Shown in pieces: positions 1-64,000 of a stretch of DNA of 64,000 nt. The position numbers and the translations under genes were made by a program. The stretch's first letter is position 1; every line of letters starts with the position of its first letter. The notes beneath the pieces are model-generated. The model was not told where the DNA came from. It saw nothing but the letters and a program-made list of their open reading frames with translations, and did not search any database. Source of the DNA: Streptomyces sp. NBC_01463 (lineage in GTDB: Bacteria; Actinomycetota; Actinomycetes; Streptomycetales; Streptomycetaceae); NCBI GenBank assembly GCA_036227345.1, contig CP109468.1, positions 8,432,001 to 8,496,000 of the forward strand, read 5' to 3'.

Positions 1-29
1 GGCCGGAGACGGTGCGGGTGCCGGACGGA

Positions 30-440
30 TCAGCGAAGTTCCTGGATGCGGACCAGGTTGCCCGCGGGGTCGCGGAAGGCGCAGTCGCGGATGCCGTAGG
101 GCTGCTCGGTCGGCTCCTGGACCACCTCGGTGTCGCCGGCCCGGACCTTCGCGAACGTACCGTCGAGATCCGGCGTGGCCAGCAGGATCCAGCCATAGGT
201 GCCCTTGGCCATCATCTCGGTGATCGTGCGGCGCTCGTCCTCGGTGATGCCGGGGTCGACGGCGGGCGGCGCGAGCAGGATGGACGTACTGGGCTGACCG
301 GCCGGACCGACCGTGATCCAGCGCATCTTGCCCTGGCCGACATCGCTGCGGACCTCGAAGCCGAGTACGTCGCGGTAGAAGGCCACGGAGGCGTCCGGGT
401 CGTCGTGCGGGAGGAAGCTCGTGTGAATGCTGATGTCCAT
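30..440 (-). CDS. VOC (glyoxalase/bleomycin-resistance fold) family protein
   Basis: A 136-residue single-domain protein of the vicinal oxygen chelate fold. It opens with the usual pattern (SIHTSFLPHDDPDASVAFYRDVLGFEV) seen in glyoxalase-like proteins and closes with FRDPAGNLVRIQEL, where the late Glu is normally a metal ligand. The two halves form the paired beta-alpha-beta-beta-beta modules of the family. Members bind a metal and act on, or sequester, small molecules; the substrate cannot be told from sequence. I start at the ATG at 440 (MDISIH), which has a TAGCAT box seven bases upstream and so could be a leaderless start; an in-frame ATG at 449 is the alternative. It stands alone, divergent from the Imm49 gene. 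Confidence 0.85.
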   Translation of the reverse strand: MDISIHTSFLPHDDPDASVAFYRDVLGFEVRSDVGQGKMRWITVGPAGQPSTSILLAPPAVDPGITEDERRTITEMMAKGTYGWILLATPDLDGTFAKVRAGDTEVVQEPTEQPYGIRDCAFRDPAGNLVRIQELR

Positions 441-615
441 GGCGATCATGCTAGATCCGGCCCCATGGCCCGCGCTTCTCGATTCCTGACCGATCCGGCC
501 GATCGGGTCGCGCGTCCCACGGCGCTCCGCCGGTTCGTTGGGCCGGGGTGGTGTCGGAGCCCGCTGGTAGCGTGCCGCATCCGGGTGAAACGATCATGAG
601 GGGACGGCGAGGGCT

Positions 616-1569
616 GTGCGGGAAGTGATGTGCCACGAGGTCGGCACGCAGCGCAGGGAGGACGCGCTTGCGGACATCGCCGGACGGACCCATGGGCGAT
701 GGCACTGGATGCGCTACGACGACGCGTCCCCGGGGAGGCTGCGGGAGACGTGTGACGAGCTCCTCGACCACGTCGCGGCCCGCACCGCGGAGGATTCCGC
801 GCCCGACGAGGTCGCGCGCGCCGCTCTGCGGACCGCGGCCGAGTGCTCGCTCGGAGTGCTGAGCGTGGGCTGCTTCCCCAACGGCGACCAGGAGATCGCG
901 TTTCCGCTGATCGACGAGGTGCTGAGCAGCGAGGACATAGCGTTCGGCGACCTCGTCGAGGCGGCTCCCACGGCGCGGACGTGGTGCGACGCGTTCGAGC
1001 TCTGCCTGGTCAGCGGTCTGGTGGGGGAATGGGAGCGGGTGATCGGCCTGCTGCTGCGGGAGGACTACGCGCCCGCGGTGCGCGACGGAGTGCCGTACTC
1101 GACGTTCGACTCCCTCTCCGAGCCGGCCGACCTGGCCGCGATGGACGCGCTGTGCGGCTATCTGACCGCGTCGTCCGGGCATCTGCCCCGCGACTGGCCG
1201 ACCGTGACGCTGTGCAAGCCCGACGTGGAGGAGCGGGCGGGGGCGGCTCGGAAACTGGACGCGGTAGGTCCCCTGACACCCGACCAGCGTCTCCTGCGCG
1301 TCCTTCTCGACGACGACCGTCACGCCTTCGACGAGGCGCTCGCGGCCCGGCTCGTCGAGCACCGGAAGAGCGTGGGACCCGATCCCGCCGCCAGGACCCT
1401 GCTGCCGCTCGGCACGCTCGCCCTCGCCGCCCTTGCCGTCCAGGTGCATGGATGGGACCTGGGCATCCGGTCCGGCTATCTGCCGCACGGACTACTGGGT
1501 TCCCCGGACGCGCTGCGACGGGCGGCGGAGGCCGGACGGAACGCCCTGGGCGGCTGGACCGCCAAGTAG
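616..1569 (+). CDS. Imm49 family immunity protein
   Basis: A 317-residue soluble, largely helical protein. It matches the Imm49 family by its central blocks SVGCFPNGDQEI, LIDEVLSSEDIAFGD, SGLVGEWERVIGLLLR and YLTASSGHLPRDWPT, and by its C-terminal HGWDLGIRSGYLP block. Imm49 proteins are predicted to neutralise polymorphic toxins and usually sit beside the toxin gene. No toxin or secretion gene is visible here, so it is an orphan copy. The start is the GTG at 616, a few bases after a GAGGG; the ATG at 628 is an alternative. The downstream neighbour is convergent. Family assignment is from recognised motifs; the immunity role is inherited from the family, not shown here. Confidence 0.75.
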   Translation: MREVMCHEVGTQRREDALADIAGRTHGRWHWMRYDDASPGRLRETCDELLDHVAARTAEDSAPDEVARAALRTAAECSLGVLSVGCFPNGDQEIAFPLIDEVLSSEDIAFGDLVEAAPTARTWCDAFELCLVSGLVGEWERVIGLLLREDYAPAVRDGVPYSTFDSLSEPADLAAMDALCGYLTASSGHLPRDWPTVTLCKPDVEERAGAARKLDAVGPLTPDQRLLRVLLDDDRHAFDEALAARLVEHRKSVGPDPAARTLLPLGTLALAALAVQVHGWDLGIRSGYLPHGLLGSPDALRRAAEAGRNALGGWTAK

Positions 1570-1633
1570 GGCGGAACGGGCACCGTGCCGGGCTGTCGGT
1601 GCCGTCGGACGCGGCCAGGGATGGCCGGGGCGG

Positions 1634-2437
1634 TCACGGCTTGCGTCCCCACGCCGAGATCATGGGCGAGGTCGCCAGGTCGAGGCTCCCGGTCGCGACG
1701 TTTGCCAGATGGCGGTCGATCTCCTCGTCGGTGGCGAGCCCCTCCGTCACCAGCAGGCCGCGGATCTGCCGTACGGTCGCGGCTTCGAGCACGGCACACG
1801 CGGGCGAGGTGATCGGGAAGTACGCGTCGGCCCTGACGTCCTCCAGACCGGCTTGGCGCAGCAGCCTGGGCAGGGTCCGTCCGTACGTCAGGTCCGCGCC
1901 GCGTGCCGCCATCAGCGCACGGAAACCGGAGCGCAGCCGGTTGGCGAGCCGCTGTTCGGGGCCGGACTCGTCCGGGCACAACAACGGCTGCAGGCCCGGA
2001 TCGGCATCCTCCAGCAGCAGCCGGCCGCCCGGCCGCAGCGACTGGATCATCCGGCGCAGCGCCTCGGCCCGGTCCGTGACGTGCACCAGGACCAGCCGGG
2101 CGTGGACGAGGTCGAAACCGCCGGGCGGCGGCGGGTCGGCCGCCACGTCGTGGCGCAGCACCTCGATGACGCCGTCGGCGACGTCCTGCGTCCAGGAGAC
2201 GTCGATGTCGGTGGCCACGACCTTGCCCGTCGGGCCGACCCGCTCGGCCAGCCCCCGGGGTACGGACGCGGAGCCGGCCCCGACCTCCCAGCACCGCATT
2301 CCGGCCGTGATGCCGAGCTGGTCGACATGCCGGAACGTCACCGGATCGAACAGCTCGCTGAGGGCGCCGAAGCGGATACCCGCCTCGGACTGCTGGTTGT
2401 CCAGCAGATAACCGTGTTCCGTGTCGTGTTCAGCCAT
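1634..2437 (-). CDS. class I SAM-dependent methyltransferase
   Basis: A 267-residue methyltransferase. The SAM-binding region reads RCWEVGAGSASVPRGLAERV (motif I, with the GxGxG-like VGAGSAS) followed by VVATDIDVSW (acidic loop) and FDLVHARLVLVHVTD (motif IV/post-I). The sequence after this resembles UbiE/small-molecule methyltransferases with a C-terminal RQIRGLLVTEGLATDEEIDRH helical cap. The substrate is not predictable. The ATG at 2437 has a GAGGA ribosome site about eight bases upstream. It is divergent from the PEP-mutase-like gene at 2554, the two sharing about 115 bp of control DNA. Confidence 0.88.
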   Translation of the reverse strand: MAEHDTEHGYLLDNQQSEAGIRFGALSELFDPVTFRHVDQLGITAGMRCWEVGAGSASVPRGLAERVGPTGKVVATDIDVSWTQDVADGVIEVLRHDVAADPPPPGGFDLVHARLVLVHVTDRAEALRRMIQSLRPGGRLLLEDADPGLQPLLCPDESGPEQRLANRLRSGFRALMAARGADLTYGRTLPRLLRQAGLEDVRADAYFPITSPACAVLEAATVRQIRGLLVTEGLATDEEIDRHLANVATGSLDLATSPMISAWGRKP

Positions 2438-2545
2438 GGCGCAATCCTCGCAGAGGAGTCGGCGGGCCAGCGGCCGCCCCAGGCCGTGCGCCGGTGAGGT
2501 GGATGTCGGATTCTCGCCAGATCGCGGGCATCGGCCGATGCTTGA

Positions 2546-2583
2546 ATTCCGGCATGACCACCACGCATTCCGGCATGACCACC
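2546..2583 (+). repeat. 21-bp-period direct repeat at a start codon
   Basis: The 17-mer ATTCCGGCATGACCACC occurs at 2546-2562 and again at 2567-2583, exactly 21 bp (seven codons) apart. Each copy carries an in-frame ATG, so the downstream gene has two start codons in the same local context. This looks like a recent in-frame tandem duplication. Confidence 0.85.
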
Positions 2584-3393
2584 GCGTACGCCGACAAGGC
2601 CCGCATCCTCCGCTCCCTCCATACGCCCTCCGCGCCCCTCAGGCTGGCCAACGCCTGGGACGTCGCGAGTGCGCGCGTCATCGAGGCGGCGGGTGCTCCG
2701 GCGATCGCCACCACCAGTGCCGGAGTCGCCTGGTCCCTCGGCTCCCCGGACGGTGACGCGCTCGCCCGTGACCGCGCGCTCGACCTGGTCGCCCGGATCG
2801 CCGCGGCCGTCACCGTGCCGGTCACCGCCGACATCGAGGGCGGGTACGGGACGGACGACGCGGGTGTGGCCGACACCGTGGCCGGGGTGATCGAGGCGGG
2901 CGCCGTCGGCGTCAACATCGAGGACGGCACCCGGCCCCCGGCCGAGTTCGCGAAGCGCCTGGCCGCCGCCAGGAGGACCGCTGAACGGGCGGGCGCGGAC
3001 CTCTTCCTCAACGCGCGGACCGACACCTTCCTGCGCGGGCTCGGTGATCCGGACACCCGTCTGAAGGACACCCTGGACCGTGCGCACCGGTACGTCGACG
3101 CCGGCGCGGACGGAATCTTCGTCCCCGGTGTCACGGACCCCGCGACCGTCGCGGCGTTGGCCGCTGCAATCCCGGTGCCGTTGAACATCATGGCCGGACC
3201 CGGCGCACCGGACGTGGCCGTCCTGGGCTCGCTCGGTGTGGCCCGTGTGAGTCTCGGCTCGATTGTGGCGCAGTCCGCGTACGCGGCCGCCCGCCGGGCC
3301 GCCGACGAGCTGCTCGGCTCCGGCGGCTACAGCACCCTTGCCGACGCGATCGACTTCCAGGAGCTCGACACACTGCTGTCGTCACCCTGCTGA
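2554..3393 (+). CDS. isocitrate lyase/phosphoenolpyruvate mutase family protein
   Basis: A 279-residue TIM-barrel protein of the ICL/PEP mutase superfamily. Diagnostic blocks are LANAWDVASARVIEAAG near the N-terminus, VTADIEGGYG (Mg-binding acidic residues), AVGVNIEDG, LFLNARTDTFLRG, and GADGIFVPGVTDP near the end. The KKCGH signature of true isocitrate lyase is absent, so it belongs to the lyase/mutase-like group acting on 2-hydroxy-3-keto or oxaloacetate-type acids, substrate unknown. Two equivalent starts (2554 and 2575) arise from a duplication; neither has a ribosome site. A paralogue lies at 11808. Divergent from the methyltransferase, convergent with the DNA ligase. Confidence 0.87.
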   Translation: MTTTHSGMTTAYADKARILRSLHTPSAPLRLANAWDVASARVIEAAGAPAIATTSAGVAWSLGSPDGDALARDRALDLVARIAAAVTVPVTADIEGGYGTDDAGVADTVAGVIEAGAVGVNIEDGTRPPAEFAKRLAAARRTAERAGADLFLNARTDTFLRGLGDPDTRLKDTLDRAHRYVDAGADGIFVPGVTDPATVAALAAAIPVPLNIMAGPGAPDVAVLGSLGVARVSLGSIVAQSAYAAARRAADELLGSGGYSTLADAIDFQELDTLLSSPC

Positions 3394-3430
3394 CCGGCCA
3401 CGGAGCCGTCCGTGTGACGGTCGGCGGCGG

Positions 3431-4399
3431 TCAGTCCAGCCGGGTCAGGTCCGGCCGCAGACGCTGCCAGACCGGATGGCGCAGCCGGCCCGCCCTGGTC
3501 CACTCCGACGCGGTGACCTCCGCGACCAGCCGAGGTTCCACCCAGTGCGCGCCGGCCACGTCCACCTGGCCGGCGAACGGTGAAGTCGGCCGTGCGATGA
3601 CCGCGAAGTACGCGGTGAGTTCGCTCTGTTCGCGTTCCGACATGCCCGAGCCCACCGAGCCGGCGTACCGCAGGCCGGCGGGTTCGGCCACGCCGACGAG
3701 CACCGCCCCCGGCACACCCGCGGGTGCCCCTCGTCTCTGCGTCCAGCCGCCGATGACCACGTCCAGGGTCTCCACCCGCTTGGTCTTGCGCCAGTGGGCC
3801 GACCGGGCTCCCGGGGTGTACCGGGAGGACAGCCGCTTCGCGACCACGCCCTCCAGCCCCTCGCGCACCACGGCCTGCCATACCTGTGTCCCGTTGCCGT
3901 GCACGTAGGAGGGCGCCGACCAGTGCGCACCGGCCGGTCCCAGGGCCGACAGGATCTCGCGGCGCTCGGCGTACGGAGCGGCGAGCAGGGTGCGGCCGTC
4001 GAGGAACATCACGTCGAAGATCATGAAGTGGACCGGGCAGCTCCGTGCCAGGAGGGCGGCGCGGCGTGCGTCGGCCACGCCCATCCGGCTCTGGAGCAGG
4101 CCGAAGTCGGACCGCCCGGACGCGTCGAGGACGACGATCTCCCCGTCCAGGACCACTCCGCGCCCGCGCAGCGCGCGCCCCAGCCCCCGCAGCTCGGGAT
4201 AGGTCGCGGTGACGTCGTTGCCCGCCCGTGAGGTCAGCCGCACCGTGCCGTCGCCCGTCGTGCTCAGCACGCAGCGGACACCGTCCCATTTGGCCTCGAA
4301 CGCCCAGCCCGTATCGGGTACGGGCAGTGGCCCCGGCACGGCCAGCATCGGTGCGATCGACGGTGGCCGCTCCGGGGCGCCGGAAGGATTCGGGACCAT
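3431..4399 (-). CDS. ATP-dependent DNA ligase (LigC-type)
   Basis: A 322-residue ligase. The adenylation domain carries the nucleophilic lysine in FEAKWDGVR (Lys37), followed by motif III (VHFMIFDVMFLDG), motif IV (LEGVVAKRLSS) and motif V (WRKTKRVETLDVVIGGW); an OB-fold domain follows to the C-terminus. Length and lack of extra domains fit the stand-alone LigC group of actinobacteria rather than the multidomain NHEJ LigD. Such enzymes seal nicks using ATP and are linked to repair, not to replication (done by the NAD ligase). I choose the ATG at 4399 (MVPNPSG); the open frame continues upstream but the added residues look non-coding. No Ku or LigD-like partner is in the window. Confidence 0.88.
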   Translation of the reverse strand: MVPNPSGAPERPPSIAPMLAVPGPLPVPDTGWAFEAKWDGVRCVLSTTGDGTVRLTSRAGNDVTATYPELRGLGRALRGRGVVLDGEIVVLDASGRSDFGLLQSRMGVADARRAALLARSCPVHFMIFDVMFLDGRTLLAAPYAERREILSALGPAGAHWSAPSYVHGNGTQVWQAVVREGLEGVVAKRLSSRYTPGARSAHWRKTKRVETLDVVIGGWTQRRGAPAGVPGAVLVGVAEPAGLRYAGSVGSGMSEREQSELTAYFAVIARPTSPFAGQVDVAGAHWVEPRLVAEVTASEWTRAGRLRHPVWQRLRPDLTRLD

Positions 4400-4772
4400 G
4401 CCTCGATGATCGAACGGCGGGCGGATCTCCGCAGACCGGGGGGCGGGCGAACGCCCGCCGGCGGGGCCGTTCGCCGCCGGGCCGCGGGCGGTGCCCGTGT
4501 GAGGACCGTTGACAAACTGGTGACCTGATAGAAACCTGTCACCGCAACGCCGCAAAAAATGAACCAGATCACTCAAAAATCCAGGCAATGAGCGTGTGTT
4601 TCCGGTGGGCGGTCTGCTTTCCCCTCCTGCCGGCGTCCCCGATCGCCCCCATCGGTGTACCTGGCAGCCCGCATCCGGCCCTCGCCGACCGCATGACGCC
4701 GCACGCGTCGTGAGGCCGGCGGCGCCTCCACGTGCGCTCCCGGTCCCGCGGCCCCACGGAACAGAGGACAGC
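4400..4772 (+). promoter_or_regulatory. intergenic control region upstream of the secreted GH87-like gene
   Basis: A 373-bp gene-free stretch. It holds an unusually AT-rich patch (about 4545-4590) and a consensus -35 hexamer TTGACA at 4509-4514, though no matching -10 box at the right distance is clear. An inverted repeat GGTGAC (4519-4524) / GTCACC (4538-4543) with a 13-bp spacer sits just after it and could be an operator for substrate induction. Nothing else is recognisable. Confidence 0.35.
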
Positions 4773-7700
4773 ATGAGATGGAAGCAACTCGGACGGCGGT
4801 TCGCCGTCGGAGCGGTGACGGCGGCATTGATGACGGTCGGGCTGCTGCCGGTCGCCGCCTCGGCCGCCGAGCAGGGCCCCGACCTGGCCCTCGGTAAGCA
4901 GGTGACGGCCGGCGGGTCGCACGGTGCCTACCCGGCGTCCAACGTCACCGACGGCAGCCAGCAGACGTACTGGGAGGGCGCCGGCGCATTCCCGCAGTGG
5001 GTCAGGATCGACCTCGGCGGCCGGTTCGACGTCGACCAGGTGGTCCTGAAGCTGCCGGCCACCTGGGAGGCGCGGACCCAGACCCTCGCCATCCAGGGCA
5101 GCACCGACGGAAGCACCTTCAGCGCCCTGTCCGCCTCGGCCGCACGCGCGTTCAGCCCCTCGGCCGGCAACACCGTCACCATCGGGTTCACCGCGAAGGA
5201 GACGCGGTACATCCGGGTGCAGGTGACCGCCAACACCGGCTGGAGCGCCGCCCAGCTCTCCCAGGTGGAGGTCCACGGCGAGGCCGCCGGGACCGACCCC
5301 GGCGGCCCGTCACCCGCCGTCGGGTCCAACCTGGCGTTGAACAAGCCCATCGAGGCATCCTCGTTCGTGCAGGGCTATGTGGCGCCCAACGCCAATGACG
5401 ACAAGCTCACCACGTACTGGGAGTCGAACGGATACCCCTCGACCCTGACGGTGAAGCTCGGCGCCGACGCCGACATCGAGGCCGTCGTCGTCAAGCTCTC
5501 CCCGGACCAGGCCTGGGCGACCCGCACCCAGAGCATCGAGGTGCTCGGCCGCGCCCAGTCGGCCACCGGCTTCACCTCGCTGAAGGCCCGGGCCGACTAC
5601 GTCTTCAACCCCTCCGGCAGCCAGAACACGGTCACGATCCCCGTCAGCGGGCGGTTCGCGGACGCGCAGCTCAAGTTCTTCTCCAACACCGGCGCTCCCG
5701 GCGCCCAGGTCGCGGAGGTCCAGGTCGTCGGCACCGCAGCCCCCAACCCCGACCTGACCGTCTCCGACCTGACCTGGTCGCCCGCGTCGCCGTCCGAGAA
5801 GGACGACGTCACCGTCGCGGCCACCGTACGCAACACGGGCACCGCCGCAGCCGCGGCGACGACGGTCGACGTCAGCGTCGAGGGCGTGGTCGCGGGCAGC
5901 GCACCCGTGGGCGCCCTGGCCGCCGGAGCCACGGCCACCGTGCAGGTCGGCGTCGGCAAGCGGCCGATGGGCGCCTACAGCGTCTCGGCGGTCGTCGACC
6001 CGACGGACACCATCGTCGAGCAGGACAACAGCAACAACAGCCGCACCGCCGCCACCAAGCTCCAGATCGCGCAGAGCCCCGGCCCCGACCTCGAAGTGCT
6101 CGGCATCACCTCCAGCCCCTCGAACCCCGCCGTCGGCGCTGCGGTCACGTTCACCGCTTCCGTACACAATCGCGGTACCACGGCGGTCACTTCCCCGACG
6201 GTCACCCGCCTCCTCGTGGAGAGCACCACGCTGAACGGTACGACCGGCACGATCCCCGCCGGCGGCACGGTCACCGTCCCCCTCAGCGGGAGCTGGACCG
6301 CCAAGAGCGGCGGCGCCAACCTGACGGCCACCGCGGACGCGACCGGGGTCGTCGAGGAGACCAACGAGAACAACAACGTCTTCTCGCGCTCCATCGTGGT
6401 CGGGCGCGGGGCCGCGGTCCCGTACACCGAGTACGAGGCGGAGGCCGGTGCCTACCAGGGCACGCTGCTCAAGACCGACCAGAAGCGCACCTTCGGGCAC
6501 ACCAACTTCGCCACCGAGTCCTCCGGCCGCCAGTCCGTGCGGCTCGACTCCACCGGCCAGTTCGTGGAGGTCACCTCGACCGTGCCGTCGAACTCGATCG
6601 TGGTCCGCAACTCGATACCCGACGCCCCCGCCGGCGGCGGCGCCGAGGCCACCATCAGCCTGTACGTCAACAACACCTTCGTCCGGAAGCTGACGCTCTC
6701 CTCCAAGCACAGCTGGCTGTACGGCGACACGGACAGCCCGGAGGGGCTGACCAACCGGCCGTCGGGCGACGCCCGCAGGATGTTCGACGAGTCCAACGCC
6801 CTTCTCGGCCAGACCTACCCCGCCGGGACGAAGTTCCGTCTCCAGCGCGACGCGGGCGACTCCGCCTCCTTCTACGTCATCGACCTCGTCGACCTGGAGC
6901 AGGTGGCACCGGCGTCCGCCCAGCCGGCCGGCTGCACCTCGATCACCGCCTACGGTGCGGTGCCGAACGACGGGATCGACGACACCGACGCCATCCAGCG
7001 GGCGGTGACGGCCGACCAGAACGGTGACATCGGCTGTGTGTGGATTCCGGCGGGACAGTGGCGGCAGGAGCAGAAGATCCTGACCGACGACCCGCTGAAC
7101 CGGGGCCAGTACAACCAGGTCGGCATCAGTGACGTCACGATCCGCGGCGCCGGCATGTGGCACTCGCAGCTCTACACCCTCACCGCGCCGCAGGACGCGG
7201 GCGGCATCAACCACCCGCACGAGGGCAACTTCGGCTTCGATATCGACGACAACACCCAGATCTCGGACATCGCGATCTTCGGCTCCGGCACCATCCGGGG
7301 CGGTGACGGCAACGCCGAGGGCGGCGTCGGTCTCAACGGCCGCTTCGGCAAGGACACCAAGATCACCAACGTGTGGCTCGAGCACGCCAACGTGGGTGTG
7401 TGGGTCGGCCGCGACTACGACAACATCCCGGAGCTCTGGGGCCCGGGCGACGGCGTCGAGTTCAACGGGATGCGGATTCGCGACACGTACGCGGACGGCA
7501 TCAACTTCGCGAACGGCACCCGCAATTCGACGGTGTTCAACTCCTCCTTCCGCTACACCGGTGACGACTCGCTGGCCGTCTGGTCGAGCAAGTACGTGAA
7601 GAACCAGTCGGTGGACATCGGCCACGACAACCACTTCCGCAACAACACGATCCAGCTCCCCTGGAGGGCCAACGGCATCGCGGTATACGGCGGTTACGGC

Positions 7701-8174
7701 AACACGATCGAGAACAACATCATCTCCGACACGATGAACTACCCCGGCATCATGCTGGCCACGGACCACGATCCGCTGCCCTTCTCCGGGAAGACGCTGA
7801 TCGCCAACAACGCACTCCACCGCACGGGCGGGGCGTTCTGGGGCGAGGCCCAGGAGTTCGGCGCCATCACCCTGTTCGCGGCGAGCCAGGACATCCCGGG
7901 TGTCACGATCCGCGACACCGACATCTACGACTCGACGTACGACGGGATCCAGTTCAAGTCGGGCGGCGGGACGGTGCCCGGCGCGGAGATCTCGAACGTC
8001 CGCATCGAGAACTCCCTCAACGGGTCCGGCATCCTCGCGATGGGCGGCGCGCGCGGCAGCGCGACGCTGACCGGTGTGACCATCACCGGCTCGGCCCAGG
8101 GCGACGTGCTCGTCGAACCCGGATCACAGTTCGTCATCAACGGCGGCGCGGGAGGGGCGTCGGCCCGGAAGTAG
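4773..8174 (+). CDS. secreted multi-domain alpha-1,3-glucanase-like protein (GH87 type)
   Basis: A 1133-residue exported protein. Residues 1 to about 32 form a signal peptide (RR near the start, hydrophobic core, ASAAEQ cleavage region). Then come two discoidin-type F5/8C carbohydrate-binding domains (about 35-170 and 180-320), two CARDB domains (starting near 327 and 439), a CBM6/35-like module (near 551) and a right-handed beta-helix from about 721 to the end. In the helix, YADGINF places Asp908 exactly 23 and 24 residues before Asp931-Asp932 in TGDDSL, the spacing I recall for the three catalytic aspartates of GH87 enzymes. Expected role: hydrolysis of fungal or dental alpha-1,3-glucan outside the cell. 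ATG 4773 has AGAGGA upstream. Substrate specificity is inference. Confidence 0.78.
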   Translation: MRWKQLGRRFAVGAVTAALMTVGLLPVAASAAEQGPDLALGKQVTAGGSHGAYPASNVTDGSQQTYWEGAGAFPQWVRIDLGGRFDVDQVVLKLPATWEARTQTLAIQGSTDGSTFSALSASAARAFSPSAGNTVTIGFTAKETRYIRVQVTANTGWSAAQLSQVEVHGEAAGTDPGGPSPAVGSNLALNKPIEASSFVQGYVAPNANDDKLTTYWESNGYPSTLTVKLGADADIEAVVVKLSPDQAWATRTQSIEVLGRAQSATGFTSLKARADYVFNPSGSQNTVTIPVSGRFADAQLKFFSNTGAPGAQVAEVQVVGTAAPNPDLTVSDLTWSPASPSEKDDVTVAATVRNTGTAAAAATTVDVSVEGVVAGSAPVGALAAGATATVQVGVGKRPMGAYSVSAVVDPTDTIVEQDNSNNSRTAATKLQIAQSPGPDLEVLGITSSPSNPAVGAAVTFTASVHNRGTTAVTSPTVTRLLVESTTLNGTTGTIPAGGTVTVPLSGSWTAKSGGANLTATADATGVVEETNENNNVFSRSIVVGRGAAVPYTEYEAEAGAYQGTLLKTDQKRTFGHTNFATESSGRQSVRLDSTGQFVEVTSTVPSNSIVVRNSIPDAPAGGGAEATISLYVNNTFVRKLTLSSKHSWLYGDTDSPEGLTNRPSGDARRMFDESNALLGQTYPAGTKFRLQRDAGDSASFYVIDLVDLEQVAPASAQPAGCTSITAYGAVPNDGIDDTDAIQRAVTADQNGDIGCVWIPAGQWRQEQKILTDDPLNRGQYNQVGISDVTIRGAGMWHSQLYTLTAPQDAGGINHPHEGNFGFDIDDNTQISDIAIFGSGTIRGGDGNAEGGVGLNGRFGKDTKITNVWLEHANVGVWVGRDYDNIPELWGPGDGVEFNGMRIRDTYADGINFANGTRNSTVFNSSFRYTGDDSLAVWSSKYVKNQSVDIGHDNHFRNNTIQLPWRANGIAVYGGYGNTIENNIISDTMNYPGIMLATDHDPLPFSGKTLIANNALHRTGGAFWGEAQEFGAITLFAASQDIPGVTIRDTDIYDSTYDGIQFKSGGGTVPGAEISNVRIENSLNGSGILAMGGARGSATLTGVTITGSAQGDVLVEPGSQFVINGGAGGASARK

Positions 8175-8274
8175 TCCCGCACCGGAGCCGTCCGGCGATC
8201 CGCCTCACCCGCGGAACGCCGGGCGGCACCGGCCGGATGTGGTCCCGGCGCGCCCCGGGAGCCTGCACAATTCG

Positions 8275-10299
8275 ATGGTGATCGACAACGACCCGTACCA
8301 GTGGCTGGAAGACATCGAGGGAGAGGCCGCCCTCGCCTGGGTGGCCGAGCGGAACGCCGAGACGGAGGCCGCGCTGGCGGCCGACGGCGCGTTCACCTCC
8401 CTCAAGGAGTACATACGGGAGGTGCTGGACGCCCCGGACCGGATCCCGTACGTCTCGCGCCACGGGGCCTTCCTCTACAACTTCTGGCGCGACGCCGAGC
8501 ACGTACGCGGTGTGTGGCGGCGCACGACGACCGAGGAGTACCGCACCGACGCGCCCGCGTGGGAGGTCCTGCTCGACATCGACGCACTCGCCGCGGCGGA
8601 GGGCGTGAAGTGGATGTGGGCCGGAGCGCGGCTGCGCCGCCCCGACTGCGGCCGGGCGCTGGTCAGCCTCTCGCGCGACGGCGGTGACGCCGTGGAGGTC
8701 CGCGAGTTCGACCTCGCCACGCGTACGTTCGTCGAGGACGGCTTCCGGGTGGCGGAGGCGAAGACACGGATCGGCTGGATCGACGCCGACACCGTCTTCA
8801 TCGGCACCGACACGGGCCCGGGCTCGCTGACCGATTCCGGCTACCCGCGGACCGTCCGCAGATGGCGCCGGGGTACGCCGCTGGACGAGGCCGAGACGGT
8901 CTTCGAGGGCGAGACGGCGGACGTGGCGGCCGGTGCCTGGCACGACACCGCACCCGGTTTCGAACGGGACTTCGTCGTCAGGTCGACGGACTTCCACCAC
9001 AGCGAGCTGTACCTCCTGACCGCGGGCTCCTCGCTCGTCCGGATCGACGTTCCCGACGACGCCGACGCCTACGCCCACCGTGAGCACCTGATCGTCACCC
9101 TGAAGTCCGACTGGCTCGGCCACCGCGCGGGCTCACTGCTGGCCTTCGGCTTCGACGCCTTCCTGGCGGGCGACCGCACCCCGCAGGCCCTGTTCACCCC
9201 GGACGCGCGAACGGCCCTGGCCGGACACACCTGGACCCGTCACCACCTGATCCTGGAGACGATGCACGACGTCAGCACCCGCATCGAGGTGCTCACCCCC
9301 GTCCCCGGCGACGGGTGGACCCGCGCACCGCTCGCAGACGTTCCGGAGCTGTCGGCCGTCAGCGTCGTGGACACGGATCCGGACGTCTCCGACGAGTACT
9401 TCCTCGACGTCTCGGGATTCCTGCAGCCGTCCACCCTCCACCGCGGCACCGTCGGCGGCGGCACGGAGATCGTCAAGCAGGCGCCGGCCCGCTTCGACAC
9501 CGCCGGTCTGTCGGTGGAGCAGCACTTCGCCGTCTCCGGGGACGGCACACGTGTGCCGTACTTCGTGATCGGCCCCGACCGCACCGCCACGGGCCCCGGC
9601 CCCGCGCTGCTCTACGGCTACGGCGGCTTCGAGGTCTCGCTGACGCCCTCGTACGGTGCGGTGACGGGCCGGGCGTGGCTGGAACGAGGAGGCACCTATG
9701 TGATCGCGAACATCCGCGGGGGCGGCGAGTACGGACCGGCCTGGCACCGGGCCGCGCTCGGGGCGGACCGGGCGCGGGCCTTCGAGGACTTCGCGGCCGT
9801 CGCCGCCGACCTCGTGGCACGGGGCGTCACCACCGAGGCCATGCTCGGCGCCACGGGAGGCAGCAACGGCGGTCTCCTCATGGGGGCGATGGTCACCCGC
9901 CACCCCGGACTGTTCGGCGCGATCGTCGCGCAGGTGCCGCTGCTGGACATGCTCCGCTTCCACGAACTCCTCGCCGGGGCGTCCTGGATCGCCGAGTACG
10001 GGAACCCGGACGACCGCACCGACCGCGAGCACCTCAGCGATCTGTCCCCGTACCACCGGCTCGACGCGGACCGCGCCTACCCGCCGCTGCTGCTGACGAC
10101 CTCCACCCGTGACGACCGCGTCCATCCCGGCCACGCCCGTAAGACGGCCGCACGGCTGCGCGAACTCGGCCACCGGGTCCTGCTCCACGAGAACACCGGC
10201 GGCGGCCACGCGGGCGCCGGCGACAACGAACAGGCGGCCCACAACAACGCCCTGGTACACACCTTCCTGTGGCAGCACCTCACGCGCGACACGCCCTGA
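8275..10299 (+). CDS. S9 family prolyl oligopeptidase
   Basis: A 674-residue peptidase with the two-domain layout of prolyl oligopeptidases: an N-terminal beta-propeller (from DPYQWLEDIEGEAALAWVAERNAET) and a C-terminal alpha/beta-hydrolase. The catalytic Ser530 lies in GATGGSNGGLLMG, the acid is in TRDDRVHPGH (Asp613 or 614) and His645 is in TGGGHAGAG. The segment LLYGYGGFEVSLTPSY and the NIRGGGEYG oxyanion block are typical. It should cleave short peptides after proline in the cytoplasm; no signal peptide is seen. The start at 8275 (MVIDNDPYQW) begins at the conserved family N-terminus; 12 residues upstream in frame look unrelated. Convergent with the SnoaL-like gene only 30 bp away. Confidence 0.92.
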   Translation: MVIDNDPYQWLEDIEGEAALAWVAERNAETEAALAADGAFTSLKEYIREVLDAPDRIPYVSRHGAFLYNFWRDAEHVRGVWRRTTTEEYRTDAPAWEVLLDIDALAAAEGVKWMWAGARLRRPDCGRALVSLSRDGGDAVEVREFDLATRTFVEDGFRVAEAKTRIGWIDADTVFIGTDTGPGSLTDSGYPRTVRRWRRGTPLDEAETVFEGETADVAAGAWHDTAPGFERDFVVRSTDFHHSELYLLTAGSSLVRIDVPDDADAYAHREHLIVTLKSDWLGHRAGSLLAFGFDAFLAGDRTPQALFTPDARTALAGHTWTRHHLILETMHDVSTRIEVLTPVPGDGWTRAPLADVPELSAVSVVDTDPDVSDEYFLDVSGFLQPSTLHRGTVGGGTEIVKQAPARFDTAGLSVEQHFAVSGDGTRVPYFVIGPDRTATGPGPALLYGYGGFEVSLTPSYGAVTGRAWLERGGTYVIANIRGGGEYGPAWHRAALGADRARAFEDFAAVAADLVARGVTTEAMLGATGGSNGGLLMGAMVTRHPGLFGAIVAQVPLLDMLRFHELLAGASWIAEYGNPDDRTDREHLSDLSPYHRLDADRAYPPLLLTTSTRDDRVHPGHARKTAARLRELGHRVLLHENTGGGHAGAGDNEQAAHNNALVHTFLWQHLTRDTP

Positions 10300-10329
10300 G
10301 CGGGCGACGGGCGGAACTCCGCCGTTCCC

Positions 10330-10764
10330 TCACGGGGTGCAGGCCTCGGCGATCGACAGGCTGTTCTCGTAGAGGTGGTGCCGGGTGATGCGGCCGTCCT
10401 CGACGGTGAGGTGGAGTGCGAACGGGCCGGCGAAGGCCTTGCCCGTGGCCCGAACGGTTCCCGACAGATGACCCGTCAGCACGGCGTCGGCGCCGTCGAC
10501 GAGGAAGGTGCCGACGGACGCACGCGCGTCCTCGGGCACGGTGTGCCGCGCCAGCTCAGCCGCCTGAGCGGCGCATTCGGCCGCGGTGCGCCGCGGGCGG
10601 ATCCACGGGACGACGGGGTTCTCCGCCAGGAGCCAGTCGACCTCGTCGGCGAAGAGCGCGGCGATCCGGTCCGTGTCCCCGTCCAGCCGGGCGGCCAGGA
10701 ACTCCTGCACGACGGCGCGGGTGGCGTCGGTGACGGTGGTGGAGCCGGGGGAGGTGGCGGACAT
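10330..10764 (-). CDS. nuclear transport factor 2-like (SnoaL) family protein
   Basis: A 144-residue cone-shaped NTF2/SnoaL-fold protein. The N-terminal helix (VVQEFLAARLDGDTDRIAALFADEVDWLL) and the C-terminal strands (GPFALHLTVEDGRITRHHLYENSLSI) are typical. Members are small enzymes (isomerases, cyclases) or ligand-binding proteins; function is not predictable. Start at 10764 (MSATSPG) has a GAGGAG site eight bases upstream, which overrides the ATG at 10794. A 17-bp palindrome upstream (10850-10866) may control it. Confidence 0.8.
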   Translation of the reverse strand: MSATSPGSTTVTDATRAVVQEFLAARLDGDTDRIAALFADEVDWLLAENPVVPWIRPRRTAAECAAQAAELARHTVPEDARASVGTFLVDGADAVLTGHLSGTVRATGKAFAGPFALHLTVEDGRITRHHLYENSLSIAEACTP

Positions 10765-10849
10765 GGCGTGCTCCTCGTTGCTGGGCCGGGGCATCGGCGG
10801 GGATGTCCGTCGATGTGCTCAACCCTGCCGGGGAAGGGCGGAACGGTCG

Positions 10850-10866
10850 ATTACCCCCGGGGTAAT
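10850..10866. promoter_or_regulatory. 17-bp palindrome upstream of the SnoaL-like gene
   Basis: ATTACCCC-C-GGGGTAAT is a perfect inverted repeat with a single central base, 85 bp before the SnoaL-like start and just outside the MITE-like element. Its symmetry and position suggest an operator; the regulator is unknown. Confidence 0.5.
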
Positions 10867-10878
10867 GAGCGGGCAGCG

Positions 10879-11059
10879 CCAGGGCGTGTTTCGAAAGTCC
10901 CGCCTGCTCGGCGACGCCTGGCACGCGCCCTCGCCGCGTTGTCGGGATCACCCCGATACACCCAGTATCGGGGCGACCCTCCGCCTTGCGATCGCACGCA
11001 CCAGACGCCGCCGAGCCCGCCCTTCGGGCGGACGGCGCTACTTTCGAAACACGCCCTGG
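10879..11059. mobile_element. MITE-like palindromic element with 20-bp perfect terminal inverted repeats
   Basis: A 181-bp non-coding element bounded by perfect 20-bp inverted repeats: CCAGGGCGTGTTTCGAAAGT at 10879-10898 and its complement at 11040-11059. Inside are further self-complementary pieces: CCCCGATAC/GTATCGGGG (10951-10959 with 10965-10973), a CCGCCC-TTCG-GGGCGG-like hairpin near 11020, and a longer imperfect stem whose mismatches are mostly G-U compatible, so RNA from it could fold end to end. I recall very similar sequences scattered through Streptomyces genomes. No transposase and no clear target-site duplication are seen. The right arm runs into the coding region of the neighbouring regulator. 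Confidence 0.75.
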
Positions 11060-11742
11060 ACGGGGCCGCCGGTCTCCGCCCCCAGCAGCTCCCGGAACGC
11101 CCCGGCACCCGCCGGCGTCACCTTCACCGCCCGCCCCGAACCGACCCGCCGCACCCACCCCCGCTCCAGCGCCGTCGCACACAGGGCCGCCCCGAGCGCT
11201 CCGGCCAGATGCGACCGGCGTTCCGTCCAGTCCAGGCAACTGCGCACCAAGGGCCGGCGGGAGCCCGAGGGGTGCCGGTAGTCCAGCGTGCCGGCCAGCC
11301 ACTCCCGGCCCGCCGGGGTGACGGCCAGTCCGGACTCGTCGGAGACCAGACCGCGGGAGACCATCGCGTCGGCCAGGGTCACGCCCAGGTGCCCGGCGAG
11401 ATGGTCGTAGCACGTACGGGCCCTCGCCTCGGCGCTGAGCCGAACCGACTGGCGCAGGTTACGGGGGCTGGGGGTGTGCGGCGAGAAGGAGGCGACGGCC
11501 TCGATCAGGGCGGCCGCCTCCGGCCCGGCCAGCCGCACATAGCGGTGCCTGCCCTGCCGTTCCTCGGCCAGCAGCCCGCCCTCGATGAGGCGGGAGAGCT
11601 GCTCACTCGCACTGGACGGGCTGACCCCGGCGACCCGGGCGAGCTCGCCGGCGGTCCAGGCGCGGCCGTCGAGCAGCGTCTGGCAGAAGACGGCCCGGGT
11701 GCGGTCGGCGAGCAGGGCGGCGGTCTCGGCGAGTGAGGACAT
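11038..11742 (-). CDS. ArsR/SmtB-type helix-turn-helix regulator with element-derived C-terminus
   Basis: A 234-residue regulator. The winged-helix domain lies near the N-terminus (LLADRTRAVFCQTLLDGRAWTAGELARVAGVSPSSASEQLSRLIEGGLL, wing EERQGRHRYVRLAG). A second helical/winged region in the C-terminal half (DAMVSRGLVSDESGLAVTPAGREWL) is typical of the longer ArsR-like proteins of actinomycetes. The last six codons (QGVFRK) and the stop lie within the right arm of the MITE-like element, so the original C-terminus has been replaced. Start at 11742 (MSSLAET). It is divergent from the PEP-mutase paralogue across a 65-bp gap holding an inverted repeat, which it probably binds. Confidence 0.82.
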   Translation of the reverse strand: MSSLAETAALLADRTRAVFCQTLLDGRAWTAGELARVAGVSPSSASEQLSRLIEGGLLAEERQGRHRYVRLAGPEAAALIEAVASFSPHTPSPRNLRQSVRLSAEARARTCYDHLAGHLGVTLADAMVSRGLVSDESGLAVTPAGREWLAGTLDYRHPSGSRRPLVRSCLDWTERRSHLAGALGAALCATALERGWVRRVGSGRAVKVTPAGAGAFRELLGAETGGPVQGVFRK

Positions 11743-11762
11743 GCGGCCATGATGCCGCCGCA

Positions 11763-11800
11763 ACGGTTCGGGGTGCGCCGAACCGTACCGGCACTACCGT
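11763..11800 (+). promoter_or_regulatory. inverted-repeat operator and leaderless promoter box for the gene at 11808
   Basis: ACGGTTCG (11763-11770) and CGAACCGT (11779-11786) form a perfect 8-bp inverted repeat with an 8-bp spacer, midway between the divergent ArsR-type gene and the ICL/PEP-mutase gene. A TACCGT -10-like box at 11795-11800 ends seven bases before the ATG at 11808, which has no ribosome site, pointing to a leaderless transcript. The repeat lies where the -35 region would be. Confidence 0.55.
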
Positions 11801-11807
11801 CGGGATC

Positions 11808-12674
11808 ATGACGCACCCGACGCATGAGCCCGACCGCTCCGATCCGCGCCCGCCGGTCGCGGAGGACGGCCCGCCGACGCCGTTCGCCCGCCTCCATCAC
11901 CTGGCCGCCCCGTTGCTGCTGCCCAATGCCTGGGACCACGCGTCCGCCGCGGCCCTGGCCGGGCAGGGCTTCGCGGCCGTCGGTACCACCAGCCTGGGCG
12001 TGGCCGCTGCCGCCGGTCTGCCGGACGGGGCGGCCGCCGCGGCGGGGGCGACCGTGGACCTGGCCCGCCGCCTGGGGGAGGAGCGGTTCCTCTTCACCGT
12101 CGACGCCGAGGGCGGCTTCAGCGATGACGTGGCGGAGGTGGCCGAACTGGCCCGGACGCTGTACGAGGCCGGCGCCGCCGGGATCAACCTGGAGGACGGC
12201 CGCCCCGACGGCACGCTGGCACCCATGGAGTTGCACGCGGCGAAGATCGCCGCGTGCAAGGAAGCCGCTCCCGCGCTGTTCGTCAACGCGCGCACCGACA
12301 CCTACTGGTCGGCCCGGCAGGAGGAGCAGACCGCGACGCGCCTCGGCTGCTACGAACAGGCCGGTGCCGACGGGGTGTTCGTGCCGGGGCTGACCGATCC
12401 GGACGGGATCGCCGGCCTGATCTCGGACCTCGCCGTACCGTTGAACATCCTGTACACACCGGCCGGGCCCACGCTCCACGAGCTGGCGGAGCTGGGCGTA
12501 CGCAGGGTCAGTCTCGGCTCGCTCCTCTACCGCGCGGCGCTCACTGCTGCCGTGGACACGGCAGTCGCCATCCGTGACGGGCGGCACGCGGACCGGGGTG
12601 TCCTGTCCTACGCCGAGGTGCAGGCCCTGGCGGGGACCGCGGAGGATTCCGGCACCCGCCCGCAGGGCCGGTAG
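11808..12674 (+). CDS. isocitrate lyase/phosphoenolpyruvate mutase family protein
   Basis: A 288-residue paralogue of the enzyme at 2554. It shares LLLPNAWDHASAAALAGQGFAAVGTTSLGVA at the N-terminus, FTVDAEGGFSDD (metal-binding acidic residues), AGINLEDGRPDG, LFVNARTDTYW and GADGVFVPGLTDP, and lacks the KKCGH motif of true isocitrate lyase. It should be a C-C or P-C bond lyase/mutase on a small oxo-acid; the substrate is unknown. The ATG at 11808 seems leaderless. Its probable regulator is the divergent ArsR-type protein. The M20 amidohydrolase follows about 100 bp downstream with its own ribosome site. Confidence 0.88.
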   Translation: MTHPTHEPDRSDPRPPVAEDGPPTPFARLHHLAAPLLLPNAWDHASAAALAGQGFAAVGTTSLGVAAAAGLPDGAAAAAGATVDLARRLGEERFLFTVDAEGGFSDDVAEVAELARTLYEAGAAGINLEDGRPDGTLAPMELHAAKIAACKEAAPALFVNARTDTYWSARQEEQTATRLGCYEQAGADGVFVPGLTDPDGIAGLISDLAVPLNILYTPAGPTLHELAELGVRRVSLGSLLYRAALTAAVDTAVAIRDGRHADRGVLSYAEVQALAGTAEDSGTRPQGR

Positions 12675-12775
12675 CGCCGGACCGCTGCGACGCGCGGCGG
12701 AGCGTCGGGCCCGCCGCGCCGCCGGACCGACCGGGAGGTACGGTGCTCGGATCGGTGCACAGGAGGGTGTGGGAC

Positions 12776-14029
12776 ATGGCCGGAACGGTGACTGCGGGCC
12801 TGCCGCGGATGCGTGAGGACCTCGCCGAGCTCTATCGGGATCTGCACCGCCATCCGGAGCTGTCGTTGCAGGAGATCCGGACCGCGGCGCTGCTGGCCGA
12901 GCGCCTGCGGACCGCGGGTTTCGACGAGGTGGCCGAAGGGGTCGGTCTCACCGGTGTGGTGGGCGTCCTGCGCAACGGGGACGGCCCGGTGGTGATGGTG
13001 CGCGCGGACTTCGACGCGCTGCCGGTCGAGGAGAGGACCGGACTGCCCTACGCCAGCACGGCGCGTGCCGTGGCGGGCGACGGCCACGAAGTGCCGGTGA
13101 TGCACGCGTGCGGGCACGACATGCACGCCGTCTGCCTGGCCGGTGCGGCCGCGCTGCTCGCGCAGACCCGGGACGCGTGGAGCGGCACACTGCTGGTGGT
13201 GTTCCAGCCGGCCGAGGAACTGGCGGTCGGTGCTCGGGGGATGGTCGACGACGGACTCTTCGAACGCTTTCCCCGGCCGGACATCATCCTGGGCCAGCAC
13301 GTCGGGCCGCTGCCCGCCGGCTTCATCGGGTACGGCACCGGACCGGTCATGGCCGCCGCCGACTCGCTGGACATCACGCTCCACGGCCGCGGCGGACACG
13401 GGTCCCGGCCGGAGGCGACGATCGATCCGGTGCTGATGGCGGCGAACGTGGTCACGCGGCTGCAGGGCATCGTCGCGCGCGAGGTGCCTCCGGCCGAGAC
13501 CGCCGTGGTGACGGTGGGCCGTCTGCAGGCCGGCACGAAGGACAACATCATCCCCGACAAGGCCGAACTGGGCGTCAACGTACGTTCGTTCACACCGGCC
13601 GTACGCGATCTGGTCCGCGCAGCGGTCGAACGCGTCGTGGTGGGGGAGTCGCGGACGAGCGGCGCCGAACGGGATCCGGACTTCAGGTGGTTCGCCTCCG
13701 CACCCGCCCTCGTCAGCGAGCCGGCGGCCACGGAGAGGACGGTTGCGGCGTTCTCCGAGTACTTCGGTGCGCAGCGGATTCTTCCGATGCCGCAGGTGAA
13801 CGCGAGCGAGGACGTGGGGGTGTTCGGTGAGTCGCTCGGTGTGCCGACCGTGTTCTGGTTCTGGGGCGGGCTGGAGACGGAGTCGACGGTCGCCGCGTTC
13901 ACCGAAGGGCGGATGGACGAACTGCCGGGCAACCACTCCCCGTTCTTCGCACCCGTCATCGAGCCGACGCTGAGCACCGGTGTGGAGGCGCTGGTCGTGG
14001 CGGCTCTGACCTGGCTCGGCAAGGGGTGA
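12776..14029 (+). CDS. M20 family amidohydrolase
   Basis: A 417-residue metal-dependent amidohydrolase of the M20D (IAA-amino acid hydrolase/hippuricase) group. It shows LYRDLHRHPELSLQE at the N-terminus, the metal-site MHACGHDMHAVCLAGAA, VVFQPAEELAVGARGM, the dimerisation-domain GRGGHGSRPEATIDPV, and LPGNHSPFFAP with the C-terminal metal ligand. It removes an acyl group from an N-acylated amino acid or similar compound, probably in the cytoplasm. The ATG at 12776 has an AGGAGG nine bases upstream; a GTG at 12743 is in frame but lies before that site. A hairpin terminator follows at 14086. Confidence 0.9.
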   Translation: MAGTVTAGLPRMREDLAELYRDLHRHPELSLQEIRTAALLAERLRTAGFDEVAEGVGLTGVVGVLRNGDGPVVMVRADFDALPVEERTGLPYASTARAVAGDGHEVPVMHACGHDMHAVCLAGAAALLAQTRDAWSGTLLVVFQPAEELAVGARGMVDDGLFERFPRPDIILGQHVGPLPAGFIGYGTGPVMAAADSLDITLHGRGGHGSRPEATIDPVLMAANVVTRLQGIVAREVPPAETAVVTVGRLQAGTKDNIIPDKAELGVNVRSFTPAVRDLVRAAVERVVVGESRTSGAERDPDFRWFASAPALVSEPAATERTVAAFSEYFGAQRILPMPQVNASEDVGVFGESLGVPTVFWFWGGLETESTVAAFTEGRMDELPGNHSPFFAPVIEPTLSTGVEALVVAALTWLGKG

Positions 14030-14085
14030 CCGCGGTGCGCCCGTTCCGTGGCCGCCCGGGCGGCTGACACCTGCCCGGACAGCAG

Positions 14086-14124
14086 GACCGGCCGCGGCGC
14101 GCCATGTGGGCGCCGCGACCGGTC
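14086..14124. terminator. bidirectional hairpin terminator
   Basis: GACCGG-C-CGCGGCGC pairs with GCGCCGCG-A-CCGGTC around a 9-base loop, with one internal mismatch. It lies between the ends of the convergent M20 and secreted-protein genes and would serve both. Confidence 0.7.
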
Positions 14125-14147
14125 GGTTCACTGCTCGGGACCGCGGA

Positions 14148-14672
14148 TCAGGCGCCGTCGACCGGAATCCAGCTCGACCACTTCTCGGGCTGGTAGAAGG
14201 TGTCCGTGTCGCTGTCGTAGCGGAACACGCGCAACTGCACGTGTCCCTTCTCCCAGTAGTCGTACTTGCACGTGGCCCACGTGTTCACGCCACGGTTGTT
14301 GATGCAGACGGCGGCCGCGCGCCCGTAGTCGGTGTAGATGCCGATGGCGGCCGACATGCCGTCCTTCTCCGTGTCGCCCGCCCACACGGTGTCGCCGTAG
14401 TGCTTGAAGCAGCCTTCGGCGCCGTAGGCGGCGGTCTGTCCGAGGCAGTCGACCGGCGGCGAGACGGCCTGGGCTGCCGATCCTTCGGCGGGAAGTTCCG
14501 GACCCAGCTCCGGGGCCGTCGCCTCGATGATCTCCGCATCCGTCGGGATCGACACGGCCTGAAGCCCGTCCGGCGCCTCGTCGGCCAGTGCCGGTGCGGC
14601 GGTCAGGAGCGAGAAGGCGAGCGCCGTCACCCCGACCAGAGCGCTCCATCTCCCATGTCTACGATCGCGCAT
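14148..14672 (-). CDS. secreted protein of unknown function
   Basis: A 174-residue exported protein. The N-terminus is a signal peptide (MRDRRHGRWSALVGVTALAFSLLTAAPALADEA, cleavage after ALA). The mature part has an acidic, low-complexity linker (IIEATAPELGPELPAEGS) and then a compact domain with four cysteines (VDCLGQ, EGCFKHYGDTVW, AAVCINNRG, WATCKYDYWEKG) likely to form two disulfides, ending in a tryptophan-rich KWSSWIPVDGA. I do not recognise a family beyond similarity to short secreted actinomycete proteins. It stands alone upstream of, and in the same direction as, kcsA. Confidence 0.75.
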   Translation of the reverse strand: MRDRRHGRWSALVGVTALAFSLLTAAPALADEAPDGLQAVSIPTDAEIIEATAPELGPELPAEGSAAQAVSPPVDCLGQTAAYGAEGCFKHYGDTVWAGDTEKDGMSAAIGIYTDYGRAAAVCINNRGVNTWATCKYDYWEKGHVQLRVFRYDSDTDTFYQPEKWSSWIPVDGA

Positions 14673-14856
14673 ACGCCGCTACCCCACCCCGGCCGTGAAC
14701 CACAGGCCATTGCTTCATGAATGTGAACAAGGTGTGAGGGTAGTGGATCTTCGGCCCCGAAAGAAGGGGATGGGGGAAGGGATGACAGTGCCGTCCGCCA
14801 CGTCAAGGGCCGTTCGTCCGGCGCGAATCCGGCATACGCCGCGAGGCGGTTTCCGG

Positions 14857-15342
14857 TCAGCGCTCGCCGTGACGCTCCAGCAACTCCTCGATGCGGTCGA
14901 AGCGCTGGTGCAGGACCCGCATCTCCGAGCCGACCGCTTCCTCGCCCTCGCGGGAGACCCGCCGTACGGCCGTGCCGACCTCGCGCGCCTCCTTCTGCGC
15001 CCGGTCGACGAACCAGGTGGCGATCGCCGCGGTGACCATGCCGAACGTGGTGATCCCGGCGAGCATCGTCACGGACGCGATGACCCGGCCCCACGCGGTC
15101 ACCGGGTAGAGGTCGCCGTATCCCACCGTCGTCGCCGTCTCGATCGACCACCAGACGGCCTTGGGGAAGGAGGTGATGTTCGCGCCCGCAGCACCTCTCT
15201 CGGCGGGCACGACGAGCGCCGAGCCGGCCAGCAGGACGGCGGCGGTCGCGGACGTGACGCCCAGCGCCGCCCGGACGTGGAAGGCGCGCCACCGCGGGTC
15301 GCTCAGGAGGCGGCCGACCAATTGGAAGAAGGACTGCTGCAC
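14857..15342 (-). CDS. kcsA: KcsA-type pH-gated potassium channel
   Basis: A 161-residue channel subunit collinear with Streptomyces lividans KcsA (160 residues). It has a first membrane helix (ALGVTSATAAVLLAGSALVV), a turret of the same length (AERGAAGANITSFP), the pore helix and selectivity filter WWSIETATTVGYGD (T72-VGYG-D77) and a second helix (VIASVTMLAGITTFGMVTAAIATWFV). His22 matches the pH-sensor H25, and Glu68 and Asp77 match the E71 and D80 pair that governs inactivation. The C-terminal helix ends LHQRFDRIEELLERHGER, like the KcsA bundle helix LHERFDRLERML. It should form a tetrameric K+ pore opened by internal acid. No operon partner is evident. Confidence 0.93.
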   Translation of the reverse strand: MQQSFFQLVGRLLSDPRWRAFHVRAALGVTSATAAVLLAGSALVVPAERGAAGANITSFPKAVWWSIETATTVGYGDLYPVTAWGRVIASVTMLAGITTFGMVTAAIATWFVDRAQKEAREVGTAVRRVSREGEEAVGSEMRVLHQRFDRIEELLERHGER

Positions 15343-15478
15343 GGGCGGATCTCCCGGGCGCCGGGTTGCGGGAAGGTCTCCGGCGACGCTACCCGTGTGA
15401 ACGCGCGGCGGAGGCCCGACACACGCCGGAAAACCGGCCGGACCTCGAACATCACGCCCCCCGTCCTGCCGGCTGCCG

Positions 15479-16756
15479 TCACTCCGTCGTGTGGCGCCGA
15501 CGGGTCACCCAGGCCGCGATCTCGTCGACGACGGCGGTGTCGACATGGCCCGGCCGTGCGTACTCGGCAGGCGTCGGCCGGCCGCGACCGGTCATGAACA
15601 GGTGGTTGGCGTCCGGATGGATCCGGAAGGTCACGTCGGGCCGGTCCGCCAGGGCGTCCCGCCAGCGGTCCAGGTCGTCGGCGACGGTCACCTGATAGTC
15701 CCGGCCGCCCTGCAGGACGAGCATCGGGCAGGTCAGCGAGGCGGCCGTGGAGACGGGATCGTAGGCGCGCAGATCGAGCCAGTAGGCGGCGGAGAACCCG
15801 AGCGGCAGCAGCTCCGCCGGGGTGTCGGGTGTGAGGCCGGGGCCCGCCACCAGCGCCGTCTGCCGGACCAGCGCCGCCACCGTCGCGTCCGCGCTCGGGC
15901 CGGGGGAGAGCGAGGTGAGGTGGCGGGCCACCCGTACGGCCGCCTCGTGCATCGGCTGGGCGTCCGCCGCGAGCAGGACCAGGCCGGCGACCGACGGCTC
16001 GGCGGCGGCGACCCGGGGCGCCGCCTTGCCGCCCATGCTGTGACCGACGAGGTGGACCCGGTCCGCGTCCACCGTCGCCTCCTGCCGGAGCAGCCGGACG
16101 GCGGCCCGTGCGTACGGCACGTACTCGTCGGCCATGGTGAAGTCCGGCGGCAGACGGCCGGGCTGCGTGAAGGTGACCTTGTCGAAACGCAGGACGGCCA
16201 CCTGCCGGGAGGCGAGCCCCCAGGCGAGGTCCTTGAGCGGCTTGTTGGGGCCGCTGCTCTCGTCGCGGTCGAACGCGCCACCGCCGCTGAGCAGCACCAC
16301 GGCGGGCCACGGACCGGGGCCGACGGGCAGGCTCAGGGTGCCGGGCACGGCGAGCTGACCGGTGCCGACCACGACCTCCCGCTCGGTGAACCGGTCCGTC
16401 GCCGCATAGGACGGCGGCTGCCACTTGGTGCCACTGCCCCCGTCGAGCCGCAGGCCCTGCAACAGGCCGTCCTCGCCCACCGACGTGATCACGGTGAGAG
16501 GGCCGTCGGCGCACGTCACCGGGAGGAACACGCGCACCGGGGCGCCATCGCCGGCTGCTGGCGCCGGCTCCCCGATCTCCCTGACCCCGCCCCGGCCTGC
16601 GGTCTCGGCCGCCCAGGCCAGGCGCAGCGCGTCCGCGGAGACCGCGGCGCGCAGCGGGGGCGCGAACAGTTCCACCACCTCGGCGAATCGCTCCGCCCGC
16701 AACAGCGTGGCCAGGCCCCGCACCACGTCGAGCGCCATCACTTCATCCGTTCGCAT
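15479..16756 (-). CDS. DUF3887-alpha/beta hydrolase fusion
   Basis: A 425-residue protein. The first 110 residues (LLRAERFAEVVELFAPPLRAAVSADALRLAW) resemble DUF3887, often fused to esterases. The rest is an alpha/beta hydrolase with the oxyanion segment VVLLSGGGAFDRDESSGPNKP, the nucleophile elbow LVGHSMGGKAA, the acid in LQGGRDYQV and the His in PDANHLFM. The GGGAFDRDESSGPNKPLKDLAWGLA pattern places it with cell-envelope-type esterases, but no signal peptide is seen. Two starts are possible (ATG 16756 or ATG 16738), neither with a strong ribosome site. It is divergent from the HTH gene at 16793, only 36 bp away, which probably regulates it. Confidence 0.85.
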   Translation of the reverse strand: MRTDEVMALDVVRGLATLLRAERFAEVVELFAPPLRAAVSADALRLAWAAETAGRGGVREIGEPAPAAGDGAPVRVFLPVTCADGPLTVITSVGEDGLLQGLRLDGGSGTKWQPPSYAATDRFTEREVVVGTGQLAVPGTLSLPVGPGPWPAVVLLSGGGAFDRDESSGPNKPLKDLAWGLASRQVAVLRFDKVTFTQPGRLPPDFTMADEYVPYARAAVRLLRQEATVDADRVHLVGHSMGGKAAPRVAAAEPSVAGLVLLAADAQPMHEAAVRVARHLTSLSPGPSADATVAALVRQTALVAGPGLTPDTPAELLPLGFSAAYWLDLRAYDPVSTAASLTCPMLVLQGGRDYQVTVADDLDRWRDALADRPDVTFRIHPDANHLFMTGRGRPTPAEYARPGHVDTAVVDEIAAWVTRRRHTTE

Positions 16757-16792
16757 AATTGAGAAAGGTAGCAGTCGTGAGAAGGTTCGTGC

Positions 16793-17332
16793 ATGGATTC
16801 CCTGGAGCTCCTGGCCCACCCCATCCGGCTGCGGATCATTCACGCGATGGGCGGCGGACGACTGCTGACCACCACTCAGCTCTGCACCCGCATTCCCGAG
16901 GCGTCCAAGGCCACCGTCTACCGCCACATCGAACTGCTGGCGTCCGGCGGGGTCCTGGAAGTGGCCGAGGAGCGCCGGGTGCGGGGCGCGGTGGAACGCC
17001 ACTACCGGCTGCGCCGGGACCGGGCCGTGATCGATCCGGGCCGCGTCCTGACCGCCGACGAGCACAGGCAGGCCTTCGCCACCGCGATGACCGCCCTGCT
17101 GGCGGAGTTCCAGGTCTATCTCGACCGCGACGGTGCCGACCCGGTGGCCGACCGGGTCGGCTACCGGCAGCACGCGCTCTGGCTCAGCCCGGCGGAACTC
17201 GACGGACTGATCGCCGACCTGCGTGCGGCCATCGCGCCGAGACTGTCGAACGGGCCGAGCCCCGAGCGCTCGCAGTACCTGCTGAGCCCGATCCACTTCC
17301 CGGTGGAGGGCCCGCGCCAGGAGGGCGAGTGA
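16793..17332 (+). CDS. ArsR-like helix-turn-helix regulator
   Basis: A 179-residue regulator. The N-terminal winged helix reads LLAHPIRLRIIHAMGGGRLLTTTQLCTRIPEASKATVYRHIELLASGGVL with wing EVAEERRVRGAVERHYRL, as in the HTH_20/ArsR-like proteins of actinomycetes. The C-terminal half (FATAMTALLAEFQVYLDRD onward, with WLSPAELDGLIADLRAAI) is the usual helical effector/dimer region. A GAGAAGG site lies seven bases before ATG 16793. The 36-bp gap to the divergent hydrolase must contain both promoters, so binding there would control both. Confidence 0.85.
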   Translation: MDSLELLAHPIRLRIIHAMGGGRLLTTTQLCTRIPEASKATVYRHIELLASGGVLEVAEERRVRGAVERHYRLRRDRAVIDPGRVLTADEHRQAFATAMTALLAEFQVYLDRDGADPVADRVGYRQHALWLSPAELDGLIADLRAAIAPRLSNGPSPERSQYLLSPIHFPVEGPRQEGE

Positions 17333-17536
17333 CCGCTCGGCCGCCGTGGCGGCCGGAGGGCCGGCCGACAGTGCCGGGGATGCTCACCGGACCGCTCGCG
17401 CTGCCTCAACAGGGCCACCGCTCCTCGGGCGCCCAGGGCGCGATCTATTGATGTGCCCCTGATCATTTTGGTGCGATCGGGCCAGGTCACGGCGTTCGGC
17501 CGGGCGGGGGCGGGCCGTCTGAGGTATGCCGGAATC

Positions 17537-18667
17537 ATGAACTTCCGGCGGTTCGCGCAGTCGCTCCACGTCTCAGGGCGCCCGGGGAAGGCCCTCCTGG
17601 TGATGCCCTTCGCTCTCATCGCCGCGGTGACCGCGGTCGACGTCAGCGTGCCGCCGGACGTCCACATGGGCCCGTTCCTGGTGGCGGCGCCCGCGGTCAC
17701 GGCGTCGTTCGCCGGCCCGCGGATGACGGCGCTCGTCGGGGCCGTCGCGGTACTCGCGCAGACCCTGGTCGCCGTCATACGCACCAGCCTCACCGACCTC
17801 AACCACACCTACCAGATCATCGCCCTGTTCCTGATCTCGGTCCTCGTCACCCTCTTCGCCCACGTGCGTGAGCGGAACGCGTCGCGGATGACGCAGCTGC
17901 GGGCAGTGGCCGAGGCCGCGCAGCGCGTGGTGATGCGCCCGCTGCCGGTACGCAGCGGGCCGCTGCGCACCGCCTCGATCTACCTCGCGGCGGCGGCCGA
18001 GGCGCAACTGGGCGGCGACCTCTTCGCCAGGGCCCGCACCGCCTCCGGGACACGGCTGATCATCGGTGACGTGCGGGGCAAGGGACTCGACGCGATCGGT
18101 GAGGCCGCGAGCGTCCTCGGGGCCTTCCGGGCCCTCGCGCACCAGGGTTCCTCGCTGCCCGGCCTGGTGGAGCAGCTGGAGCAGGGCGTCGCCGGGCACC
18201 GGGCGGACATGGCAGCCGGCGACGGGGGAGAGGAGGCCGAGAGCACCGCCGAGGGGTTCGTCACCGCCGCCGTGCTCGACATCCCCGACGCGGGCGACGG
18301 CCTCTCGCTCATCAACTGCGGACACCCTCCTCCGCTCGTGCTGCGCGACGGCCGGATCACCTCCCTGAACGTGCGGGAACCCGCACCGCCCCTGGGGCTC
18401 GCCCACCTGCTGGTCACGCGGTTCACTCCGGAGCCCTTCCGATTCGGCGTCGGCGATCTGCTGCTCCTGTACACGGACGGGGTCATCGAGGCGAGGAACG
18501 CGGCCGGGGACTTCTACCCCCTGCTGGAACGGCTCGCCGCGCGCCGCGGCGACACTCCCGACTCCCTGCTGACGTACCTCTGCGCGGACCTGCTGCGCCA
18601 TGCGGGCGGCAGTCTGGGGGACGACGTCGCCATGGTCGCTCTGGAGCGGCTGCCGGCGGAGGAGTGA
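17537..18667 (+). CDS. membrane-linked PP2C/SpoIIE-type serine phosphatase
   Basis: A 376-residue protein. About residues 15-115 hold three to four hydrophobic membrane segments (GKALLVMPFALIAAVTAV, MGPFLVAAPAVTASF, MTALVGAVAVLAQTLVAVI, YQIIALFLISVLVTLFAHV). A short linker leads to a PP2C/SpoIIE domain: AQLGGDLFARARTASGTRLIIGDVRGKGLDA (metal-binding Asp), FVTAAVLDIP, LSLINCGHPPPLVL, DLLLLYTDGVIEARN and GSLGDDVAMVALER. Such proteins dephosphorylate anti-sigma-factor antagonists; no cognate antagonist or RsbW-type kinase is in the window. ATG 17537 is chosen because the residues upstream in frame look non-coding. Confidence 0.88.
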   Translation: MNFRRFAQSLHVSGRPGKALLVMPFALIAAVTAVDVSVPPDVHMGPFLVAAPAVTASFAGPRMTALVGAVAVLAQTLVAVIRTSLTDLNHTYQIIALFLISVLVTLFAHVRERNASRMTQLRAVAEAAQRVVMRPLPVRSGPLRTASIYLAAAAEAQLGGDLFARARTASGTRLIIGDVRGKGLDAIGEAASVLGAFRALAHQGSSLPGLVEQLEQGVAGHRADMAAGDGGEEAESTAEGFVTAAVLDIPDAGDGLSLINCGHPPPLVLRDGRITSLNVREPAPPLGLAHLLVTRFTPEPFRFGVGDLLLLYTDGVIEARNAAGDFYPLLERLAARRGDTPDSLLTYLCADLLRHAGGSLGDDVAMVALERLPAEE

Positions 18668-18838
18668 GCGGGGCGCGAACACGTCTGACGCTTTCCGGCC
18701 TCACCGTGTCGCCTTATGTCCGATCGGATGATCCATAGGTCCATTTGTGCTTCGTCGCGTATCCGGCACAACCATCCCCAGCCCTCGCGGGTCCCAACAA
18801 GTGGGAGCAATCAGCTCTCAGGGACACAAGGGGGAAAT

Positions 18839-19288
18839 ATGCGAAGTGCGCGCAATATCGCAACTGTCGGAGCGCTGACCACGCTGGTGGCGGGAGCCAC
18901 GGCGGTGTTCGGGACCACCGCCTCCGCCGCACCCAACGTCACTCCGCAGCGGGTGTGCGGCAGTGCCTACAAGACCGTCAACTCGGTGCCCGTCGGCTCG
19001 CTGGGCACCGTCTACCTGACCTACAACCCCTCGAACGGCAAGAACTGCGTCGCGACCATCCGCGCCAACCCGGGCACGGCCAAGGACATGTCGACGTACG
19101 TCTACGTGCCCGACACCGACGAGTGGGCCGGGGACAACGGGAACTACACGTCGTACGCCGGACCGGCCTACGTCTACGGCAAGGGCCACTGCGTGAGCTG
19201 GGGCGGCAACATCGCCAACGTGTACGTCTCGGTGGACAACTCCAACTGCGCGGCACGCAAGGAGCACCGGGTCACCGAGATCCGCTGA
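18839..19288 (+). CDS. SapA-like spore-associated secreted protein
   Basis: A 149-residue exported protein with a signal peptide (MRSARNIATVGALTTLVAGATAVFGTTASA). The mature domain (PQRVCGSAYKTVNSVPVGSLGTVYLTYNPSNGKNCVATI, YAGPAYVYGKGHCVSWGG, NSNCAARKEHR) closely matches my memory of the spore-associated protein A family of Streptomyces, including its four cysteines. SapA is released from mature spores in S. coelicolor; a cell-surface role is likely but the biochemistry is unknown. ATG 18839 follows an AGGGGGAA. A strong hairpin terminator ends the unit at 19331. Confidence 0.75.
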   Translation: MRSARNIATVGALTTLVAGATAVFGTTASAAPNVTPQRVCGSAYKTVNSVPVGSLGTVYLTYNPSNGKNCVATIRANPGTAKDMSTYVYVPDTDEWAGDNGNYTSYAGPAYVYGKGHCVSWGGNIANVYVSVDNSNCAARKEHRVTEIR

Positions 19289-19330
19289 TCCGGCGGCACG
19301 CCGGCCGTCCTGAACCGCACCGCCGCTCTC

Positions 19331-19366
19331 CCGGACCGGCCGTCACACATGCGACGGCCGGTCCGG
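19331..19366 (+). terminator. hairpin terminator after the SapA-like gene
   Basis: CCGGACCGGCCGTC pairs perfectly over 14 bp with GACGGCCGGTCCGG, around an 8-base loop ACACATGC, starting about 42 bp after the stop codon. Confidence 0.8.
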
Positions 19367-19467
19367 TCTGCCGGCAATGCGGTTGCCCGCGCGACGGATC
19401 ACGGGCGATGGTGTCCTGGTGATCATCCCCGCCCGGCCGGGCGGGAGCGAAGGACGGCGGAGCAGCC

Positions 19468-21000
19468 TTGACGATCGTGTTCGACACGGCGAGCGGCCGG
19501 GTGCGCGGACGACGCCCGGACCGGGGCGTCGTCCGCGTGCTCGGGATCCCGTACGCCGAACCGCCGTTCGGGGCCGACCGGTTCAGGGAGCCGCGCCCCC
19601 GGCGGCCCTGGCCGGGCATCCGCGACTGCGTGGACCACGGCCCCGTCCCGCCGCAGTCGGCGGAGCTGCCGGGCGCGCCGCGGTGGTCCCCGGGCGACGA
19701 GGACGTGCTCACCCTCAACGTCTGGACGCCCGAGCGCGAGCAGGGCGTCGCCGAGCGCCCGCTGCCCGTGCTCGTCTGGATCCACGGTGGCGCCTACACC
19801 TTCGGGTCCGGCGCCCAGCCCGACTTCGACGGCGCCGCGCTCGTGCGCGCCGGCCTGGTGGTGGTCACCCTCAACTACCGTCTCGGATTCGAGGGGTTCG
19901 GCCACGTCCCGGCCGACGGCGCGGACGCCTGCCCGCCCAACCGCGGGCTGCTCGACCAGATCGCCGCACTGGAATGGGTACGTGACAACATCGCGGCCTT
20001 CGGGGGAGCGCCGGACAACGTCACCGTGGCCGGGCAGTCCGCCGGGGCGACGTCCGTCGCGTGTCTGATGACCATGGACCGGGCACGGGGGCTGTTCCGG
20101 CGCGCGATCGCCCACAGCGCGGTCGGCCCGGTCTTCGCGCCGGAGCTCGCCGCACACCTCACACGGCAGGTGGCAGCCGCTGCGGGAGCGCCCGCGACCC
20201 GCGCCGGACTGACGGCCCTGTCCGCACAGGCCCTGGTCCAGGCGTCCGACGCGGTCGTCGACGGATACCGGCAGGACCCCTCCGCCGGGCGCCTCTCCTG
20301 GGACCCGGTCGTCTTCGGCCCGGTCGCCGACGGCCGGCTCCTGCGCGCCGAGCCACTGGAACTGATCGCGGCAGGGGCGGCCCCGGACATCGATCTCCTG
20401 GTCTGTCACACGACACAGGAGTACTGGCTGCTCGCCGCCGTCGGCAGTTGTACCGAGGTCACGACCGAGGAGGAACTGGCCCGCTTCACCAAGGACTTCG
20501 GGCTCCCGGACTCCCTGCCGGCCGGGTATCGCCGTCTCGTGCCCGATGCGGGCGTGCGTGACATCCAGCTCGCGCTGTACGGGGACCGGAGCTTCGGCGA
20601 GTACAGCAACCGGCTCGCCGACGCGCAGGTGCGCGCCGGCGGACGCACCTTCCTTTCGCGTTTCGCCCGGCAGCGGGGCGGCTCGGAGCCGGGGGTGTTC
20701 GCCTGGCACTGCGCGGACGTGCCCTTCGCCTTCGGGAATCCGGACGAGGAGAGCGTCCGCTTTCTGATCGGTGGCCCGCCCACGCCCGATGACCGGCGGC
20801 TCTCGGCCCGGATGGTGGCGGCCTGGGCCGGTTTCGCGGCCTCCGGTGACCCCGGGTGGGAGCCGGCCGGCGCCGCCCCGGGCGACGCGATCAGGATCTG
20901 GGGAACGGCGGAGTCCGCTGCGGGACCCGACTTCTGGCAGGACGCCGAGGCGCTGCGCGCCCTGTGGGAGCCGTTCGCCTACCGCCCCGAACTGCCCTGA
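19468..21000 (+). CDS. type-B carboxylesterase/lipase
   Basis: A 510-residue carboxylesterase. It starts with the family N-terminus TASGRVRGRR...VLGIPYAEPPFGADRF, carries EDVLTLNVWTP, the oxyanion segment PVLVWIHGGAYTFGSG, the nucleophile Ser191 in VAGQSAGATSV, a likely acid at Glu318 (TTQEYW) and His414 in FAWHCADVPFAFGN. No signal peptide is seen, so it may act in the cytoplasm on xenobiotic or lipid esters. The start is a TTG at 19468, placed directly at the conserved N-terminus; the next in-frame start would remove conserved residues. Confidence 0.88.
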   Translation: MTIVFDTASGRVRGRRPDRGVVRVLGIPYAEPPFGADRFREPRPRRPWPGIRDCVDHGPVPPQSAELPGAPRWSPGDEDVLTLNVWTPEREQGVAERPLPVLVWIHGGAYTFGSGAQPDFDGAALVRAGLVVVTLNYRLGFEGFGHVPADGADACPPNRGLLDQIAALEWVRDNIAAFGGAPDNVTVAGQSAGATSVACLMTMDRARGLFRRAIAHSAVGPVFAPELAAHLTRQVAAAAGAPATRAGLTALSAQALVQASDAVVDGYRQDPSAGRLSWDPVVFGPVADGRLLRAEPLELIAAGAAPDIDLLVCHTTQEYWLLAAVGSCTEVTTEEELARFTKDFGLPDSLPAGYRRLVPDAGVRDIQLALYGDRSFGEYSNRLADAQVRAGGRTFLSRFARQRGGSEPGVFAWHCADVPFAFGNPDEESVRFLIGGPPTPDDRRLSARMVAAWAGFAASGDPGWEPAGAAPGDAIRIWGTAESAAGPDFWQDAEALRALWEPFAYRPELP

Positions 21001-21042
21001 CGCGCACGCACCGACGTGTGCGGGAACCCGTCCGCGTACGTG

Positions 21043-22074
21043 TCACAAGGGCGGAAGCCGCAAGGGGCCCCGGCCCTGGCGGACCGTGCCGACCGGGCGC
21101 GGCTGCCCCACCGGGTTGCCGCGCACGTCCGTCGTGACGACCACGGCCTTGTCGCCCAGGCACCGCTTGTCCCGGTCCGGCTCCTCGCAGTAGAGGACGT
21201 ACCCGGTGAGCCGGTCGACGGTCCCCGGCTCCAGACTCCACACCCCGCTGAACTCGCTGACCTGCACGCGCGGGTGCGTGGCCAGCAGCTGTGTCCTGAC
21301 GGCCTGCTGCGCGGTGCGGGCGAACCTCTGCTGCGTCGCGAAGGGTCTGACGATCCGCGCCCGCCCCGCGGTGTCGAGCCGGCCGTCCGCCGCCGTATAG
21401 CTCGCGGCGTAGTAGGGGCGTGACTGGAGGGCCGCCAGGAGGCGGGTCTCGCTCAGCCGCATCGCCGTCGGCTGCGACTTATTGCCGGCCGGGCGGTTCC
21501 CGGCGACCGAGGGCGACGCCAGGTTCACCGAGGCGCCCGGCCGGCCGGCGGGCCGGTCCCCGCGTGTGTCCGGCTCCTTCCACTTCCGTACGCACGAGCC
21601 GATGTCCGCCAGGACGCGGGTCACGGTGGCGTTGGTGAGGGAGGCCACGATCCACGGGGCGCCGGACGACGGTTCGACCCCGACCACCTCGTAGCCGCAG
21701 CTCCGGAACGTACGGATCAGCACGCGCAGCCCGGCCGCCTCGGACCGCCCGCGCTCCACCGCGTCGTCGAGAACTCCTTTGCAGGCATGCGTGTTGCACG
21801 TGCCGGCCTCGGCGTCGACCCGCATCCGGACGACCGCGTCGGGGTCGTCGGCCACGGCGAAGGTGATCTCCGAGCCGCCCGACTTCGGGAACAGCGTGCG
21901 GGCGCCGATGACCCGGAGCACGCCCGGGTAGTGCGCCTCGGCGAGCTTCTCGGCGAAGCGCCGGTCCTCCTTGGTGCTCACCACGCCGCAGCCGGCGAGT
22001 GTCAGTGCGACCGCGCACACCAGCGCGCCGGTGACCCCGGCCCTGAACCTGCGTGTTCCCGGAGGCCCGCCCAT
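21043..22074 (-). CDS. lipoprotein of the SCO7460 type
   Basis: A 343-residue predicted lipoprotein. The signal segment FRAGVTGALVCAVALTLAGCGVV ends in a lipobox (LAGC), so it should be anchored to the outer face of the membrane. The rest (RFAEKLAEAHYPGVLRVIGARTLFP, EITFAVADDPDAVVRMRVD, TFRSCGYEVVGV, SGAPWIVASLTNATVTRVLADIGSCV, VDRLTGYVLYCEEPDRDKRCLGD) resembles the SCO7460 family of streptomycetes as I recall it; function is unknown. Paired cysteines in the C-terminal half suggest disulfides. ATG 22074 has a GAGGAG upstream; the ATG at 22134 is less likely. Confidence 0.75.
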   Translation of the reverse strand: MGGPPGTRRFRAGVTGALVCAVALTLAGCGVVSTKEDRRFAEKLAEAHYPGVLRVIGARTLFPKSGGSEITFAVADDPDAVVRMRVDAEAGTCNTHACKGVLDDAVERGRSEAAGLRVLIRTFRSCGYEVVGVEPSSGAPWIVASLTNATVTRVLADIGSCVRKWKEPDTRGDRPAGRPGASVNLASPSVAGNRPAGNKSQPTAMRLSETRLLAALQSRPYYAASYTAADGRLDTAGRARIVRPFATQQRFARTAQQAVRTQLLATHPRVQVSEFSGVWSLEPGTVDRLTGYVLYCEEPDRDKRCLGDKAVVVTTDVRGNPVGQPRPVGTVRQGRGPLRLPPL

Positions 22075-22274
22075 GTCCGCTCTCCTCGCCCGTGTGCCGT
22101 GCCCGTAAGTCCGGCGCGGCCCCGCTTCGTTCACCTGATGTGAAGGTAGGACCGGGGCTGGCCTGCCGGATGAGTACGCCTACTCAATGTGCGGGCCCCG
22201 GCGTCCCCGGGTGTCATCGGTACGCGGCCCGTTCCGGCCGCGTCATTGGCATGGACCTGCAAACGACTCTGGGC

Positions 22275-22312
22275 TACAGTCCGGATCGGCACACTCTGAG
22301 AGCGCTCTCAGA
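22275..22312 (+). promoter_or_regulatory. 18-bp perfect palindrome (LacI-type operator) after a -10 box
   Basis: TCTGAGAGCGCTCTCAGA at 22295-22312 is perfectly symmetrical and has the central GCGC core typical of LacI-family operators of streptomycetes. It lies 67 bp before the protease start and 14 bp after a TACAGT (22275-22280) that could be the -10 box, so binding would block early elongation. No LacI-family gene is in the window. Confidence 0.65.
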
Positions 22313-22378
22313 CGAGACGCCTCCCGGACGCCTGCTGTTCCTCCCCCACCACGCCGGAACAACAGAAGGGCCAATACC

Positions 22379-23548
22379 GTGAGACGCACCACGGCTTTAC
22401 GAACCGCTCTGTCCGCCGTGCTCCTCGTCGGAGCCTGGGCGGGCGCGGGGTTCCCCTCCGCCTCCGCCTCTCCCTCCGCCGCGGACGCCCCCACCGCCGT
22501 CGGGACCGACACCCGACAGGCCTCCACCGGTCTCATCGCCGCCATGCAGCAGGACCTCGGCCTGACGGAGAGTCAGGCCCGGGCGCGGCTCACCGCGGAG
22601 AAGACCGCGACCGCGATACAGCCCGAGGCGCGACGCGCCGCCGGAGCCTCCTACGGCGGCTCCTGGTTCGACGCGTCGACGGGCGGCCTGACCGTCGCCG
22701 TCACCAGCCGGAAGCAGGCGGCCGCCGTGCGGGCGACGGGTGCCGCCGTCCGCCTGGTGACCCACACCGAACGCAGCCTCGACGCCGTCAAGGCGAAGCT
22801 CGACCGGCTCCACGCACCCGCCGGCGTCAGCAGCTGGCACGTCGACCCCGAGGCGAACAAGGTCGTCGTCGACGTCGTCGCCTCCGCGCAGTCTGACAAC
22901 GATGTCCGCACCTTCCTGGCGCAGGCCAGGAACGCCGGCCCCGTCACCGTCGAGCAGACCGCCGAGGCGCCGCGGACCTTCTCCGCCGGGACGGTGGGCG
23001 GCGACCCCTACTACACGGGGAACGTCCGGTGCTCCATCGGCTTCTCCGTGTACGGCGGCTTCGTCACCGCCGGACACTGCGGGCAGGCCGGCGCCTCCGT
23101 CAGCGGATGGGACGGCTCGGGCATAGGCAACTTCCAGGGATCCTCCTTCCCCGGTGACGACTACGCCTGGGTCAGCGTGGGCAACGGCTGGTGGACCGTC
23201 CCCGTGGTCCTGGGCTGGGGCACCGTCTCCGACCAGCTGGTCCGCGGCTCCGCCGTGGCCCCGGTCGGCGCCTCGATCTGCCGCTCCGGCTCCACCTCGC
23301 ACTGGCACTGCGGAAACGTGCTCGCCACCAACGAGACGGTGAACTACAGCCAGGGCGCGGTGCACGAGATGACCAAGACCAGTGTCTGCGCCGAACCCGG
23401 CGACTCGGGCGGATCCTTCATCAGCGGCGACCAGGCGCAGGGCGTCACCTCGGGCGGGTGGGGCAACTGCAGCTCCGGCGGTGAGACCTGGCACCAGCCG
23501 ATCAACGAGATCCTGAACCGGTACGGGCTGACACTGCACACGGCCTGA
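22379..23548 (+). CDS. secreted streptogrisin-type S1 serine protease
   Basis: A 389-residue preproprotease. A signal peptide (RTTALRTALSAVLLVGAWAGAGFPSASAS) is followed by an alpha-lytic-protease-type pro-region (QQDLGLTESQARARLTAEK; VDPEANKVVVDVVA) that normally guides folding, and then the chymotrypsin-like mature enzyme. The triad is His233 (TAGHC), Asp261 (GDDYAWV) and Ser343 (EPGDSGGSF), with paired cysteines as in streptogrisins. The GTG at 22379 has an AGAAGGG eight bases upstream; in-frame codons further upstream lie in the promoter. An 18-bp palindrome upstream suggests repression by a LacI-type regulator. A large hairpin ends the unit. Confidence 0.92.
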   Translation: MRRTTALRTALSAVLLVGAWAGAGFPSASASPSAADAPTAVGTDTRQASTGLIAAMQQDLGLTESQARARLTAEKTATAIQPEARRAAGASYGGSWFDASTGGLTVAVTSRKQAAAVRATGAAVRLVTHTERSLDAVKAKLDRLHAPAGVSSWHVDPEANKVVVDVVASAQSDNDVRTFLAQARNAGPVTVEQTAEAPRTFSAGTVGGDPYYTGNVRCSIGFSVYGGFVTAGHCGQAGASVSGWDGSGIGNFQGSSFPGDDYAWVSVGNGWWTVPVVLGWGTVSDQLVRGSAVAPVGASICRSGSTSHWHCGNVLATNETVNYSQGAVHEMTKTSVCAEPGDSGGSFISGDQAQGVTSGGWGNCSSGGETWHQPINEILNRYGLTLHTA

Positions 23549-23564
23549 CGCCGGCCGACCGGTC

Positions 23565-23615
23565 CCGGGGGCCTGTCGCACGGGAGCACACCGCTCCCGC
23601 GTGGCAGGCCCCCGG
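23565..23615 (+). terminator. long hairpin terminator after the protease gene
   Basis: CCGGGGGCCTG at 23565 pairs with CAGGCCCCCGG ending at 23615; an inner stem CGGGAGC/GCTCCCG closes on a 5-base loop. The whole 51-nt stretch folds as one hairpin with a few wobble pairs. Confidence 0.8.
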
Positions 23616-23694
23616 TGCGCTGCCCGGACCCCGCCCCTCCGGGCCGCGACCACGACCGGGATCCGGCACGGCCCGCGGGACGTACACTCCACTC

Positions 23695-23799
23695 ATGGGT
23701 CACACAGATGCGGTGAGGGAGTGCCTGCGACAGGTGCCTCACCTGCTGGGCCCCGCCGCTCCCCAGGCGCGCTGCCGCGCCCTGCACGGTCACGGCTGA
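23695..23799 (+). CDS. possible leaderless 34-codon ORF in the leader of the MurE-like gene
   Basis: A 34-residue frame beginning MGHTDAVRECLRQVPHLL and ending RALHGHG. Its ATG sits six bases after a TACACT -10-like box with no ribosome site, as in leaderless Streptomyces transcripts, but no good -35 is seen. About 200 nt of GC-rich sequence separates it from the MurE-like gene. It could be a regulatory upstream peptide or chance. Nothing else is seen in the 23616-24000 gap. Confidence 0.3.
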   Translation: MGHTDAVRECLRQVPHLLGPAAPQARCRALHGHG

Positions 23800-24000
23800 C
23801 CAGGAACCCACCGCAGCCGGCCGCGCCACGACGATCTTCCCGTCCCGGCCGCGCTCCACCGCTCCGCCATCGGAGCCGCACCACCTCCTTCGCTGCGCCG
23901 AGCGCAGCACCCCACACCATGCGCAGCTCCCGCGGCGCGCCGTCGGCAACCCCACGACGGCGGCCGACGGGCCGAGCCGCATTTTCGAGAGGACCCCTGC

Positions 24001-25503
24001 ATGAATCTGAGGGAGTTGCTGGCCGGTCACGATCACGAGGTCCTCCTCGGTGATCCGGAGACCCCGATCACCGCCGGAGCCTGCTTCGACGCCCATCGCG
24101 TCACACCGGGTTCGCTCTACATCGCCGTTCCCGGGCACGAGGAGGGCGGTCCCGGGGCCGTCGGCCCGGCGCTGGCACGCGGCGCCGTCGCCGTGCTCCT
24201 GGAGAGCGGGGAGCCGGAGATCCTGGCCGCCGTGCAGGCCGCCGACACCGGTGCGTGTGTGGTGCGCGTGGCGGACACCCGTATCGCGGCCGCGGTGGTC
24301 ACCTCCCGCTACTTCGGTGAACCCGGCCGGTCCATGGACATGGTGGCGGTCACCGGAACCAACGGGAAGACGTCGGTCTCGTACATGGTCGAGTCCGTCC
24401 TGCGGATCGCCGAGGGCGCGAAGGTCGGCGTGATCGGAACGGCGGGCAGCCGGATCGGTGACGCGCTCATCCCGATGCCCCGCTCGGTTCTGACCACGCC
24501 GGAGTCACCGGACTTCCAGTACCTCCTCGGGCAGATGCGGGACCAGGAGGTCGGCACGGTGGTCCTGGAGGCCACCTCAATGGGACTCCTGCACCGCAGG
24601 GTGGACCGCGCCTTCCTGGACGTGGGCATCTTCACCAACCTCACCCAGGACCACCTCGACGACCACGGCACGATGGAGCACTACCGCGACGCCAAACTCC
24701 GTCTCTTCCAGGGGCTGTGCCGCAGCGCCGTGGTCAACGCGGACGACCCGGTGGGTGCGGCGATCGCCCCGACGATGCCGGGCAGGGTCGCCACCTACGG
24801 CATCGACGCACCGGCCGACTACTGGGCCACGGACCTGAACATGAACGCCTTCGGTACCGAGTTCATCCTCCACCACGACGGCAGCAAGTACCCGGCGAAG
24901 ATCCCCGTCCCCGGGCGCTTCTCCGTCTCCAACGCGCTGGCCTCCGTGGCGGCCTGCCACCTCCTGGGACACGAACTCGCCGGGCTGGTTGCCGCGCTGG
25001 AGCGGATGCCCCCGGTCCCCGGCCGGCTCGAACGCTTCGAGACGGCGCGAGGCACGGCCGTGATCGTGGACTACGCCCACTCGCCGGACTCACTGGACAA
25101 GGTCCTCGCCGCCGTAAGGGACTTCGCGCGGGGCCGGGTCATCACCGTCTTCGGCTGCGGCGGAGACCGGGACGTCACCAAGCGGGCCAGGATGGGCGAG
25201 ATCGCCGGTGCCCGCTCCGACCTGTGCGTCCTGACCTCCGACAACCCCAGGAACGAGGACCCCGAGGCGATCATGGACCAGATCGCCCCGGGGCTCCTGG
25301 CCACGGGAACGCCGTTCGAGCGCTACGCGGACCGGCGCGACGCGATCGCCTTCGCCCTGGCATCCGCCGCACCCGAGGACATCGTGCTGGTGGCGGGGAA
25401 GGGAAGTGAGCCGTTCCAGATCGTCGGTGAACAGCTCATCCCCTTCAGCGACATGGCGACGGTGCGCGAACTCGCCGCCGCGCAGGACGGATCGCAGGTC
25501 TGA
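24001..25503 (+). CDS. orphan MurE-like Mur ligase (UDP-MurNAc-tripeptide synthetase family)
   Basis: A 500-residue Mur ligase with all three domains. The N-terminal UDP-binding domain covers about 1-110. The ATP-binding domain has VAVTGTNGKTS (GTNGKT at 119-124), FTNLTQDHLDDHGTMEHY and Lys232 in RDAKLRLF, the lysine usually carbamylated in MurE. The C-terminal domain has IVDYAHSPDSLDKVL, VFGCGGDRD and the signature DNPR at 414-417 within TSDNPRNEDP, which marks diaminopimelate as the added amino acid. It therefore looks catalytically complete. It stands outside any dcw (division/cell-wall) cluster, so it is probably a second copy. GAGAGGA precedes ATG 24001. Confidence 0.85.
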   Translation: MNLRELLAGHDHEVLLGDPETPITAGACFDAHRVTPGSLYIAVPGHEEGGPGAVGPALARGAVAVLLESGEPEILAAVQAADTGACVVRVADTRIAAAVVTSRYFGEPGRSMDMVAVTGTNGKTSVSYMVESVLRIAEGAKVGVIGTAGSRIGDALIPMPRSVLTTPESPDFQYLLGQMRDQEVGTVVLEATSMGLLHRRVDRAFLDVGIFTNLTQDHLDDHGTMEHYRDAKLRLFQGLCRSAVVNADDPVGAAIAPTMPGRVATYGIDAPADYWATDLNMNAFGTEFILHHDGSKYPAKIPVPGRFSVSNALASVAACHLLGHELAGLVAALERMPPVPGRLERFETARGTAVIVDYAHSPDSLDKVLAAVRDFARGRVITVFGCGGDRDVTKRARMGEIAGARSDLCVLTSDNPRNEDPEAIMDQIAPGLLATGTPFERYADRRDAIAFALASAAPEDIVLVAGKGSEPFQIVGEQLIPFSDMATVRELAAAQDGSQV

Positions 25504-25575
25504 TCGCGGGGCCGCGGGATCGGCCGGACGGGCTCCGCGGACACCGCTGGGCCCGGCCGGCCGACGCGGCCCCGC

Positions 25576-26508
25576 TCACCGCCGTGTCCATGCGGGTGTC
25601 CAGGTCTCGCCTTCGGGGCGCTCGGGCCGCATGGCGCCGAGGTGGTCGCGCAGTGTGGCGAGCGCGGGGTGCGGATTGTCCCGGCGCCAGATCAGCGAGT
25701 GCGGGTAGACGGGCGTCGGGTCGGTCACCGGGATGCGGCGCAGGCCGTGACCCGCGGGCCAGACGAGGCGGGTCTGCCCGCCCATGAAGGTGGCCAGGGC
25801 CGGGGTGTCGGCGATGGTGTCGAGGAGCGCGTCGGAGCCGAAGTTGGGGCCGGTCGCCTCGATGGTGAGGCCGAACTCGGCGACGAGATCGTCGTAGTAG
25901 GCGGCCCACTCGGTACCCGGGACGATGCCGGGCATCCAGATCCGGTGCCCGGCGAGCCGGGCGAGCGGCACCGACCGGGCACCCGCCAGCGCATGGGCGG
26001 GGCCGGTGAGGAGCTGGAGCGGCTCGTCGACGACCCGGACGGACTCGATGTCCTCGGGAAGGGGGCGACCGGGGACGGCGACGGCGCGGAAGGACGCGTC
26101 GATCGCACCGGACCGGACGGCGGCGACGGCCGCCTCGATGTCGAACAGCATCAGCACGTCGAGTTCGATCCCGGGGTGCGCGCGATGGAAGTCGCGCATC
26201 AGGCCCGACGCCGCGCCGCGCGAGTTGATCACGTCCACGCGCAGCGGACGGCTGCCGCCGCGCACGGACGCGAACGCGCGCTCCGCGACACGCAGGAGCT
26301 CACGTGCGTGGGGCAGGAACGCCTGCCCGTCGATGGTCAGCTCGGCGCCGCGCGCGGTGCGGGTGAACAGCCGGGCGCCGAGACCGCGCTCCAGCGTGGC
26401 GATGCGCTTGGAGACGGCCTGCTGGGTGACCGCGAGCTCGGCGGCGGCTTCCTGGAACTGTCCCGCGTCAGCCACGGCGACGAAGGTCCGGACGGTGTCG
26501 AGGTCCAT
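25576..26508 (-). CDS. LysR family transcriptional regulator
   Basis: A 310-residue LysR-type regulator. The N-terminal winged helix (LDTVRTFVAVADAGQFQEAAAELAVTQQAVSKRIATLERGLGARLFTRTARGAELT) is canonical; the effector domain starts near residue 90 (LRVDVINSRGAASGL) and shows the two Rossmann-like lobes. The effector is unknown. It is divergent from the MFS transporter at 26651 and likely regulates it. The 142-bp gap contains TTGACC (26564-26569) and GGTCAA (26600-26605) as a widely spaced inverted pair. Confidence 0.9.
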   Translation of the reverse strand: MDLDTVRTFVAVADAGQFQEAAAELAVTQQAVSKRIATLERGLGARLFTRTARGAELTIDGQAFLPHARELLRVAERAFASVRGGSRPLRVDVINSRGAASGLMRDFHRAHPGIELDVLMLFDIEAAVAAVRSGAIDASFRAVAVPGRPLPEDIESVRVVDEPLQLLTGPAHALAGARSVPLARLAGHRIWMPGIVPGTEWAAYYDDLVAEFGLTIEATGPNFGSDALLDTIADTPALATFMGGQTRLVWPAGHGLRRIPVTDPTPVYPHSLIWRRDNPHPALATLRDHLGAMRPERPEGETWTPAWTRR

Positions 26509-26650
26509 GCCGATCCACCCTAGAGGACAACTCCTGGTTGTGGCTTGCGGGCGGATCGGTTGTTTGACCTGCTGTTGTGCTGCGGGCTTTGCTCCTCCTG
26601 GTCAACCTCGGTTTGTGCGGACGGGAGCTTGAGGGGTGGGTGAGCCGGGC

Positions 26651-27901
26651 ATGAGGGGCAACAGACGCCTGGGCCGGCGGTTCGGGTGGCTGTGGGCGGC
26701 CTGCGGGGTCAGCACGTTCGGCACGTGGCTCGCGTTCGACGCGTTCGCACTGATCGCGATCCTCGTACTGCGCGCCGGTCCGGCCGAGGTGTCGGTGCTG
26801 GCGGCCGCGGGGCCGGCGGTGGGGGCCGTGGTGGCGGTGCCGCTCGGGCCGTGGGTGGAGTTCCGGCGCAAGCGGCCGGTGATGATCGCGATGGACCTGA
26901 TCCGGTGCGTGGCGCTGATGAGCGTCCCCGCCGCGTACGCGCTCGGATTGCTCGGTTTCGTCCAGCTCCTGGTGGTGTCCGTCGTCGTCGGCGCGGCCGA
27001 CATCGCCTTCAACGCGGCCGGTGGCGCGTGTGTGAAGGCGCTCGTGCGGCCGGAGGACCTGCTCGTCGCGAACGCGCGGTTCGAGTCCACGACCTGGACC
27101 GCCACCGTGCTCGGGCCGCCCGCCGGCACGGCCGCGATCGGGTTCTTCGGCCCGGTCATGACCGTGGTGGCCAACGCGGTCAGCTATCTGCTCTCGGCGG
27201 CGGGAATCCGCGCGATCGGCGGCAACGAGCCGCAGCCCGCACGCACCGGCGCGCACCGGGGGCGGCTCCGCCCCGGCGACCTGCTCGAAGGATGGCGGCA
27301 CATCCTGACCCACCGGGCCCTGCGCCCCCTGTTCCTCAACACGGTCCTGGTCAACGGCCTGATCCTGGCGACCTCGCCGCTGCTCGCCGTCCTCATGCTC
27401 GGCGACCTCGGCTTCGCCCCCTGGCAGTACGGTCTCGCGTTCGGCCTGCCCTGCGTCGGCGGCATCGTCGGCTCACGGCTGGCCCGCCGGCTCGTCGCAC
27501 GGTTCGGACGGCACAAGGTGCTGCTCACCGCCGGGGCGATGCGCGCGTGCTGGTCCATCGGGCCGGCCTTCGTCCAGCCCGGCGTGGCCGGGCTCGCGCT
27601 CGTCGTCGCGGTCGAGTTCGGACTGATCACCTGCATGGGCGTGTTCAACCCGGTGTTCGCCACCTACCGGCTCGAGCAGGTCCCACCCGACCGGATCGCC
27701 CGCACGCTGTCGGCGTGGTCGGTCACCAGCAAACTCACCATCGCGGCGCTGACCGCACTCTGGGGTCTGCTGGCGGCCCTCAGCGGCCCCCGTACCGCCA
27801 TCGCCATCGCCGGTCTGCTCCTCCTGACGACCCCCTTCCTGCTTCCCGGGCAGGACCACGCGCCGCACCACGAGGGCGACCCGGTCGCGAGCAACCCGTG
27901 A
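26651..27901 (+). CDS. MFS transporter (EntS/NreB-like exporter)
   Basis: A 416-residue membrane protein with about 11-12 hydrophobic segments arranged in two halves around a basic loop (residues near 190-215, RTGAHRGRLRPGDLLEGWRHIL). Features such as WLAFDAFALIAILVLRAG, PLGPWVEFRRKRPVMIAMDLIR and NARFESTTWTATVLGPPAGTAAI fit the enterobactin-exporter/NreB-like MFS group, which export small molecules using the proton gradient. Substrate unknown; the divergent LysR gene suggests induction by its substrate. I use ATG 26651; a GTG at 26636 is in frame. A perfect bidirectional hairpin follows. Confidence 0.88.
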   Translation: MRGNRRLGRRFGWLWAACGVSTFGTWLAFDAFALIAILVLRAGPAEVSVLAAAGPAVGAVVAVPLGPWVEFRRKRPVMIAMDLIRCVALMSVPAAYALGLLGFVQLLVVSVVVGAADIAFNAAGGACVKALVRPEDLLVANARFESTTWTATVLGPPAGTAAIGFFGPVMTVVANAVSYLLSAAGIRAIGGNEPQPARTGAHRGRLRPGDLLEGWRHILTHRALRPLFLNTVLVNGLILATSPLLAVLMLGDLGFAPWQYGLAFGLPCVGGIVGSRLARRLVARFGRHKVLLTAGAMRACWSIGPAFVQPGVAGLALVVAVEFGLITCMGVFNPVFATYRLEQVPPDRIARTLSAWSVTSKLTIAALTALWGLLAALSGPRTAIAIAGLLLLTTPFLLPGQDHAPHHEGDPVASNP

Positions 27902-27928
27902 CACACCGCGACCGCGGGCCAGGACACC

Positions 27929-27954
27929 GGCACCCGGTCCATGGACCGGGTGCC
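27929..27954. terminator. 26-bp perfect palindrome, bidirectional terminator
   Basis: GGCACCCGGTCCA meets its exact complement TGGACCGGGTGCC with no spacer. It lies between the convergent MFS and GNAT genes. Confidence 0.75.
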
Positions 27955-27964
27955 CGTCATGGGA

Positions 27965-28405
27965 TCAGGCCAGCCTCAGATCGACGAACGGCACGCTGTC
28001 GCCCGGCAGTACGTACCGATCCGTCTCGACGAATCCATGGCCGAGCGCGAAGCGCAGCCCCTCCGGGTTCGACGCGAGGACACAGGTCTCGATCACGGCG
28101 GCGCCGAGCGCACGGGCCTCCGCCAGGCCACGCGCGTACAACTGACCGCCGAACCCCTGGCCGCGGTGATCCGGCAGCACCCGCGCGATCACGGTGGCCA
28201 CCGAAGCGCCATCGGCCGGCGGCCGCACGGTCGAGCAGCCCACCGCAACGTCGTCGAGGTATGCGACGGCCAGCAGGTTGCGGCCGGCGCGTTCGGTCAC
28301 CTCCGCGAGCGACAGCACCGCGGTGGGAATGATCGTGTTGTGGACGCGGCGCCAGTCCAGGAGCATGGCGTCGCCGTCCACCCGCTCGATGCGAAGGTCA
28401 CTCAT
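27965..28405 (-). CDS. GNAT family N-acetyltransferase
   Basis: A 146-residue single-domain acetyltransferase. The acetyl-CoA loop reads ARVLPDHRGQGFGGQLYARGLAEA (Q/RxxGxG pattern), followed by VIETCVLASNPEGLRFALGHGFVETDRYV, the usual beta5-alpha4 region. The substrate is unknown. ATG 28405 (MSDLRIERVD) begins at the fold boundary. No operon partner. Confidence 0.85.
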   Translation of the reverse strand: MSDLRIERVDGDAMLLDWRRVHNTIIPTAVLSLAEVTERAGRNLLAVAYLDDVAVGCSTVRPPADGASVATVIARVLPDHRGQGFGGQLYARGLAEARALGAAVIETCVLASNPEGLRFALGHGFVETDRYVLPGDSVPFVDLRLA

Positions 28406-28564
28406 CGCAGCAGGGAACCGTGTGAACACCCCTGCGTCAACTCGGTTCCGCCGGGCAGACCGCTGAGAACACATCCCGACGGACGGACGTCGATGGTCAG
28501 TCCCCGCCGGGCAGCGCCGAGAAATGTGTTGCCGCAGGCCGGAGCTGCTGACAGGCTTCGCGGC

Positions 28565-28852
28565 ATGTCCGACAACCGATCCAGCTCCAGCCACGGGGTG
28601 GCCGCCCTCTTCTCGCACGGCCGTCTCACGGCGATCCCGCGCAAGACGGCCCGCCGCGAGCAACTCCTCGTCCACCTCACGGAAACGCTGTTCGAGCCCG
28701 GCCGGACGTACTCCGAACGTGAGGTCAACGACGCCCTTCTCACCGTTCACGAGGACTGCGCGGCTCTGCGCCGCTACATGGTCATCGGCGGCCTGCTGAC
28801 CCGGACGAAGGACGGCGTCAGCTATCGGCGCGCCCAGGACCCGGCGGCATGA
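28565..28852 (+). CDS. DUF2087 domain protein
   Basis: A 95-residue protein that is essentially one DUF2087 domain: ALFSHGRLTAIPRKTARREQLLVHLTETLFEPGRTYSEREVNDAL, then DCAALRRYMVIGGLLTRTKDGVSYRR. DUF2087 is a small domain often found with winged-helix regulators or alone and is thought to be DNA-binding-like. ATG 28565 is used; the long upstream open frame overlaps the GNAT gene and is not coding. Confidence 0.82.
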   Translation: MSDNRSSSSHGVAALFSHGRLTAIPRKTARREQLLVHLTETLFEPGRTYSEREVNDALLTVHEDCAALRRYMVIGGLLTRTKDGVSYRRAQDPAA

Positions 28853-28892
28853 CGGACCGGCCCGCAGGGTGGGCGATCGCCCGGCCCGGTGA

Positions 28893-29408
28893 TCAGCCGC
28901 CGAGCGGACGCGCGGTGAACCCCGCCCGGGCGGCGAGCGCGGTGAGTTCCTCGACCCGTGCGGCGCGCAGGCCCACCACGGGATAGCAGTCCGACTCGAT
29001 GTCGAGGACGACGAGCGCCCCGCCGACCTCGCGGTAGTGCCGGCCGCACGTCTCCAGGAACTCATGGGTCGGCAGGCGCATGTCGCCCTCCTCGAACAGC
29101 ACCCAAGGATCCACGGACGGCCGCGAGTCGAGCCCGCGCAGCTGGGAGCGTATCTCCGCGGAGTCCTCCTTCCAGTCCAGCTCCGCCAGCAGCCGGTGGT
29201 CGGCCAGCGCGTCGATGAGCGCTATCCAGGCGAGGTCGGGCACCGGCGCGTCGATACCCCGGTCCGCCAGCGCGCCGGCGTGGGCGCGCACGTACGCCCC
29301 GGGATCGTCGACGGCGTGCAGCACCCGGTCACCGACGGCCTGATGGGCGGGTGCGAGCAGCGCCGCCGCGGCGGCGAGCGAGGTGCGGGTGTCGTCGGCC
29401 ACGGACAT
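28893..29408 (-). CDS. DUF6630-like protein
   Basis: A 171-residue soluble acidic protein. Segments DLAWIALIDALADHRLLAELDWKEDSAEI, WVLFEEGDMRLPTHEFLETCGRHYREVGGALVVLDIESDCYPVVGL and LTALAARAGFTARPL match the DUF6630 group as I remember it, which is of unknown function. A GAAGGAG lies about ten bases before ATG 29408. It lies between the DUF2087 gene (convergent) and the sigma-factor gene. Confidence 0.65.
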   Translation of the reverse strand: MSVADDTRTSLAAAAALLAPAHQAVGDRVLHAVDDPGAYVRAHAGALADRGIDAPVPDLAWIALIDALADHRLLAELDWKEDSAEIRSQLRGLDSRPSVDPWVLFEEGDMRLPTHEFLETCGRHYREVGGALVVLDIESDCYPVVGLRAARVEELTALAARAGFTARPLGG

Positions 29409-29529
29409 GGTGAGGCGCTCCTTCGGCAGCCGTACGACTGCGTCCGACAGTGAGAGGCGGACACCCGGTCGGGCATCCGTCGAAAACCCTGCCACGGGGG
29501 TATGACAACGGGCCCGGCCGCAGCCCCTG

Positions 29530-30408
29530 TCAGTCCTCCAGGACGGCGATGTCGAGCCCGCGGATCCGGTCGGGGTCCGCGACGACATCGATCTCGGTGA
29601 TCAGGCCGTCCACGAGGGTGAAGCCGAGGACCAGGCGCAGCCGCCCGAGCGGCGCCATCGCCAGTGCGACCGACCCGTCGACGAGCGCGATCCCGGTGAA
29701 CAGGGCCCGTCCGGTGGCCGCCATCGCGCCCTGCGCGACGGTGTGGGCGCCCCGGACCACGACGGGCTCCGGTGTGGGAACGACCGAGCGGTCGGCACGC
29801 AGGACCACATCGGGATGAAGCAGCGCGACCAACGCGTCGAAGTCCCCGCCGCGGGACGCCGCCAGGAAGGCCTCCACGACCCGCCGGCGACGTGCCAGAT
29901 CCGCGACGGGCGCCGCACCACCGCCCTTGACCCGGCGGCGGGCCCGGCTCGCGAGCTGCCGGGCGGAGTCCGCCGACCGGTCGAGCAGCGTGCCGATCTC
30001 GTCGAACGGCACCGCGAACATGTCGTGGAGCACGAACGCCAGACGCTCCGCGGGCGCCAGCGTGTCCAGCACCACCAACAGGGCCAGTCCGACCGAGTCG
30101 GCCAGCACGGCCTCCTGCTCCGGGTCGTCCCCCTCGCCGGGACCGGACGTCCGGTCGTACGCGTCGATGGGATCCTCACGCCGGGTACGGCGGGAGCGGA
30201 GCATGTTCAGGCAGACCCGGCCGACGACGGTGGTCAGCCAGCCGGTGAGGTTCCGGACCTCGCTGAGGTCGGCCTGAGAGGCCCTCAGCCACGACTCCTG
30301 GAGGGCGTCGTCGGCCTCGGCCGCCGAACCGAGCATCCGGTAGGCCACCGCCTTCAGATGGCTCCTGTCCGTCTCGAACCGCTCGGCCAGTGCGGTGCGG
30401 TCGTCCAT
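29530..30408 (-). CDS. ECF sigma factor with SnoaL-like C-terminal domain (SigJ/ECF41-like)
   Basis: A 292-residue sigma factor. Region 2 is LKAVAYRMLGSAAEADDALQESWLR followed by LTGWLTTVVGRVCLNMLRSRRTRREDP; region 4 is LLVVLDTLAPAERLAFVLHDMFAVPFDEIGTLLDRSADSARQLASRARRRVKG. From about residue 170 a SnoaL/NTF2-like domain follows (RRVVEAFLAASRGGDFDALVALLHPDVVLRAD), ending DPDRIRGLDIAVLED. In ECF41-type factors this tail controls activity in place of an anti-sigma factor; the late DPDRI resembles their NPDKL signature. ECF41 genes usually neighbour a carboxymuconolactone decarboxylase or oxidoreductase; here the nearest oxidoreductase is the LLM gene just upstream, same strand. Confidence 0.88.
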   Translation of the reverse strand: MDDRTALAERFETDRSHLKAVAYRMLGSAAEADDALQESWLRASQADLSEVRNLTGWLTTVVGRVCLNMLRSRRTRREDPIDAYDRTSGPGEGDDPEQEAVLADSVGLALLVVLDTLAPAERLAFVLHDMFAVPFDEIGTLLDRSADSARQLASRARRRVKGGGAAPVADLARRRRVVEAFLAASRGGDFDALVALLHPDVVLRADRSVVPTPEPVVVRGAHTVAQGAMAATGRALFTGIALVDGSVALAMAPLGRLRLVLGFTLVDGLITEIDVVADPDRIRGLDIAVLED

Positions 30409-30541
30409 CGGTCGCGTTCCTCCGTCGGCGGGTGTCCCGGAAAGGGGAATGTCAGGTGGCAGCGGATCCGCCGGGGATGCGGGGAGCCGTCATGGAACCG
30501 GGGACCGGAGCGTGACGGCAGCCCCGCCGCCTTCCGTGCGG

Positions 30542-31471
30542 TCAGACGCCGGCCGCCCGCGCGGCCTCGTACACCTCGGTCGCCACGTCGACGTACTCCG
30601 ACACGTCACGCAGCTGCGTCTGGAGGTCCAGCATGATCTCCGGCACGCCCGTGGCGGCGTGGGCGGCGAGGTCCTCGACGATCTGCGCGGTGTTGCCGTG
30701 GAACGGCTTCCGGTCCGGGCCGGCCACAGGGGTCGCGCTGTACCGCGCGTTGGCACGGGCACAGACTCCGACCGGACGCTCGCGTCCCCGCTCGGCCGCG
30801 AGGTCCTGGAGCTGCCGCCACTGCTCGGACAGCTGCGCGGGGCCCATGGCGACGGGCATCCAGCCGTCGGCCCGGTCGACCAGACGGCGCCTGGCCCGGG
30901 AGCTGCCGGCCGGCAGATAGACGGGGATCGGGCGGGCCGGCTTGGGCCCCACCTCGGACGGCGCGATCGTGGTCAGATCCCCCTTGTACGAGACGGGGTC
31001 CGGACCCCAGACGGCCGCGCACACGTCCAGCAGCTCGTCCAGCACCGCGCCGCGCTTCTCGAAGGGGGCGACGGAAGCGGCCGCGTACTCGTCCAGGGAC
31101 CATCCCGTACCCAGCCCGGCGACCACGCGGCCGCCGCTGGCGGCGTCGAGTGTGGCCAGCGAACGAGCGAGCTGGAAGGGCACGTGCAGCGGGGCGACGA
31201 GGACACTGGTGCCGAGCCGGGCCCGCTCCGTGGCCGCGGCGGCCAGCGTCAGCGTGATCAGCGGGTCGGAGACCCCGCGGTAGTGCTCGGGCCAGGCCAG
31301 CCCCGGAACCCCGTACAGACCCTGGGTCGCAGGCTCGGGGAACAGTACCCGCTCGAACACCCACAGGCTCTCGTATCCCACGGCCTCCGCGGCGCGCGCC
31401 GCGGTGGCGACGTCACGGCTGAGGTCGTACTGCTTCGTCTGGGGAAGACCAAGACCGAGTGCGATCGGCAT
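30542..31471 (-). CDS. LLM class F420-dependent oxidoreductase
   Basis: A 309-residue luciferase-like TIM-barrel enzyme. It shows LGLGLPQTKQYDLSRDVATAARAAEAVGYESLWVFERVLFP, LAAAATERARLGTSVLVAPLHVPFQLARSLATLDAASGGRVVAGLGTGWSLDEY and ARPIPVYLPAGSSRARRRLVDRADGWMPVA, the arrangement of F420-dependent members common in actinomycetes. The substrate is unknown. It lies 133 bp upstream of the ECF sigma gene on the same strand and could share its regulation. Confidence 0.85.
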   Translation of the reverse strand: MPIALGLGLPQTKQYDLSRDVATAARAAEAVGYESLWVFERVLFPEPATQGLYGVPGLAWPEHYRGVSDPLITLTLAAAATERARLGTSVLVAPLHVPFQLARSLATLDAASGGRVVAGLGTGWSLDEYAAASVAPFEKRGAVLDELLDVCAAVWGPDPVSYKGDLTTIAPSEVGPKPARPIPVYLPAGSSRARRRLVDRADGWMPVAMGPAQLSEQWRQLQDLAAERGRERPVGVCARANARYSATPVAGPDRKPFHGNTAQIVEDLAAHAATGVPEIMLDLQTQLRDVSEYVDVATEVYEAARAAGV

Positions 31472-31580
31472 ACGTGTGCTCCCTCTGTGTGAGTGGCTAC
31501 CACAACTACCCTACGACAGGGCGTTCCTGACGTGCCGACCGGTCGGAGCCGGTGGCGGGGGAGCGGGCCGGGGCGGCGCG

Positions 31581-32420
31581 TCAGCCGACGAGGGCCTGGG
31601 TGCCGAGCACCGTGAGCAGTGCCAGGCGTTCGGCGTCCTCGGTGCCCGGCTCGGCCGTGTAGACCATGATGCGCAGCTCGCTGCCCTCCACGGTCAGGAC
31701 GTCGCAGTCGAGCGTGAGCGCTCCGACGTGCGGATGGTCGATCGTCTTGCGCGCGGAACGGTGCTGCCCCACGGTGCCGGACTCCCAAAGCGCGGCGAAC
31801 CGGTCGCTGCCCGCGCGCAGTTCCGCCACCAGTCCGCGCAGCCGCGGATCGGCGGGGTAGCGGTCGGCGACCGCGTGCAGGTCGGCCGCCAGCGCGGCTT
31901 CCAGCTCACGTCGCGACTCCTCGGTGTGACGTACCCGCCCCGGCCGTCCGAGGAAGTTGCGCCACACGCCGTTCCGCTCGTGGCCGCGCCACCCCGAGGG
32001 GTCGCCCATCAGGGCCGCGTAGGGCGGGTTGGCCAGCAGGAGCGTCCACGAGGCGTCGTGGACCGCCAGCGGGGTCGCGCCCAGGCGGTCGATCAGCCGG
32101 TGGACACCCGGCGTGATGTACGCGGGCACCGTGTCCCGGCCCGGTGGGACGAGGCCTGCCAGCCCGAACAGGTGCGTCCGCTCCGTCCCCGACAGCCGCA
32201 GCGCCCTGCCCAGGGCTTCGACGACCTGGGCCGAGGGGTTCGAGGCCCGGCCCTGTTCCAGCCGGGTGACGTAGTCGGCGGAGATGCCCGCGAGCAGGGC
32301 CAGCTCCTCACGGCGCAGTCCGGCCGCACGCCGCTGCCCGCCGGCGGGAAGCCCGGCCGCCTGCGGCGGAACCCGGTCGCGCCAGCGTCGCAGTGCCTGT
32401 CCGAACTCCGACGTCGCCAT
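31581..32420 (-). CDS. XRE-type HTH regulator with MmyB-like ligand domain
   Basis: A 279-residue regulator. An XRE helix-turn-helix fills residues 1-80 (FGQALRRWRDRVPPQAAGLP, RRAAGLRREELALLAGISADYVTRLEQGRASNPSAQVVEALGRALRLS). The rest is the MmyB-like PAS-fold ligand domain (TPLAVHDASWTLLLANPPYAALMG, HPHVGALTLDCDVLTVEGSELRIMVYTAEPGT). These regulators usually control an adjacent divergent oxidoreductase, here the SDR at 32523. A perfect 10-bp inverted repeat lies between them. Confidence 0.88.
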   Translation of the reverse strand: MATSEFGQALRRWRDRVPPQAAGLPAGGQRRAAGLRREELALLAGISADYVTRLEQGRASNPSAQVVEALGRALRLSGTERTHLFGLAGLVPPGRDTVPAYITPGVHRLIDRLGATPLAVHDASWTLLLANPPYAALMGDPSGWRGHERNGVWRNFLGRPGRVRHTEESRRELEAALAADLHAVADRYPADPRLRGLVAELRAGSDRFAALWESGTVGQHRSARKTIDHPHVGALTLDCDVLTVEGSELRIMVYTAEPGTEDAERLALLTVLGTQALVG

Positions 32421-32448
32421 ACCCCTCAGTGTGCCCCGAGGGCCGCGT

Positions 32449-32479
32449 GTCTTCCTGGTACCGGCAGTCCCAGGAAGAC
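32449..32479. promoter_or_regulatory. 10-bp inverted repeat operator between HTH regulator and SDR
   Basis: GTCTTCCTGG (32449-32458) and CCAGGAAGAC (32470-32479) are perfectly complementary with 11 bp between them. The half-site centres are 21 bp apart, two helical turns, as expected for a dimer bound on one face. It lies in the 102-bp gap between the divergent genes. Confidence 0.65.
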
Positions 32480-32522
32480 GGGACGTCTGGCTGCGCCCGG
32501 CCATCCGCCGCAATCTGGACCC

Positions 32523-33230
32523 ATGACCACCACACTGATCACCGGAGCGAACAAGGGCCTGGGCCGCGAGACCGCCCGCCGGCTGGTCGCCGCAGGCCAC
32601 ACCGTCTACATCGGAAGCCGGGACGCCGGGCGCGGGCGCCTCGCCGCAGAGGAACTGGGCGCACGAACGGTCGTTCTCGACGTCACCGACGACGCGTCCG
32701 TCGAAGCCGCCGCCCGTGCCGTCGAGGCGGACGGCGGACTGGACGTACTGATCAACAACGCGGGCGTCGAAGGCCGGGGCGCGGAGAACGAGGTGGTCGG
32801 CGCCGCGGATGTCACCGCCGACATGATGCGCCGGACCTTCGAGACGAACGTCTTCGGCACGGTACGCGTCACCCACGCGTTCCTGCCCCTGCTGCGGCGG
32901 TCCGCCGCCCCGGTCGTCGTGAACCTCAGCAGCGGCCTCGCCTCGCTGGCCCGCGTCACCGACCCCGGCACCCCGACGCACGCCTACCCGGGTGTGGCGT
33001 ATCCCGCCTCGAAGACCGCGGTGAACATGATCACCGTGCAGTACGCCAAGGCGTTCCCGGACATCCGGATCAACGCCGTGGAACCCGGCTACACGAAGAC
33101 CGATCTCAACGGGAACACCGGCGTGCAGACGGTCGAGCAGGGCGCCGCGATCATCGTCCGGATGGCGCTCCTGGGCCCCGACGGGCCCACCGGGGGCTTC
33201 TTCTCCGCCGAGGGGCCGCTGCCGTGGTGA
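32523..33230 (+). CDS. SDR family oxidoreductase
   Basis: A 235-residue short-chain dehydrogenase. The cofactor motif is TLITGANKGLGRETARRL, NNAG is in VLINNAGVEGRG, the catalytic Ser is in VVNLSSGLASL and Tyr160/Lys164 in YPASKTA. Lysine and arginine after the glycine motif (NKGLGRE, GSRDAGR) favour NADPH. It resembles carbonyl-reductase-type SDRs. Divergent from the XRE/MmyB regulator, which probably controls it. Confidence 0.9.
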   Translation: MTTTLITGANKGLGRETARRLVAAGHTVYIGSRDAGRGRLAAEELGARTVVLDVTDDASVEAAARAVEADGGLDVLINNAGVEGRGAENEVVGAADVTADMMRRTFETNVFGTVRVTHAFLPLLRRSAAPVVVNLSSGLASLARVTDPGTPTHAYPGVAYPASKTAVNMITVQYAKAFPDIRINAVEPGYTKTDLNGNTGVQTVEQGAAIIVRMALLGPDGPTGGFFSAEGPLPW

Positions 33231-33317
33231 CGGCGCGCGCGACCCGGAACACCGGGCCCGGGCGGGGAAGTGGTCAGGAGGGGCCCCGGACATGGCATAC
33301 GGTGGGGAACACAACGA

Positions 33318-33391
33318 CGCGGGGTGGAGCAGCTCGGTAGCTCGCTGGGCTCATAACCCAGAGGTCGCAGGTTCAAATCCTGTCCCCGCTA
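33318..33391 (+). tRNA. initiator tRNA-fMet (anticodon CAT)
   Basis: A 74-nt tRNA gene with no encoded CCA. Its first base C1 faces T72, so the top of the acceptor stem is unpaired. The anticodon stem carries three consecutive G-C pairs (CTGGG/CCCAG around CTCATAA), and A11 pairs with T24 in the D stem. Those three features together mark the formyl-methionine initiator rather than the elongator. A T-arm GGTTCAAATCC is present. A strong hairpin follows 7 bp later. Confidence 0.96.
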
Positions 33392-33398
33392 CTGTCGG

Positions 33399-33434
33399 AG
33401 CAGGGCCCGGAACCATCAGGTTCCGGGCCCTGCT
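33399..33434 (+). terminator. hairpin terminator after tRNA-fMet
   Basis: AGCAGGGCCCGGAACC pairs perfectly with GGTTCCGGGCCCTGCT over 16 bp, with a 4-base loop ATCA. Confidence 0.85.
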
Positions 33435-33554
33435 GCATGTGTGCGGTGGGCCGGTGAGTGCACTTGCACCGGCCCGCGGCCGACCGGGCGAGGGCTTTCC
33501 GGCGGGGAGAAAACCACTGGTGCCGGGTCCGCCGCACCCGGAGACTGACCCTTC

Positions 33555-34364
33555 ATGACGATCAAGCCCCCGACCGGCCCCCTGTGCACCCGTGAGTCGC
33601 TCGCCTCCGACCTGCGCGCACTGGGCATACGCCCGGGCGAGACGCTTCTTGTGCACTCCTCGCTCAGTTCGCTCGGCTGGGTCTGCGGCGGCCCCGGTGC
33701 CGTGGTCTCGGCGCTGCTCGACACCCTCGGGCCCGAAGGCACCCTGGTCGTCCCGACGCACTCCGCGGACAACTCTGACCCGGCGCACTGGACCAACCCG
33801 CCCGTTCCGGAGGCCTGGTGGGACGGCATCCGGGCCGCGACGCCGGCTTTCGACGCGCGTACCACACGCAGCCTGGGGGTGGGCGTCATCCCGGAGACGC
33901 TCCGCACCTGGCCCGGAGCGCTCCGCAGCAGCCACCCGCAGACCTCGTTCGCGGCCGTGGGACCGCGCGCCACCGCGATCGTCGACGGCCACGCGCTCGA
34001 CTGCAGGCTCGGCGAGCGCAGCCCGTTGGCCCGGCTGGAGGAGGCGGACGCCCGGATTCTGCTCCTGGGCGCGGGATTCGACTCCTGTACCGCGTTCCAC
34101 CTGGCCGAGTACCGGATCGCCGCACCGCAGGTGCGGAACTCCTTCGCGGCCATGACCCCGCGGGGCCGCCGCTGGAGCACGGTGGGCGACACCTCCATCT
34201 CCTCCGAACGCTTCGACGACCTGGGCGCGTCCTTCGAGAAGGGGCACCCGGTGGCACGGGGCAGGGTCGGCGGCGCGGAGACCCGGCTGTTCCCGCTCAC
34301 CGACGCCGTGGCCCATGCGGTGGCCTGGCTGCCCGAGCACCGGCCGCGGGCACACGGCGTCTGA
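33555..34364 (+). CDS. aminoglycoside N(3)-acetyltransferase family protein
   Basis: A 269-residue protein of the AAC(3) (antibiotic NAT) family. Characteristic stretches are TRESLASDLRALGIRPGETLLVHSSLSSLGWVCGGPGAVVSALLDTLGPEGTLVVPTHSADNSDPAHW, TRSLGVGVIPETLRTWPGALRSSHPQTSFAAVGP, LLLGAGFDSCTAFHLAEYR. Active members acetylate the 3-amino group of 2-deoxystreptamine antibiotics using acetyl-CoA; many chromosomal homologues act on other amines. No aminoglycoside cluster lies nearby, so resistance is possible but unproven. GGAGA precedes ATG 33555. Confidence 0.88.
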   Translation: MTIKPPTGPLCTRESLASDLRALGIRPGETLLVHSSLSSLGWVCGGPGAVVSALLDTLGPEGTLVVPTHSADNSDPAHWTNPPVPEAWWDGIRAATPAFDARTTRSLGVGVIPETLRTWPGALRSSHPQTSFAAVGPRATAIVDGHALDCRLGERSPLARLEEADARILLLGAGFDSCTAFHLAEYRIAAPQVRNSFAAMTPRGRRWSTVGDTSISSERFDDLGASFEKGHPVARGRVGGAETRLFPLTDAVAHAVAWLPEHRPRAHGV

Positions 34365-34473
34365 CCGCGGTCGGAGTACCGGTGCCCGCTCGGGCAAGGC
34401 GCGGACCGGACACCGCGTTGCCGCCGAGCCACGATGCCGTCGGACACCGTGTTCCCGGCCGGCGAGCAGACCG

Positions 34474-35514
34474 TCAGGGACCGGCAGGCGAGCTACTGGC
34501 ACGGGTCGGGTTCGCGGTGTGACCGATCGGCGGTCCGGCGGCTCGGTCTCCCGCCGCGTCCGCGTACCGGCGGGCCAGGAGCGCGAAGGCATCCCTGAGC
34601 TCCGCCGGGCCGACGACCGTGATGTCGGTGTCGAACGCGCCGACGGCGGCGGCCAGGCCGGGCCACGACCAAGAGCCCAGGACGAGCCGGCACCGGTTCG
34701 GGCCGAGGGCCTCGACGATGCCGTCCCGGGCATAGCGCGACACGGCGGCCGCGGGCAGGCCGAGAATCACCTCGCCGCGGCACGGCCAGGTGCCGGTGCC
34801 GCCCGTGCCCCGGAACCGGCCCGCCACGAAGGCGGTCACATCGCCCCCGGGCAGTTCGCGCGGGGTGAAGCGGGGGCCCCTGGGGGTGCGCGGGGTGATC
34901 CGGTCGGCGCGGAAGGTGCGCCAGTCCTCCCGGTCGAGGTCCCAGGCGACGAGGTACCAGCGCCCGCCCCACGTCACGAGGTGGTGGGGCTGCACCCGGC
35001 GCGGTGATTTCGCCTCCGGCGGGCCCGCGGCGGCGTAGTCGAGCCGCAGCACCTCACGCGCGTGCACGGCGGCGCTGAGCGCCATGAGCACGGCGCTGTC
35101 GGCCTGGGGGTGGGCCCCGGGTGCCGCACGCTCCACGGCGGTGACCCGGAGGGTGTCGACGCGGTGGCGCAGCCGGGCCGGCATGACCTGCCGGACGGTG
35201 TTCAGGGCGCGCGCAGCGGCCTCCTCGATCCCGGCCCCCGTCGTGGTGGCGGTCTGCAGGGCGATGGCGAGGGCGACCGCCTGTTCGTCGTCGAACAGCA
35301 GCGGCGGCAGTTCGGCCCCCGCGTCGAGCCGGTACCCGCCCTCGGGCCCCTTGAAGGCCAGTACGGGATAGCCGAGCTCCCGCAGACGGTCGATGTCGCG
35401 GCGGACCGTGCGCGCGCTGACGTCCAGGCGCTCGGCCAGCAGCGCCCCCGGCCAGTCCCGGCGGGCCTGCAGCAGTGAGAGCAGTGACAGCAGTCGCGCT
35501 GATGTCTTCGGCAT
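34474..35514 (-). CDS. WYL domain/DeoR-like HTH regulator
   Basis: A 346-residue YafY-type regulator. The N-terminal DeoR-like HTH reads RLLSLLSLLQARRDWPGALLAERLDVSARTVRRDIDRLRELGYPVLAFKGPEGGYRLDAG. The central WYL domain (LRLDYAAAG, RRVQPHHLVTWGGRWYLVAWDLDREDWRTFRADRI) binds an unknown ligand, and a WCX-type C-terminal region follows. The ATG at 35514 is used; ATG 35523 is an alternative. It is divergent from the DinB gene, a common regulator/DinB pairing in actinomycetes. Confidence 0.88.
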   Translation of the reverse strand: MPKTSARLLSLLSLLQARRDWPGALLAERLDVSARTVRRDIDRLRELGYPVLAFKGPEGGYRLDAGAELPPLLFDDEQAVALAIALQTATTTGAGIEEAAARALNTVRQVMPARLRHRVDTLRVTAVERAAPGAHPQADSAVLMALSAAVHAREVLRLDYAAAGPPEAKSPRRVQPHHLVTWGGRWYLVAWDLDREDWRTFRADRITPRTPRGPRFTPRELPGGDVTAFVAGRFRGTGGTGTWPCRGEVILGLPAAAVSRYARDGIVEALGPNRCRLVLGSWSWPGLAAAVGAFDTDITVVGPAELRDAFALLARRYADAAGDRAAGPPIGHTANPTRASSSPAGP

Positions 35515-35615
35515 GCCTCCCATGGTGCCCGGAGAAGCGGCCATGACCTGACCGCTTCTCCTGCGACGGTAGGTGTGTGCAGGACCACGGGACCCACCGG
35601 AAGGAACCGATCGCC

Positions 35616-36194
35616 ATGACCCCCTCCACCACGCCGCAGCCCGCCGTCGACGCCGAGCGCGAGGATCTTCTCGCCGCGCTCGCGGCAGCCAGATCGGCGC
35701 TCGTCGCCACGACCCGGGACCTCGACGACGAGCAGGCCGCACGGACCCCGACCGCGGGCGCGCTCTGCCTGGGCGGGCTGATCAAGCACGTCGCGTCCAC
35801 GGAGGAGAGCTGGATGCGGTTCGTGGTCTCGGGCCCGTCCGCCATGGGCCACGACCTGCCCGAGGGAGTCACCTGGGCGGACCTCGCGGCCGGTACCGCG
35901 CGCGAGATCCCGAAGTGGATGACCGACCACCAGGACGAGTTCCGGATGCTGCCCGGCGACACCCTGGCCGGGGTCGTCGCCCGTTACGAGCAGGTCGCCG
36001 CCAGGACCGAGGAGGTCATCGCCTCCGTACCCGACCTGTCCGCGACCCACCCGCTGCCCGCGGCACCCTGGCACGAGCCGGGAGCGGTGCGCAGCGTGCG
36101 GCGGGTCCTGACGCACGTCATCGCCGAGACCGCCCAGCACGCCGGGCACGCGGACATCCTCCGCGAGACGATCGACGGCCGGACCGCCACCTGA
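35616..36194 (+). CDS. DinB/DUF664 family protein
   Basis: A 192-residue four-helix-bundle protein of the DinB/YfiT family. It has LCLGGLIKHVASTEESWMRFVVSG near the middle and RVLTHVIAETAQHAGHADILRETIDG near the end; the histidines in IKHVA and HVIAETAQHAGH form the expected metal site. DUF664 proteins of actinobacteria are linked to mycothiol-dependent transfer reactions. An AAGGA site precedes ATG 35616. Likely controlled by the divergent WYL regulator. Confidence 0.87.
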   Translation: MTPSTTPQPAVDAEREDLLAALAAARSALVATTRDLDDEQAARTPTAGALCLGGLIKHVASTEESWMRFVVSGPSAMGHDLPEGVTWADLAAGTAREIPKWMTDHQDEFRMLPGDTLAGVVARYEQVAARTEEVIASVPDLSATHPLPAAPWHEPGAVRSVRRVLTHVIAETAQHAGHADILRETIDGRTAT

Positions 36195-36243
36195 CCGGCA
36201 GCCCACCTGCGACGTGTACGGAACCGAGGAGAACGGAACCACT

Positions 36244-36357
36244 GTGAAGCTGTACGAACGGGAGCGGGCAGACGCCCGGGGCAGCGCGCCCGCCGTCGCC
36301 CCCGGAATGAACGCCCCGGTGACCGGCCCCCGTGCGCGCCCCGGTGCGCCCCGATGA
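36244..36357 (+). CDS. possible 37-codon ORF overlapping the AlkZ-like gene
   Basis: A GTG frame after an AGGAG (36227-36231, spacing 12) encoding a basic, proline-rich 37-residue peptide (VKLYERERADARGS... GARPGAPR). Its TGA overlaps the next ATG as ATGA, the usual arrangement for translational coupling. No similarity is recognised; it may serve only to carry ribosomes into the AlkZ-like gene, which has no ribosome site of its own. Confidence 0.35.
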   Translation: MKLYERERADARGSAPAVAPGMNAPVTGPRARPGAPR

Positions 36358-37454
36358 CCGTTCTCGGCACCCGGGCGCTCAACCGCGCGACGCTCGCCCG
36401 GCAGCTCCTGCTCGACCGCGCGGATCTGCCCGCGCTCGACGCCGTCGCGCACCTCGGCGGTCTCCAGGCGCAGGAGCCGCAGGAACCGTTCACCGGGCTC
36501 TGGTCACGGCTGCGCGCCTTCGACCCGGCGGTGCTCTCGGACCTCCTCACGGGACGGGACGTGGTCCGGACGCACCTCATGCGCCGCACCGTCCACCTCG
36601 TCACCGCGGACGACGCGCTGACCTGGCGGGCCCGGCACGACGCCATGCTGCGGCAACGGGTGCTCGGCACGTACCGGAGCGAACTCGCCGGGGTGGACCT
36701 CGACGAACTCGCCGCGGCCGGCCGTGCCGTCATGGCCGACGGTGTCCCACGATCGATGACCCAGCTCGCCCGGGAGGTCGCCGGCCGCTGGCCGGCGCCG
36801 GGGGCGCGCCCCCTCGGCGAGATGCTGGTCGCCGCGCTCGTCCCGATGGTGCAGACGCCGCCGCGCGGGCTCTGGCGCACCAAGGGAGGGGTGCGCAACG
36901 TGCCGCTCGCCGACTGGCTGGGCCGCGCCGCCGACCCGCCCGCTCCTGACGGCACCGACCCCGTCGGTCAAGCCCTGGCCCGCCGCTATCTGGCCGCCTA
37001 CGGGCCCGCCGCCTCGGCCGACCTGCGGGCCTGGAGCGGCCTGGCCGGACTGCCGGCGGCGATCGCCGCGATCCGGGAGGAGCTGGTGACCTTCCGCGAC
37101 GAGCGGGGCCGCGAACTCCTGGACCTGCCCGACGCGCCGAGGCCCGACCCCGACACGCCCGCCCCGGTGCGCTTCCTGCCCGCGTTCGACAACGCGATCC
37201 TCGGCTATCAGGACCGCACCCGGATCATCGACGACGCCCACCGCGGCCTGTCGGTCGCCGGTGAGCGTGTCGTCCTCGTCGACGGCCGGGTCGCCGCGAC
37301 GTGGAGCGTCGAGGAGGACACCGTGACGGTGACTCCGCTGACCCGCCTCGGCCGGAGCGACCGCAGCGCCGTCACCGAGGAGGGGCGGGAGCTGGCGGCG
37401 TTCCTCTCGGACGACGCGAGCCGACGCGTCCGGATCGCCCCTTCTCCCCGCTGA
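36354..37454 (+). CDS. AlkZ-like winged-helix DNA glycosylase (HTH_42 family)
   Basis: A 366-residue protein of the HTH_42/YcaQ family: three tandem winged-helix-like units plus a beta-barrel. The catalytic pair of the AlkZ group, Q-x-Q, is present as Gln38-Ala-Gln40 in AHLGGLQAQEP, and the downstream THLMRRTVHLV block matches the conserved DNA-contact hairpin region. FLPAFDNAILGYQDRTRII and HRG form the C-terminal part. Streptomyces AlkZ proteins remove bulky or crosslinked alkylpurines and give self-resistance to genotoxic metabolites. No such cluster is nearby, so this may be one of the dispersed AlkZ-like copies. The start overlaps a short upstream ORF. Confidence 0.82.
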   Translation: MTVLGTRALNRATLARQLLLDRADLPALDAVAHLGGLQAQEPQEPFTGLWSRLRAFDPAVLSDLLTGRDVVRTHLMRRTVHLVTADDALTWRARHDAMLRQRVLGTYRSELAGVDLDELAAAGRAVMADGVPRSMTQLAREVAGRWPAPGARPLGEMLVAALVPMVQTPPRGLWRTKGGVRNVPLADWLGRAADPPAPDGTDPVGQALARRYLAAYGPAASADLRAWSGLAGLPAAIAAIREELVTFRDERGRELLDLPDAPRPDPDTPAPVRFLPAFDNAILGYQDRTRIIDDAHRGLSVAGERVVLVDGRVAATWSVEEDTVTVTPLTRLGRSDRSAVTEEGRELAAFLSDDASRRVRIAPSPR

Positions 37455-37502
37455 CCACGACGGCGGGAAGAGACGGCGAACCGGTGCGTCCTTGGCCGCG
37501 CA

Positions 37503-38369
37503 TCAACGGAAGGCGGCCCGGTTGGCGTGCAGGAACTGGGCGAAGGTGCGGGGTTCGCGGCCGGTCAGGTTCTCGACCTCGCGGGTCGTCCCGGCCAGCG
37601 AGCCGGTCGCGACCTCGGCCCACAAGTGGGCTACGTCGTCGGCGAACTGCGCGGGAACCCCCAGCGTCCGGAGCCGCAGGGCCATCGCGTCAGGCCCCAG
37701 GCTCACGATGCCGACGGGCCGGCCGAGGACGGGGGAGAGCTGCCCGGCGATCTCGGCCATCGTCAGCGCTTCGGGGCCGGTCAGCACGAACGCGCGTCCC
37801 GTGCCCCCGTCCTCCGTGAGCAGCGAGGCCGCACAGGCGGCGATGTCGTAGCAGTCGACGTACGAGACGGGGGCGTCGGGAGCGGCCGCGATGAGACTTC
37901 CGTCGTCGCTGAACGTGCCCGCTCCCGTGAGGAAGTTCTGCATGAAGCCGCTGGGCTGGAGCAGCGACCAGTCGACGCCCGACGCCTTGAGATGCTGCTC
38001 GATCTCCCAGTGCGCCCCCTCGGCGAGCCTGCCGCCCCGGTGCGCGTGCCAGACCGAGACCTTGACGATGCGGGTCACGCCCGCACGTACGGCCGCGTCG
38101 ATCACGGCCTTCTGCTGGGCGATCATCGGCTGGGGTGCCCCGTCGGCGGTGGGGGCGGCCCCCGCGGAGTTGAGCAGCAGTCGGTCGGCACCCACCAGCG
38201 CCGCCGCGACGGAGCCGGGGTCGTCGAGGTCCCCGACGACGTACCGGCAGCCGAGCGCGCGGCCCTTGTCGGCATTCCGGACGAGCGCCGTGAACTCCAC
38301 CCGGAGTTCCCGCAGCCGGCGGACCAGATGTCTGCCGATGGAGCCGGTGGCTCCGGTGACCAGAATCAT
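37503..38369 (-). CDS. NmrA-like NAD(P)H-binding SDR
   Basis: A 288-residue atypical short-chain dehydrogenase. The nucleotide-binding motif is MILVTGATGSIGRHLVRRL, followed by FTALVRNADKGRALGCRYVVGDLDDPGSV. The catalytic tyrosine is missing at its usual place, as in NmrA/HSCARG-like redox sensors; LQPSGFMQNFLTGAG and the C-terminal EVENLTGREPRTFAQFLHANRAAF are typical. It is divergent from the TetR gene at 38494 and shares an operator-bearing 124-bp region; a GAAGGG precedes ATG 38369. Confidence 0.88.
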   Translation of the reverse strand: MILVTGATGSIGRHLVRRLRELRVEFTALVRNADKGRALGCRYVVGDLDDPGSVAAALVGADRLLLNSAGAAPTADGAPQPMIAQQKAVIDAAVRAGVTRIVKVSVWHAHRGGRLAEGAHWEIEQHLKASGVDWSLLQPSGFMQNFLTGAGTFSDDGSLIAAAPDAPVSYVDCYDIAACAASLLTEDGGTGRAFVLTGPEALTMAEIAGQLSPVLGRPVGIVSLGPDAMALRLRTLGVPAQFADDVAHLWAEVATGSLAGTTREVENLTGREPRTFAQFLHANRAAFR

Positions 38370-38404
38370 GTGACGCCCTTCGTCTAAAGTGAGGATCCCT
38401 CGGG

Positions 38405-38430
38405 ATAATAAGTCGAGTACCCCTCGACTT
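38405..38430. promoter_or_regulatory. TetR-type operator overlapping the SDR promoter
   Basis: AAGTCGAG (38410-38417), TACCC, CTCGACTT (38423-38430) is a perfect 21-bp inverted repeat. On the minus strand it fills the space between a TGTCAA -35-like box and a TATTAT -10 box (38410-38405), so bound repressor would block the NmrA-SDR promoter. The TetR gene is adjacent. Confidence 0.65.
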
Positions 38431-38493
38431 GACAAGGGCAGGCACAGGAACAGACGCAGGACCAGGCACAAGGGCGGACAGGTGAGCACACAG

Positions 38494-39072
38494 ATGAGCA
38501 GCACTCGAACACGTCGGCCGCGCGCCGACGGGCAGCGGAACCAGGAGTCCATCCTGGCTGCGGCGGACGAGGCGTTCCGCGCGCAGGGCACCGGTGCGTC
38601 ACTGGGCGGGATCGCCCGCCGCGCCGGAGTGGCGATCGGGACGCTGTACGGGCACTTCCCCAACCGGCTCGCTCTGTGTGCTGCCTTGCTGCGCGAGCGG
38701 CACGCGAAGCTGTTCGCGTTCGGCGACGAACTGGGCAGGGACAGGGAGCCGTTGGACGCCCTCACGCAGTGGATGCGTGCCGTCGCGACACACGCGGCGG
38801 CCTACCGGGGGCTTGCGGAGTTGCAGATGGGCGGCCTCGGTGACGAGGCGTCGGAACTGCACGAGGCGTGCGCGCGGATGGCGGCGATCACGGACGACCT
38901 GCTGGCCGCGGCGCACGGGGCGGGTGCGGTGGGCGACGGCGTCACGGCGGCGGACGTGAACGCGCTGATGAACGCCGCGGCCTGGATGCGCGAGCAGGTG
39001 GACGACGACCATGCCGAGCACCTGCTGGAGCTGATGGTCAACGGTCTGCGGGCCGGTGCCGGCGCTCGTTAG
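38494..39072 (+). CDS. TetR family transcriptional regulator
   Basis: A 192-residue repressor. The N-terminal HTH is QESILAAADEAFRAQGTGASLGGIARRAGVAIGTLYGHFPNRLALCAALL. The ligand domain (PLDALTQWMRAVATHAAAYRGLAELQM; NALMNAAAWMREQVDDDHAEHLLELMVNGLRAG) is alpha-helical as usual. AGGTGAG lies before ATG 38494; GTG 38482 is a second option. It probably represses itself and the divergent NmrA-like SDR through the inverted repeat at 38410. Confidence 0.88.
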   Translation: MSSTRTRRPRADGQRNQESILAAADEAFRAQGTGASLGGIARRAGVAIGTLYGHFPNRLALCAALLRERHAKLFAFGDELGRDREPLDALTQWMRAVATHAAAYRGLAELQMGGLGDEASELHEACARMAAITDDLLAAAHGAGAVGDGVTAADVNALMNAAAWMREQVDDDHAEHLLELMVNGLRAGAGAR

Positions 39073-39077
39073 AGGGG

Positions 39078-39116
39078 GATGAGCGTGCGGGTCCGCGAGG
39101 GGCCCGCACGCTCATC
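39078..39116. terminator. bidirectional hairpin terminator
   Basis: GATGAGCGTGCGGG (39078-39091) pairs perfectly with CCCGCACGCTCATC (39103-39116). It lies between the convergent TetR and kinase genes; its right arm overlaps the kinase stop codon. Confidence 0.8.
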
Positions 39117-39657
39117 GGGGATCGACGCGTGCAGCGGGCAGACGCGCGAGGATCGCCGAGACGGTCTCGTCAGGGGTCAGCTCCGAACTGTCCAGCCGGA
39201 GACCGATGTCCGGGGTCTCCACGCGCAACGACCGGTCGAGCGCTTCAACGGTCCAGACCCCGTACCCGGTCTTGGCCCGTCCGGCCTCCCGGCTCCGCAC
39301 CACGTCCGTGGAGGGAGCCAGCACGACGACGTACAGGGGGCGGGTGCGCACCCCTTCCACGTACCGGAGCAGGTCCTCACCCAGGACGATGTCCTGGACG
39401 ACCGCGGTCCAGCCGTCCGATGCGTACGCGTCGGCGACCATCGCCGAGATGCGGTAGCGGAGCTCCAACTGGGCCCGGGACTCCGCCGTTTCCTCCGGAA
39501 GCAGCTCCTCGCGGCCGGAGACCGTCATCCGGCGGAAGACATCGCCCCGCACATGTGCGGCCCGCGGCAGACGAGCGCAGAGCAGTTCGGCCACCGTGGA
39601 CTTCCCCGACGCCATCACACCGGTCACCAGGACGACCGCGGAATCCAGCTCCTTCAC
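39112..39657 (-). CDS. P-loop AAA/kinase-like protein (chloramphenicol phosphotransferase-like fold)
   Basis: A 181-residue small P-loop kinase. The Walker A motif is VVLVTGVMASGKSTVAELL; a DxxR-like RGDVFRRM, the acid-rich YRISAMVADAYASDGWTAVVQDIVLGEDLLRYVEGV and a late DSSELTPDETV helix are typical of small-molecule kinases such as chloramphenicol phosphotransferase and gluconate kinase. The substrate is not predictable. No operon partner; it is upstream-adjacent to a sulfur operon but convergent with TetR and separated by about 107 bp from ssuE. Confidence 0.8.
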   Translation of the reverse strand: MKELDSAVVLVTGVMASGKSTVAELLCARLPRAAHVRGDVFRRMTVSGREELLPEETAESRAQLELRYRISAMVADAYASDGWTAVVQDIVLGEDLLRYVEGVRTRPLYVVVLAPSTDVVRSREAGRAKTGYGVWTVEALDRSLRVETPDIGLRLDSSELTPDETVSAILARLPAARVDPR

Positions 39658-39764
39658 ACGGACCTCTCCTCCAGGAACGGGCCATGCAGGCCCCCGGCAT
39701 GCTCTGCGTCCTCAGCATGCTTCTGTGCCCCCGGCCCCGTCTGCCCAACGGCACTCCAGCTTGC

Positions 39765-40322
39765 CTACTCGGCGGCCGCCAGTACCGCCGTCCGGCTGTC
39801 CAGCGCCGCGGAGAACCCGTCCGTCACCTGCGCCAGCGCCTCGGCCGAGTCGGGCGCCACGGTCAGCGCGCCGTCGTGGCCGACGGTGATGTCCTTGTCG
39901 AGCGTGAACCACCCCGGCACGATGTGCGCGGCGCCCATGGAGCTCAGCACCGGGCGCAACGCGTAGTCGATCGCCAGCACATGGGCGATGCTGCCGCCGG
40001 TGGCGAGCGGCAGGACGGTCTTGCCGGTCAGCGCGTACTGGGGGAGCACGTCGAGCAGCGACTTGAGCAGCCCGGAGTAGGCCGCCTTGTACACGGGAGT
40101 GGCGATCACCACCCCGTCCGCCTGCTCGAAGAGTTCCGTGGCCCCGACGATCGCCGGGTGCTTGAAGTCCGCGCCCAGGAGCGCGTGGGGAGGCAGTGTG
40201 CGGACCTCCAGCGAGGTCACGTCGTGGCCCTGGGCCCTCAGCCGGTCGTCCAGCTCACGCAGGAGCCGCGCGGTGCGGGAGGTCGAGGACGGGCTGCCGG
40301 ACACGGACAGGATGGTGGCCAT
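39765..40322 (-). CDS. ssuE: NADPH-dependent FMN reductase (SsuE-like)
   Basis: A 185-residue flavodoxin-fold reductase. It has TILSVSGSPSSTSRTARLLRELDDRL (FMN phosphate loop GSPSxxSRT) and ADGVVIATPVYKAAYSGLLKSLLDVLPQYALTGKTVLPLATGGSIAHVLAIDYALRPVLSSMGA, the SsuE/MsuE signature. It supplies reduced FMN to a two-component monooxygenase, here most likely the LLM enzyme at 41271 in the same operon. Last gene of the minus-strand organosulfur operon. Confidence 0.92.
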   Translation of the reverse strand: MATILSVSGSPSSTSRTARLLRELDDRLRAQGHDVTSLEVRTLPPHALLGADFKHPAIVGATELFEQADGVVIATPVYKAAYSGLLKSLLDVLPQYALTGKTVLPLATGGSIAHVLAIDYALRPVLSSMGAAHIVPGWFTLDKDITVGHDGALTVAPDSAEALAQVTDGFSAALDSRTAVLAAAE

Positions 40323-40400
40323 GGGGGAACCTTTCGGATCGGGGAACGCGAGTGGGCGGGGCGGTACCGGCCGGGCGGACGTGCGGCCGGACGACATCGG

Positions 40401-41201
40401 TCACCAGGCACTGGACTCCACCGCGATCACAGGCGTCAGCTCGTTGCGCACGGTCTCCAGGAAGGTGACGGTCTCGGCAGCCACGGAACGGTGCTGGAGA
40501 TCGTTCAGCACGTCGTGGTGGCCGCCGCGGACCACCGAGAGGCGGGCCCGGGAGCGTGACTTCGCCGTACCGGCCAGTGCGGAGTGGTCGGCGAGCGGGT
40601 CCTCGTCCCCGACCAGGATCAGGGTCGGGGTCGGGACAGCGGCGCTCGCGTCCGACCCGTCGCCGCTCTCGCCGGCGTAGGCCGCCGCGAGCAGCGCTTC
40701 CGGGACCGGCTCCCCGAGCGATCCCCGCCGCACCCCGGAATCCTGGCTGAGCGTGTGGCGATGGGCGGGGCAGGACGTACGCACGTCGAGCTCCTGCTCC
40801 CACGTCCCGGCCGTCGTGGACGCCAGGCCGGGGAGGCCCGCGAGGACGACCGCGTCCGGCCGCCAGGTGCCGCGGGCCGCGGTCGGACCGAGCAGCGCGG
40901 CCACGGCCGCGGCGCCCGAGTCGGCGCCCACCACCACGACCGGACGGACGACGCCGTCGTCGCCGGCGGCGGTGCCGTTTGCCGCCTCCGCCAGCTCCGC
41001 GCCGAACCGGGTCAGCGCCGCGGTGAGACCGCCGGAGCCGAGGCCGGGTGCGTCGACGACGCGTACGCGGTAGGCGTCGGCGGCCAGGCGCCGGCCGAAA
41101 CGGGCGTAGGCCGCGCGGGTCTCGCCCCGGCCCGGCACCACGAGGACGGTGCCGCGTGTGCGCAGGCCCTCGGGGCCGAAGTGGTCGGTGTACTCGGGCA
41201 T
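40401..41201 (-). CDS. alpha/beta hydrolase in the sulfur operon
   Basis: A 266-residue alpha/beta-hydrolase-fold protein. Strand/loop segments RGTVLVVPGRGETRAAYARFGRRLAADAYRVRVVDAPGLG and RPVVVVGADSGAAAVAALL (nucleophile elbow GADSGA) are clear; an acid in LILVGDEDPLADHSA and His in RGGHHDVLND complete the triad. It would hydrolyse an ester, thioester or amide of the imported compound or of the monooxygenase product. An AGGAGT precedes ATG 41201. It lies between the LLM monooxygenase and ssuE, all in one direction with short gaps. Confidence 0.82.
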   Translation of the reverse strand: MPEYTDHFGPEGLRTRGTVLVVPGRGETRAAYARFGRRLAADAYRVRVVDAPGLGSGGLTAALTRFGAELAEAANGTAAGDDGVVRPVVVVGADSGAAAVAALLGPTAARGTWRPDAVVLAGLPGLASTTAGTWEQELDVRTSCPAHRHTLSQDSGVRRGSLGEPVPEALLAAAYAGESGDGSDASAAVPTPTLILVGDEDPLADHSALAGTAKSRSRARLSVVRGGHHDVLNDLQHRSVAAETVTFLETVRNELTPVIAVESSAW

Positions 41202-41270
41202 GTCGGACTCCTGCTGGTTCGGGTGCGGTGGGGGCGGGGGCACGGCTGCGTCGCCGTGGACCGGGGGCGG

Positions 41271-42629
41271 TCAGTCGTGCACGAGCTCCGGCTCGGGCTC
41301 GGACGCGCGCGCCAGGGTGTGGCGGTTGTCCGGCACCGGCAGCCCGAGGTTGCCGCGCAGCGTGTCGGCCTCGTACTCCGTGCGGAACAGGCCGCGCTTC
41401 TGCAGGAGCGGCACCACACCGTCCACGAAACGGCCGAGGTCGTCGTTGTTCCGGAAGGCGAGGTTGATCCCGTCGAAGGTGCCGGCATCGAACCACCGCT
41501 CGATCGTGTCGGCCACGGTCTCCGGAGCGCCGACGAACGGGGAGCTGCGGAACGCGTTGACGGACTCGGCGACCTGGCGCAGGGTCAGGTTCTCGGTCCG
41601 GGCGCGCTCGATGAGCTTCGCCGCCCCGGTCCGGCCCCCCTTCTCCGCGAGGTGGGAGATGTCCGGGAACGGCGCGTCCAGGTCGTGCACGCTGAAGTCG
41701 TACGCGCCGAAGGAGCGGCCCAGCAGTGCGAGGTTGCGCGCGAAGTCGTTGTCCTCCTCGAATATCTCCCGCTCGCGCCGCCTGGCGTCCGCGTCGGTCG
41801 CCCCGACGATCGGGCCGCCGTGGATGAAGACCTTGATGTGGTCGGGGTTGCGTCCGTAGGCGGCGGTACGCGTCTTGATGTCGGCGTAGTACTCCTGCGC
41901 CTGCTCCAGGGAACCGCCCGGCGCGTAGATGCCCTCGGCCACCCGAGCGGCCAGGTCGCGCCCCTCGGCGGAGACCCCCGCCTGGAAGATGACCGGCTGG
42001 CCCTGGGGCGAACGGGAGAGGTTGAGCGGGCCGGCCACCTTGAAGTGCTCTCCGACGTGGTCGAGCCCGTGCAGCCTGGCCGGGTCGAGGAACACGTCAC
42101 GTGCCACGTCCGCCGGGAAGGCGTCGTCCTCGTAGGAGTCCCAGAGACCGCGGGCGACCTGGACGAACTCCAGGGCGCGGCCGTACCGGGTGGCGTAGTC
42201 GAGGTGTTCGTCCAGGCCGAAGTTCCTGGACGTGCCGGTGTCGAAGCTGGTGACGACGTTCCACCCGGCGCGCCCGCCGCTGATGTGGTCGAGGGAGGAG
42301 AACCGGCGGGCGAGGTTGAACGGCGAGTTGTACGTGGAACTCGCCGTGCCGACCAGGCCGATGTGCCTGGTGTGGGTGGCGACCGCGGACAGCAGCGTGA
42401 GCGGTTCCAGCCGGTTGAGGTAGTGCGACGGGTAGGTGTCGTTGATGAACTGGCTGTCGACGACGAACAGCGCGTCGAAGAGCGCGTGTTCGGCGGCCTG
42501 GGCCTGCTGGATGTAGTAGTTGATGTCGATGCTGGAGTTCTTCGCTACGAGCGGGTCCTTCCAGAGGCCGTGCTGGCCCGGGCCTCCGACGCCGTACGGG
42601 TGCAGTGCGAGATGGATCGTGCGGGACAT
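41271..42629 (-). CDS. NtaA/SnaA/DszA-family FMN-dependent monooxygenase
   Basis: A 452-residue luciferase-like monooxygenase. Typical blocks are AEHALFDALFVVDSQF, LEPLTLLSAVATHTRHIGLVGTASSTYNSPFNLARRFSSLDHISGGRAGWNVVTSFDTGTSRNFGL, GPLNLSRSPQGQPVIFQAGVSAEGRDLAARVAEGIY and AYGRNPDHIKVFIHGG. This family uses FMNH2 from a partner reductase to oxygenate N- or S-containing organics (nitrilotriacetate, dibenzothiophene sulfone, dimethyl sulfide, N-acetyl-succinocysteine). The operon context (ABC importer, SsuE, cysteine leader peptide) argues for an organosulfur substrate. Codes upstream of the hydrolase and downstream of the ABC ATPase. Confidence 0.9.
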   Translation of the reverse strand: MSRTIHLALHPYGVGGPGQHGLWKDPLVAKNSSIDINYYIQQAQAAEHALFDALFVVDSQFINDTYPSHYLNRLEPLTLLSAVATHTRHIGLVGTASSTYNSPFNLARRFSSLDHISGGRAGWNVVTSFDTGTSRNFGLDEHLDYATRYGRALEFVQVARGLWDSYEDDAFPADVARDVFLDPARLHGLDHVGEHFKVAGPLNLSRSPQGQPVIFQAGVSAEGRDLAARVAEGIYAPGGSLEQAQEYYADIKTRTAAYGRNPDHIKVFIHGGPIVGATDADARRREREIFEEDNDFARNLALLGRSFGAYDFSVHDLDAPFPDISHLAEKGGRTGAAKLIERARTENLTLRQVAESVNAFRSSPFVGAPETVADTIERWFDAGTFDGINLAFRNNDDLGRFVDGVVPLLQKRGLFRTEYEADTLRGNLGLPVPDNRHTLARASEPEPELVHD

Positions 42630-42710
42630 GGGTGTTCCTTTCGGGGGCGGACAGCGAAGGGCGGGCGGTCCGGGACGTGTGTGTGGACGGGGGTCCGGAT
42701 TCCGGGCCGG

Positions 42711-43580
42711 TCAGGCGTTCAGCAGGGCGCGCAGGGCTTCGCGTTCGGACCGGTCGGCGGGACCCGTGCGCAGGGTCGGGGCCGAGCTGACGAGCAGCCG
42801 GGTGTAGGCGTGCCGGGGGTGGTTGATGACGTCCCGGGCGGCGCCCACCTCGACGAGCTCTCCGCGGTAGAGGACGGCGATGCGGTCGGCGGTCCCGGCC
42901 ACGGACCCCAGGTCGTGGGAGATCAGTACGAGCGCCACCCCGGTGTCCCGGAGCTCCTTGAGGATCTCCAGGACCTGGACGCGGTTGGCGGAGTCCAGCG
43001 CGCTGACGGGCTCGTCGAGGATGACCAGCCGCGGTTCGGTGACGAGCGCCCGGGCCACGGCGACGCGCTGCCGCTGGCCGCCGGAGAGTTCCCCGGGCAG
43101 CCGCTCCAGCAGGTCGGCGGCCAGGTGGACGCGGTCGAGGAACGAACGGGCCCTGGCCGCCGCCTCCTTGCGCGGCACGCCCTGGATGAGCAGCGGTTCG
43201 GTCAGCGAGTCCTCGACGGTGAGGTCCGGATCGAGGCTGCGCAGCGGGTCCTGGAAGACGTACTGGACCACGCCGCGGCGCCGCAGCGCGCGCCACTGGC
43301 GGTGGCCGTACGCGCTCACGTCCTCGCCGCCGATACGGATGGTGCCTGCGGAGAGTGGCACGAGCCCGAGCGCGGCACGGGCGAGCGTGGACTTGCCGGA
43401 GCCCGTCTCGCCGATGAGCCCGACGGTCTCGCCGGAAGAGACGCCGAGCGTGACGTCGTGCAGGGCGCGTCGGCGCCGGCGGCCCCGGCCGTAGCGCACC
43501 TCCAGCCCGGCGATGTCCAGGACGGGGCCGGCGACCTCCGCGGGGGTGTCCGTCCGCGCGTCCGCGGTCTCCGTGGTCAC
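42711..43580 (-). CDS. ABC transporter ATP-binding protein (OppF/DppF-like)
   Basis: A 289-residue ATPase. Walker A is GLIGETGSGKSTLARA, the Q-loop YVFQDPLRSLDP, the signature LSGGQRQRVAVARAL, Walker B LVILDEPVSALD and the H-loop LISHDLGSVAG. The C-terminal HPRHAYTRLLVSSAPTL extension is that of peptide/nickel-type importers. It starts at GTG 43580, whose last bases overlap the stop of the preceding gene (GTGA), so the two ATPases are translationally coupled. It powers import through the permeases at 44464 and 45358. Confidence 0.93.
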   Translation of the reverse strand: MTTETADARTDTPAEVAGPVLDIAGLEVRYGRGRRRRRALHDVTLGVSSGETVGLIGETGSGKSTLARAALGLVPLSAGTIRIGGEDVSAYGHRQWRALRRRGVVQYVFQDPLRSLDPDLTVEDSLTEPLLIQGVPRKEAAARARSFLDRVHLAADLLERLPGELSGGQRQRVAVARALVTEPRLVILDEPVSALDSANRVQVLEILKELRDTGVALVLISHDLGSVAGTADRIAVLYRGELVEVGAARDVINHPRHAYTRLLVSSAPTLRTGPADRSEREALRALLNA

Positions 43581-44467
43581 GACGACTCCTTCGGTGCGAG
43601 GAACTTCTCCAGGCCGTACTGGTGGTGCTCGTCGATCAGCAGCCGGGTGTACGCGTGCTGCGGATCGTGCAGGACGGACCGGGTCGGGCCGCGCTCCACC
43701 ACGACGCCCTGCCGCATCACCAGGACCTCGTCGCACAGCTGGGCGACGACGGCCAGGTCGTGGGAGACGACGACGAGCGCGAGACCGGTCCGCTCGCGCA
43801 GCTCGGCCAGCAGGTCGAGGATCTCGGCCTGGACGGTGACGTCGAGCGCGGTCGTGGCCTCGTCCGCGATCAGCGTGCGCGGCTCGACGGCGATGGCCGC
43901 CGCGATCAGGACGCGCTGGAGCATGCCGCCGGAGAGTTCGTACGTGTACTGGCCGTAGACCAGCTCCGGGTCGCGCAGCCGAACCGCCCGCAGCAGTTCG
44001 ACGGCGCGGTGCCGTGCCTCGCGCCGCTTCAGCCCGAGTTTGGCCCGCAGCACCTCGGCGATCTGGGCACCCACCCGGATCGACGGGTTGAGATAGGACG
44101 CCGGGTCCTGGAAGACGGCGCCGATCGTGGAGCCGCGCAGACCGGTCCACTGGCTCGGTGTCAGGGTCGCGATGTCGGTTCCGGCGATCTCGATGGAGCC
44201 GCCGGAGACGTCGAAGTGCGGGGGCAGGATGCCGAGTGCGGCCCGGCAGGTCAGCGTCTTGCCGCTGCCGGACTCGCCGACGATGCCGACCGCGTTGCCC
44301 GGGGCGAGTTCGAAGCTCACGCCGTGCACGATCTCCCGGTCGGTGACCCGGTCGCTGATGCGTACGTCGCGCAGGGCAAGCACCGGCTCGGCCGCCGGTA
44401 CGGCTCCGTCGGCGGTGACGGTGCGTTCGGCGTGTCGGGTGACGATGTTCTGCGAAAGCGTCGTCAC
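43577..44467 (-). CDS. ABC transporter ATP-binding protein (OppD/DppD-like)
   Basis: A 296-residue ATPase. Walker A is GIVGESGSGKTLTCRA, Q-loop AVFQDPASYLNPSI, signature YELSGGMLQRVLIAAAIA, Walker B LIADEATTALDVTVQ and H-loop VSHDLAVVAQLCD; the C-terminal DPQHAYTRLLIDEHHQ is of the peptide-importer type. It starts at GTG 44467, overlapping the stop of the upstream permease (GTGA), and its own stop overlaps the next ATPase. It forms the heterodimeric motor with the protein at 42711. Confidence 0.93.
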   Translation of the reverse strand: MTTLSQNIVTRHAERTVTADGAVPAAEPVLALRDVRISDRVTDREIVHGVSFELAPGNAVGIVGESGSGKTLTCRAALGILPPHFDVSGGSIEIAGTDIATLTPSQWTGLRGSTIGAVFQDPASYLNPSIRVGAQIAEVLRAKLGLKRREARHRAVELLRAVRLRDPELVYGQYTYELSGGMLQRVLIAAAIAVEPRTLIADEATTALDVTVQAEILDLLAELRERTGLALVVVSHDLAVVAQLCDEVLVMRQGVVVERGPTRSVLHDPQHAYTRLLIDEHHQYGLEKFLAPKESS

Positions 44468-45354
44468 AGTGAACCTCCGGTGGGAACGGGACCGGTCCTG
44501 CCGAGGCGGTTGGCCCGGGCCCTGCGCCGGTTGACGAGCGCCCGGCCGGCCTCGCCGGAGACGTCACGGATGGCGTCGGCGAGGAGGTTGCAGGCCCAGA
44601 CGGTGATCATGATCAGCAGTGCGGGCGCCACCGGGGCCCAGGGCTGGTGGCTGAGGTAGCCCAGGTCCGAGGCGAGCAGCCCGCCCCAGGTGGGTGCCGG
44701 GGGCTGCACCCCGATGCCGAGGAACGTCAGACTCGACACGATGACGAAGCCGACGCCGATGGTCTGGGCGAGCGCGACCGCGATCGGCGGGAGCACCTTG
44801 ATCCAGACGTGGCGCCGTACGATCCATCCGACGGAGGCCCCCGAGATGACCGCTGCCTCCACGTACGGGGAGCGGGCCACGGCGAGCGTGGCCGCCCTGG
44901 CCACCCGGTAGAACAGCGGCGAGACGAGCGCGCCCGTCACGAGCATGGCCTGGGTGATGCCGTTGCCCAGCAGGGCGATCACGGCGATGGCGAACAGCAG
45001 GAACGGCAGCGCGACCAGTGTGTCGGCCAGCCGCAGCGTGAACCATTCGAAGGCCCGGCCGAGATACACCGAGAGGATGCCGGGGACCGCCCCGACGGCC
45101 AGGGCCATCAGCGCGACTTCGAGCGAGCCGAGGACACTGACGCGGGAACCGTCCAGGAGCCGGCTGAACACGTCGCGGCCGAGGTAGTCGGTGCCCAGCC
45201 AGTGGGCGCCGGACACGGCCGAGAGCGCGTTGTCGCTGGTGGCCAGCGGATCCTGCGGAGCGATCCACGGGCCGAGAACGGCGAGCAGTGCGACGACCGC
45301 GAGGATGACGACGGCGATCCGGCCGGTGGTGAGTGAGAGAACGCGGCGCACCAT
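44464..45354 (-). CDS. ABC transporter permease (DppC-like)
   Basis: A 296-residue permease. One N-terminal membrane helix (IAVVILAVVALLAVLGPWIAP) precedes a periplasmic-side loop with GAHWLGTDYLGRDVFSRLLDGSRVSV, the OppC signature, and five further helices; the EAA loop is YVEAAVISGASVGWIVRRHVWIKVLPPI. It pairs with the DppB-like permease 3 bp upstream. The stop overlaps the start of the next ATPase. Confidence 0.92.
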   Translation of the reverse strand: MVRRVLSLTTGRIAVVILAVVALLAVLGPWIAPQDPLATSDNALSAVSGAHWLGTDYLGRDVFSRLLDGSRVSVLGSLEVALMALAVGAVPGILSVYLGRAFEWFTLRLADTLVALPFLLFAIAVIALLGNGITQAMLVTGALVSPLFYRVARAATLAVARSPYVEAAVISGASVGWIVRRHVWIKVLPPIAVALAQTIGVGFVIVSSLTFLGIGVQPPAPTWGGLLASDLGYLSHQPWAPVAPALLIMITVWACNLLADAIRDVSGEAGRALVNRRRARANRLGRTGPVPTGGSL

Positions 45355-45357
45355 GGG

Positions 45358-46386
45358 TCACACCCCCCGCTGTGATGCCGGCATCACACGTGCCAGCACC
45401 AGATTGATGATCAGGTTGAAGGAGACGACCAGCACGATCGACACCACCAGGACCCCCTGCACGGCGGGCACGTCGCCGGCCTGGGCGGAGTCGTTGGCGA
45501 ACCGGCCGAAGCCCTGCAGGCCGAAGATCCATTCCGTCACGACGGACGCCCCGACCAGCGCCGGGAACTTCTGGCCGAGGGTGGCGAGCGCGGGACCGAG
45601 ACCGTTGCGCAGGACATGGCCGAAGAAGATGCGCCGCGGGCTCAGCCCCCGTACCACCGCGCCCGTCACGTAGTTCTCGTCGTACGCCGCGACGAGACTG
45701 CTGCGCAGCTGGCGGGCGACGTCGGCGATGACGTCGAAGCTGAGCGCGAGTGCGGGCAGGGTGATGTGCGCGAGCCAGGGACCGACGCCCTGCTCGGCCG
45801 GGATGTAGCCGGCCGAGGGGAACAGATGGAGACCGACCGCCAGGACCGCGACGAGCACGATGCCGACGACGAAGGCCGGCATCACCGAGATCACGGTGAC
45901 GAAGCCGGTGATCGCCCGGTCGACCGCCGTGGTGCGCTTCAGCGCCGCCAGGGTGCCCAGCCCGAAGCCGGCGACCACCCCGATGACCAGCGCGAACGTC
46001 GCGACCGAGAGGCTCACGCCCAGGCCGAGTCCGATCAGCGTCGAGATGTCGGCGCCGTTGACCCAGCTGGTGCCGAGCTGACCGTGCAGGACGTCGGAGA
46101 ACCAGTCCCAGTACTGCGTCAGGAAGGGCTTGCCGAGGCCCCACTGGGCCTCGATCCGGTGGATGGCCTCGGGCGTCGCCTCCTCGCCCAGCTGGATGCG
46201 TGCCGGGCTGAGTCCGCTCATCGACCGCAGGGCGAACGTCACGAACGTCGCGACCAGGAACACGGGCACGAAGATCGCGACCGACCGGGCGAGAGCCGCC
46301 AGGACGCGGCCTGCCGCGTGCCGGGCCCTGGCCGTGGCCACGGAACCGCGGCGGACGGGTCCGGCCTGAGGAACGTTCGTCGTCAT
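45358..46386 (-). CDS. ABC transporter permease (DppB-like)
   Basis: A 342-residue permease with six predicted helices. The first is SVAIFVPVFLVATFVTFALRSM, then PARIQLGEEATPEAIHRIEAQWGLGKPFLTQYWDWFSDVLHGQLGTSW, the OppB periplasmic segment. The EAA loop reads LVAAYDENYVTGAVVRGLSPRRIFFGHVLRNGLGPAL. The N-terminal cytoplasmic tail (about 30 residues, rich in Arg/Ala) is a little longer than usual. It forms the pore with the DppC-like protein. Confidence 0.92.
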   Translation of the reverse strand: MTTNVPQAGPVRRGSVATARARHAAGRVLAALARSVAIFVPVFLVATFVTFALRSMSGLSPARIQLGEEATPEAIHRIEAQWGLGKPFLTQYWDWFSDVLHGQLGTSWVNGADISTLIGLGLGVSLSVATFALVIGVVAGFGLGTLAALKRTTAVDRAITGFVTVISVMPAFVVGIVLVAVLAVGLHLFPSAGYIPAEQGVGPWLAHITLPALALSFDVIADVARQLRSSLVAAYDENYVTGAVVRGLSPRRIFFGHVLRNGLGPALATLGQKFPALVGASVVTEWIFGLQGFGRFANDSAQAGDVPAVQGVLVVSIVLVVSFNLIINLVLARVMPASQRGV

Positions 46387-46425
46387 GGGTCTGCCTCCTC
46401 TCTTCTGTTCTTCCGTGAGTGGGTG

Positions 46426-48000
46426 TCAGCTGCCGCCGGAGAGGGTCACACCGGTCCAGTCGATGTGGGCGGGGTTCTTCGGCAGGCCGGAGACCTGCTT
46501 GCTCTTGGCGAAGAGGTTCGGCGAGGAGTACGTGAACACCAGCGCCTTGCTCTTCAGGCCCGCCCGGGTCGCCTCCCGCAGGGTCTCGGTGTAGTCCGTT
46601 GCGTCCAGCGGCGTGCGGCGGACCTTGACGACGGCCGCCTCGAAGCCGGACGGCTCGTACGGGGTGCTGAGGTTCAGCGGACCGTTGGGGCCGAAGTGGG
46701 CGGTGAGTGTCTGTACGGCGGAGTCGCGACCCGTCGTCGAATACAGCGAGAACGTCAGGTCCTTGGCGAAGAACGGGGTGGCCCAGTTCTTGTCGATCTT
46801 GATCGTGACGGTGATGCCCACCGCGGCCAGCTGCGACTGGACGATCTCGGCCTGCGGGTCCTCCGAGGGGATGACCAGGTTCAACTTGATGTCACCGGCC
46901 TTGTGACCGGCGTCGGCGAGCAGTTGCTTCGCCTTCGCGGGGTCGTACGGGTAGCGGTCCGCCGACTCCGGGTCGTAGGCGACGTACCCCTTCGGGAACG
47001 GCTGGTCGGTCACCTCGCCGTAGCCGAACGTCAGCTTGTCGACGAACTCCTGGCGGTTCACCGCGTGGCGCACGGCGTCGACGACCCGGTCGTCGTCGAA
47101 GGGCGCCTTGTTGATGTTGAGGCTGATGTTGGAGGCGTTGAAGCCGGGCTGGGAGAAGACGTCGAGGCCGGCCTTCTTCGCGGCGTCGGCCTGACTCGGG
47201 TCGAGGTCGGCGAAGTTGTACACACCGGTCTGCAGGCCCGAGACGACGGTCGAGGCATCGGGGGCGGAGCTCAGTTCGACATCGTCGATGTGGATGTTCT
47301 TCGCGTCCCAGTAGCCGGGGTTCTTCGTCAGTACGGCCTTGGTGCCGGGGATCAGCTGCTTGACGACGAACGGTCCCGCGCCGACCGGGTTCTGGTCCAG
47401 CTTGCCCGGGTCCTTCGCCGCCCTGGGGCTCGCGATCTGCAGCACGCGCTCACCGAGCAGCTGCGGAATCTGGTAGTCGACCTGGGAGAGGTGGAGCACC
47501 GCGTCCAGCCCCTTGGCCTCGACCGACCTGATCGAGGTCAGATCTCCGAACAGGGCGGAGTTCTTCTGCTTCTTGGCCCGCTCGATGGCCGCCTTGACCG
47601 CCGTAGCGTCGACCGGTTCGCCGTCGCTGAACTTCAGGCCGGGACGTAGGTGAAAGGTGATCAGGTCACCGCGGGCGTTGTACTTCCAGCTCTCGGCAAG
47701 GTCGGGAACGGCCTTGCCGCTCTCGTCAGTCCGGGTCAACGAGGCATAAACCAAGGCGAGTTCGCGGAACTGTGCACCGCTCCCCGAGACCACCGGGTCC
47801 CAGTGGCCGGGGAAGTAGGAGGAGGCCCACTTCAGTGTGGAGCCACCGGACGACGCGGAGACGTCACCGCCGCAGGCGCTCAGGGCGGGTGTGATCAGGG
47901 CGACGAGGGCGCTCCCGAGGGCGGCGGTACGCAGGCTGCCGGCCCGACGGGAGGGCCGGATACCCGGTCCGGTGCGGAAGGTGCTGAGTCGTGGAGACAT
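46426..48000 (-). CDS. ABC transporter substrate-binding lipoprotein (SBP family 5)
   Basis: A 524-residue extracellular solute-binding protein. The signal segment LRTAALGSALVALITPALSACGG ends in a lipobox, so it should be lipid-anchored. The mature part follows the family-5 plan: TLKWASSYFPGHWDPVVSG, ALVYASLTRTDESGKAVPDLAESWKYNARGDLITFHLRPGLKFSDGEPVDATAVKAAIERAKK, NPVGAGPFVVKQLIPGTKAVLTKNPGYWD, and LFAKSKQVSGLP at the end. Family 5 proteins bind peptides, nickel, glutathione or sulfur compounds; the neighbours favour an organosulfur ligand. It is the first large gene of the operon, preceded by a long leader. Confidence 0.92.
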   Translation of the reverse strand: MSPRLSTFRTGPGIRPSRRAGSLRTAALGSALVALITPALSACGGDVSASSGGSTLKWASSYFPGHWDPVVSGSGAQFRELALVYASLTRTDESGKAVPDLAESWKYNARGDLITFHLRPGLKFSDGEPVDATAVKAAIERAKKQKNSALFGDLTSIRSVEAKGLDAVLHLSQVDYQIPQLLGERVLQIASPRAAKDPGKLDQNPVGAGPFVVKQLIPGTKAVLTKNPGYWDAKNIHIDDVELSSAPDASTVVSGLQTGVYNFADLDPSQADAAKKAGLDVFSQPGFNASNISLNINKAPFDDDRVVDAVRHAVNRQEFVDKLTFGYGEVTDQPFPKGYVAYDPESADRYPYDPAKAKQLLADAGHKAGDIKLNLVIPSEDPQAEIVQSQLAAVGITVTIKIDKNWATPFFAKDLTFSLYSTTGRDSAVQTLTAHFGPNGPLNLSTPYEPSGFEAAVVKVRRTPLDATDYTETLREATRAGLKSKALVFTYSSPNLFAKSKQVSGLPKNPAHIDWTGVTLSGGS

Positions 48001-48418
48001 CTCGATCTCTCTGTACGAGGCCCCGCCCGGTTCAGGGCAGGCCGGACCGCGGAGGCGGCTGGAGGGCGGGCGGAAGTGGACCGGGGCGGTACCGGCCGGA
48101 GGGAGACGGTGATACGGAACCGCACCGGGACGGACCGTCACACCCCGAGCGCACACGGGCACGCAGGCCCACAGACGTGCACGTGCACACGTGTGAGGGT
48201 CCCGAACGGGGCGACGGCACCACAGGGGGTGGGAGTGCCGGACGAGAGCTTTCCCGAAGGGGAGTTGAGGTCCCTCGGGGCGGCAACATCACGACATTCC
48301 GTGCACGGGAGAGGGCACGGAGGCGAAGGCGCGAGGCAGGTGCGGCCCGGTGCGGCAGCGGGCAGTCGGTGCTGCCGGCGGGCGTCAGGCGGCGCCTGCG
48401 GATCGGAGCGGTGGGCGG
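48001..48418 (-). promoter_or_regulatory. long structured 5' leader between the leader peptide and the binding-protein gene
   Basis: About 420 nt between the leader-peptide stop and the binding-protein start, read on the minus strand. It contains a 7-bp stem CGGCAGC/GCTGCCG (48353-48359 with 48371-48377) shortly after the peptide, and a self-complementary ACGTGCACGTGCAC region near 48176-48200. It could form alternative hairpins that terminate or permit transcription depending on translation of the peptide. No known riboswitch signature (for example S-box GGCAACC) is seen. Confidence 0.45.
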
Positions 48419-48493
48419 TCAGCGACAGAGTGCGCTGGAGGTGCGCCGAAGATCCACGTATCGGCACTCCACACCGGGGTGCGTCGTGAGCAT
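48419..48493 (-). CDS. leaderless cysteine-linked leader peptide of the organosulfur operon
   Basis: A 24-residue ORF ending RYVDLRRTSSALCR. The pattern R-H/Y-VDL-x-R-x-x-SALCR matches the actinobacterial 'putative leader peptide' group, as I recall it, found upstream of sulfur-assimilation and transport operons. The ATG at 48493 begins six bases after a CAGGAT -10 box (48505-48500), itself 18 bp from a perfect TTGACA, so translation should begin on a leaderless mRNA. Cys10 and the terminal Cys23 could sense charged tRNA-Cys: ribosome stalling at low cysteine would alter folding of the downstream leader and allow the ABC operon to be transcribed. The regulatory mechanism is inference. Confidence 0.8.
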   Translation of the reverse strand: MLTTHPGVECRYVDLRRTSSALCR

Positions 48494-48499
48494 GGGCTC

Positions 48500-48547
48500 A
48501 TCCTGCTGGCCGTCCGGGGCGTCTGTCAATGGACACCAATCGGTGTC
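48500..48547 (-). promoter_or_regulatory. promoter and upstream inverted repeat of the organosulfur operon
   Basis: On the minus strand: -35 TTGACA (48529-48524), 18-bp spacer, -10 CAGGAT (48505-48500). Immediately upstream is an inverted repeat GACACC-AATC-GGTGTC (48532-48547 as read on the plus strand). The plus-strand 11-mer CAATGGACACC at 48527-48537 recurs next to the cupin promoter at 50018. A repeat upstream of the -35 suits an activator; overlap with the -35 edge also permits repression. Confidence 0.7.
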
Positions 48548-48561
48548 TCATTCGGTGGGAC

Positions 48562-48586
48562 GGGCTCTGACCGCAGGTCAGAGCCC
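48562..48586 (-). terminator. hairpin terminator of the Rrf2-DsbA unit
   Basis: GGGCTCTGACC (48562-48572) pairs perfectly with GGTCAGAGCCC (48576-48586) around GCA. The stop codon of the DsbA-like gene lies in the hairpin, so the unit ends there, just before the divergently facing operon promoter region. Confidence 0.75.
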
Positions 48587-49498
48587 TGTTGCTGCCCAGG
48601 GGGTGGTGGCGGGGTGCACCGCGGCCTCTTGGGGATGCAGCCACAGCGGGCCGTTTCCGGTGTCGACCCGGACCGCGTGCGAAGGCGCCCGGCCGCCTTC
48701 CGCCAGCAGCTCCGCCTCGGGACCGGTCAGGCTGCGATGGTGCTCCAGGGCCTCGTCCGGCGGGAGCGGCGCGAGGTCGCTCAGCAGCCCGGGACACAAG
48801 GCGTCAACCGCCGCCGCGTACGCGGCGAAGGGTCGCCAGCCGGGCACCGCGCGGTAGCCGGCGGGGGAGTGGAAAAGGAGAGTCGGGAGCGCGTAGCGGC
48901 TGCCGCCGTCGAGAGTCGTCCGGGCGGCACCGGGATGCGGTGACGCGTCCTGCACGGACAGCACCTCGGGCACCGGCCGGCGCGCCTCGGCCCGGTCCGC
49001 GCGGACCCGTTCGAGCACGGCGGCGGACGCGGCATCGGACTCCAGCCGTACGGGATCCAGCCCCGGGACACCGCGCGCCGCGGCCAGCGCGCGTGCGAGC
49101 GTGTCCGCCGGTTCACCGAGTACGAACACGCTCTCCCGCAGCCGCCGCAGCACCCGCTCGGCCACGGCGGCCCCTTGGAGCTCGGCAGCCCCGGCGACCA
49201 GCGAGGAGGGCCAGGAACTGGCCGCGACCCGGCTCAGCCGGACCGCCCGGGGCGCCAGCGTGTGTGCGGTGATCTCCTCCACGTACCGCGCGTACCAGGC
49301 GGTCTCGGCCGCCGGGTCGGGCGGCGGGTCGTCGTCGTGGTCGAAGAGGATCGCGTACGCACGCCGCCAGCGCACCCGCCCGTCCAGGGCCGCCCGCAGC
49401 CTGCGGAACACGGGCTCCGACCCCCAGGCCCACGGGCACATCGGATCGGTGTACTCGACGACCTCCACCACCGGGGACGGGTGCGGCGACCCCGTCAC
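48578..49498 (-). CDS. DsbA family (FrnE-like) thioredoxin-fold protein
   Basis: A 306-residue thioredoxin-fold protein. The N-terminal VVEVVEYTDPMCPWAWGSEPVFRRLRAAL gives the strand-helix start, but the active-site CxxC is CPWA, so only one cysteine remains, as in many FrnE/DsbA-like proteins that form mixed disulfides. The helical insertion and a cis-proline region (RYALPTLLFHSPAGYRAVPGWRPFAAYAAAV) follow. There is no signal peptide, so it should be cytoplasmic. It starts at GTG 49498, overlapping the stop of the Rrf2 gene (GTGA), so the two are co-translated; a thiol-related job is likely. Confidence 0.82.
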   Translation of the reverse strand: MTGSPHPSPVVEVVEYTDPMCPWAWGSEPVFRRLRAALDGRVRWRRAYAILFDHDDDPPPDPAAETAWYARYVEEITAHTLAPRAVRLSRVAASSWPSSLVAGAAELQGAAVAERVLRRLRESVFVLGEPADTLARALAAARGVPGLDPVRLESDAASAAVLERVRADRAEARRPVPEVLSVQDASPHPGAARTTLDGGSRYALPTLLFHSPAGYRAVPGWRPFAAYAAAVDALCPGLLSDLAPLPPDEALEHHRSLTGPEAELLAEGGRAPSHAVRVDTGNGPLWLHPQEAAVHPATTPWAATGL

Positions 49499-49929
49499 GA
49501 GACACCGACCCCGGTCGTCCGCTCGCGCACGCCCTCGGACAGCAGCGACGTCAGCGTGAGACCACCGAGGACCGCCGCGGCCTCCGCCTCGACCCGGCGC
49601 CACACCCCGGGCAGGGCCACGGCGGGCCCGGGATAGTCGAGCCCGGCCAGCGAGTCGCCGCGCAGAGTGATCACCTCGCCGTCGACAGCGCGCACGACGT
49701 CCAGCAACGAGATCTCACCGGCCGGACGGCCGAGCCAGTAACCGCCTTCGCAGCCGCGCTGGCTGCGCACCAGGCCTGCTCTGCGCAACTCGCCCACCAC
49801 GGACTTCAGGAACCGGAACGGGATCTCCTGCGAGGATGCGATGGCCTCACAGGTCAGGGGACGGCCAGGCTCACGGGCGAGCTCCAGGAGGGCCCGCGTG
49901 GCGTAGTCCGCCTTCGCGGAGATATGCAT
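49495..49929 (-). CDS. Rrf2 family transcriptional regulator
   Basis: A 144-residue Rrf2-type winged-helix protein: MHISAKADYATRALLELAREPGRPLTCEAIASSQEIPFRFLKSVVGELRRAGLVRSQRGCEGGYWLGRPAGEISLLDVVRAVDGEV. Only one cysteine (in RGCEGGYWL) is present, so it lacks the three-cysteine Fe-S site of IscR/NsrR and is closer in this respect to the cysteine-metabolism regulator CymR. A CATGAT box six bases before ATG 49929 suggests a leaderless mRNA. It overlaps the DsbA-like gene, is divergent from the cupin gene, and faces away from the organosulfur operon. Likely targets are its own region and the operon promoter. Confidence 0.9.
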   Translation of the reverse strand: MHISAKADYATRALLELAREPGRPLTCEAIASSQEIPFRFLKSVVGELRRAGLVRSQRGCEGGYWLGRPAGEISLLDVVRAVDGEVITLRGDSLAGLDYPGPAVALPGVWRRVEAEAAAVLGGLTLTSLLSEGVRERTTGVGVS

Positions 49930-49988
49930 GCCCACATCATGCACGAAGGCCCGCCCCACACCCGGGTTTCCCGCCATTCCGCCCGTTC

Positions 49989-50060
49989 ATTGCGGGAACA
50001 TTGCCGCAGGTGAAACGCAATGGACACCTCTTGACATCCTTTTCGGCGCCCCTCTAGCGT
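49989..50060 (+). promoter_or_regulatory. cupin promoter with Rrf2-type repeat region
   Basis: TTGACA (50031-50036), 18-bp spacer, TAGCGT (50055-50060), then seven bases to ATG 50068: a consensus promoter giving a leaderless mRNA. Upstream, CATTGC occurs at 49989 and 49999 and inverted as GCAATG at 50017-50022. The 11-mer CAATGGACACC at 50018-50028 is identical to the one at the organosulfur operon promoter. Confidence 0.7.
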
Positions 50061-50067
50061 CCCTGCC

Positions 50068-50574
50068 ATGAGCGAGCCGCTGACGACCCCCGGTGAGGGC
50101 TTCCACCCCCACCTCCACGACACCCCGGGCCGCCCGGACGCGCCCTTGCGCACCCGCGTGCACCACATCCGTGCGGACGCCCTGGACGGCGACACCGCCC
50201 AGACCGGAGGCATGCGCAGGTTCGCCGCCATCAGCGGAAAGACCGTCGGCTCCGAGAAACTGTGGATGGGCCAGACCCACGTGGCCCCCGCGACCTCGTC
50301 CTCCGACCACCACCACGGCGAGTCCGAGACCGCGATCCATGTGGTGAGCGGCCACCCCGAGTTCGTCTTCCTCGACGGATCGGGCGACGAACCGGAGGAG
50401 GTACGGCTGCGCACCTCGCCCGGCGACTACATCTTCGTCCCCCCGTTCGTCCCGCACCGCGAGGAGAACCCCGACCCCGCCGAGGAGGCCGTGGTCGTCA
50501 TCGCCCGCAGCACCCAGGAGGCGATCGTCGTCAACCTGCCCAGGCTGTACGCCCTTCCGGCCGACGAGGACTGA
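50068..50574 (+). CDS. cupin domain protein
   Basis: A 168-residue cupin. The first metal motif is in SSDHHHGESETAIHVVSGHPEFVFLDG (His, His, Glu) and the second in GDYIFVPPFVPHREENPD (His). The fold predicts a small metal-dependent enzyme or sensor; the family does not tell the substrate. The start seems leaderless. It is divergent from the Rrf2 gene and shares its repeat region, so it is probably part of the same regulon; a thiol-related dioxygenase is one possibility but is not shown by sequence. Confidence 0.85.
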   Translation: MSEPLTTPGEGFHPHLHDTPGRPDAPLRTRVHHIRADALDGDTAQTGGMRRFAAISGKTVGSEKLWMGQTHVAPATSSSDHHHGESETAIHVVSGHPEFVFLDGSGDEPEEVRLRTSPGDYIFVPPFVPHREENPDPAEEAVVVIARSTQEAIVVNLPRLYALPADED

Positions 50575-50678
50575 GCGGGGCGGTGCCTCTAGCGGGGCAC
50601 CAGCTCGGCCATTGCGGGGCGGGAGCGACGGGTTGCCGGCCCGAGAACGTGGCGGTCCCGGTCGGTGCTGACGAACCA

Positions 50679-51251
50679 TCAGCGCAGATCCAGACGCATC
50701 AGGACCCGGGGATGTCCCGCCAGCACGGACGTGGTGTCGGAGGCGTGGGTGAATCCGGCGCGCTCGAAGTTCTTCCGCAGCCCGGCGTACGCCATCGTCA
50801 GGTCGGCCTTGGCGCCGCGGTTGTCGAGGGGATAGGCCTCGATCATCGGCGCGCCGTGGGTGCGGGCGAATTCCACCGCTCCCGTGATCAGGGCGTGCGA
50901 GATCCCCTGCTTCCGGTGACCGGGCCGCACGCGGATGCACCACAGCGACCAGACGGGCAGGTCGTCGATGTGCGGAATCCTGCGGCTGCGCGCGAACGTG
51001 GTGTCCGCGCGCGGCGCGACCGCGGCCCAGCCGACCGGTTCGTCGCCGTCGTAGGCGAGCACGCCGGGAGGGGGCTCCTTGCGGCACAGCTCGGCCACGT
51101 ACTCTGCCCGCGCCGGTCCGCGGAGCTCGTTGTTGAGGGCGGACGGGATGCGGTGGCTCAGGCAGAAGCAGACGTTGGCGGCCGGTGACTTCGGGCCGAC
51201 GAGGGTGCGGACATCGTCGAAGTCCGATGCCGGGCGCACTTCAATGGTCAT
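50679..51251 (-). CDS. GNAT family N-acetyltransferase
   Basis: A 190-residue acetyltransferase of the EPxxG/RimI-like type. Segments VCFCLSHRIPSALNNELRGPARAEYVAELCRKEPPPGVLAYDGDEPVGWAAVAPRADT and LWCIRVRPGHRKQGISHALITGAVEFARTHGAPMIEAYPLDNRGAKADLTMAYAGLRKNFERAGFTHAS carry the acetyl-CoA loop (RPGHRKQGIS). The substrate is unknown. ATG 51251 is used; the longer frame upstream looks non-coding. Confidence 0.82.
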   Translation of the reverse strand: MTIEVRPASDFDDVRTLVGPKSPAANVCFCLSHRIPSALNNELRGPARAEYVAELCRKEPPPGVLAYDGDEPVGWAAVAPRADTTFARSRRIPHIDDLPVWSLWCIRVRPGHRKQGISHALITGAVEFARTHGAPMIEAYPLDNRGAKADLTMAYAGLRKNFERAGFTHASDTTSVLAGHPRVLMRLDLR

Positions 51252-51518
51252 GACGTCACCCTGACACGGGGAGAGGGAGGCCGTGCCCAGGACGGCTCGC
51301 GCGGTGCGTCGATTCCGGTGCGGCGCGCCGGTCCGTGGGGACCGCGGGACAGGCCCGAAGCGGACGTGGCGGATGGCCATATGGCCCGTAACGCGCAGGC
51401 GTTGTCCTTCGACAGGGCGGCCGCCGGCTGCGCGTCACGTTCGATGTCACGGAACACATGCGGGACCTGATCTCCCGGCTGCTGTGGAGAGCCTCGTCGC
51501 ACGAATTAGGCTCCCTAC
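51252..51518. other. 267-bp gap between two GNAT genes
   Basis: No convincing gene. A TAGGCT -10-like box at 51507-51512 ends six bases before ATG 51519, which suggests a leaderless transcript for the next gene. Short frames on both strands have no family resemblance. Confidence 0.5.
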
Positions 51519-51959
51519 ATGACGATCATCGTGCGGACAGCGGCCGAAGACGATCTGCCGGATCTGCTGACCCTCTACAGCGAACTGAACCCCGACGACG
51601 CCCCGTTGTCCCGGACGACTGCGGCTGCCGTGTGGGCCGACATGTCGCGGCAGGGCGGACGTACCGTCCTGGTGGCCGATGCCGACGGTGCTGTGGCCGG
51701 AACCGCCGACTGCCTCGTGATGCCGAACCTCACCCGCGGCGGACGGGCCATCCTGTTCGTGGAGAACGTCGTGGTGGCCGGCTCCTTCCGGCGTCACGGT
51801 GTCGGCCGGCTGCTGATGGACGCCGCCGTCCGGCTGGGCGAGACGGCGGGCTGCTACAAGATCCAGCTGCTGGCGGCGGACGACGCGTACGTCCACACCT
51901 TCTACGAAGCATGTGGTTTCAAGGCACTGGCGCAAGGCTTCCGCCGCTACCTCTCCTAG
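51519..51959 (+). CDS. GNAT family N-acetyltransferase
   Basis: A 146-residue single-domain acetyltransferase: MTIIVRTAAEDDLPDLLTLYSELNPDDAPLS at the start, then AILFVENVVVAGSFRRHGVGRLLMDAAVRLGETAGCYKIQLLAADDAYVHTFYEACGFKALAQGFRRYL with the acetyl-CoA loop SFRRHGVGRLL. The substrate is unknown. It appears to start on a leaderless mRNA. Unlike its neighbour at 50679 it is the minimal-length type. Confidence 0.85.
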   Translation: MTIIVRTAAEDDLPDLLTLYSELNPDDAPLSRTTAAAVWADMSRQGGRTVLVADADGAVAGTADCLVMPNLTRGGRAILFVENVVVAGSFRRHGVGRLLMDAAVRLGETAGCYKIQLLAADDAYVHTFYEACGFKALAQGFRRYLS

Positions 51960-52064
51960 CCCGTTCGTCCCCGTTCCGCGCCGGACGAAATTGGGCTGCG
52001 CGCATCATCCGGCCTCCGCATACTGGGCGGACTCCGACTCCCCGGCTCTAAGGACCCCTTCAGC

Positions 52065-53126
52065 GTGCAGGCCGCCGTCACCGTCACTCCCGCCCAGATC
52101 CCCGAACTGCTCCTCGGGCTCGCGACCGTGCGGCCCGTGTTCCTCTGGGGAGCGCCCGGGATCGGGAAGTCGTCGCTCGTACGGAAGTTCGCCGACGCGC
52201 TGGGCATGGAGTGCGTCAGCCTCCTGGGAACGCAGCTCGCGCCGGAGGACCTCATCGGTGTCCCGCAGATCCGCGACGGGCGCTCCGTCTTCTGCCCGCC
52301 GGAGGCCATCGCCCGCGACGAGCCGTACTGCCTCTTCCTCGACGAGCTCAACGCCGCCACCCCCGACGTCCAGAAGGCCTTCTACTCGCTGATCCTGGAC
52401 CGGCGGATCGGGTCGTACGAGCTGCCCGCCGGGTCGATCGTCATCGGAGCCGGCAACCGCGCCACCGACAACGCGCTGGCGCGGCCCATCGCCTCCGCGC
52501 TCGTCAACCGCCTCACCCACGTCCATCTGCGGGCCTCGGCGGCGGACTGGCTGGTGTGGGCGGGGGAGAACGGCATCCACCCGTGGGTGACGGACTACCT
52601 CGTCGACCGGCCCGACCACCTCTGGTCGCAGCCGCCCAAGACCGAGGAGCCGTTCTCCACACCCCGGTCCTGGCACATGCTGTCCGACGCCCTGCACTCC
52701 TTCGGGCCGGACATCGACGAGGAGACGCTGAAGGTCGTCGTGCACGGCACGCTGACACCCACCCACGCCGTCTCCTTCTGCGGCTACGCCAAGATCGTGC
52801 GCCACACCTTCGGCATCGAGGCGATCCTCAAGGGAGACGCCTCCTGGCCCGCCCGACCGGAGGACCGCGACCTGCTCTACTACCTGGCCGAGGCGTTCCG
52901 CGGACGGCTGGTGAAGGAACTGCCGCGGCGCAAGGAACACGTGTCCCCGGCGATGCGGCAGACCTCCTACCGGGCCAAGTCGCTGCTCGTGCAACTGGCC
53001 GAGATCTCCGTCGAGGTCGCGCAGACCGTCATCGCGGACGACTCCGACGGCCTGCCGGTGCTGCCCGCCTGGTTCCTCGTCGACGCCGCACGCGACATGC
53101 CGAGACTCGTCGAGGCGCGGCGATGA
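52065..53126 (+). CDS. MoxR-family AAA+ ATPase
   Basis: A 353-residue AAA+ ATPase. Walker A is GAPGIGKSS (29-37), Walker B CLFLDELNAA (Asp93-Glu94), a sensor-1 Asn in IVIGAGNRATDNALARPI, and an arginine-finger/lid region after HLWSQPPKTEEPFSTPRSWHMLSDAL. MoxR ATPases act as chaperones that insert metal or remodel a partner vWA protein. The start is GTG 52065. The TGA overlaps the next ATG (ATGA), tying it to the vWA/metallopeptidase-like protein at 53123. Confidence 0.88.
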   Translation: MQAAVTVTPAQIPELLLGLATVRPVFLWGAPGIGKSSLVRKFADALGMECVSLLGTQLAPEDLIGVPQIRDGRSVFCPPEAIARDEPYCLFLDELNAATPDVQKAFYSLILDRRIGSYELPAGSIVIGAGNRATDNALARPIASALVNRLTHVHLRASAADWLVWAGENGIHPWVTDYLVDRPDHLWSQPPKTEEPFSTPRSWHMLSDALHSFGPDIDEETLKVVVHGTLTPTHAVSFCGYAKIVRHTFGIEAILKGDASWPARPEDRDLLYYLAEAFRGRLVKELPRRKEHVSPAMRQTSYRAKSLLVQLAEISVEVAQTVIADDSDGLPVLPAWFLVDAARDMPRLVEARR

Positions 53127-54964
53127 CCCCCGCCGCCGGCCGGCGCGGGAACGGCAAGGGAGGGAAGGGTGGCACGGGTGGCACCTCCGACCCGGCCACC
53201 GAGGCGTTCGCAGCCGGGCTCGCCATGGCGAAGCGCAACCCCGCCTTCGCCGGCGTCGAGGCATCCGTGTGCAGAAGGACCGGCTGCGATCTGACCCCGG
53301 CCGGGGGCCTGGCAGCCGTCACGTCCAACGGCACCCTCCACCTGCACCCCGCCAAGCGGGCGGATCCGGCCGAGTGGGCCTGGGCCCTGGCCCACTGCCT
53401 GCTGCATCTGGGCTTCGGACATGTACCGGCCTCCGCGGACGACCCGCGCGAACAGCCCGACCGGTTCGACCTCGCGGCGCGCTGCGTGGTCGTCAACCGC
53501 TTCCTGCTCACGCACCCCACCGGGCGTCCGCCCACCGACCTGCCGGACTCCTACCCCGGTGGCGACGAGGAGCAGCTCGCCGCACGCTGGCGCCGTGACG
53601 GCATCCCCGCCGCGTACGAGCACTGCGGTACCGCGGGCACGCACCCGGACCAGGTCCTCACCACCTGGCGGACCTGGAACAACTCCGCCGTGCCGGACTG
53701 GGAGACGGCCTTCGCCCACGCGCTCACCCGCAGCGTCTCCGCCGCCATGGACGTGGCGGGCGGCCGTCGGGACAGCATCACCGGGGTGCGCGCACCACAA
53801 CGCCCCTGGGACCGGGCCCTGAACTGGTTCGTCTCCTCCTACCCCCTGCTCGGCGGGATCGCCGCGGGCCTCACCGTCGTGGCCGACGCCGAACTGGCCC
53901 GCTCGCAGAACATCGCCGTCGCCGCGGTGAGCCCCGCGGCCGGCGAGATCTACGTCAACCCGCTGCGCACGTTCACCGACGAGGAATGGCGCTTCGTCCT
54001 CGCCCACGAGATGCTGCACGCCGCGCTGCGCCACGGTGAACGCCGCGGCAGCCGCGACTCGTTCCTCTTCAACGTCGCCGCGGACTACGTCGTCAACGAC
54101 TGGCTCGTCCAGATGCGCGTGGGCGACATGCCCGAAGGGCTGCTGTACGACCCCGAACTGCGCGGCCTGTCCGCCGAGGAGGTGTACGACCGTATCGCGG
54201 GCGACCTGCGCCTGCGGCGCCGCCTCGCGACGCTCAGGGGCAGGGGCACCGGCGACATCCTCGACGAGCCGCTGCCGCACGCGAAGGCGCGTGCGTACAC
54301 CGACCTGGACGAGTTCTACCGGCGCGGGCTGGTCCAGGGCTTCGACCTGCACCGGTACGGCGAGCGCGGCCTGCTCCCCGCCGGACTCGTCCAGGAGATC
54401 CGGGCCCTGGCCCACCCGCCCGTGCCGTGGGACGCGGAACTCGCCCGCTGGTTCGACGAGTTCGTCCCGCGCCCCGAGCCCGTACGGTCCTACGCGCGGC
54501 CGGCACGGCGGCAGGCGTCGACACCGGACATCCCGCGCGCGGGCCGCTGCTTCCCGCCCGAGGAGACGGCCCGCTGCACCTTCGGTGTCGTCCTCGACAC
54601 CTCCGGCTCGATGAGCACCGTCCTGCTCGGCAAGGCCCTCGGCGCCATCGCCTCGTACGCGGAGGCCCGCGACGTACCGGCGGCGCGCGTCGTCTTCTGC
54701 GACGCGGCAGCCTACGACGCCGGCTATCTGCCGCCGTCCGAGATCGCCGGCCGGGTCAGGGTCCGGGGCCGCGGCGGCACCGAACTCCAGCCCGGAGTCG
54801 ACCTGTTGCGGCGCGCCGACGACTTCCCGCCGACGGCCCCGCTGCTCCTCATCACCGACGGCTGGTGCGACACCCTGCGGATCCGGCGCGAGCACGCCTT
54901 CCTCATCCCGCAGGGTGCCTCCCTGCCGTTCACACCCCGCGGGCCGGTCTTCCGGCTCAACTGA
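53123..54964 (+). CDS. vWA domain protein with metallopeptidase-like region (DUF2201)
   Basis: A 613-residue protein. A zincin-like HEMLH motif (His295-Glu296-xx-His299 in FVLAHEMLHAALRHGERRG) lies in the middle, in the putative metallopeptidase region paired with DUF2201. Near the N-terminus WAWALAHCLLHLGFGH (91-99) looks like a degenerate duplicate in which the catalytic Glu is Cys. The C-terminus is a vWA-like domain with MIDAS-type GVVLDTSGSMS (Asp492, Ser494, Ser496) and a late LLLITDGWCDTL. It should act with the MoxR ATPase just upstream, whose stop codon it overlaps. The client is unknown. Confidence 0.83.
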   Translation: MTPAAGRRGNGKGGKGGTGGTSDPATEAFAAGLAMAKRNPAFAGVEASVCRRTGCDLTPAGGLAAVTSNGTLHLHPAKRADPAEWAWALAHCLLHLGFGHVPASADDPREQPDRFDLAARCVVVNRFLLTHPTGRPPTDLPDSYPGGDEEQLAARWRRDGIPAAYEHCGTAGTHPDQVLTTWRTWNNSAVPDWETAFAHALTRSVSAAMDVAGGRRDSITGVRAPQRPWDRALNWFVSSYPLLGGIAAGLTVVADAELARSQNIAVAAVSPAAGEIYVNPLRTFTDEEWRFVLAHEMLHAALRHGERRGSRDSFLFNVAADYVVNDWLVQMRVGDMPEGLLYDPELRGLSAEEVYDRIAGDLRLRRRLATLRGRGTGDILDEPLPHAKARAYTDLDEFYRRGLVQGFDLHRYGERGLLPAGLVQEIRALAHPPVPWDAELARWFDEFVPRPEPVRSYARPARRQASTPDIPRAGRCFPPEETARCTFGVVLDTSGSMSTVLLGKALGAIASYAEARDVPAARVVFCDAAAYDAGYLPPSEIAGRVRVRGRGGTELQPGVDLLRRADDFPPTAPLLLITDGWCDTLRIRREHAFLIPQGASLPFTPRGPVFRLN

Positions 54965-54981
54965 TCCCGAGAGGGTCCGCC

Positions 54982-57900
54982 TCAGGCGGTCTCGATGAGC
55001 AGATCACCCGCTTCGACCTGCTGTACCCTGCCGATCGCGAGCCGCCGCACCACGCCCGCGGACTGGGCGGTGATCGACGCCTCCATCTTCATCGCCTCGA
55101 TGGTGGCGACCGTCTGACCGGCCGAGACCGACGCGCCCTCCTCCACCTGAAGCGTCACGACACCGGCGAACGGCGCGGCCACATGGCCCTGATTGCCTCG
55201 GTCCGCCTTCTCGGCCGCCTTGACGTCCGTGGCGACGGACCTGTCCCGAACCGACACCGGCCGCAACTGCCCGTTGAGGGTCGCCAGTACGCTGCGGAAG
55301 CCGCGCTCGTCGGCCTCGGAGATCGCCTCCAGCTCGATCAGCAGGGTGACACCCGGGTCGAGCGTGACCGTGTGCTCGGTCTCCGTCTCCAGGCCGTACA
55401 GGAAGTCCTGCGTCGGCAGCACGGACGTGTCGCCGTACGCCTCCCGGTGGGCGTTGAACTCCTTGGTCGGGCCGGGGAACAGAAGCCGGTTCAGGGTCGC
55501 GCGCGGCGACTCCCGCAGACCCTGGAGGTCCTCGTCCGACAGCTGCGGCGCCTGCGCCTTCTCCGGACGGCCCTGCAGCGCACGCGTACGGAACGGCTCC
55601 GGCCAGCCACCGGGCGGGTCGCCCAGCTCACCGCGGAGGAACCCGATCACGGAATCCGGTACGTCGAACTTGCCCGGGTCCGACTCGAAGTCCGCCGCCT
55701 CGACACCCGCACCCACCAGATGCAGCGCCAGGTCGCCGACGACCTTCGACGACGGCGTCACCTTCACCAGCCGGCCCAGCATGCGGTCCGCCGCGGCGTA
55801 ACAGTCCTCGATGAGCTCGAACCGGTCGCCGAGGCCGAGCGCGATGGCCTGCTGGCGCAGGTTGGACAGCTGCCCGCCGGGGATCTCGTGGTGGTAGATC
55901 CGGCCGGTGGGCGAGGCGAGACCGGACTCGAAGGGGGCGTAGACCTTGCGGGTCGCCTCCCAGTACGGCTCCAGGTCACCGACCGCCTGGAGGGAGAGAC
56001 CGGTCGCACGCTCCGTGTGGTCGGTTGCCGCCACCAGCGCCGACAGAGGGGGCTGGCTGGTGGTGCCGGCCATGGACGCGACCGCCGCGTCCACCGCGTC
56101 CACTCCCGCGTCGATCGCGGCGATCAGCGTGCCGAGCTGTCCGCCCGCCGTGTCGTGGGTGTGCAGGTGCACCGGCAGGTCGAAGCGCTCGCGGAGCGCC
56201 GTGACGAGCGTACGGGCGGCCGGCGGCCGCAGCAGCCCGGCCATGTCCTTGATCGCGAGCACGTGGGCGCCCGCATCCACGATCTCCTCGGCCAGACGCA
56301 GGTAGTAGTCCAGCGTGTACAGGGTCTCGCCGGGATCCGACAGGTCGGCGGTGTAGCAGAGCGCGACCTCGGCGACCGAGGTCCCGGTGGCACGCACCGC
56401 GTCGATGGCCGGGCGCATCTGGGACACGTCGTTGAGGGCGTCGAAGATCCGGAAGATGTCCATCCCCGCGCTCGCGGCCTCGGCGACGAACGCCTCCGTG
56501 ACCTCGGTGGGGTAGGGCGTGTAGCCGACCGTGTTGCGGCCGCGCAGCAGCATCTGGGTGCAGATGTTGGGCACGGCCTCCCGGATCTTCACCAGCCGCT
56601 CCCACGGGTCCTCGGCGAGGAAGCGCAGCGCCACGTCGTAGGTGGCGCCTCCCCAGCATTCGAGGCTCAGCAGCTGCGGTGCGGTCCGGGCCACGTGCGG
56701 TGCGACGGCCAGCAGGTCACGGGTCCGTACGCGGGTGGCCAGCAGCGACTGGTGGGCGTCGCGGAACGTCGTGTCGGTCACGGCGACCGCCGACTGGGCG
56801 CGCAGCTCGGCGGCGAAGGCCTCCGGACCGAGAGCGGCGAGGCGCTGCCGCGAGCCGGCCGGCGGGGTGCCGGTCGGAAGAACGGGCAGCTTGTCCGCCG
56901 GGTCGATCACGGAAGGCCGGGGCCCGTACGGCCGGTTGACGGTCGTCTCGGCGAGATAGCCGAGCATGCGGCTGCCGCGGTCGGCCGACGGGCGGGCCCG
57001 GATCAGCTCCGGGTGCTCCTCGATGAAGCTCGTCGTGATGCGCCCGGCCCGGAAGTCCGGCTGGTCCAGCACCGCGCCCAGGAAGGGCAGGTTGGTCGCC
57101 ACACCGCGGATGCGGAACTCCGCGATGGCCCGGCGTGCCCGGCGGGCCGCGTTGCCGAAGTCGTGCCCGTGACAGGTCAGTTTGACCAGCATCGAGTCGA
57201 AGTGGGCGGACACCTCGGCGCCGGTGTGGACCGTGCCGCCGTCCAGCCGGACGCCGGGCCCGCCGGGGGAGCGGTAGGCGGAGATGGTGCCGGTGTCCGG
57301 CCGGAAGCCGTTGGCCGGGTCCTCCGTCGTGATGCGGCACTGCATCGCGGTGCCGTTGAGGGTGATGTCGTCCTGGGTGAGGTGCAGTTCGGGCAGCGTC
57401 ATACCGGCGGCGATGCGCAGCTGCGCGATCACCAGATCGCGCCCGGTGACCTGCTCGGTCACCGTGTGCTCGACCTGGATGCGCGGGTTCATCTCGATGA
57501 AGACGTGGTTGCCGCGCTCGTCGACGAGGAATTCGACGGTGCCCGCGTTCACGTAGCCGATGTGCCGCGCGAACGCGACGGCGTCGGCGCAGATCCGGTC
57601 CCGCAGGGCCGGGTCGAGGTTCGGGGCGGGCGCGATCTCGACGACCTTCTGGTGGCGGCGCTGCAAGGAGCAGTCCCGCTCGTACAGATGCACGACGTTG
57701 CCCGCCGCGTCCGCGAGGATCTGCACCTCGATGTGGCGGGGATTGATCACCGCCTGCTCCAGGAAGACCGTCGCGTCACCGAACGCGGACCTGGCCTCGC
57801 GCATCGCCGCGTCGATCGCCTCGCGCAGCTCACCCGGCTCCGCGACCCGGCGCATCCCGCGCCCGCCGCCACCGGCGACCGCCTTCACGAAGACCGGGAA

Positions 57901-58356
57901 GCCGATGTCACCCGAGGCGGCGACGAGCGCGTCGACGTCCTCCGACGGCTCGGACGACTTCAGCACCGGAACACCGGCCTCCCGGGCGGCCGCGACCGCC
58001 CGGGACTTGTTCCCCGTCAGGTTCAGCACCGAGGCCGGCGGCCCCACGAACGTGATCCCGGCCTCGGAGCACGCGGCCGCGAGGTCCGGGTTCTCCGACA
58101 GGAATCCGTACCCCGGGTAGACGGCGTCCGCGCCCGCCTTGCGGGCGGCCTTGATCACCTCGTCCACGGAGAGATAGGCCCGCACGGGATGCCCCTGCTC
58201 CCCGATCCGGTAGGCCTCGTCGGCCTTGGCCCGGTGCAGGGAGTTGCGGTCCTCGTGCGGATACACGGCCACGGTGGAGATTCCGAGCTCGAACGCCGCA
58301 CGAAACGCGCGGATCGCGATCTCCCCGCGGTTGGCGACCAATACCTTTTCGAACAT
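54982..58356 (-). CDS. pyc: pyruvate carboxylase
   Basis: A 1124-residue multidomain pyruvate carboxylase, full length. The biotin carboxylase domain (about 1-450) has VLVANRGEIAIRAFRAAFELGI, the ATP-grasp loop KAVAGGGGRGMR and EMNPRIQVEHTVTE. The carboxyltransferase TIM barrel (about 520-800) shows DTTFRDAHQSLLATR, LECWGGATYDVALRFL, LRGRNTVGYTPYP and HTHDTAGG. The allosteric/linker region is followed by a biotin carrier domain with EAMKMEA, Lys1090 being biotinylated. It makes oxaloacetate from pyruvate and bicarbonate to refill the TCA cycle. GGGGAG lies before ATG 58356. Convergent with the vWA gene, 17 bp apart. Confidence 0.96.
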   Translation of the reverse strand: MFEKVLVANRGEIAIRAFRAAFELGISTVAVYPHEDRNSLHRAKADEAYRIGEQGHPVRAYLSVDEVIKAARKAGADAVYPGYGFLSENPDLAAACSEAGITFVGPPASVLNLTGNKSRAVAAAREAGVPVLKSSEPSEDVDALVAASGDIGFPVFVKAVAGGGGRGMRRVAEPGELREAIDAAMREARSAFGDATVFLEQAVINPRHIEVQILADAAGNVVHLYERDCSLQRRHQKVVEIAPAPNLDPALRDRICADAVAFARHIGYVNAGTVEFLVDERGNHVFIEMNPRIQVEHTVTEQVTGRDLVIAQLRIAAGMTLPELHLTQDDITLNGTAMQCRITTEDPANGFRPDTGTISAYRSPGGPGVRLDGGTVHTGAEVSAHFDSMLVKLTCHGHDFGNAARRARRAIAEFRIRGVATNLPFLGAVLDQPDFRAGRITTSFIEEHPELIRARPSADRGSRMLGYLAETTVNRPYGPRPSVIDPADKLPVLPTGTPPAGSRQRLAALGPEAFAAELRAQSAVAVTDTTFRDAHQSLLATRVRTRDLLAVAPHVARTAPQLLSLECWGGATYDVALRFLAEDPWERLVKIREAVPNICTQMLLRGRNTVGYTPYPTEVTEAFVAEAASAGMDIFRIFDALNDVSQMRPAIDAVRATGTSVAEVALCYTADLSDPGETLYTLDYYLRLAEEIVDAGAHVLAIKDMAGLLRPPAARTLVTALRERFDLPVHLHTHDTAGGQLGTLIAAIDAGVDAVDAAVASMAGTTSQPPLSALVAATDHTERATGLSLQAVGDLEPYWEATRKVYAPFESGLASPTGRIYHHEIPGGQLSNLRQQAIALGLGDRFELIEDCYAAADRMLGRLVKVTPSSKVVGDLALHLVGAGVEAADFESDPGKFDVPDSVIGFLRGELGDPPGGWPEPFRTRALQGRPEKAQAPQLSDEDLQGLRESPRATLNRLLFPGPTKEFNAHREAYGDTSVLPTQDFLYGLETETEHTVTLDPGVTLLIELEAISEADERGFRSVLATLNGQLRPVSVRDRSVATDVKAAEKADRGNQGHVAAPFAGVVTLQVEEGASVSAGQTVATIEAMKMEASITAQSAGVVRRLAIGRVQQVEAGDLLIETA

Positions 58357-58812
58357 CAAACTCCCCAGTCGTGTCACGGGCGCGTGGCCTCAGGACGGGC
58401 GATGTCGCACGGGTACGCGTGGCGGCATCCGATGGTCACGTGGCGGGTGGCGAAGTACTCCGTGGCTGTCCGGCCAGGAGCGTTCGACACCGTACCGGAG
58501 ACCTTCCCAGAGATCGCGGGCGCAAAGGATGGCGTGCGTCACGTGCCGCCGCACCGGCTCGCAGGCGCTTCCGGCCGGGGCCACGATGTGCCCGGCCGGC
58601 GTGGAGTGGCGGCGGCTGTCCGCTCCCGACGCGCCGTCAGGGTCCGCCCGTGCCGGAGCGTCGGGAACGCGGCGGAGCGGACGGGAACGCGGCCGCGCGG
58701 CCTGTTGGCTGGAGCGGTGCCCCGCCGTCTGGTCTGATGCGGGCATCGGCAGCGCGAAGGCCGCCCCGGCCGCCGGTGTCCGGCGACAGGGGCGGCCACG
58801 AAGGAGACGGCC
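58357..58812. other. 456-bp gap between pyc and the O-methyltransferase
   Basis: No gene, repeat or RNA is recognised. Open frames on both strands have atypical composition and no family features. The GAAGGAG ribosome site of the gene at 58813 lies near its right end, and the pyc promoter must lie near its left end. Confidence 0.5.
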
Positions 58813-59868
58813 ATGGACGGGACGGGATCCGGCGACGAGGGCGAGCGCGTCATGCGCGCCTGGCGGACCATCGGACCGCTGATGGACCTCGTCACCCCCA
58901 TGGCCCTGCGGGTGGCCGCCACGCTGCGCCTGGCCGACCTGATCGCCGACGGTGCGGGGCAGGGCGGCGAACTCGCCCGCCGCTCCGGCACCGATCCGGA
59001 CGCGCTCGGCCGGATGATGCGGCACCTGGTGTGCCACGGCGTCTTCACCGAGCCGGAACCGGGCCGCTTCGGGCTCAACGGGACCGCGGAACTGCTGCGT
59101 TCGGAGCACCCGGCGGAACTGCGGCTCTCGCTCGACCTCGACGGCTTCGGCGGCACGATGGATCTGGCGTTCACCGGCCTGCTGCACACCGTCCGCACGG
59201 GGGAGCCCGCCTGGGAGACGGTCTTCGGCGCCCCGTTCTGGCCCTACCTGGCGGCCCATCCGCGGATGGGCGCCTCCTTCGACGCCACCATGTCCGCCGG
59301 CGCCGCGCTGGTGAGGGATGCGGCGGGAGGCTACGACTGGTCCGCGGCCCGGCATGTGACCGACGTCGGCGGGGGACGCGGCGCCCTGCTCGCCGAGTTG
59401 CTCGACACCCACCCGGGGCTGCGGGCCACCCTGCTCGACCTGCCGGACACCGCCGCCCGCGGCCGGGAGTTCCTCGCCGCGCGCGGCCTGGCGGACCGGT
59501 GCGAGGCCGTCGGGCAGAGCTTCTTCGACCCGCTGCCCGCCGGGTCCGACGTCTACGTACTCAACAAGGTGGTGCACGACTGGGACGACGACCGGGCACG
59601 CGCCCTCCTGCGCCGATGCGCGGAGGCGGCAGGCGAGCGCGGCCGGGTCGTCGTCATCGAGGCGCATGGCACCTCCGGCGCGGACCCGGCGCAGTTCGCG
59701 GAGATGGACCTGCGCATGCTGGTCTTCGCGGGCGGCCGTGAGCGCGGCATCGACGAGTACGAGGCTCTGGCGTCGGCCGCCGGGCTGCGGGTCGACGACG
59801 TCCGCACGACCCCGCTGGACCACGTGATCCTGGACTGCGCCCCGCGCGCGGCGTCCTCCGCCCCGTGA
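58813..59868 (+). CDS. SAM-dependent O-methyltransferase (COMT-like)
   Basis: A 351-residue small-molecule O-methyltransferase. The N-terminal winged-helix dimerisation part is RAWRTIGPLMDLVTPMALRVAATLRLADLIADGA, LARRSGTDPDALGRMMRHLVCHGVFTEPEPGRFGLN. The catalytic part has ARHVTDVGGGRGALLAELLDTHP (motif I), LDLPDTAARG, SDVYVLNKVVHDWDDDRARALLRRC (catalytic-His region VVHDWDD) and RVVVIEAHGTSG. Such enzymes methylate phenolic or polyketide products; no biosynthetic cluster is visible here. GAAGGAG precedes ATG 58813. Confidence 0.88.
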   Translation: MDGTGSGDEGERVMRAWRTIGPLMDLVTPMALRVAATLRLADLIADGAGQGGELARRSGTDPDALGRMMRHLVCHGVFTEPEPGRFGLNGTAELLRSEHPAELRLSLDLDGFGGTMDLAFTGLLHTVRTGEPAWETVFGAPFWPYLAAHPRMGASFDATMSAGAALVRDAAGGYDWSAARHVTDVGGGRGALLAELLDTHPGLRATLLDLPDTAARGREFLAARGLADRCEAVGQSFFDPLPAGSDVYVLNKVVHDWDDDRARALLRRCAEAAGERGRVVVIEAHGTSGADPAQFAEMDLRMLVFAGGRERGIDEYEALASAAGLRVDDVRTTPLDHVILDCAPRAASSAP

Positions 59869-59990
59869 CGGGAAGCGGCCGCGGTTGGGCCGGTCCGGAC
59901 GGCGTACGGCCCTGAGTGCTCCGGGCTCGGCTGCCGATCACGCGCGCCGCGGCGTGCTGACCCGGGACGCGCCGGACGAGCCGGGCACGA

Positions 59991-60491
59991 TCAGGACGAG
60001 GAATCCGGGGGCCCGTCGCTCCGGTCTTCCGCCGGTACGGGTGCGGGCGGTCGGTCCACGGTGCTCCCGTCAGGGCGCCGGCCGAACGCGGCCGCGAGGA
60101 CGCCGGCGAGATCGGCCTCGGGTACGGCGAGGCGCACCTCGGGCAGGACGTCGCGGAACTCCTCGTCGGCAATGGCGCCCAGGTATTCCTGGCGCAGTCC
60201 GCGAACGACCTCGACGAGCTCGGGCCGCATCCGCATCCAGGCGCGGGACGTGCGAATCTCCTCGTCGACCTGGTCCATGAACCAGCGTATGACGGCGTAC
60301 GGGATGTCCACGTGGGGACCGTGGGTGTCGAAGCACACCGTGGGCTCCCGCGTCGGGTCCTCGTCGGGCACGATCGCGGTCACCAGGGTCCGCTGACGGG
60401 CGACCAGGTCCAGCTCCAGATACCAGGCATCGTCCGGCACGGAGTACATGACCGTGACCGCGTAGTCGCCGTCGGGGCAGGGCGTGGGCAT
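59991..60491 (-). CDS. hypothetical protein
   Basis: A 166-residue soluble protein with no recognised family. The N-terminal half is beta-rich (DYAVTVMYSVPDDAWYLELDLVARQRTLVTAIVPDEDP) and the second half helical (YAVIRWFMDQVDEEIRTSRAWMRMRPELVEVVRGLRQEYL), ending in a charged, proline-rich tail. Codon use is typical of the genome. ATG 60491 is the best start. Single gene between the O-methyltransferase and the TetR gene. Confidence 0.7.
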   Translation of the reverse strand: MPTPCPDGDYAVTVMYSVPDDAWYLELDLVARQRTLVTAIVPDEDPTREPTVCFDTHGPHVDIPYAVIRWFMDQVDEEIRTSRAWMRMRPELVEVVRGLRQEYLGAIADEEFRDVLPEVRLAVPEADLAGVLAAAFGRRPDGSTVDRPPAPVPAEDRSDGPPDSSS

Positions 60492-60636
60492 GGGGGCATG
60501 CTGCCAGGTCGGGGCCGCGCGGCCGAGGGGGTTTCGGCGAGGTGGCGCGCCCGGCATGCGCGGTGTCGGTGATTCCCTCAGCCCGTGAGTGCGTACGACG
60601 TCCGATGCCCAGGCCGTCCCGGCTTCCCCGGCCGTT

Positions 60637-61383
60637 TCAGCCGTCTGAGGCGAGGCGGTCCAGCCACTCCTTCAGGAGCTGCTGTTCCGAGGCGCTGAGA
60701 GCCGTCTGTTCGGGCAGCGTGGCGCGCAGGGCGCGCGCGGCACCGGCCGGGCCCGCGTGCTGTACTGCCGGTTCCTCGTTGGTCACGGCGGCGACCATGG
60801 ACTCCCGCAGCGAGGTCAGGAGCGCCGGATCGCGCCGGTCCTCGGGCATCGACAGCCAGGTGAGCACGGCGCCGCGTGCCGTGGCGTGGATGATCATGGC
60901 CGCGAGCTCCTCGTCCACACGGAGCCAGCCCCCGGCGGCCAGGCGTCGGACCCGGCCCATCAGTACATCCATGCCGGCCTTGAAGGCCGGCGACTGGGAC
61001 CCCACGGGCTCGCTGTACATCAGCGTGTACAGGGCGGGGTTGTCCAGACCGAACTCGACCGCCAGATTCCAGCCGTCCCGCAGGTCCTCGATGGGGTCCC
61101 GCGGATCGGGGTCGACGTGCTTCGCCGCGAGAAACGTGGCGAAGCCGTGCTCGGCCACCGCTTCGAGCAGCCCGTCCTTGTCGCCGAACAGCCGGTAGAT
61201 GGCGGGCGGCTGGAGCCCCGCGGCGACCGCGACCGCCCGGGTGGTGACCGCGTCGCGGCCCTCACGGGCCAGCAGGTCTGCCGCGGCCTCGATGACGCGC
61301 TGCCGCGGCTGCCGGGGACCCGGCTCCGCGCTGCCGGACCCATCGGCTCGGGCCCCGTCCGTGATCTGTGAGCGTGGTGACAT
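60637..61383 (-). CDS. TetR family transcriptional regulator
   Basis: A 248-residue repressor. The HTH is RQRVIEAAADLLAREGRDAVTTRAVAVAAGLQPPAIYRLFGDKDGLLEAVAEHG; the ligand domain is the helical remainder (YTLMYSEPVGSQSPAFKAGMDVLMGRVRRLAAGG). The N-terminus has a 25-residue flexible tail. Its start codon overlaps a TGTATC-AAC-GATACA repeat, so it probably represses itself and the divergent SDR at 61473. Confidence 0.88.
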   Translation of the reverse strand: MSPRSQITDGARADGSGSAEPGPRQPRQRVIEAAADLLAREGRDAVTTRAVAVAAGLQPPAIYRLFGDKDGLLEAVAEHGFATFLAAKHVDPDPRDPIEDLRDGWNLAVEFGLDNPALYTLMYSEPVGSQSPAFKAGMDVLMGRVRRLAAGGWLRVDEELAAMIIHATARGAVLTWLSMPEDRRDPALLTSLRESMVAAVTNEEPAVQHAGPAGAARALRATLPEQTALSASEQQLLKEWLDRLASDG

Positions 61384-61397
61384 GTATCAACGATACA
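61383..61397. promoter_or_regulatory. TetR-type operator at the repressor start codon
   Basis: TGTATC-AAC-GATACA is a perfect 15-bp inverted repeat whose first base is the A/T of the TetR start codon. A related half-site ATCGTTAGTATC lies at about 61412-61423 towards the SDR gene. Confidence 0.6.
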
Positions 61398-61472
61398 GCC
61401 TTGCTGGTTCCATCGTTAGTATCGGTGTTACGGTTGAAGTGATTCCACTGGAACCACAAAGAGGAGTTCATC

Positions 61473-62345
61473 ATGATCATCGTTACCGGAGCCACCGGAC
61501 AGCTCGGGGGTCAGATCGTCGAGCGGCTGTTGGCCCGTATGCCGGCGGAGCGGGTCGGTGTCAGCGTCCGCGACCCGCAGAAGGCGCAGGCGCTCGCCGA
61601 CCGTGGCGTGCGGGTGCGACGCGGCAGCTTCAGCGAGGCCGGGGGACTCGTCGATGCCTTCGAAGGCGCCTCCCAGGTCCTCATCGTGTCCGTCGACGCG
61701 ATGGGTGAGGAGGCCGTACGGCAGCACCGGGCCGCGATCGACGGAGCCGTCGCCGCGGGTGCCCGCCGCATCCTGTACACCAGCCACATGGGCGCCGACG
61801 CCGCTTCGCACTTCCAGGCCTGCCGCGATCATGCGGCCACCGAACAGGCACTGAGTGATTCCGGCGTGCCGTACACCTCGCTGCGCAACGGCTTCTACGC
61901 CTCCAGTGCGGTGCAGTTCCTCGGCCACGGCATGGACTCCGGCCAGGTGGTGCTTCCCGCGGACGGTCCGGTCAGCTGGACCGCGCACGCCGACCTGGCG
62001 GAGGCGGCCGCCGTGATCCTGGCCGACGAGGGGCGCTTCGAAGGTCCCACGCCTCCGCTGACCGCCGCGCAGGCGCTCACCTTCGCCGACCTTGCCGACC
62101 TCGCCACGGCTGTCACGGGTCGCACCATCACCCGGACCACGGCACCCGACGCCCGGTTCCGCGACGAACTGGTGGGCAACGGTGTGCCCGCCGATGCGGC
62201 CGATCAGCTGCTGGGCATCTTCGCCGCCGCCCGTGCGGGCGAGTTCTCCGCCGTCGACCCGACCCTCGCCGCCCTGATCGGCCGCGAGCCGACGGGCTTC
62301 GCCGAGGTCCTGCGCAAGCACCTGACCGCGGACGGGGTGCGCTGA
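61473..62345 (+). CDS. NAD(P)H-binding SDR (QOR2/NmrA-like)
   Basis: A 290-residue atypical short-chain dehydrogenase. IIVTGATGQLGGQIVERLLARM begins the NADPH-binding fold; VGVSVRDPQKAQALADRGVRVRRGSFSEAGGLVDAF is the redox-sensor pattern of QOR2/NmrA-like quinone reductases, and SLRNGFYASSAVQFLG and SWTAHADLAEAAAVILADEG follow. A GAGGAG ribosome site precedes ATG 61473. It is divergent from its likely TetR repressor. Confidence 0.88.
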   Translation: MIIVTGATGQLGGQIVERLLARMPAERVGVSVRDPQKAQALADRGVRVRRGSFSEAGGLVDAFEGASQVLIVSVDAMGEEAVRQHRAAIDGAVAAGARRILYTSHMGADAASHFQACRDHAATEQALSDSGVPYTSLRNGFYASSAVQFLGHGMDSGQVVLPADGPVSWTAHADLAEAAAVILADEGRFEGPTPPLTAAQALTFADLADLATAVTGRTITRTTAPDARFRDELVGNGVPADAADQLLGIFAAARAGEFSAVDPTLAALIGREPTGFAEVLRKHLTADGVR

Positions 62346-62463
62346 GCGGAGGTGCGGGGACGGCTGGATGCGGGTCCGGATGCAGTCGCGGTCCGGACCC
62401 GTGAGGCCGGTGGGGTGCGACAGGGCGGGAGGTGCCCGAATGGCGGACGCCGATAATGCGCGT

Positions 62464-62493
62464 TTGCATATAGCCCGCGCATGCAAGTATTGT
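62464..62493 (+). promoter_or_regulatory. promoter with overlapping inverted repeat upstream of the aldo/keto reductase
   Basis: TTGCAT (62464-62469), 18-bp spacer, TATTGT (62488-62493) is a good promoter in an otherwise GC-rich stretch. TTGCAT and ATGCAA (62481-62486) form a perfect inverted repeat with 11 bp between them, covering the -35 and spacer. A regulator bound there could shut the promoter. The rest of the 62346-62583 gap holds nothing recognised. Confidence 0.6.
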
Positions 62494-62583
62494 CTCCAGG
62501 GCGGAGCGGCAACCGCACATCCGGCGCCGCGCCGCTTCGACACCACCTCACCCCCCCCACCAGCTTCTGATCGAGGTCACCCC

Positions 62584-63594
62584 ATGAGCATTCGCTCCCT
62601 CCTGCCCGGCCGCATCGGCTTCGGCACCGCCCCCCTCGGCAACATGTTCCGCGCCATCCCCGACGACGAGGCCGCCGCCACGGTGCAGGCCGCGTGGGAC
62701 CAGGGCATCCGGTACTTCGACACCGCACCGCTGTACGGCGCGGGACTCGCTGAGATACGCCTCGGTGACGTCCTCGCACAGCAGCCCCGCGACGAGTTCG
62801 TCCTGTCCACCAAGGTCGGACGGGTCATCCTCGACGAGATCGAGGACCCCGCGACTCGCGAACTCGGCGAGAAGGGCGCCCTGTTCGAGCACGGCCGTCC
62901 CAACAGGATCGTGAACGACTACAGCGCCGACGCCACCCTGCGCTCCGTCGAGGACAGTCTCAAGCGTCTGAGGACGGACCGGCTCGACATCGTGTGGGTC
63001 CACGACGTCGCCCAGGACTTCTACGGCGACGACTGGGTCAGCGTCTACGAGAGCGCCCGCACCGGTGCCTTCCGGGCGCTGACGCGGCTCAGGGACGAGG
63101 GCGTGATCAAGGCCTGGGGCCTCGGCGTCAACAAGGTCGAGCCGCTGGAGATGACGCTGGACCTGGACGAGCCGCAGCCCGACGCGTTCCTGCTGGCCGG
63201 CCGGTACACGCTCCTGGACCACGAGCGGGCGCTGCAGCGGCTGCTCCCCGCCGCGGCCGCTCAGGACGTCGACATCGTCGTCGGTGGCCCGTACAGCTCC
63301 GGCATCCTCGCCGGCGGCAGTCACTTCGAGTACGCCGAGGCGCCGGCCGACATCGTCGACAAGGTCGCCCGTATCAAGGCACTGGCTGAGGAGAACGGCA
63401 TCGGCATCAAGGCGGCCGCCCTCCAGTTCGTGCTGGCCCACCCCGCCGTTGCCGCGGCCATTCCCGGAGCGACCCGGCCCAGCCGCATCGCCGAGGACCT
63501 CGGCGCCCTCGCGCAGGACGTCCCGCACGGCTTCTGGCAGGCCCTCCGTGAGGAGCGGATCATCGACCGGTCCGCGCCCGTTCCCACCAGCTGA
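62584..63594 (+). CDS. aldo/keto reductase
   Basis: A 336-residue TIM-barrel reductase. It shows RIGFGTAPLGNMF at the start, QGIRYFDTAPLYGAGLAEIRLGDVL (catalytic Asp and Tyr), LSTKVGRVI (catalytic Lys) and the NADPH-binding end AAIPGATRPSRIAEDLGAL. It resembles the D-threo-aldose (L-fucose) dehydrogenase group. A GAGGT lies six bases before ATG 62584. The SRPBCC gene follows 31 bp later in the same direction and is probably co-transcribed. Confidence 0.9.
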   Translation: MSIRSLLPGRIGFGTAPLGNMFRAIPDDEAAATVQAAWDQGIRYFDTAPLYGAGLAEIRLGDVLAQQPRDEFVLSTKVGRVILDEIEDPATRELGEKGALFEHGRPNRIVNDYSADATLRSVEDSLKRLRTDRLDIVWVHDVAQDFYGDDWVSVYESARTGAFRALTRLRDEGVIKAWGLGVNKVEPLEMTLDLDEPQPDAFLLAGRYTLLDHERALQRLLPAAAAQDVDIVVGGPYSSGILAGGSHFEYAEAPADIVDKVARIKALAEENGIGIKAAALQFVLAHPAVAAAIPGATRPSRIAEDLGALAQDVPHGFWQALREERIIDRSAPVPTS

Positions 63595-63625
63595 CCCGCA
63601 CACACCCACTCCGCAAGGACGCACC

Positions 63626-64000
63626 ATGGCTTCCACCGGCACCACCAACAGCACCAGCACCACCATCACCCTCGACACCCCGCACCCCGCCGACCGGGTC
63701 TGGCAGGTCACCGGCGGCTTCGGGTCCCTGCCCGACTGGCTGCCGTACATCACGGACAGCCGGCTCGGCGAAGGCGGACGGCTGCGCACGCTGACGAACG
63801 CCGACGGCGGCGTCATCGTCGAACGCCTCGAAGCCTTCGACGAAGCGGACCGCAGCTACCGCTACTCCATCGCCCGCGCGCCGTTTCCCGTCACGGGCTA
63901 CCTCTCCACCCTGCGGGTCATCGACCGGGGAGCGGACGGGGCCCGGGTGGAATGGTCGGGTACGTTCACGCCGGACGGAGTGAGCGAGAGCGAGGCGAAG
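63626..64000 (+). CDS. SRPBCC family protein (partial, 3' end outside window)
   Basis: The first 125 codons of a helix-grip-fold (START/polyketide cyclase-like) protein, cut by the window edge. After a Ser/Thr-rich N-terminus it reads ITLDTPHPADRVWQVTGGFGSLPDWLPYITDSRLGEGGRLRTL, then YSIARAPFPVTGYLSTLRVIDRGADGARVEWSGTFTPDG, typical of SRPBCC proteins that bind hydrophobic small molecules. An AAGGA lies seven bases before ATG 63626. Likely co-transcribed with the aldo/keto reductase. Confidence 0.85.
   Translation, partial: MASTGTTNSTSTTITLDTPHPADRVWQVTGGFGSLPDWLPYITDSRLGEGGRLRTLTNADGGVIVERLEAFDEADRSYRYSIARAPFPVTGYLSTLRVIDRGADGARVEWSGTFTPDGVSESEAK

Follow-up and report, generated by a model that had tools for sequence, protein, structure and literature searches.

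We analysed a 64,000-nt stretch of contig CP109468.1 of Streptomyces sp. NBC_01463 (hereafter the window). A short open reading frame (ORF) lies there upstream of an operon of transporter, monooxygenase, hydrolase and reductase genes. The features of the locus are as follows.

39765..40397, minus strand: SsuE-type NADPH-dependent FMN reductase (TIGR03567, 219.5 bits, cut-off 164.05)
40401..41243, minus strand: alpha/beta hydrolase (domain search)
41271..42629, minus strand: NtaA/DmoA-family FMN-dependent monooxygenase (TIGR03860, 487.8 bits, cut-off 279.7)
42711..43577, minus strand: ABC ATPase (domain search)
43577..44467, minus strand: ABC ATPase (domain search)
44464..45354, minus strand: ABC permease (domain search)
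45358..46386, minus strand: ABC permease (domain search)
46426..48000, minus strand: SBP_bac_5 binding protein (domain search)
48001..48418, minus strand: untranslated leader, rich in C and poor in G over the first ~150 nt, no intrinsic terminator found
48419..48493, minus strand: leader peptide ORF, 24 codons, MLTTHPGVECRYVDLRRTSSALCR and a stop, probably leaderless (conservation; NF042934, 25 bits)
48425..48427, minus strand: Cys23 codon TGT, 8 residues past the L of VDL, probable sensing codon
48464..48466, minus strand: Cys10 codon TGC, conserved in orthologs, outside the family motif
48500..48505, minus strand: −10 hexamer CAGGAT, 6 nt upstream of the ATG
48524..48529, minus strand: −35 hexamer TTGACA, its spacing conserved among operons
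48532..48547, minus strand: palindrome GACACC-GATT-GGTGTC, two bases from the −35 hexamer, candidate operator
49495..49929, minus strand: Rrf2-family regulator, may regulate the operon promoter
50019..50038, minus strand: GATGTCAAGAGGTGTCCATT in the Rrf2 promoter, right half common to the operon palindrome

The domain kinds agree with the eight-gene operon (ABC transporter, monooxygenase, hydrolase, FMN reductase) given in a preliminary description of this DNA. The SsuE-type reductase and the NtaA/DmoA-family monooxygenase both exceed their model cut-offs, which marks the operon as sulfur-related, with no substrate assigned. Upstream of the operon, ORF 48578–49603 is DsbA-like: it matched no NCBIfam model and corresponds to a gene annotated as DsbA family at the homologous locus of Streptomyces sp. 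NBC_01558. At that locus, sulfhydrylase and homoserine O-acetyltransferase genes come after the operon. An inverted repeat, GGGCTCTGACCTGCGGTCAGAGCCC (48562–48586), lies at the end of the DsbA-like ORF; it is partly kept in some orthologs, as judged by eye, and no T-tract comes after it.

On the minus strand, the order TTGACA, 18 nt, CAGGAT, 6 nt, ATG can be read directly. The ATG at 48493 opens a frame whose product ends in SALCR and whose stop codon occupies 48421–48419. Both the promoter and the 24-codon ORF were thus found where the preliminary description had placed them, as was the gap of about 420 nt to the binding-protein gene, which starts with the ATG at 48000. No Rfam model matched in 47900–48700.

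Orthologous operons were collected by a scan with the binding protein, which found 102 relatives, of which 80 were kept. Our denominator is the 76 orthologs whose upstream DNA extends to 400 nt or more; L081, L082, L093 and L102 have less and stand outside it. The preliminary description had proposed a search for conservation of the peptide and of the leader at 48001–48418 in related operons. The peptide turned out to be kept in 55 of the 76 orthologs, broken in one and absent from 20, and the conservation of this predicted peptide exceeds chance. As for the leader, an excess of C over G is kept, but the sequence is weakly conserved beyond about 40 nt past the stop codon (consensus, read by eye).

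Together with the window, the 55 leader-bearing orthologs form a set of 56 operons, among which we counted 14 versions of the peptide. The window peptide has two dispersed Cys residues, and in 29 of the 56 operons there are three. The −10 hexamer is CAGGAT in 53 of the 56, the spacer measures 18 nt in 54 and 17 nt in two, and the −10 hexamer lies 6 or 7 bases from the ATG in all of them, a distance taken from sequence only. The 24-codon peptide is probably leaderless. A generic sigma-70 scan scored no promoter site here because CAGGAT is a weak −10 hexamer; the promoter is supported by its conservation among the operons and not by that scan.

In the broken copy (L108, Streptomyces sp. NRRL S-37, ~7573–7740), the promoter, the palindrome and the N terminus of the peptide are kept, and a short deletion inside the peptide shifts the frame ahead of SALCR. 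It is a natural variant without the presumed sensor Cys. The L082 record begins within the peptide, and the tail of its peptide differs. Judged by their record titles, the 20 orthologs without a leader come from Amycolatopsis, Actinokineospora, Janibacter, Frankia, Rhizobium and bins, that is, from genera beyond Streptomyces and its near kin, save for one Streptomyces; L124 retains the leader. Within 1500 nt of these 20 orthologs, neither the peptide ORF pattern nor the palindrome was found, and at E 1e-8 neither Rrf2 nor DsbA had a match in the stretch available around them. The absence of the leader from 20 of the 76 operons indicates that the operon can do without it in places.

Against the NCBIfam model NF042934 (cis_reg_atten), the window peptide scored 25 bits as a protein and 22.8 bits in a six-frame search, and three orthologous forms scored 15.9, 16.9 and 23.2 bits, all under the cut-off of 27. 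The core motif [VI]DLxRxxSAxC is present as VDLRRTSSALC, with residues 11–23 aligned to profile positions 7–19 (E 1e-5). The window peptide thus resembles members of this family in carrying VDLxRxxSAxC in a short ORF ahead of sulfur genes. It differs from them in its score and in a Tyr where 73 of the 74 tabulated members carry His or Ala. The predicted peptide is an edge member of the known actinobacterial "putative leader peptide" kind and kin of the mycobacterial Cys-rich leaders. The near-match and the sulfur-type operon bear out the preliminary description's statement that such peptides head actinobacterial sulfur operons. As the subfamily forms that we tried fall below the NCBI cut-off, the subfamily may go unannotated. 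For the homologous stretches in two plasmid records, the gene table, which is stated to be incomplete, gives no feature.

The mycobacterial leaders Ms5788A and Ms4527A (NF042933, NF042936) have the core motif in common with the window peptide. A distant member of the family, L153, exceeds the Ms5788A cut-off; it has TGT at the same Cys position, and a rhodanese domain is encoded by the ORF picked downstream of it. Consecutive Cys codons occur in L153 and similar members, whereas in the window peptide Cys10 and Cys23 are the only cysteines and stand apart, so the run that characterises mycobacterial attenuators is missing. In comparison with those leaders, the window locus adds a long leader and a candidate operator palindrome.

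The window is not the only such site in its genome, in which NF042934 has 17 matches at E ≤ 0.01 (the window included), 13 of them above the cut-off. Ten further matches (L019–L028, E 0.335 or worse, with E 7.44 for L028) were left out. Among the matches listed, a relatives sample that includes the own genome has a match at E ≤ 0.01 in all 41 of its genomes, and in a class sample at least 144 of 197 genomes match at E ≤ 0.001. The first genes downstream of the own-genome sites, chosen by third-position GC, which is fallible, encode ThiS, sulfatase, rhodanese (two), luciferase-like (two), sulfite reductase, TauD, SDF symporter, SBP_bac_5 (three, including the window), ABC ATPase and ROK regulator domains. 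If ThiS and luciferase-like domains are counted as sulfur-linked, which we take them to be, 8 of the 16 other sites precede a sulfur-linked domain gene. Four more (L006, L007, L013 and L017) precede transporters without an assigned substrate. At the remaining four (L010, L011, L014 and L018) the first gene gives no clear sulfur sign, being uninformative in the case of L010 (GST_C), L011 (no Pfam match) and L014 (ETF, 751 nt off). The L010 match (G000:C1:444782-444829) ends in SSAY ahead of the Cys position, and its leader has nearly no excess of C over G (0.37 vs 0.35).

One feature of the family concerns a single codon. At the Cys of SAxC, eight residues past the L of VDL, the codon is TGT at 134 of 136 family loci, TGC at one (L225) and a non-Cys codon at one (L010); these loci, among the matches listed, are related, so the counts are non-independent, and apart from those of the own genome they were picked among the top scores of the lists. 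They comprise 17 loci of the own genome, 29 from relatives, 30 from the class sample and 60 further ones. L158, which was read separately, enters this codon count and stays outside the C/G count given below, and L010, which has no key Cys, enters both. The other Cys codons in the parsed peptides show the opposite preference (36 TGT, 164 TGC, n = 200; Fisher 9e-58 vs the key Cys). A control of 121 annotated CDS from a single Streptomyces plasmid has TGC for Cys 209 times and TGT 37 times (n = 246), and ten genes of the window have TGC seven times and TGT three times. In the own genome, TGT occupies the key position at all 16 sites that have the Cys (binomial 7e-14 vs 37/246, and 1e-9 vs the 26/95 TGT seen ahead of a pyrimidine).

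It is worth stressing that the NF042934 profile selects the VDL, R and C residues, so that amino-acid conservation across the family is partly built in; the choice of codon cannot be selected in this way because the profile works on protein. When third-position columns are compared over the key codon and the 14 codons upstream of it, the key codon alone lies above 0.90. In all 56 operons Cys23 is TGT and Cys10 is TGC. The preliminary description had left the stalling codon as Cys23 or Cys10, and this position-specific usage makes Cys23, read as UGU, the likely sensor and speaks against Cys10.

The genome's 67 tRNA matches were run through ARAGORN, some of them twice from overlapping loci, and every tRNA-Cys called has the anticodon GCA. 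UGU and UGC share this one anticodon, which excludes differential charging of isoacceptors as the reason for the codon choice. In 7 of the 16 own-genome peptides and 28 of 134 overall, no other Cys occurs from 13 codons before the key Cys to the stop. Such peptides make a simple string of hungry codons a poor account and suggest help from the nascent chain.

The base after the key codon is a pyrimidine in 130 of 134 cases, vs 95 of the 246 Cys codons in the control CDS. The effect is weaker than it appears because TGT in the control is itself mostly followed by a pyrimidine (26 of 37, vs 129 of 133 in the family; Fisher 1e-5); in the own genome the count is 14 of 16. The pyrimidine spans Arg, Pro, Cys, Leu, Gln, His, Ser, Phe and stop codons. 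It may reflect an effect of codon context. A hairpin at TGT was considered as the reason for UGU and rejected: alifold pairs CAGCG with CGCTG in the operon leaders, but by eye the pairing is not kept in L009 and L013. The UGU rule in these predicted leader peptides is the new element of our analysis, and the family's near-constant use of the rarer codon hints at how the leader senses cysteine.

Beyond the peptide, the untranslated leader has a skewed composition. In the first three 50-nt windows past the stop, C exceeds G in every one of the 56 operons (C 0.51–0.53, G 0.25–0.28), and in the next three it does so in 52, 45 and 52 of them; in the control stretch, which lies upstream of the peptide, such an excess is seen in 37 of the 56. 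Over 150 nt, C exceeds G at 135 of 135 family loci (17 own, 29 from relatives, 29 from the class sample, and 40 and 20 more), compared with 30 of 58 control 5′ regions. These controls were all drawn from a single Streptomyces plasmid (three stretches), excluding the leader of the homologous operon itself. The mean bias in the class sample is 0.11 and 0.13, with some loci at 0.01, vs 0.18 in the own genome.

No intrinsic terminator-like site was found in the window leader, nor in the leaders of the 56 operons or the 17 own-genome sites (400 nt each). As a check, the same finder picked up a synthetic control as well as 13 sites in 2 × 49.9 kb from a different Streptomyces. Across the 56 leaders, 8-mers hold five T at most. 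Compared with shuffled sequences, folding energies are mixed (mean z −0.32; 14 of the 56 leaders). The absence of detectable terminators suggests that a Rho-type or a translational mechanism is needed. A C-rich, G-poor leader of this kind fits Rho-dependent attenuation, short of proof, and the bias may simply mean that the leader is unstructured.

We consider it likely that a cysteine-responsive leader peptide with Cys23 as its sensor controls the organosulfur operon. A ribosome would initiate at the 5′ AUG of the leaderless mRNA and, after ...CRYVDLRRTSSAL, reach the UGU of Cys23, which tRNA-Cys with anticodon GCA would read by G-U wobble. With plentiful Cys-tRNA, the ribosome would pass UGU and finish at UGA, the C-rich leader would be left bare and transcription would halt early, most likely through Rho. 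With scarce Cys-tRNA, the ribosome would be held on UGU, probably aided by the conserved nascent chain, and the polymerase would continue into the ABC transporter and monooxygenase genes. The neighbouring Rrf2 regulator would probably set promoter activity at the palindrome.

The step through Rho, taken alone, we hold only tentatively, at somewhat less than evens. E. coli tnaC, which is subject to Rho-dependent attenuation, stalls at its own stop codon and has free Trp as the inducer. Our locus resembles tnaC in having a leader peptide, a C-rich untranslated stretch past the stop and no intrinsic terminator that we could find, but here the proposed stall would depend on starvation and take place at a Cys codon. 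Of the long C-rich stretch, a ribosome held at UGU would cover just the first few bases, which makes it hard to see how Rho would be blocked.

A ribosome on the short ORF might instead decide the translation of the first structural gene, with no early stop of transcription. According to excerpts of two reports (PMC9031893, PMC13236596), the translation of downstream genes is under the control of related leaders in mycobacteria. Across the operons, however, the first gene lies 236–596 nt from the peptide (median 354 nt). A leader this long and, past about 40 nt, this weakly conserved makes specific pairing with the ribosome-binding site of that gene unlikely, and so we regard translational control as an unlikely account.

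The palindrome, which the preliminary description had overlooked, points to a second layer of control. GACACC-N4-GGTGTC is present in all 56 operons, and the exact pattern has two matches in the genome, the other being L138. A wider regulon defined by the palindrome was tried and rejected, as the counts with at most one mismatch were nearly equal for the pattern and its reversed control (29 vs 22). A close match to the Rrf2 regulator adjoins 52 of the 55 leader-bearing operons and also the L108 operon. The exceptions are L109 (no match), L101 (no match; short upstream DNA) and L083 (a weaker match on the opposite strand). The window's Rrf2 protein scored 61.6 bits against the CymR-type model NF047409, below its cut-off of 195, and exceeded the superfamily cut-off alone.

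For the promoters of the Rrf2 genes, matches under 70% identity or on the opposite strand were skipped. In the 250 nt upstream of Rrf2, GATGTCAAGAGGTGTCCATT occurs within three mismatches in 53 of 53 promoters (29 exact), vs at least seven mismatches in each of 51 control stretches; the 20-mer was derived from these promoters, so the contrast with the controls alone counts. A stricter pattern was found in 33 of 54. In contrast to the halves of the operon palindrome, the left half-site at 50019–50038 seems to repeat the right one in direct, not inverted, orientation. The shared half-site suggests putative binding by which Rrf2 would control both itself and the operon.

Could Rrf2 at the palindrome be the main control, and the peptide of little effect? 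The constant palindrome, the nearby regulator and the half-site common to the Rrf2 promoters all favour such a reading. Nevertheless, in the 56 operons the peptide is kept as strictly as the palindrome, and its family recurs at 16 further sites of the genome, half of them before sulfur-linked domain genes. Control mainly by Rrf2 is therefore distinctly improbable.

The usual mechanism for amino-acid leader peptides is attenuation of the trp type, in which alternative hairpins end in an intrinsic terminator. The small hairpins that alifold places within the peptide-coding region would suit it, but alifold gave no consensus helix in the 110 nt past the stop, no terminator-like site was found in the leaders of the window, the 56 operons and the 17 own-genome sites, and the 56 leaders lack T-rich 8-mers, making this mechanism very improbable. 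That the ORF is untranslated and its DNA conserved as promoter or operator alone is barely credible, given that, despite several codons invariant at all three positions in the 56 operons, Leu, Gly, Asp, Thr and Ala codons change synonymously with the residues mostly kept, and paralogs with different third positions retain the motif.

Control by a cysteine-sensing leader peptide also has precedents. The cysteine response of related mycobacterial leaders has been published (Canestrari 2020, as cited by others). In the excerpts of the reports that follow, Rho was proposed for mycobacterial Cys leaders and graded "rather weak" (Seliverstov et al. 2005; PMC1262725), and mycobacterial cysteine uORFs were put forward as untested candidates (Shell et al. 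2015; PMC4633059). Excerpts of PMC8632094 describe uORFC-8-2 ahead of Rhodobacterales cysS, likewise a uORF with cysteine codons proposed as an attenuator; it differs from our peptide in its tandem Cys codons, its intrinsic terminator and the dominance of UGC, so UGU is not general to cysteine attenuators. The S. lividans reannotation, as excerpted, gives eight leader peptides, none said to be cysteine-responsive, with three Cys codons' worth of Cys in the MetL leader (PMC8079986). In the partial texts that our literature search returned, no report of the UGU rule or of this leader was found; Canestrari 2020 may contain either.

Actinobacterial cysteine leaders have been catalogued, and their mode of action is unsettled. 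We propose, with more doubt than confidence, that the sulfur leaders of this class share a single-codon sensor: one UGU, fixed eight residues past VDL and read by wobble, at which the conserved nascent chain would deepen a stall. The sensing principle across the class would then be slow decoding by wobble, which the following pyrimidine perhaps worsens. The near-invariant UGU makes the sensed quantity testable by one base (UGU to UGC), and, given the bias of C over G and the lack of terminators, 17 sites in one genome offer a test of the Rho question. Additionally, the leader family could flag sulfur-scavenging genes that have gone unrecognised.
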